A stretch of 20,305 nt of DNA from a virus. The stretch is from IMG/VR virus record IMGVR_UViG_3300031673_000605, positions 1 through 20,305 of that record. The stretch is one strand, 5' to 3'. Below are positions 1-20,305 of this stretch, piece by piece; within the stretch, counting starts at the first letter, position 1, and each line of letters begins with the position of its first letter. Position numbers and translations under genes: made by a program. A model generated the notes under the pieces. That model worked only from the letters and a program-made list of their open reading frames with translations, did not search any database and was not told where the DNA came from.

Positions 1-11
1 TTTTCGTCTAG
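1..11 (+). promoter_or_regulatory. Possible -1 frameshift site (half visible)
   Basis: Bases 1-5 are TTTTC. In the frame that would precede a -1 shift into the 2-376 frame, the codons read ?TT TTC GTC TAG, with the stop at 9-11. If the two bases before the window are T, the site is T TTT TTC, a classic slippery heptamer placed just before the upstream frame's stop. Only half of it is visible, so this is a suggestion. Confidence 0.25.
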
Positions 12-376
12 TTACGTCGGACTTCAATGATCCGAGATGGACAGCAGCGGAGTTTGGCAAGCAAAAGCTTGACGATGTAAAGGCTGCACTGAAATATCTA
101 GGAAAGCATGATATGTCTAAATACAATGTGCAAAGCGTAGCCGTAGCCAAGCTTGGTGCAATGGCAGCAGGCATGCTGGGAGGAAAGAAATCGAAAGTAA
201 AGCCTAATGATTTCCTGCCATTTGACTCCAATCAAATGAAGAAAGAAGATGGTGTGACTGATGCAAGCTTGGTTGTTCTTCAACGCTTGATGAAAACAAG
301 ACGTATGGACGGAAGGATTATTGGTTTGTTAGCTGACGAACTTAAAAGCTTTAGTGGGCGAAAACAAAGTCAATGA
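2..376 (+). CDS. Tail assembly chaperone, downstream (T-like) frame, 5' partial
   Basis: The frame is open from the left edge to TGA at 374-376. It contains no ATG, GTG or TTG before ATG 113, yet residues encoded by 2-112 look like ordinary protein (FRLVTSDFNDPRWTAAEFGK...). The gene therefore probably begins outside the window or is entered by ribosomal frameshifting, as in lambda G-T. The product has a hydrophilic N-terminal half, a KLGAMAAGMLGGKK segment, then PNDFLPF, a motif I associate with chaperones encoded just before a tape measure gene. The position directly upstream of the tape measure gene is the strongest support. In this family the protein coats the tape measure during tail assembly and is not part of the mature tail. 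An independent start at ATG 113, preceded by AGGAAAG, cannot be excluded; it would give 87 residues. Family call is by context plus one motif. Confidence 0.6.
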   Translation, partial: FRLVTSDFNDPRWTAAEFGKQKLDDVKAALKYLGKHDMSKYNVQSVAVAKLGAMAAGMLGGKKSKVKPNDFLPFDSNQMKKEDGVTDASLVVLQRLMKTRRMDGRIIGLLADELKSFSGRKQSQ

Positions 377-412
377 TTATAGAATAAAGGCATTGTTGGA
401 CGCAAAGGGAAA

Positions 413-3400
413 ATGGCAGCTCAAGACGCCGAACTTAAACTGAGGGTAAGTCTTGATCTTGCATTTTTTCGGCAACAATTAGCGGGATTAGGACCGGCAG
501 CGGCTGGCTACTCAGTGCCGATCAATGTCAAGTTTGATCGTCGTTCTGTACAGAATGAGCTAAATGCGCTTGGGCGTAATGTTAGCCAAAGAAAATACAG
601 GCTGGAAGTCGCAACTAATATTAAAGCGGAAATCAAGAATGCTGGCACTTTAGCCAAAGCACTTCGTGGATTGGATAATGCTGTTCAAACAAGCAAAGGA
701 ATAGCAAGCCGCGCAACAGGAGGAGTTGGCGGAGCGACGGTAGACGCAAGCAAAATCCAAACGTTAATTAATAGAGCTACAAAAGCCCCTCTTGAGGCTC
801 TTTACAAAGGAATGGCCAAAGCCAATATTCCCATGGCGGAGGTTGGCAAGAGCACAGTTAGCTCGCTTAGAGCTTCAATCATTAGCGGTGTCCCCGCAAT
901 TTCAAAAGACATTGCACTTGGACTTGCCAATGGCTTGAACCCCAAACTCAAAGAAAACGGAGGTAAAGGAGCTCGATTATTTATTGATTCTTTTAAAGAC
1001 GCAGCAGGTATTGCATCTCCATCCAAAATTTTCAAGAAGCTTGGTAAATTTAGTGCTGATGGCTTGGAAATTGGCTTCGTCGAGGGGTTAAAAGATTTCA
1101 AGGTAAGGGCAGTAAGTGAAATCAAAAAAATTGTTGCGTTAATGAGACTTGAGCTTGCATCCGTTGGAGATGTAAATATCGGAGCTGGAATTGGAGCGGC
1201 TCGCGGCGGAGTGCGCGGTCCTCGCGGCGGAGTGCGCGGTGGCACGCAATATATGAGTCCCATTGGTCCATTGCCAACAAACAGCCAAGTACCCTGGGGT
1301 CGTGGCAACAGGGGAATGTATGGTGGAAGTGGTTTTGAGCCGTTTATCGGAGGGCCAACAAGAGGGGCTCAAGGTGCATTGTCCGGCATGCCCGGTGTTG
1401 CTAGCGCGATTTCTACTCCTGACATGCTGGGTCGAATGCAGCTTGCTTTGCCTGCGGCAGGCGAAAGTAGTGCTGCCGTCATGAAAGGCGCACTATTTGC
1501 CGCAAAGGAACTACAGGCAAGGCTCAGATCGGCAACGAGAAGCGCTTCTGTAATGGGCGAAAATCAAATGTATTCCACCGTTGCAGGGCAAGTGCCAGTA
1601 GGCGCTGGCGGCCCATTCTTACCAGGTGGGAAAGGAAGTGGAGGATTGCCAAGAAAAAGCGGCATTAGCGGTCCGGGCGGATTTAGAGAGATTTCGCAAC
1701 AATTGTCTCGATTTAAACAAGGAATGGCTCCATTGCAGCAGGCTCGACTGCCATTGACTGGAGCTGTTTCCGAGTTGGGAGGAGAATTTGGCAACGCTAT
1801 TAAACAAGTGCTGTTATTTGGTACGGCGTACAAGGCACTTGCGTTTATTATTGACATGCCAGCGCAGGCATTTGAGGCTGCTCGTTCTTTAGCAAGTTTT
1901 CAGAACCAATTAATGGCTGTCACTGGCGGCGGTCCAGCTTTTGAACAATCGCTTCAATTCATTTCAGATACTGTTCAGCGCTTTAACGTGCCCCTAGAAA
2001 GTGCTCGTGTTGGATTTGCACGTCTTTATGCATCCATGGAACCTGCGGGCATTGATCAAAGCACTATCCAAGGATTGTTCACTGGTATTTCGCAAGCTGC
2101 GGCCACGTTATCAATGACGCCGGATCAAGTTGATCGCGTTACATACGCTTTTTCGCAGATGGCCAGTAAGGGCAAAATCATGAGCGAAGAAGTCACAGGG
2201 CAGCTTGGCGACGTAATTCCAGGCGCTCTTTCTTTAATGGCCGATGCTGCTGGCATGTCCATGGCAGACTTCAAAAAGGCTATGGAAGATGGCCAATTAA
2301 GTGGCGATGCTTTAGGACAAGTTTTAAATAATGTAGGTGTTGTTTTGGGCGAGCGTTTCGGTAAAGGCGCAGAAGGCGCTGCAAAAACCCTTCAAGGCTC
2401 AATTAACAACATAAATAATTCGATTAAGTCAATGTATGAGGCTTTATCGCCAATTGTTAATCAATTTGCTCAGGCTTTTGGGCCTAAAATTCAATCAATT
2501 ATAAAAGACGCAACTGATGTATTTTCTGTATTAAGTGGTAATTTTTCCGACGCTGAAGATGCCGCTAAAGCTCTTTCTCCGCAAGGAATGGCCCTATACA
2601 AAATTATTCAGCAATTAACTCCTGCAGTGCAAAATGCTGCTTCTTCCGTTGCGTCTCTTGGCCAACTTCTCTTGCAATTGTCCCCTGTTATCGTAAACGT
2701 AGTCACTGCAGCGCTTCAATTTTTAAATACAAATTTAGGTAGAGGGATAATTATTTTTGCTGGCGCTGTTGGCACGTTGACGACAGCATTTAGCGTATTA
2801 AAAGCGACTGGACTTGTTCCTACTATTGCAGCTATTTATAACTTTATTGCAGTAATGGTAGCGGCACAGGCCAAGCAATTTGCATTATGGATTGTTGGTT
2901 TAACCAACGGTATGCTTGGGCTTCGCAATGCTTTCAGAGCCGCTCGTATCTCTGCTGTATTGTTTACAGGCGCTCTGACGGCAGTTGCAACTGCTGGTAT
3001 TTCTTTGGTAATTGCCGGAATTGCAAATGCAATGCTTGATGTTGGAGACAACGCGAAAAAGGCTGCAGGCGACGTGGCACAATTGAAGCATCAGTTGGAT
3101 GGCATAGCTGGGGCTGGAGATGTGCTTGCCGCTCAATCAAATCTTGAGATGAAACAAGGAGTAGAGCAAGCTGCAGAACTAATAGTTGCAACCAGACAAA
3201 AAGAGCTTGAAGATGCTGAAAAAAGAAAAAGTTACGCCGATCCTGCGACGTTGCTCCAAGTCAATGCTGCCAAGAAAAACTTAGAAACTGCAAATACTGC
3301 TTTCGGAAAGGCTATTGAGGAAAGGGTGCTAGCAGAAAAAACTGTAAACAATGCCAAACGTGTTGCAGGAGAAAGAGCAACAGCATTACTACCCTCTCGT

Positions 3401-4774
3401 CAAGAAGTAACGCTTGGCGAAGATGAGGACAAGAAGACAGGAAAAACGAAAGTAAGTAAGCTTCAAGCATATGACCGAGATCTTGCCAGCCACTACACCA
3501 ATATCGCAAGAACAGAATCAGAAGGAATCAAGCAAAGGATGGATCTTACTTCCAGAGAAAAAGAAATAGCTCTTGCCACGATTGATTACACCCTTAAAGA
3601 AACACTTGCCAGAGCCCAGTACCAACGAGATATGGGAAAAACAAATGAACTTGTTGTTGCCGATAGGCAACAATACTTGGCCGATAAGAAATCTCAATTA
3701 GACGCAGAATTAAAGCTTGCCGAAGAAGAATTTGCTACTGTTGTTTTATCACCTTTTACAAAAAGAGCCGAAAGCGAAATTGAAGCGCAAAATGAGCTTA
3801 AGGAAAGCATTAAAGCGCTTAAATCAGGAAGAGAAGAGTTAAGTGCCGTCGAAAAAGCTGAAATCTACATTCAAACATCATTGAAAGGAATGACGGAAGA
3901 ATACACAAATCAATTAACTCTGTCTATTCAAAAGGTAAAAGACGCCGCCACAGGGACTGATCGTTTGATTAAAGTTAGAAAAGCTTTGGCTGAACAACAA
4001 AAATACAATAAAGGGCCTTTGGCAGATGCTCAAGGCAAAGCTAGGCTTGCGGGAATGCTTGATCCTCGTCAAGAGCTTAGAGAAGGCATCCGGCAAAGAC
4101 TTGGAGAATCTGCCACCCCAGAAAGAATTGAGGAGCTGGCAAAATTAGAAGAAACTACAATGAGAATGGAAGATATTAAAGGCGCCATACAAGGTGTCAA
4201 GGACGAATTTGCAGGATTATTTAGCACGATAATTACAGGGTCCGGCTCAGCACAAGAATCTTTAGCTCAAGCGTTTGCCAATATTGGTAAATCTTTTGCT
4301 GACATGGCTGGCGAGATGATTGCTCAGTGGCTATACATGGAAGCCATTGGTCTTATTAGGCAAATGTTCCCTGGTGGTGGTTCAACAGGCTTGTCTGATT
4401 TAAACGCTCCTGCAAATATTAAGAATCCTCTTGGTGTATTGCCGAACGCTAATGGCAATGTTCTCCTTGGAGGCTTCCAAGCTTTTGCTAACGGAGGCGT
4501 TGTCACTGGTCCCACATTAGGTCTTGTAGGTGAAGGCCGTTACAATGAGGCAGTTGTTCCTCTTCCCGATGGTCGTTCTATTCCAGTGGAAATGGGCGGT
4601 GCAGCGGGGCCTCAAATTAACAGTAGTATCGTGGTAAATGTAAGCTCTGACGGTAAAACTTCCTCTTCTGGAGCAGGTTCTGATTCTGCTGGTCTTGGCC
4701 GTAAGCTTGAAGGCGCTGTGAAGCAAGTTATCGTGGATGAACTGCGTCCTGGCGGTCTTTTAGGGAGGCGCTAA
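413..4774 (+). CDS. Tail tape measure protein
   Basis: This 1453-residue protein sets tail length and is ejected with the DNA. An SPSKIFKKLGKFSADG segment lies at about residues 202-217. An Arg/Gly-rich linker with a short tandem repeat follows at about 260-305. The conserved tape measure domain spans about 490-680, with the typical EEVTGQLGDVIPGAL stretch near 590-605. Hydrophobic, probably membrane-seeking segments lie at about 755-825 and 840-880. A long charged region rich in Glu/Lys and predicted to be helical or coiled runs from about 885 to 1230. The C-terminus has FANGGVVTGPTLGLVGEGRYNEAVVPLPDG near 1356-1388, a common tape measure tail-end motif. Size, internal order and position between the chaperone and the M-like gene all agree. 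ATG 413 follows AAAGGGA with very short spacing, and no better start is near. A rough 0.15 nm per residue would predict a tail near 200 nm. Confidence 0.95.
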   Translation: MAAQDAELKLRVSLDLAFFRQQLAGLGPAAAGYSVPINVKFDRRSVQNELNALGRNVSQRKYRLEVATNIKAEIKNAGTLAKALRGLDNAVQTSKGIASRATGGVGGATVDASKIQTLINRATKAPLEALYKGMAKANIPMAEVGKSTVSSLRASIISGVPAISKDIALGLANGLNPKLKENGGKGARLFIDSFKDAAGIASPSKIFKKLGKFSADGLEIGFVEGLKDFKVRAVSEIKKIVALMRLELASVGDVNIGAGIGAARGGVRGPRGGVRGGTQYMSPIGPLPTNSQVPWGRGNRGMYGGSGFEPFIGGPTRGAQGALSGMPGVASAISTPDMLGRMQLALPAAGESSAAVMKGALFAAKELQARLRSATRSASVMGENQMYSTVAGQVPVGAGGPFLPGGKGSGGLPRKSGISGPGGFREISQQLSRFKQGMAPLQQARLPLTGAVSELGGEFGNAIKQVLLFGTAYKALAFIIDMPAQAFEAARSLASFQNQLMAVTGGGPAFEQSLQFISDTVQRFNVPLESARVGFARLYASMEPAGIDQSTIQGLFTGISQAAATLSMTPDQVDRVTYAFSQMASKGKIMSEEVTGQLGDVIPGALSLMADAAGMSMADFKKAMEDGQLSGDALGQVLNNVGVVLGERFGKGAEGAAKTLQGSINNINNSIKSMYEALSPIVNQFAQAFGPKIQSIIKDATDVFSVLSGNFSDAEDAAKALSPQGMALYKIIQQLTPAVQNAASSVASLGQLLLQLSPVIVNVVTAALQFLNTNLGRGIIIFAGAVGTLTTAFSVLKATGLVPTIAAIYNFIAVMVAAQAKQFALWIVGLTNGMLGLRNAFRAARISAVLFTGALTAVATAGISLVIAGIANAMLDVGDNAKKAAGDVAQLKHQLDGIAGAGDVLAAQSNLEMKQGVEQAAELIVATRQKELEDAEKRKSYADPATLLQVNAAKKNLETANTAFGKAIEERVLAEKTVNNAKRVAGERATALLPSRQEVTLGEDEDKKTGKTKVSKLQAYDRDLASHYTNIARTESEGIKQRMDLTSREKEIALATIDYTLKETLARAQYQRDMGKTNELVVADRQQYLADKKSQLDAELKLAEEEFATVVLSPFTKRAESEIEAQNELKESIKALKSGREELSAVEKAEIYIQTSLKGMTEEYTNQLTLSIQKVKDAATGTDRLIKVRKALAEQQKYNKGPLADAQGKARLAGMLDPRQELREGIRQRLGESATPERIEELAKLEETTMRMEDIKGAIQGVKDEFAGLFSTIITGSGSAQESLAQAFANIGKSFADMAGEMIAQWLYMEAIGLIRQMFPGGGSTGLSDLNAPANIKNPLGVLPNANGNVLLGGFQAFANGGVVTGPTLGLVGEGRYNEAVVPLPDGRSIPVEMGGAAGPQINSSIVVNVSSDGKTSSSGAGSDSAGLGRKLEGAVKQVIVDELRPGGLLGRR
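1200..1240 (+). repeat. 21-bp in-frame tandem duplication in the tape measure gene
   Basis: The 20 bases at 1200-1219 (ctcgcggcggagtgcgcggt) recur exactly at 1221-1240, giving a period of 21. They encode two copies of RGGVRG, followed by P in the first and G in the second. The stretch is far more GC-rich than its surroundings. It lies in a flexible Gly/Arg linker, so copy number could vary without breaking the frame. Confidence 0.9.
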
Positions 4775-4777
4775 ATC

Positions 4778-5131
4778 ATGACCCAACCCACTTTTGCCAT
4801 CGCTTGTGAATATGGCCTAACGGTACGCAGAGGCAATCGCACGCTTAAGGCACAATTTGGCGATGGTTACGAGCAAGTGAGTCCTAATGGCGTCAACACT
4901 GACATTCGTGAATACACCATTGATACGGCTCCCATTTCAGACGCAGCAGCAATTGCCCTGGATGCACAGCTTTCTGCACTCCGTGGTGATTTCTTTTACA
5001 GTCAATTTTTCATGGATGATAGTCTATATAAATATCGACTAGAGCCCAATTCGTGGCAATGGCGCGTACTTGGACCTAATAACAATTCCTTTAGCTTTGC
5101 CGTAAGGAGGATTTATGACGCTAGAAGCTGA
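4778..5131 (+). CDS. Minor tail protein, lambda gpM-like
   Basis: The 117-residue product is close to the length of lambda gpM (about 109). The N-terminal pattern TVRRGNRTLKAQFGDGYEQV, with a Gly-rich FGDGYEQ turn, and the later ALRGDFFYSQFF and W-rich C-terminal strands fit the phage minor tail protein M family, a small beta-structured tail-tip component related to tail tube folds. It sits between the tape measure and L-like genes, the expected lambda order. Its start is 3 bases after the tape measure stop and is preceded by AGGGAGG at about 4762-4768. The last 17 bases overlap the next gene. The family call combines motif and order; the precise role in tip assembly is inferred from lambda. 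Confidence 0.85.
   Translation: MTQPTFAIACEYGLTVRRGNRTLKAQFGDGYEQVSPNGVNTDIREYTIDTAPISDAAAIALDAQLSALRGDFFYSQFFMDDSLYKYRLEPNSWQWRVLGPNNNSFSFAVRRIYDARS
5103..5110 (+). promoter_or_regulatory. Strong ribosome binding site for the L-like gene
   Basis: TAAGGAGG lies inside the end of the M-like gene, four bases before ATG 5115. It fixes the L-like start and explains how that gene is translated although it begins 17 bases before its neighbour ends. Confidence 0.8.
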
Positions 5132-6293
5132 CGTTCAACAAAGCTGGCATGATGCTATTGTCGAAATGTTCGATGTGGACTTGTCTGGTCTTACAAATAG
5201 TCCTGCTGATATTTTTTATTTTACAAATCAACTGAAAGAAGACGGCACAAAGGTGCAATGGAAAGGAGAAACTTATGAGCCATTGCCTATTATTTCGGCA
5301 GGTTACGACAAAAATACTAATGGGCAAATCGCGCAACCATCTTTAACAGTGGCAAATGTGCTTGGCACTTTTACGCAAGTGGTAGCATCATACGATGATT
5401 TAGTAGGAGCGAAAATCACAAGACGCCGCACCTTACAAAAATACCTAGACGGCAGCCCGCAGGCTGATGCTTTGCAAGAATTTCCCGTTGATATTTTTTA
5501 CATTGAACGCAAAACGCAAGAAACTGCGTTAACCATTACATGGCAACTTAGTAATGTTCTTGATCTTGAAGGAGTAAAACTTCCTCGTCGTGTCATTACA
5601 CAAAATCTTTGTTTGTGGCGGTATCGCAGCAGTGAATGCAGTTACACAGGCGCTCCAGTTTTTAATTCTCGTGATCAAGTAATTAGTACGGCAGGGCAGA
5701 CAGCTCAAGGAATTGCTGTTATCAATGCATGGTACTTGAGAGAACAGCGCAAGGCACAACTGCAAGCGTCTCGTCAAGCGTATAACCAAGCGCTCGGTAA
5801 CCAGCAAGCGCAATGCGCTGCTGCTGTCTTACTAGAGACAAAATACAGTGAATCGTCGCCCTCTAGTTTTGTATTAAGAAGTCCAGACGGCCCTTTTAGT
5901 AGCGGTGGTGCCACCAGATTTTTGGCTGTCTTTAATGACAACTCTGTACCCATTGGACCAACATACAGACAGGGTCGTCAAAGAAAGGAAGTTTTTATTA
6001 AATTTTTAGGTCCAGCTTATTACTACGAGATAGAGCGATGGGGAGTTAGCCCTGGAACATGTGCAGCCGCTGGAGTTACGGCTTCTAATGCGTTAGCGGC
6101 TATTACAACTGCGCAAAACAACCTCAATAGTGCAGAGGCAGCGTTGACGGCGGCGACTGCAGCGTTGCCTAGTAATGACCCTCTCAGGCTTTCAGACGTA
6201 TGCGGCAAACGTGTCTCTAGTTGTGCTTTGCGTTTCCCTGCGCAATCGCTACCATTTGGAGGCTTCCCTGGTGCTAATTTAACGAGAGGCTGA
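5115..6293 (+). CDS. Minor tail protein, lambda gpL-like, with a large insertion in the Fe-S loop
   Basis: This 392-residue tail-tip protein has the N-terminal fold pattern of lambda gpL (a strand-rich region to about residue 160). The C-terminal part carries four cysteines that match the Fe-S ligands of lambda gpL. C166 and C175 (NLCLWRYRSSECSYTG) are nine apart, and C363 and C370 (VCGKRVSSCALRF) are seven apart. From memory the lambda ligands C173/C182 and C205/C212 have the same two spacings. The gap between the pairs is 188 residues here against about 23 in lambda, so roughly 165 residues are inserted. The insert starts and ends with Ala/Gln-rich helical stretches (about 203-245 and 317-352) around a more globular middle. 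It also contains two extra cysteines, near residues 235 and 316. The stop overlaps the next start (TGATG). The family call is firm; the insert's function is unknown. Confidence 0.88.
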   Translation: MTLEADVQQSWHDAIVEMFDVDLSGLTNSPADIFYFTNQLKEDGTKVQWKGETYEPLPIISAGYDKNTNGQIAQPSLTVANVLGTFTQVVASYDDLVGAKITRRRTLQKYLDGSPQADALQEFPVDIFYIERKTQETALTITWQLSNVLDLEGVKLPRRVITQNLCLWRYRSSECSYTGAPVFNSRDQVISTAGQTAQGIAVINAWYLREQRKAQLQASRQAYNQALGNQQAQCAAAVLLETKYSESSPSSFVLRSPDGPFSSGGATRFLAVFNDNSVPIGPTYRQGRQRKEVFIKFLGPAYYYEIERWGVSPGTCAAAGVTASNALAAITTAQNNLNSAEAALTAATAALPSNDPLRLSDVCGKRVSSCALRFPAQSLPFGGFPGANLTRG

Positions 6294-6997
6294 TGTTTAA
6301 AGACTTACGAGCTGAAATGAGAGCGCACGCATTGACGGCGCCAGAAGAGGAAGTTTGTGGTCTTATTGCAGGAGGCAAATACATTCCTTGTAAAAACCTT
6401 CATTCTTTCCCATCGTCTAATTTTGCAATTGACGCCAAAGCATATGCAAAGGCAGAAAAAAAAGGAGAGATAGAAGGCATCTTTCATTCGCATCCTGGTT
6501 TTATAGGTGGCTTTAGCCGTCACGACATTGAAGCATGCAAAACTAGCAATTTGCCCTGGTTAGTGCTGGCTGTAGGCTTGAACGAATGGCATGAAATGTC
6601 ACCCTATGGAGATGCCCCTTACATTGGTAGACCATGGCTTTATGGTATGTACGATTGCTATGGCGTATTTAGAGATTTTTATAAAAACGAATTTGGCATA
6701 GTGCTAGATGATTTTGATAGAGGACAAGAGTTTGAATGGAGCAGTCCAGAATGGCGCATGTTTGAAAAAAATGTAACTGACCAAGGCTTTGTTGAGATTG
6801 GCAAGCTAGAGAAAAAAGGCGATATGATTTTGATGCAACTGCAGTGTGATTTCGTCAATCACATCGGAGTATTGGCACGGCCTAATGAAAACGTGTTCTA
6901 TCATCATCTTCTAGATAGACTGTCAGAAGAGAATGTCTATGGGGGTTATTGGGAGAAATGCACCAAACGCCTAATGCGACATAAGGAGCTGTTCTAA
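6293..6997 (+). CDS. Tail-tip assembly protein, lambda gpK-like (JAMM protease plus NlpC/P60)
   Basis: Two hydrolase domains are visible in 234 residues. Residues 1-105 are an MPN/JAMM metalloprotease-like domain with E20 (EEVCG) and H65-S-H67-x7-S75-x2-D78, an exact match to the zinc-binding JAMM signature. Residues from about 110 to the end are an NlpC/P60-like domain with the nucleophile in YDCYGVFRDFY (C122) and a candidate catalytic His in VNHIGV (H190), followed by the FYHHLLDRLSE segment seen in gpK relatives. Both active sites look intact. In this family the NlpC/P60 part is thought to cut peptidoglycan during entry, and the JAMM part may process a tail protein. The start overlaps the L-like stop by one base, and the end overlaps the I-like start by one base, so translation is probably coupled. 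Confidence 0.93.
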   Translation: MFKDLRAEMRAHALTAPEEEVCGLIAGGKYIPCKNLHSFPSSNFAIDAKAYAKAEKKGEIEGIFHSHPGFIGGFSRHDIEACKTSNLPWLVLAVGLNEWHEMSPYGDAPYIGRPWLYGMYDCYGVFRDFYKNEFGIVLDDFDRGQEFEWSSPEWRMFEKNVTDQGFVEIGKLEKKGDMILMQLQCDFVNHIGVLARPNENVFYHHLLDRLSEENVYGGYWEKCTKRLMRHKELF

Positions 6998-7635
6998 TGC
7001 AAATGGTAGAAATCAAGCTTTTAGGAGAACTAGGCCGTAAGTTTGGGCGAAAGCATTGTTTCATGGCGCATTCTGCGAGGGATGTTTTTTCTGCACTATC
7101 CAACCAATTGGAAGGTTTTAAAGAGTATTTGTGCGCTGCTCACGAAAAAGGCGTTGGTTTTAAGCTTATAGACGATGATGTCGATGGGATGGATTATGAG
7201 AATGTACTAATGGGCTGCAGGCGATTAATTATTGCCCCCATTGTTTCTGGAGGAGGATCTACTGGCAGGATTTTAATTGGAGTGGCCCTTGTTGCATTGG
7301 CTTTTGTCAGCTTCGGTAGCAGCACGATTTTTGCTGGCTTTCTAGGAGCACAAGCCGCAGCAGCAGCGGGAGTTTCAGCAGGGTTTTCTCTTGGCAGTGG
7401 ACTGTTATTTTCACTGGGAACCTCTCTTGTACTTACTGGCGTTTCTTCGCTTCTCTCTCCCACACCTGACCTTTCTAAATCTAAAGAGGCAGATCGTGTT
7501 GATAGTTTCCTTTTTGATCGCAGCGCGGCTCTTACAGTTCAAGGACAGCCAGTACCTCTGCTCTACGGCAAATTCCTTGCTGTTTCTCCATTAGTCATCT
7601 CTTCCGCTATTACTACTCAACAGGTGCCAATCTGA
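6997..7635 (+). CDS. Tail assembly protein, lambda gpI-like
   Basis: The 212-residue product is close to lambda gpI (about 223). The N-terminal 80 residues look like a beta-grasp/ubiquitin-like fold (MVEIKLLGELGRKFGRKH). Two long hydrophobic, Ala/Gly-rich segments follow at about 88-112 and 115-155. The conserved C-terminal motif QGQPVPLLYGKFLAVSP lies near 185-201. In lambda, I acts together with L, K and J in forming the tail tip and may not remain in the virion. It is preceded by AAGGAG at 6983-6988 and starts within the K-like stop (TAATG). A second in-frame Met at codon 3 is an alternative start. It ends one base into the J-like gene. Confidence 0.9.
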   Translation: MQMVEIKLLGELGRKFGRKHCFMAHSARDVFSALSNQLEGFKEYLCAAHEKGVGFKLIDDDVDGMDYENVLMGCRRLIIAPIVSGGGSTGRILIGVALVALAFVSFGSSTIFAGFLGAQAAAAAGVSAGFSLGSGLLFSLGTSLVLTGVSSLLSPTPDLSKSKEADRVDSFLFDRSAALTVQGQPVPLLYGKFLAVSPLVISSAITTQQVPI

Positions 7636-9770
7636 TGGGAGAGAGTCTTTACGAAAAGGAAGGCGGTTGGGAAATTGTCATTAGCGGCTCTGGCGGAGGC
7701 GGCGGCGGTAAGGGCGGCGGCGGCGGCGGCAAAAAGGGAGGAGGAGGTCGCGAGCCTGAAGAAGATCCAGAATCTCTCCGAAGTCGTTCGGAAGCTACAG
7801 TTGTCGGCTTGATTTCCGAAGGAGAAGTGTTTGGTTTTGAGCCTGGAGTGGATCCTCTCACTAAAATTTTTCTTGATAATACGCCAATTAAAAACCTTGA
7901 TGGCAGCTTTAACTATGGAGTGTCTACGTTTTTTACTGGCAGCTCTTCGTCAGCCAACGGCAAAGGTAATTTACAGCCTGCCATCGCCCAAAGCATTCCA
8001 GGCTTGCAACGTGGCACAGTCACTGGGCAAGTCAATTCGTTGGTGGTCGATTATCGCGTGAGCACACAAAATCAAGACCCCATGCCAGGTTTTAACGATG
8101 TTAGAGCAGAGCAGAGCGTGGGCCTGCGACTAGCACGAGCAAGCGGCCCCATCTCTCGTACAACGCTTGCAAGTAATTTTAACCGCCTTCGCCTTAGGGT
8201 TGGTATTGGTGCGTTGTTTTATATTGATAAAGAAACTGGCGATGTGAAAGGACGCACTGTTTCTTTTAATATAAAAATTAAGCCAATTGGAGGCTCTGAT
8301 TTTGTCAATCAAAATATTAACATTACAGGCAAATCACGAGGTCCGGTAGATTTTGAATATGAATTCGGCCTGACTGGCGCAGGTCCGTGGGTGGTAACGG
8401 TAGAGCGTCTCACTGAAGACCCCACAACAACGTCTATTTCAGACGATTTATTCTTCAAAGGTATTGTTGGCATTATTGATAGATCATTTCGCTATCCAAA
8501 TTCTTGCCTTATTGGTTTAAAAATTGGCGCTGAAAATTTTAGCGCGGTGCCAAAGATTGGAGCAGAATTGTATGGCGTAAAAGTAAAAATTCCCTCAAAC
8601 TATAATCCCTTTACAAGGCAATATTTTGGCGTATGGAACGGCACATTTCAGACTAATTGGACTAATAATCCGGCATGGATTTTTTATGATCTACTGACTA
8701 ATAGTCGCTATGGAGCAGGAGAATTTATTGATGCAACTCAAGTGGATAGATATAGTCTCTATCCCATTGCTCAGTATTGTGACGAGCTAGTGCCAGACGG
8801 CAGAGGAGGTCTAGAGCCTCGAATGACTTTTAATGCCTATATCACTGACAGAGGTAATGCTTACGAAGTGTTGAACGCTCTTGCGGCAGCATTCAGAGGG
8901 CTTACTTATTTTGCTGAAGGCACCATTATTGCTTTGCAAGACCGTCCTAAAAATGTCAGTAAAATCTTTTCCCCTGCCAATGTTATTCAAGAAGTGGATG
9001 ACAATGGGGAAACAACGACGCCGCCTTTTGTTTATGAAGGTTCCGCGAGGAAAGCTCGTAAAACTGTAGCTTTAGTAAGCTGGAATGATCCCTCTGACAG
9101 TTACAAAGAAAAAGTTGAATACGTGGAGGACGTTGACGGCACTTCTCGTTACGGCATTCAAGAAGTGGAAGTGCGAGCAATGGGAACCACTTCTCAAGGA
9201 CAAGCTCAGCGTGTTGGGCGGTGGATATTACTGACCAATCAGCTTGAAACTTCTACAATCACTTTCAAAGTGGCCACTGAAGGTAACTTTATTTTACCCG
9301 GTGAAATTATTGGAGTGGCAGATCCTGCTAAACAAGGGAAGCGCTTTGGCGGGCGTATTTTAGGAGCCACTGTTTCTTCTGTTAACATTGATTCGCCTTT
9401 TGAAATTCTTTCAGGCAAGTCTTATTCGCTGTCTGTAATGCTTGAAGATGGTTCTGTTCAAGCTCGTACTGTCACTAACGGTGCAGGAAGCTCTTCGACT
9501 ATCACCATTTCTCCCCCATTGTCCTCTACCCCTCTTACAGGAGCTGTGTGGGTGCTGCAAGAAGATGGAGAGGGTTATGAGTTGTATCGCGTGGGAGGAA
9601 TTAACGAAGATTCAGGAGAAATGACCGTTTTCGCTACAGAATATAGCTTGACTAAATTTACTGAAGCGGATCAAGCTACTGCCTTAGGGCTGTCTCGCAC
9701 TTCTATTGCGGGTCCTCAAGTGGTGCCAAAAGTGGCTAATGGCAGCATCGTTCTGGAGGTAAACAAATAA
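7635..9770 (+). CDS. Tail tip/host specificity protein, lambda gpJ-like, short form
   Basis: The 711 residues align along their length with the N-terminal two thirds of lambda J (about 1132 residues). The clearest block is near residues 318-437: PSNYNPFTRQYFGVWNGTF, NPAWIFYDLLTNSRYGAG, YPIAQYCDELVPDGRGG, EPRMTFNAYITDRG and IALQDRP. All have close counterparts in lambda J. This part builds the central hub that closes the tail tube and transmits receptor contact. The N-terminus has a Gly/Lys-rich run (about residues 18-38) where lambda J has a short Gly/Lys/Ser-rich lead. What is missing is the FN3-containing and receptor-binding C-terminal part. An FN3-like gene follows immediately, so those functions seem to be split among separate proteins. 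The start overlaps the I-like stop by one base (TGATG). Confidence 0.93.
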   Translation: MGESLYEKEGGWEIVISGSGGGGGGKGGGGGGKKGGGGREPEEDPESLRSRSEATVVGLISEGEVFGFEPGVDPLTKIFLDNTPIKNLDGSFNYGVSTFFTGSSSSANGKGNLQPAIAQSIPGLQRGTVTGQVNSLVVDYRVSTQNQDPMPGFNDVRAEQSVGLRLARASGPISRTTLASNFNRLRLRVGIGALFYIDKETGDVKGRTVSFNIKIKPIGGSDFVNQNINITGKSRGPVDFEYEFGLTGAGPWVVTVERLTEDPTTTSISDDLFFKGIVGIIDRSFRYPNSCLIGLKIGAENFSAVPKIGAELYGVKVKIPSNYNPFTRQYFGVWNGTFQTNWTNNPAWIFYDLLTNSRYGAGEFIDATQVDRYSLYPIAQYCDELVPDGRGGLEPRMTFNAYITDRGNAYEVLNALAAAFRGLTYFAEGTIIALQDRPKNVSKIFSPANVIQEVDDNGETTTPPFVYEGSARKARKTVALVSWNDPSDSYKEKVEYVEDVDGTSRYGIQEVEVRAMGTTSQGQAQRVGRWILLTNQLETSTITFKVATEGNFILPGEIIGVADPAKQGKRFGGRILGATVSSVNIDSPFEILSGKSYSLSVMLEDGSVQARTVTNGAGSSSTITISPPLSSTPLTGAVWVLQEDGEGYELYRVGGINEDSGEMTVFATEYSLTKFTEADQATALGLSRTSIAGPQVVPKVANGSIVLEVNK
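7690..7752 (+). repeat. GGC/GGA-rich simple sequence encoding a poly-Gly/Lys run
   Basis: Runs of GGC, GGA and GGT codons interrupted by AAG/AAA encode three blocks of glycine separated by lysines near the N-terminus of the J-like protein. The tract is much more GC-rich than the flanking gene and is of a kind prone to replication slippage in multiples of three. Confidence 0.8.
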
Positions 9771-10165
9771 TGGCTTACAACGAAATCACTTGGAGATTCC
9801 CTCAGTATTCGCCATATTCAATCTTGAGCGCTATTGTTCCTGGTGCGTGTTGGAAGCCTTTAGAAAACAATCCATTTATTCTTGCTTTTGATGTGGAGTA
9901 TGCGGACGTAGTTGATGGAACATTTATTAGTCTTGGCACAACTTCTGTCAATTACATTCGTTTTCCATCAGACGTGTATGTGACCAGCGCTTCTTATCGC
10001 TTGCGAATTGCTACAATTGGGATTAATGGAAGGCGCTCGCCGTTCTCTGTTAGCATCGTCGAATTAAGCAGCCCCCTTGTGTTTGATTTTACAGCAAGTC
10101 AGACTGTAAGATATAGCGATGGTACGACTGTATCCAATCAACGTTTCCTTTTCTTAGTTCTCTGA
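9770..10165 (+). CDS. FN3-like tail-tip protein (detached J segment)
   Basis: This 131-residue protein starts in the stop codon of the J-like gene (TAATG), with GGAGG at about 9754-9758. Its strand pattern resembles a fibronectin type III domain: CWKPLENNPFILAFDVEYADV, then SVNYIRFPSDVYVTSASYRLRIATIGINGRRSPFSVSIVEL. The Tyr/Leu-rich strands and final Ser/Pro turn are typical. In lambda J, FN3-like repeats come just after the point where the present J-like protein stops. I infer a detached homologue of that segment that still docks on the hub. It has no signal peptide or catalytic motif. The last 30 residues (SQTVRYSDGTTVSNQRFLFL) could be a short linker. Confidence in a real gene is high; the FN3 call is by pattern only. 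Confidence 0.65.
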   Translation: MAYNEITWRFPQYSPYSILSAIVPGACWKPLENNPFILAFDVEYADVVDGTFISLGTTSVNYIRFPSDVYVTSASYRLRIATIGINGRRSPFSVSIVELSSPLVFDFTASQTVRYSDGTTVSNQRFLFLVL

Positions 10166-10166
10166 T

Positions 10167-10577
10167 ATGGCCAATCTTTACGGACTAGATGCAGTAGGCA
10201 ACGCTGCTTATGTAAAGGCTACAGGTGCTGGTGGTGATTCCGATCCTTACCTTGTTCATAACGATTCGTTTACAAACGAACTGCAGAGCGCTTTTGTTGC
10301 AGCTAGTGGCAACGTAGACGTGGTGACGGCTGTGAGCGGCAGCAAGTTGCGCGTAATGGCAATGACCATTACTTCCCTGTCGGGCTGCACTGTGAAGCTT
10401 CAAAGCGGCGCCTCAACGGACAAGACACCTCCTTTTCATCTGGGAGCGAATGGTAATTTGACGCAAGCCAATGGTTTGGGCCTGTTTGAAAGCGTTGTAA
10501 GTGAAAAGCTTAATGCCGTAGTAAGTGGCTCCACTGTTTACACCGTCATGCTTTCCTACCGCGAAGTCCCCACATGA
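10167..10577 (+). CDS. Small beta-rich phage structural protein, function unknown
   Basis: The 136-residue product has no catalytic motif. Alternating strands rich in Val, Ser and Thr dominate: VTAVSGSKLRVMAMTITSLSG, TVKLQSGAS, then HLGANGNLTQANGLGLFESV and KLNAVVSGSTVYTVMLSYREV. This pattern is shared with small phage proteins that carry a single jelly-roll-like or Ig-like beta domain, often annotated as hypothetical virion proteins. The start is one base after the FN3-like gene's stop, with no clear ribosome binding site, so translation probably depends on coupling. It ends in a 4-base ATGA overlap with the next gene. A tail-tip decoration or fibre-adaptor role is inferred from position alone. 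Confidence 0.5.
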   Translation: MANLYGLDAVGNAAYVKATGAGGDSDPYLVHNDSFTNELQSAFVAASGNVDVVTAVSGSKLRVMAMTITSLSGCTVKLQSGASTDKTPPFHLGANGNLTQANGLGLFESVVSEKLNAVVSGSTVYTVMLSYREVPT

Positions 10578-11284
10578 GTGTATTCGTTGCTACAAGCTTG
10601 GCGCCTCAAATTGACTTGCGGCTATTGCGCAGGGATTATTTTGATGGTGTTAGCTTTTTATTGCAAGATGAAGAAGGCGAACCTTTTGGCTTGGGAGATG
10701 TTCAAGTTTGTGCAGCAATTTGGAAGCGTACTGGCGCCACCACTGCAGACCTAATTACTTCTTTCAACATTGAAGAGCAAGAGCCGCTTCGTAATGGTCA
10801 GGTTAGGCTTTGGCTCACTTCAACGCAAACTGCATTGATTTGGGACGCTGCCGCTGACGCTGGACCTTCCAACATCAGTCAAGCATTTTTCCCCACTGCT
10901 TATACCATTGAAAATTCCAGCGACTCCTTGTCTGCTTCTCCATTGATTTGGGACATTCGCATTGAAAAGCAAGAATATGTGGCAGACCTAGTAAGTGTCA
11001 GTGGCGGCACATTTATTTCTCAAACCAATCATGGACTAGGAACCACTGAACGCGCAGTATTTAGCGGCACCACTAGTAGCGGCATAAATTACAATGGCAC
11101 TAGCGCTCGTATTTATACCAATTTAACTGGCATCACTTACGCTTCTCCTTATGCTTTTACCATTGCTTCCCTTTCTGGCGTTACTAACGCCGCTATGGGA
11201 GGAAGTGTTTATAGACTAAGACAAGATACAGTGGCGGCTGGTAGCATTTTTGTTGGCACCACTTTCTCCAATTGTTTTCCTTGA
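10574..11284 (+). CDS. Two-domain tail structural protein (Ig-like BppU-type N-terminus, FCCH-like C-terminus)
   Basis: In this 236-residue protein, residues about 10-133 read as an immunoglobulin-like baseplate/tail adaptor domain: IDLRLLRRDYFDGVSFLLQD, then polar strands ending in PLIWDIRIEKQ. This pattern is seen in BppU-type N-terminal domains that anchor receptor-binding proteins. Residues about 134-230 contain ISQTNHGLGTTERAVFSGT, then INYNGTSARIYTNLTGITY and PYAFTIASLSG. This is the small beta-barrel repeat that databases often label as ubiquitin-activating E1 FCCH-like in phages; the label reflects fold, not ubiquitin activity. Translation starts in the ATGA overlap with the previous gene. 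A role as connector between the hub and side fibres is my inference. Confidence 0.5.
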   Translation: MSVFVATSLAPQIDLRLLRRDYFDGVSFLLQDEEGEPFGLGDVQVCAAIWKRTGATTADLITSFNIEEQEPLRNGQVRLWLTSTQTALIWDAAADAGPSNISQAFFPTAYTIENSSDSLSASPLIWDIRIEKQEYVADLVSVSGGTFISQTNHGLGTTERAVFSGTTSSGINYNGTSARIYTNLTGITYASPYAFTIASLSGVTNAAMGGSVYRLRQDTVAAGSIFVGTTFSNCFP

Positions 11285-11290
11285 GGAACT

Positions 11291-13036
11291 ATGGCTGAGT
11301 TGAAAGAAGGCGTAGCAGTTGTCACAGTAGGACGTACAGCGCCCATTCCTCCTGGCCAGCAAACAATGGCAGTTAGTCTGCCAGTGGTAATGGCTTCTGA
11401 CCAAACGCCAGTGCCAGTGGAAGTGGCAAACCAGCAAGTCAGTGAAGTGAGCTTGAGCTTACTTGGCGTGCCTCGTGCTGAAGTGGCGCTTGGCATCTTT
11501 GCTGATGTTACCACTTATGACATCAATCCAAATGAATGGGCAAGTGAAGGAGGTGGTGCTACTACTCACATTCCCAATGAAAGTGCAGCGAAAGTAGTTC
11601 TTGGTACTGCCAATACTAATAACTATCAAATTTTAAGCAGCAGACGTTTCTTCCGTTATCAGCCAGGGCGAGTTAGCGCTGCTACGTTTGGCGTGAGGAG
11701 CACCACCTCTAATGATTCCACCGACATTAAAAAATTTGGTGCTTTTGATAAGCGCGATGGTTATTACGTTGAAGTGCAAGGCGGCGGACAGACGGACTCC
11801 GCTAGCAAAGAATTTAATTGCTATTGCGTAAGACGCACTAGTGCTTTTGAAAGCAATGAGCCTGGTATTCGCACTCCTAACGTTGTAGATGGAGACATAG
11901 GAGAGGCAGGAGCAAGCCTAGTGATCGTTCGCGCTGGCCTCACTTATATTCATGCTGGTTTGTTTGATCGCAGCATAAGAGGATCTGGAGGAGTGAACAT
12001 TGGCGGTATTGCTTCTTCTGATGGCACGACAAGTGTCTCGGGCTCATTTATTTCAGTGGAAACGCCTTATCGTTACACCTACGAATATCGAGTGCCACGT
12101 AAATATTTCAGTCATGATCGTCTCGATGGCGAAACCAAGGCTCAATATTATGCAGACAAGACTCCAGGGCGCAATTCATTTACGCTCTCCATTGGAGGAA
12201 CTGCCTCTAATCCAACAGTTTCTTATACCAATGGCAGTTCAGTAATTAATATCAACGGTGATATTGTCACTGATACCAGCATTTGGAACATTGACTTTTC
12301 AAAAGTAACAATGTTCAAGGTTGAATATAGCTGGTATGGGGCTGTAGGCGGGCACTTCCTGGCCTATGTTCCTGATGCCACTACCACGGGGGAGGCGCGA
12401 TGGGCGCGTATGCACCATATACGAGCCTCCAACCAGCTTACGAGCCCCAGCCTAGCCAATCCCACGCTTCCCATCTCCTACCTGGCACAGAAGGCCACAA
12501 GCGCCAATGAATGTGCGATCTATAAATACGGTGCCTCGTACTACATTGATGGTGGCGACAAAGGCACTGTCACTGCTCGTTCTGAAAGCAATGCCGTTGA
12601 TCGCACTGTAACCACTAGCGGCACAATGCTTATTGCCTTGCAAGTAAAGGAAAACATCAATTCCATTCGCAATCGTATGCAAGTGTATCCCACACGTCTA
12701 GGAGTGGGAAGTAGTGGAAGAGCAGTTGTTAAATTAATTAAAGGACCAACGGCTACTTCTGGCACTCCATCGTTTACTTCTGCTGGCACTCTCAGCCCAG
12801 TGAATTTCACCACTACAAGCGGAGTGGTTTCATTGACGGGCGGCACTAATGTGGCAACATTTTTTGTTGGCGATGGTGGCGTCGATATTGACTTGGCTCC
12901 ATATTTTGGTTATAACAAAGACTATCTTTCCTATCCATTGACAGCCGTTACTGGCGACACGCTTTATGTGTTTGCGCAGGGCATGGGAACAAGTGCAAAC
13001 ATGAGCGCTTCCCTAACATGGGAAGAGCAAGTGTAG
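11291..13036 (+). CDS. Large tail structural protein, paralogue A
   Basis: The 581-residue product has an N-terminus with MAVSLPVVMASDQTPVPVEV (about residues 18-37), a short motif common in phage structural proteins. Landmarks shared with the next gene are SLLGVPRAEVALGIF (about 55-70), FFRYQPGRVSAATFGV (about 118-134), VTMFKVEYSWYGAVGGHFLA (about 338-358), YIDGGDKGTV (about 418-427) and a C-terminal domain ending NMSASLTWEEQ. A segment of about 130 residues between the FRYQPGRV and SWYGAVG blocks has no counterpart in the next gene. I associate SWYGA-type proteins with cyanophage virions, but the exact role is unknown; a beta-rich fibre or tip protein is likely. SD-like TGAGGA overlaps the preceding stop. 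An interior patch at 12347-12502 is unusually GC-rich. Confidence 0.7.
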   Translation: MAELKEGVAVVTVGRTAPIPPGQQTMAVSLPVVMASDQTPVPVEVANQQVSEVSLSLLGVPRAEVALGIFADVTTYDINPNEWASEGGGATTHIPNESAAKVVLGTANTNNYQILSSRRFFRYQPGRVSAATFGVRSTTSNDSTDIKKFGAFDKRDGYYVEVQGGGQTDSASKEFNCYCVRRTSAFESNEPGIRTPNVVDGDIGEAGASLVIVRAGLTYIHAGLFDRSIRGSGGVNIGGIASSDGTTSVSGSFISVETPYRYTYEYRVPRKYFSHDRLDGETKAQYYADKTPGRNSFTLSIGGTASNPTVSYTNGSSVININGDIVTDTSIWNIDFSKVTMFKVEYSWYGAVGGHFLAYVPDATTTGEARWARMHHIRASNQLTSPSLANPTLPISYLAQKATSANECAIYKYGASYYIDGGDKGTVTARSESNAVDRTVTTSGTMLIALQVKENINSIRNRMQVYPTRLGVGSSGRAVVKLIKGPTATSGTPSFTSAGTLSPVNFTTTSGVVSLTGGTNVATFFVGDGGVDIDLAPYFGYNKDYLSYPLTAVTGDTLYVFAQGMGTSANMSASLTWEEQV

Positions 13037-13042
13037 GCACCT

Positions 13043-15424
13043 ATGACAAGTTTTTCTGAATATTACCAAGTGCCTGACGATGCTCAACCCGCAGGCAGTG
13101 ACCTTATTGATGCAGAGTTAATTGATTTCCTAACAGGCGATTCATTAATTGACCCGCTGGATCAAGAAGTGCTCACGGGAGATGCTAAGGGTACTTTGGT
13201 ACTTGTTGCAGATGAAGGCTTGACGCCTGTCACAGTAGTAAACACTACGGCGGCCAATGTGCCCGTGAATGTTGTCAATACAAGCCAGAGCGAAGTAGAA
13301 GTTAGTTTGCTTGGTATTCCTCGCAGTGAAACTGCATTAGGGCTTTTTGATGCAGTAAATATTTATGGCATTAATGACAAGGAATTTTACGCTGGACCAA
13401 GCGCGGCTGGTTATGCCTATGCGGCAGACCCTAGCGATTGGACATTTGCTGACGACTATGGTTATTTCTGGCGGCACATCCAAGCAGAAAGTGCCATTCA
13501 AGCATATGCTTTTCCGCCACCATTGAGTTTTACTTATTTGGTGGATGACAACACGGGAAGATTTCCAGGGGGGCAGAGCAATGGCAGTATGACTACGTTT
13601 TGGGAAAGCAAGCGTGCCTTTCGCTATCAACCAGGAAGGGTGACTGCTTTCACTTTTGGCGTGAGAATGTCAACGGGAAGTGATTACGATGGCGAAGTAG
13701 TGCGATGGGGATGCCGAAATAATGTAGGGGATGGTTATTTCTTTCAACTTGATAAAGGTGGTGACTTATATGTGGTGCGCACTTCGCCTGATCTTGGCAC
13801 GGCAAAAATTGGTCGTGATGATTGGAATGGCGACCCTATTCAACCAAATGTAGGCAGCACTGGTTGGAACTTAGACTTGTCTCGCGTGACAATGTTTAAA
13901 ATTGAATTTAGCTGGTACGGTGCTGTTGGCGCTCGTTTCTTGGCTTACGTGCCAATTAATCATGATGAAGCACGATGGGTGGCATTGCATTATTTCTTTG
14001 CAGAAAACCAATTCATCTTCCCCAGCCTTCGCAATCCTTTCTTGAAACTTTTTGTGGAGGCTCGCACTACTGCAGGCGCCACCTCTCCTGCCTTTATCAA
14101 TCTATATGGCAGCAGTGTTTACATTGATGGTGGCGACAAGGGTACTGTTACCACTGGAGCAGCAGGCTTGGATGCCTTAAAGCCAATTAATAGCACGCCC
14201 AAAAGTATTCTTGGCTTGCAAGTGAAGAGCACTATCAATGGCGTGTTAAATAAGAAAGCTGTATTTCCAGCCAATTTGTCAGTATTTGCCACAACTGCTA
14301 CGCGCTTTGATTTAGTTTTTCAAGAGAATAGCGCATGCGGAGGAGAGAGTTATTTCTATGGCAACGGCACGTCGCTAACTGCAAATGCTGCTTCTGGAAT
14401 TACCGTCATCCGAACAGGTAGCAATACACTGACCACACCATCGGGACAATTTTTCCCTGACATCAGGAATGAATTGGGAGGGGCTGTTGACTATAGAAGC
14501 GGCAATCGCGTGAAGGTGGTAGGAGCAGGTATTCTCGCCACTCATGTGTCTGTATTGTCTGACGACCTCACTCGCATCACTACTAACAGAGGGCTTCCTG
14601 GAGGCATTACAAGCATCACGCTTGGGCGCATGAATAATTATGTCGTAAGCAGTGGATTTGTTGATAGTGGCGTGACCCAGGGCACGATCTTTAGACGTCT
14701 TGATAGTGGGTTTGCACGCATTGGCTTGCTGCCTAATGCATCAGGACTTACCTACAACCCATTGGTTGATCCCGTGCTGTGGGTGGCTTCTGATTATCCA
14801 GCGCTTCAATTTAACCGTATTGGACAAGTAGTTGGAGAAGCTAGATTTCCAAGTTCATTTGGTTGCAATCAAGCTACTGATTTTGCCATCGCCTTCCCAA
14901 CAAGTGGCACCACTACGATCAGTGCAGCAGGACGCTCAATCACCATTTCAGGCAATTCCCCGTGGCCCATCCGCCTAGTGGTAGAAGCTCATGCTGACGC
15001 CGTGGTGTCAGACGTGGTGTTAGCGCAGCAGCCATTAGCAGTGCGTCTCTACCCTGGCAGCGGCGCTACACAAGCTCAAACGTCTTGGCCACTAAGCAGT
15101 GGCTTCACTGAAAATGCAACGGCTGCAGGTGGCACTGATTATGTAGCAAATAAATTTGTTGATAGTCTTGCTGATCCATTGAGTGCAGTGCTGGTAGATA
15201 AGCAAGGATTGCGCGTACTAAGGGGAGGGCAGCGCGTTGCCACTTACTTCATAGGAAGTGGTGAAAGTCGTTCGTTTGACCTCAGTTCATTGTTTGGTCC
15301 TGATAAAATGTTTATAACGGGAAGCCCTGGAAGCATTGAAAGTACAGGCGCACTTTTTGTTGTTGCCACTGCTCGCACTGCATCAGGGGAAGCCAGTGCA
15401 AGTCTTAACTGGGAGGAACAGTAA
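13043..15424 (+). CDS. Large tail structural protein, paralogue B
   Basis: This 793-residue paralogue of the preceding gene carries the same landmarks in the same order: SLLGIPRSETALGLF (about 87-102), AFRYQPGRVTAFTFGV (about 191-207), VTMFKIEFSWYGAVGARFLA (about 281-301), YIDGGDKGTV (about 360-369) and a C-terminal domain (about 726-793) ending EASASLNWEEQ. It differs by a unique acidic N-terminus (DLIDAELIDFLTGDSLIDPLD) and by an extra block of about 265 residues, falling roughly between residues 430 and 700. That block holds beta-rich repeats such as GNRVKVVGAGILATHVSVLS. The gene starts six bases after its paralogue's stop, with only a distant GGAAGAG, so coupling is likely. It ends in a TAATG overlap. 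A structural role in side fibres or the tip is inferred; no enzyme motif is visible. Confidence 0.7.
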   Translation: MTSFSEYYQVPDDAQPAGSDLIDAELIDFLTGDSLIDPLDQEVLTGDAKGTLVLVADEGLTPVTVVNTTAANVPVNVVNTSQSEVEVSLLGIPRSETALGLFDAVNIYGINDKEFYAGPSAAGYAYAADPSDWTFADDYGYFWRHIQAESAIQAYAFPPPLSFTYLVDDNTGRFPGGQSNGSMTTFWESKRAFRYQPGRVTAFTFGVRMSTGSDYDGEVVRWGCRNNVGDGYFFQLDKGGDLYVVRTSPDLGTAKIGRDDWNGDPIQPNVGSTGWNLDLSRVTMFKIEFSWYGAVGARFLAYVPINHDEARWVALHYFFAENQFIFPSLRNPFLKLFVEARTTAGATSPAFINLYGSSVYIDGGDKGTVTTGAAGLDALKPINSTPKSILGLQVKSTINGVLNKKAVFPANLSVFATTATRFDLVFQENSACGGESYFYGNGTSLTANAASGITVIRTGSNTLTTPSGQFFPDIRNELGGAVDYRSGNRVKVVGAGILATHVSVLSDDLTRITTNRGLPGGITSITLGRMNNYVVSSGFVDSGVTQGTIFRRLDSGFARIGLLPNASGLTYNPLVDPVLWVASDYPALQFNRIGQVVGEARFPSSFGCNQATDFAIAFPTSGTTTISAAGRSITISGNSPWPIRLVVEAHADAVVSDVVLAQQPLAVRLYPGSGATQAQTSWPLSSGFTENATAAGGTDYVANKFVDSLADPLSAVLVDKQGLRVLRGGQRVATYFIGSGESRSFDLSSLFGPDKMFITGSPGSIESTGALFVVATARTASGEASASLNWEEQ

Positions 15425-15981
15425 TGGCCTTTGTTGGACTTATAGCAGCACAAAATCTTTCCGATGTAAGCAGTGCAGAATCAACTTGGGATAATTTAGG
15501 AGCAAGCATTAGTTACACTTTTAATAATGTAACAACAAGCGGAGTTGTTATTAAGGGAGCAGACGTTCTTGCAGTTACTGGCATTAACAGGGTCAGCGCA
15601 AGAGATCTTTTGCTTTTGCGAGGTCTTACTAGTAATGCACAGATAAGGCTTAATACAGTTAGCCAGCAAGTGGCATCTGGTATTATTCTTCAAAATAATG
15701 CACTGCTGCGTGCATCTCCATTGTCTGTTGGAGATTATTCGCTTAATGGAAATCTAGACGTACAAAATTTACAAATTAATGGAGTGGCAGCACAGTCGCT
15801 GGCCACGGCGCCCTTCTCTGGCAGCACTGCTTCCACCTCTATATTGCTAGACAATGTGATCGTCTCTAGTGGCTTTACAGTTCAAAATACTCTTAGCATT
15901 GGCACAGTAGCAGCGCCAGAAGTGGCTATTCCCGTAAGGGACGGCAACTATATTTACTATTTAAAGGCGGGGCAATCATGA
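15424..15981 (+). CDS. Short tail-fibre protein with NLGx-type N-terminal motif (1 of 3)
   Basis: The N-terminus of this 185-residue protein, AAQNLSDVSSAESTWDNLGA, matches the short motif NL-x-D-x(n)-NLG seen at the start of many phage fibre proteins, and is shared with the next two genes. The rest is rich in Ser, Asn, Val and Leu with SGVVIKG, SPLSVGDYSLNGNLDVQNL and a closing VAIPVRDGNYIYYLKAG. Low complexity and strand periodicity suggest a trimeric fibre shaft ending in a small cap. GGGAGG at about 15411-15416 precedes ATG 15424, which overlaps the upstream stop. The 3' end overlaps the next gene by four bases (ATGA). The receptor, if any, is unknown. Confidence 0.6.
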   Translation: MAFVGLIAAQNLSDVSSAESTWDNLGASISYTFNNVTTSGVVIKGADVLAVTGINRVSARDLLLLRGLTSNAQIRLNTVSQQVASGIILQNNALLRASPLSVGDYSLNGNLDVQNLQINGVAAQSLATAPFSGSTASTSILLDNVIVSSGFTVQNTLSIGTVAAPEVAIPVRDGNYIYYLKAGQS

Positions 15982-17318
15982 CGCAACAGTTTGGTTTTCG
16001 TGCCGCTAGAAACTTAGCAGAAGTTGAAGACAGGGATGATTGCTGGGATAACTTAGGCATTGACAGGCGTGACTTAGCTTTGCTAGTGGGCACTAGCGCC
16101 GCTGGTGTAACAGAAGGAGATTATTTTAATTGCAAAGATTTAAGCACTTTTCTAGAGCCTCAAATTAGTGGGCTCACGGTGGGAGCGGCCTCTGGACTGG
16201 TGGCAATGCTCGGCAAGATCAGCAAAAATGGAGATTCTGGTATTGGCACTCTCTCTGGTGCCACTGTTAATAATGATCGTGCTTATTACAACGCTGCATT
16301 TGACATACTTTCAGCATCCACTGATAGCTTCTTCTCTCCTACTACGGCATCAGGATACAACGCTGGCGCTCAATATTTAATTGGCCCTGCTTCTATTCCT
16401 GATTTAACTATTAGCGGCTTTAATTTTGCAGGAGATACAAAACAATGGTCTGATTACTTTGTCAAATATCGCACTCATTTAAGACTTACGGATAGTGGCG
16501 GCACCCTTCGTTTTTCGCCATTGTATTTAGCTCCACCAACGGTGCTGGACTCTAATGTTTTATGGCTTGATTCAGAATTTAGTCAAATTACTTTAGATGG
16601 CGTGGGGGTAAGACGATGGGAAGACGTGCTGCAACGAGCTAATGCTTCACAAACTGAAGCTGCTTATCGCCCTACTGTTATCACCAGCGACCTCAATGGT
16701 AAAGCCGCCGTTCAATTTGATGGCAGTAATGATTTTCTTAACATTGGCACAATTGGAGCAACCTTGTCAACAGGAGCCACTCTTGTCGTTGCGCTAAGCC
16801 TTAGCAATGCGATAACGGCTGGTGATGCCGTCTACTGCATTGTTAGCTCATTGGCTAATATTTCTAGCTCTTGGCGCAGTGGTAGCGGCAATGGCGCATG
16901 GGGCTTGTTTACAAGCAGCATCATTTCCAACTTTCCCACTGCAATGCCAGTTAATGGCACCCTGATTATGAGCGTAAGGGCAAGCACTGCCTATGGTCTT
17001 GAATTTAGGCTTGATGGTGCAAGAAAAACTTTCATTGCTCCCCCTTCATACACTTACTCCAGCGCAGGTAATTTTGTAATTGGTGTGAGCGATTCAGTGA
17101 GTCGCTCCAATGCTTTTCAGGGCAGTATTAGCTCCTTGGCACTGTTCAATGAAGTGTTGAGTGATGCTGAGCTGCTTTCGCAGGAAGAGTATTTACGATG
17201 GAGATATGGCTTTGTCTTTGATCCAGATGCGGCTGATTTATCGTTTACAAAAGTAATTCATGATGAACGAGTGAATTTGTTTAGGCTTGAAGACGATTCC
17301 ATTTTGGAGGCTGGTTAA
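15978..17318 (+). CDS. Tail-fibre/receptor-binding protein with LamG/concanavalin-like lectin domain (2 of 3)
   Basis: In this 446-residue protein, residues 1-40 carry the shared anchor motif ARNLAEVEDRDDCWDNLGID. Residues 40-185 are strand-rich and of unknown fold. Residues about 187-412 look like a concanavalin/LamG jelly-roll: LWLDSEFSQITLDGVGVRRWEDV, GKAAVQFDGSNDFLNIG, LIMSVRAS, LEFRLDGARK, NFVIGVSD and FQGSISSLALFNEVLSDAEL. The FDGSNDFL and IASLALFN-like blocks are the usual signature. Such domains bind glycans, so a role in recognising host surface polysaccharide is plausible. The C-terminal 30 residues are charged. The start is inside the previous gene's stop. This is the best candidate in the window for a sugar-binding adhesin; the ligand cannot be read from sequence. 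Confidence 0.75.
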   Translation: MTQQFGFRAARNLAEVEDRDDCWDNLGIDRRDLALLVGTSAAGVTEGDYFNCKDLSTFLEPQISGLTVGAASGLVAMLGKISKNGDSGIGTLSGATVNNDRAYYNAAFDILSASTDSFFSPTTASGYNAGAQYLIGPASIPDLTISGFNFAGDTKQWSDYFVKYRTHLRLTDSGGTLRFSPLYLAPPTVLDSNVLWLDSEFSQITLDGVGVRRWEDVLQRANASQTEAAYRPTVITSDLNGKAAVQFDGSNDFLNIGTIGATLSTGATLVVALSLSNAITAGDAVYCIVSSLANISSSWRSGSGNGAWGLFTSSIISNFPTAMPVNGTLIMSVRASTAYGLEFRLDGARKTFIAPPSYTYSSAGNFVIGVSDSVSRSNAFQGSISSLALFNEVLSDAELLSQEEYLRWRYGFVFDPDAADLSFTKVIHDERVNLFRLEDDSILEAG

Positions 17319-17320
17319 TC

Positions 17321-17848
17321 ATGACTCGCGGATTGGTTCGGAAAAACAATTTAAGGGATTTAATTAATCCAGAACGTGCAAGGATTAATCTTGGCCTGCA
17401 AAACAATGATTACAAACGCATCAAGGGGCTTTTCCTCTCGTCGGGACTAACCAATTTAGACGTACAGAAAATTGCAAACTCTTCCACTAATTTCCAGGAC
17501 CAAGTAGATTCTTCAACGGCACTGCTTGCAACAATCACGCCTGTTCTGTATGCAGACAAGGCAGGCGACACCTTGACTGGCACTTGGACTAATAGTGGCA
17601 AGATTGGTGCTAGTGGCGTTGTTGTTAGCGGCATTGTCCTTTCAGGAAGCACTGATGCATTATTTTCACGCTCTTCGCCATTGTCCTCTCTTCAAATTGA
17701 AACAGCTTCTGGAGTGGTACTACCAAGTGGTTTAATCGTCAATAATGTCACTAGTAGCGGCAATGTGGTGGTTGCATCTGGAAAAGTGGCCAGTGTGACA
17801 ATGGGAATCAGCATAAGGGGAGTGCCTTATAAAATTGATTTAGCCTAA
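17321..17848 (+). CDS. Short tail-fibre protein with NLGx-type N-terminal motif (3 of 3)
   Basis: The N-terminus of this 175-residue protein, KNNLRDLINPERARINLGLQ, carries the common fibre motif. The body parallels the gene at 15424: DALFSRSSPLSSLQIETASG resembles its counterpart's ALLRASPLSVGDYSLNG, and ASGVVVSGIVLSG resembles TSGVVIKGADVLA. Both end in a short strand pair (here GISIRGVPYKIDLA). It is therefore a likely paralogue of that gene on the other side of the lectin gene. TTGGAGG at about 17303-17309 precedes ATG 17321, two bases after the lectin gene's stop. No catalytic or transmembrane features are seen. A fibre-shaft or chaperone-like partner role is inferred. Confidence 0.6.
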   Translation: MTRGLVRKNNLRDLINPERARINLGLQNNDYKRIKGLFLSSGLTNLDVQKIANSSTNFQDQVDSSTALLATITPVLYADKAGDTLTGTWTNSGKIGASGVVVSGIVLSGSTDALFSRSSPLSSLQIETASGVVLPSGLIVNNVTSSGNVVVASGKVASVTMGISIRGVPYKIDLA

Positions 17849-17866
17849 ACGTTGGTAGACTATGAT
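17835..17866 (+). promoter_or_regulatory. Possible promoter before the S74 fibre gene
   Basis: TTGATT (17835-17840) and TATGAT (17861-17866) resemble -35 and -10 boxes, but the spacer is 20 bases, longer than ideal. The site lies in the first real gap (41 bases) of an otherwise overlapping gene chain. The match is weak. Confidence 0.25.
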
Positions 17867-17889
17867 TAATTACTGCTTAGATTGCGATT

Positions 17890-19653
17890 GTGACTAAAAT
17901 CTCTCAGCTCTCGTCCATTGGTGATTCACTGGCCATCGGCGATCAGTTTTTGATTAGGGATATTGACGATACGGGAAGCCCGAATAAAAGCGTTACGGTC
18001 AGTGGCATCACGAGGGCCTTGAACCTTGGCACGGCTGCGGCTCCAGCCATTGCCTTCGCAAGTGACAAGAACACCGGCATCTACAGCCCTGGTGCTGACC
18101 AAGTAGCCATCAGCACTAATACACAAGAACGCCTGCGCATCACCTCGGCAGGGCTCGTAGGCATAGGGACTAGTTCCCCTAACACTAATAGCCAACTTCA
18201 TGTTGTTGGCTCAGGTTACAATCCGCTGTATCTTGATACTACTATTGCAGGAGGGGGTGGTATTTCCCTCCTGCAAGGGAATGTTCAGGCACTATATGCA
18301 GGAACTGGAGGCTCTTCTTGGTTGTCTGGGTCAGCCACTACAGATGGCTTGGTTAGGGCAGAAGCAAATTTATTGTTTGCTACCGGCGGAAATAACGAGC
18401 GGATGCGAATCGACAGCTCGGGCCATGTGGGGGTTGGCACTGCGAGCCCCAGTGACACATCCGGTTTTGGTGGAACTCTAGATATTAACGGAACCACTGG
18501 CGCAGCTTGTTATGTACGCACCAATGGAAGTGCTACTGATTATGGACTCATCGGCCATTACGGAGCAGACTTTTACGTCAACAATAACTCCAATGGCCCA
18601 ACACTCTTTCTCACGAATGGATCCGAACGCCTGCGAATCGACAGCTCGGGTGTTGTAAAACTAACTCAATCTGGAAGCAATCCACGTTATGGATCGCTTG
18701 AAACGTCTAGTGATGCTTTTAAGTTAAAAGCGTTTAGTGGCAATGCTAGTCATAACGCCACGATGCAGTTTTTCACTGGCGCTGATTCACCAACCGAACG
18801 CCTACGAATCGACAGCTCGGGCAGGCTGTTAGTTGGTACGTCTAGTTACGCCGGCAACGGCAAATTAGTCACGGCAGGGAATACTGGTGGTAATGCCGGA
18901 ACATTTGATATTTGCTGGGGTGGATCACGTCCAACTGCCGCAAATACAGATATTGGCTACATTCGTTGGTATAGCGCTGATAACTCTTCAGCTAACGCAC
19001 ATTACGCAAGTATTTATGCTTCTAGCGACGGAACTAGCTCTTCTGGAAGTGATATTCCAGGCCGCCTAACATTCTCCACTACGAGAGACGGTCAAAGCAG
19101 CCCAACCGAGGCAATGCGTATTACGCAAGCGGGCAAGTTAATCTTAAATGACACTTCTACCGCCGCGTCTGCAAGATTTGGTATTACTGCTGATCTTAAT
19201 AATGACAACGGTCTTCTTATAAAAAACTCTGTCACGCAAGGAGCTGGACAAAACTTTGTTACTTTTTTAAACTCGGCTGCCAATACTGCAGGCGCGATCA
19301 CGCATAATGGCACTACAACGGTCAACTACGCTACATCTTCAGACTACCGTCTAAAGGAGAACGTTGTTGCAGTTATTGATGGTATTACCCGCCTGCAGCA
19401 ACTGAAACCGAACCGTTTTAACTTTATTGCGGACCCAGACAAAACCGTTGATGGCTTCATCGCTCATGAAGTCCAGGATGTTGTTCCTGAGGCAATCAAC
19501 GGCACCAAGGATGAAATCGATGATGAAGGCAACCCCATCTACCAAGGCATCGACCAATCCAAACTTGTACCACTACTAACAGCAGCACTACAAGAAGCAA
19601 TCGCAAAGATCGAAACCTTAGAACAGCGTCTGTCTGATGCTGGTATCGCCTAG
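17890..19653 (+). CDS. Tail fibre with C-terminal S74 self-cleaving chaperone domain
   Basis: In this 587-residue protein, residues 1-45 (KISQLSSIGDSLAIGDQF, LIRDIDDTGSPNKSVTVSGI) match a common cyanophage fibre anchor. Residues about 50-470 form a beta-rich shaft with five copies of an ERLRI-x-SSG unit, the first two followed by VGIG/VGVG-T-x-SP. The C-terminal domain (about 475-587) has SSDYRLKEN with S484 and K489, the Ser-Lys pair spacing of peptidase S74, then FGF-like GFIAHEVQDVVPEA and a terminal coiled coil (LQEAIAKIETLEQRL). In this family the domain helps the fibre trimerise and then cuts itself off. The start is GTG 17890, just after an in-frame TAG at 17878; no clear ribosome binding site is seen, and ATT 17881 or 17887 cannot be excluded. 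The first part of the gene is more GC-rich (about 58% at 18001-18120 by hand count) than its neighbours. Confidence 0.93.
   Translation: MTKISQLSSIGDSLAIGDQFLIRDIDDTGSPNKSVTVSGITRALNLGTAAAPAIAFASDKNTGIYSPGADQVAISTNTQERLRITSAGLVGIGTSSPNTNSQLHVVGSGYNPLYLDTTIAGGGGISLLQGNVQALYAGTGGSSWLSGSATTDGLVRAEANLLFATGGNNERMRIDSSGHVGVGTASPSDTSGFGGTLDINGTTGAACYVRTNGSATDYGLIGHYGADFYVNNNSNGPTLFLTNGSERLRIDSSGVVKLTQSGSNPRYGSLETSSDAFKLKAFSGNASHNATMQFFTGADSPTERLRIDSSGRLLVGTSSYAGNGKLVTAGNTGGNAGTFDICWGGSRPTAANTDIGYIRWYSADNSSANAHYASIYASSDGTSSSGSDIPGRLTFSTTRDGQSSPTEAMRITQAGKLILNDTSTAASARFGITADLNNDNGLLIKNSVTQGAGQNFVTFLNSAANTAGAITHNGTTTVNYATSSDYRLKENVVAVIDGITRLQQLKPNRFNFIADPDKTVDGFIAHEVQDVVPEAINGTKDEIDDEGNPIYQGIDQSKLVPLLTAALQEAIAKIETLEQRLSDAGIA
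18127..19133 (+). repeat. Five dispersed in-frame repeats in the S74 fibre gene
   Basis: Copies lie at 18127-18153, 18397-18422, 18625-18650, 18796-18821 and 19108-19133. The middle three share cgaatcgacagctcggg exactly and encode E-R-(L/M)-R-I-D-S-S-G. The first and last are diverged (RITSAG, RITQAG). All are in the same reading phase, so recombination between copies would shorten or lengthen the fibre without a frameshift. Confidence 0.9.
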
Positions 19654-19684
19654 ACCCAGTAGACCTACTCAAATCTGGGCCTAG
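19650..19684 (+). repeat. Inverted repeat overlapping the S74 fibre stop codon
   Basis: CTAGACCCAG (19650-19659) can pair with CTGGGCCTAG (19675-19684) at 9 of 10 positions, with one A-C mismatch and a 15-base loop. It has no following T run, so it is not a standard rho-independent terminator. It could be a terminator of another kind, a recombination site arm, or chance. Confidence 0.4.
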
Positions 19685-19685
19685 A

Positions 19686-19704
19686 TTGGGGTTACAAACC
19701 CCGA
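19686..19704 (+). repeat. Hairpin with 7-base loop, T-arm-like in shape
   Basis: TTGGGG (19686-19691) pairs with CCCCGA (19699-19704) around the loop TTACAAA, with one G-T pair. The shape recalls the T arm of a tRNA, a frequent attachment-site element, but the loop departs from the TTCRA consensus and I find no matching 5' acceptor strand upstream. It lies 11 bases before the integrase fragment. Confidence 0.45.
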
Positions 19705-19714
19705 GTCTGCGTTC

Positions 19715-20023
19715 ATGACTCTTGCTGAATTGTGGGACGCTTACGTTGCCGAGCGTTCCATTTCTTTATGCCCTACCAGCCTTGTCTCTGATTATCGATT
19801 GGCATTCCAAAGCTATTTCCGCAAAAAGATGGCACCATTGCATCAGGCTGGTTTGATCTCCCATTTGTACAGGCCATATGACTGTCGTCACACTGCTATC
19901 AGTCGCTGGATTGAGGCAGGGATTCCCGTACCGCAGGTAGCAGCATGGGCCGGAAACACTAGCGAAGTAATCTTTAAGCACTACTGCAACACAACGCAGG
20001 AATATGAAATGCCAGTGCTGTAG
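19715..20023 (+). pseudogene. Tyrosine integrase with internal in-frame deletion
   Basis: The 102 residues join two distant parts of a tyrosine recombinase. Residues 1-37 (MTLAELWDAYVAER, DYRLAFQSYFRK) look like the start of the core-binding domain. Residues about 42-102 are the catalytic C-terminus, with RPYDCRHTAISRW (box II, R58 and H59; Y55 stands where His is usual), WAGNTSE (N81 at the usual His/Trp site) and the nucleophile Y90 in FKHY. The R58-to-Y90 distance of 32 matches full-length enzymes. The box I Arg, the beta-hairpin Lys and roughly 200 residues between are gone, at a join near 19820-19832. No stop or frameshift interrupts the remainder. Alone it should not catalyse recombination. 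It may be a decaying int gene, a regulator that binds att DNA, or an assembly artefact. The frame is open back to 19685. Confidence 0.72.
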
Positions 20024-20048
20024 AATTCCTTAGAGACATTGTTTTCCC

Positions 20049-20305
20049 ATGACAACTGAATTTAACTGGCACATTGCGCAACTAATCCGCCACACTGCTG
20101 ACGGAGTGGTCACAACTGCTCATTACACCATTGATGCCAAAGACGCAGTTTATTCTGCGGGTGCCTATGGCAGCGTTGGACTAGAGCAGCCTGACCCTGA
20201 GACAATGATTCCTTTTGATTCCCTTAGCGAAGAAATCGTTGTGGAATGGGTGAAGGAAAAGCTTGGTGGCGACGAGAAAGTGGAGGAAATTGAAGCGGCC
20301 CTTCA
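20049..20305 (+). CDS. DUF7936-like small protein, 3' partial
   Basis: 85 codons are visible before the window ends: MTTEFNWHIAQLIRHTADGVV, then HYTIDAKDAVYSAGAYGSVGL, IPFDSLSEEIVVEWVKEKLGG and EKVEEIEAAL. The first part is a small antiparallel sheet and the last part an acidic helix pair. I recognise this layout (MTTEF-x-W-x-I, GAYGS, IPF-x-x-L-x-E, VVEWVKE-x-LG) as a family frequent next to fibre genes in marine cyanophages, which I believe is named DUF7936; the name is from memory. Function is unknown, and a small virion or assembly protein is one guess. Start ATG 20049 follows the integrase remnant by 25 bases with only a weak TTAGAG upstream. Judging from relatives, only a few residues are probably missing at the end. 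Confidence 0.6.
   Translation, partial: MTTEFNWHIAQLIRHTADGVVTTAHYTIDAKDAVYSAGAYGSVGLEQPDPETMIPFDSLSEEIVVEWVKEKLGGDEKVEEIEAAL

Follow-up and report, generated by a model that had tools for sequence, protein, structure and literature searches.

A stalk-and-head module predicted between the Fe–S cysteine pairs of a lambda gpL-like tail-tip protein

The window analysed here, a stretch of viral DNA of 20,305 nucleotides (positions 1–20,305 of IMG/VR record IMGVR_UViG_3300031673_000605), encodes a tail-tip protein homologous to lambda gpL whose Fe–S loop carries a large insert, predicted to form an antiparallel helical hairpin stalk with a small β head. We consider it somewhat probable that this insert serves as an adhesin-like arm pointing outward from the tail tip, with its head touching the host surface.

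The 392-residue product of gene L matched the Pfam family Phage_tail_L (PF05100) with an E value of 1e-51 (175.6 bits at a curated cut-off of 25) and phrog_18 with 4e-75. The Pfam match falls into two stretches, the best spanning residues 30–194, owing to an insertion of about 165 residues between the Fe–S cysteine pairs. Structural alignment of the gene L model to lambda gpL (8iyk chain L) yielded a Z score of 19.4 for 208 aligned residues out of 232 at 31% identity, with an rmsd of 8.5 Å that is large, as expected from an uncertain hinge, and Foldseek gave an E value of 1.5e-15 for the same pair. As the lambda protein aligned over model residues 1–386, the parts of the Fe–S domain flanking the insert are both retained. 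The gene and its parts are as follows, with block pLDDT values taken from the AlphaFold2 (AF2) model.

5115–6293, + strand: gene L, 392-residue tail-tip/hub protein, lambda gpL homologue with insert
5115–5561, + strand: HDI attachment (tube-like) domain, residues 1–149, predicted β-sandwich, block pLDDT 69–93
5610–5639, + strand: first Fe–S cysteine pair, C166 and C175, spacing 9, equivalent to lambda C173/C182
5676–6179, + strand: inserted module, approximately residues 188–355 (~168 residues), absent from close homologues with a loop of exactly 22
5703–5813, + strand: predicted stalk helix 1, residues 197–233, block pLDDT 86–97
5814–5816, + strand: C234, extra cysteine where helix 1 meets the head
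5826–6044, + strand: predicted β-rich head, residues 238–310, six strands, block pLDDT 73–97
6051–6164, + strand: predicted stalk helix 2, residues 313–350, block pLDDT 92–98
6060–6062, + strand: C316, extra cysteine where helix 2 meets the head
6201–6224, + strand: second Fe–S cysteine pair, C363 and C370, spacing 7, equivalent to lambda C205/C212

The amino-terminal domain aligned structurally to the HDI of the lambda, T5, RcGTA, Chi and JBD30 hub proteins and is followed by a low-confidence hinge at residues 150–162, so that HDI, hinge, Fe–S domain and four cysteines spaced by 9 and 7 are all shared with lambda gpL. The translation contains cysteines at positions 166, 175, 234, 316, 363 and 370, of which the four at the Fe–S sites are invariant in an alignment of 62 gpL proteins. 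In lambda gpL, C173, C182, C205 and C212 have been named as the cluster ligands and the Fe–S domain lies on the outer surface of the tip (PMC10721106). The four cysteines of gene L, with the lambda spacings, are putative ligands of a [4Fe-4S] cluster. The preliminary description of this DNA had recognized a gpL-like protein with the lambda spacings; the profile and fold matches bear out the former, and the sequences of both proteins the latter.

The loop from C175 to C363 corresponds to a spacing of 188, i.e., 187 residues in between, compared to 22 in the lambda sequence. The resulting excess of 165 agrees with the size originally proposed for the insert, and the coordinates then given, 5640–6202, correspond to residues 176 to 363. 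The insert proper is confined to approximately residues 188–355, since the long forms retain the beginning of the normal loop, its first 12–15 residues (GYTGxPVxxxxD). We modelled the protein with AlphaFold2 from two alignments, one of 17 long forms and a second of 62 homologues (mean pLDDT 85), and obtained an identical helix-head-helix arrangement of the insert in both. The coiled-coil-like helical stalk holding a small domain, as anticipated earlier, is therefore what both models predict, with pLDDT values in the second of mostly 86–98 for the helices and 73–97 for the head, whereas the two conserved extra cysteines of the insert, C234 and C316, had been missed.

Searches with the insert returned little. 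Foldseek with the first model found no match below 1e-3 in the PDB and a single one among viral models, A0A7T5QUL0 (435 residues), which we take from its length to be the L protein of S-2L. In structural alignments the insert met generic helical hairpins only, the best Z being 7.0 for the first and 9.2 for the second model. At the sequence level there was nothing below E 0.1 in the PDB and nothing below 0.3 in PHROG, and the insert alone had no match in 50,697 phage genomes even at E 1, indicating that it diverges fast. Likewise, the S-CBS4 insert as a query recovered only itself, and conservation was too low for an insert-only alignment to be used as a query of our collection. No copy of the insert was found outside gene L in ~300 loci.

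To place the long loop within the family, gpL homologues were gathered from IMG/VR, GTDB genomes and phage records; both cysteine pairs were present in 169 distinct proteins. Their loop length is bimodal: it is exactly 22 residues in 117 proteins, a count that holds many near-copies from E. coli phages and hence speaks of lineages rather than independent events, and 167–293 residues in the other 52, with none in between. Similarly, when 299 genomes sampled from the Limnohabitans phylum were scanned, almost every PF05100 match ran through the profile with no comparable insert. A long loop is therefore not the usual state of lambda-type gpL, in line with the preliminary description. The one match of that sample that is split elsewhere belongs to a bacterial-genome gpL (G110:C102:52848-54038, a frame of 428 residues), in which the break lies at 94 and ~190 residues are inserted in the HDI instead. 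As 51 other distinct gpL proteins, isolates included, have a loop of 167–293 residues at this position, the insert is neither chance nor misassembly. Among isolated phages, the Synechococcus phage S-CBS4 (260) and the cyanophage S-2L (181) have the long loop and the cyanophage KBS-S-2A the short one (22). All inserts are homologous, as shown by profile comparison of the two insert groups (E 2e-21) and of S-2L (E 3e-11). In S-CBS4-type heads the head unit is duplicated (hhalign E 7e-7), which leads to loops of 246–293 residues in L048 and the S-CBS4-type group.

The extra cysteines follow a strict pattern among the 52 long forms, with both being present in 50, neither in two and a single one in none. 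The first is located 57–60 residues after the second Fe–S cysteine in 50 of the 52, and the second exactly 47 residues before the third Fe–S cysteine in all 50 that have it. By contrast with these near-fixed stalk lengths, the head enclosed by the two extra cysteines is anywhere from 61 to 189 residues long. In one locus, L027, both have been lost while its nearest kin keep both. Such both-or-none behaviour would be expected of a disulphide or some other obligate pair, and a C234–C316 disulphide is probable. Phage tails assemble in the reducing cytoplasm, and this bond would therefore have to form late. Disulphides in phage tails have a precedent in T1 and Milano (PMC11945409).

We built a tree of the gpL base with the loop left out, on which the long and short forms change places seven times, or six times once the two longest branches are dropped; well-supported branches force at least two of these changes. 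A single clade of long forms was rejected (p-AU 0.013), and the module thus came and went while the neighbouring genes stayed put; uniting the 14 nearest short forms in one clade, equivalent to one loss, was allowed (p-AU 0.33). Gene order and the sizes of neighbouring genes are otherwise alike in long and short forms, and there are natural pairs, one with the arm and one without, whose base DNA is ~74–80% identical. Because loop length switches among close, otherwise same proteins, the 187-residue loop represents a departure within the PF05100 family. In the pair L055/L057, insert and carboxy-terminus are identical and the HDI differs (dS 0.18), placing a joint between HDI and insert, which points to exchange by recombination.

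Substitution rates differ along the protein, with a median dN/dS over 21 pairs of 0.04 for the HDI, 0.14–0.18 for the stalk and 0.23 for the head. Two independent close pairs, picked from the 21 because their heads stood out, have a head dN/dS of 1.1 and 1.4 compared to the HDI median of 0.04. Between the window and L003/L278, the head accumulated 34.5 nonsynonymous and 9.5 synonymous changes versus 12 and 37 in the rest of the protein (N:S p 4e-7), so that it takes 34.5 of the 46.5 nonsynonymous changes in gene L. The corresponding values for L255 versus L253 are 18.5 and 3.5 in the head and 4 and 8 in the rest (N:S p 0.008). Head dS is near HDI dS in both pairs (0.19 vs 0.26 and 0.07 vs 0.05), and import of a diverged segment therefore does not explain the head change. 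The head dN/dS of about 1 in these two pairs is not significantly above 1, and a short-term relaxation of constraint is therefore possible; other close pairs, e.g., L008/L009 and L064/L110, lack the head excess. Bursts of head change in some lineages are a fair description of these data.

The genes around L follow the order tape measure-M-L-K-I-J, in agreement with the M-L-K-I-J order of lambda.

4778–5131, + strand: gene M, distal tail protein, Pfam Phage_min_tail 9e-11
6293–6997, + strand: gene K, JAB/NlpC-P60 tail protein, Pfam and PHROG matches
6997–7635, + strand: gene I, tail-tip plug/insertion protein, phrog_32 E 2e-39
7635–9770, + strand: gene J hub, 711 residues, phrog_31 E 8e-189, Phage-tail_3 and FNIII-A_GpJ

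The J protein is mostly 650–710 residues long in long-loop and short-loop relatives alike. In the window it is shorter than in lambda (gene 15505–18903), whose long fibre part it lacks, so that host recognition must lie elsewhere, in the downstream fibre-like genes or in the L arm. These fibre-like genes reach up to an S74-ended protein at 17890–19653. In four short-loop relatives (L240, L250, L080 and L082), M comprises ~337–339 rather than 117 residues owing to a carboxy-terminal extension of ~220 residues, which occurred in no long-loop relative among the loci compared and is possibly an alternative surface decoration. Further downstream, a frame of 102 residues at 19715–20023 resembles, by eye, an internally deleted tyrosine integrase, with an amino-terminal piece joined to a carboxy-terminal piece containing the CRHT and HY motifs. 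The host is probably a cyanobacterium, judging only from the kinship to S-CBS4 and S-2L; no photosystem reaction-centre genes (PF00124) were present in 15 related records.

Surface modules hung on an Fe–S loop are already known. The ion-binding domain of the RcGTA hub Rcc01696 (residues 143–167 and 250–263) is split by an oligosaccharide-binding domain at 168–249 (PMC7296036), and the hub vBDshSR4C_014 of R4C is likewise split by an inserted domain at 162–243 (PMC10276861), both inserted domains having been proposed to bind host-surface sugars (PMC7296036, PMC10276861). As in gene L, the insertion lies between the two cysteine pairs of the iron-binding domain, but these inserts comprise ~80 residues and sit directly on the base, with no stalk described. 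The upper baseplate protein gp50 of JBD30 contains Cys147, 156, 238 and 245 (PMC11445458), and its sequence has the spacings of 9 and 7 found in gene L with 81 residues between C156 and C238, though with no helical stalk apparent. The R4C and JBD30 hubs match PF09931 and PF09356, a sister hub family, rather than PF05100; conversely, gene L had no match to PF09931 and reached 16.7 bits for PF09356, below the cut-off of 22.9. No sequence relation was detected between their inserts and that of gene L, and the structures 6tba_7A and 8gtc_P aligned to the gene L model over the HDI (1–153) only, although the heads may still be weakly related in structure. The insertion between the Fe–S cysteine pairs given in the preliminary description thus holds, whereas novelty in kind is not supported in light of RcGTA, R4C and JBD30.

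Within the PF05100 family, the gene L loop of 187 residues, including stalk, head and two extra cysteines, contrasts with one of exactly 22 in lambda gpL and every other short form examined. The gpL proteins of S-CBS4 and S-2L, annotated only as phage tail protein or minor tail protein, carry homologous inserts and differ by the longer loop of 260 with its duplicated head unit (S-CBS4) and by a loop of 181 without the extra cysteine pair (S-2L). The minor tail protein CPKG_00061 of KBS-S-2A, a marine Synechococcus phage, differs by its short loop of 22. In the literature searched we found no description of the module. New is therefore the stalked, cysteine-paired module with a variable head and its presence or absence within one close phage group.

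If the insert is a surface arm that an otherwise ordinary lambda-type gpL can do without, it would emerge from the outer-surface Fe–S domain by way of the loop separating the cysteine pairs and run outward as an antiparallel two-helix stalk of ~37 residues, roughly 55 Å per helix, the outward direction being that suggested by lambda. The stalk would be closed at its head end by the C234–C316 pair, probably a disulphide, and be followed by the small β head. If the tip holds three gpL, like that of lambda, three arms would surround the cone. The head would most likely contact a host polysaccharide or outer-membrane component and thereby aid landing or orientation of the tail tip, a role already put forward for the inserted domains of the RcGTA and R4C hubs, which occupy the same site; this precedent, the fast-changing free end and the on/off pattern all suggest host binding. 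The head had no fold match of weight, and hence no known ligand can be assigned. As armless phages with the same neighbouring genes exist, infection in general does not depend on the arm.

The exchange pattern is also compatible, with a modest though appreciable chance, with the arm being a docking bracket for side or tip fibres encoded downstream, the head changing because its partner fibre changes. Downstream fibre-like genes are indeed exchanged as well, as seen for a 236-residue protein between the window and L278 (63% identity, dS 1.4) and a 582-residue protein between L255 and L253 (77% identity, dS 1.6). However, the armless short-loop relatives keep the sizes of the downstream genes (131, 136, ~232 and 581 residues), and the nearest downstream proteins (131 and 136 residues) are 98.5 and 100% identical in L255 and L253 despite the head change. 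Two-helix hairpins are common braces, and with a stalk of tightly fixed length the insert could, at slightly lower probability, be mainly a structural brace that makes the cone stiffer by packing on J or the distal tail protein, without any ligand. Such a brace would be expected to evolve in step with J or M and to change slowly at its contact end, whereas it is the free end that changes fastest; in addition, J is 97–99% identical in the same close pairs and about equal in size with and without the arm.

Further readings carry little weight. The plug insertion of T5 pb3 sits in a domain whose amino-terminal part matches the carboxy-terminal domain of gpL (PMC10721106), but a plug-type role of the present insert is very improbable, given that the homologue of gpI, the lambda counterpart of the T5 plug, adjoins at 6997–7635 (phrog_32) and has the same size in relatives without the insert, and that the lambda Fe–S domain faces outwards (PMC10721106). 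Even less credible is a selfish or neutral insertion devoid of function (intein-like, a recent duplication or an assembly chimera). The insert does come and go among relatives, but its homology extends across deep lineages, with lengths that are fixed and cysteines that come in pairs, and it evolves under long-term purifying selection (insert median dN/dS 0.14–0.23), is present in isolates and dozens of independent contigs, and had no copy elsewhere in the loci searched.

Returning to the adhesin-like arm, an unlikely extension, to which we give only a slim chance, is that it acts as a sensor lever, whereby the bound head would pull via the disulphide-locked stalk on the Fe–S loop and the cluster would serve as a mechanical or redox latch opening the gpL–gpJ cone; if true, the long-unexplained Fe–S cluster of gpL would obtain a job in triggering. 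More generally, the Fe–S loop of gpL-type hubs appears to have been used repeatedly as an attachment point for surface modules, the one described here being a second, different module in phages related to cyanophages, which raises the question why surface modules hang on a metal-cluster loop. The natural pairs with and without the arm, together with the fast-changing heads, offer a clean test of the role of the hub in host choice, apart from the fibres.
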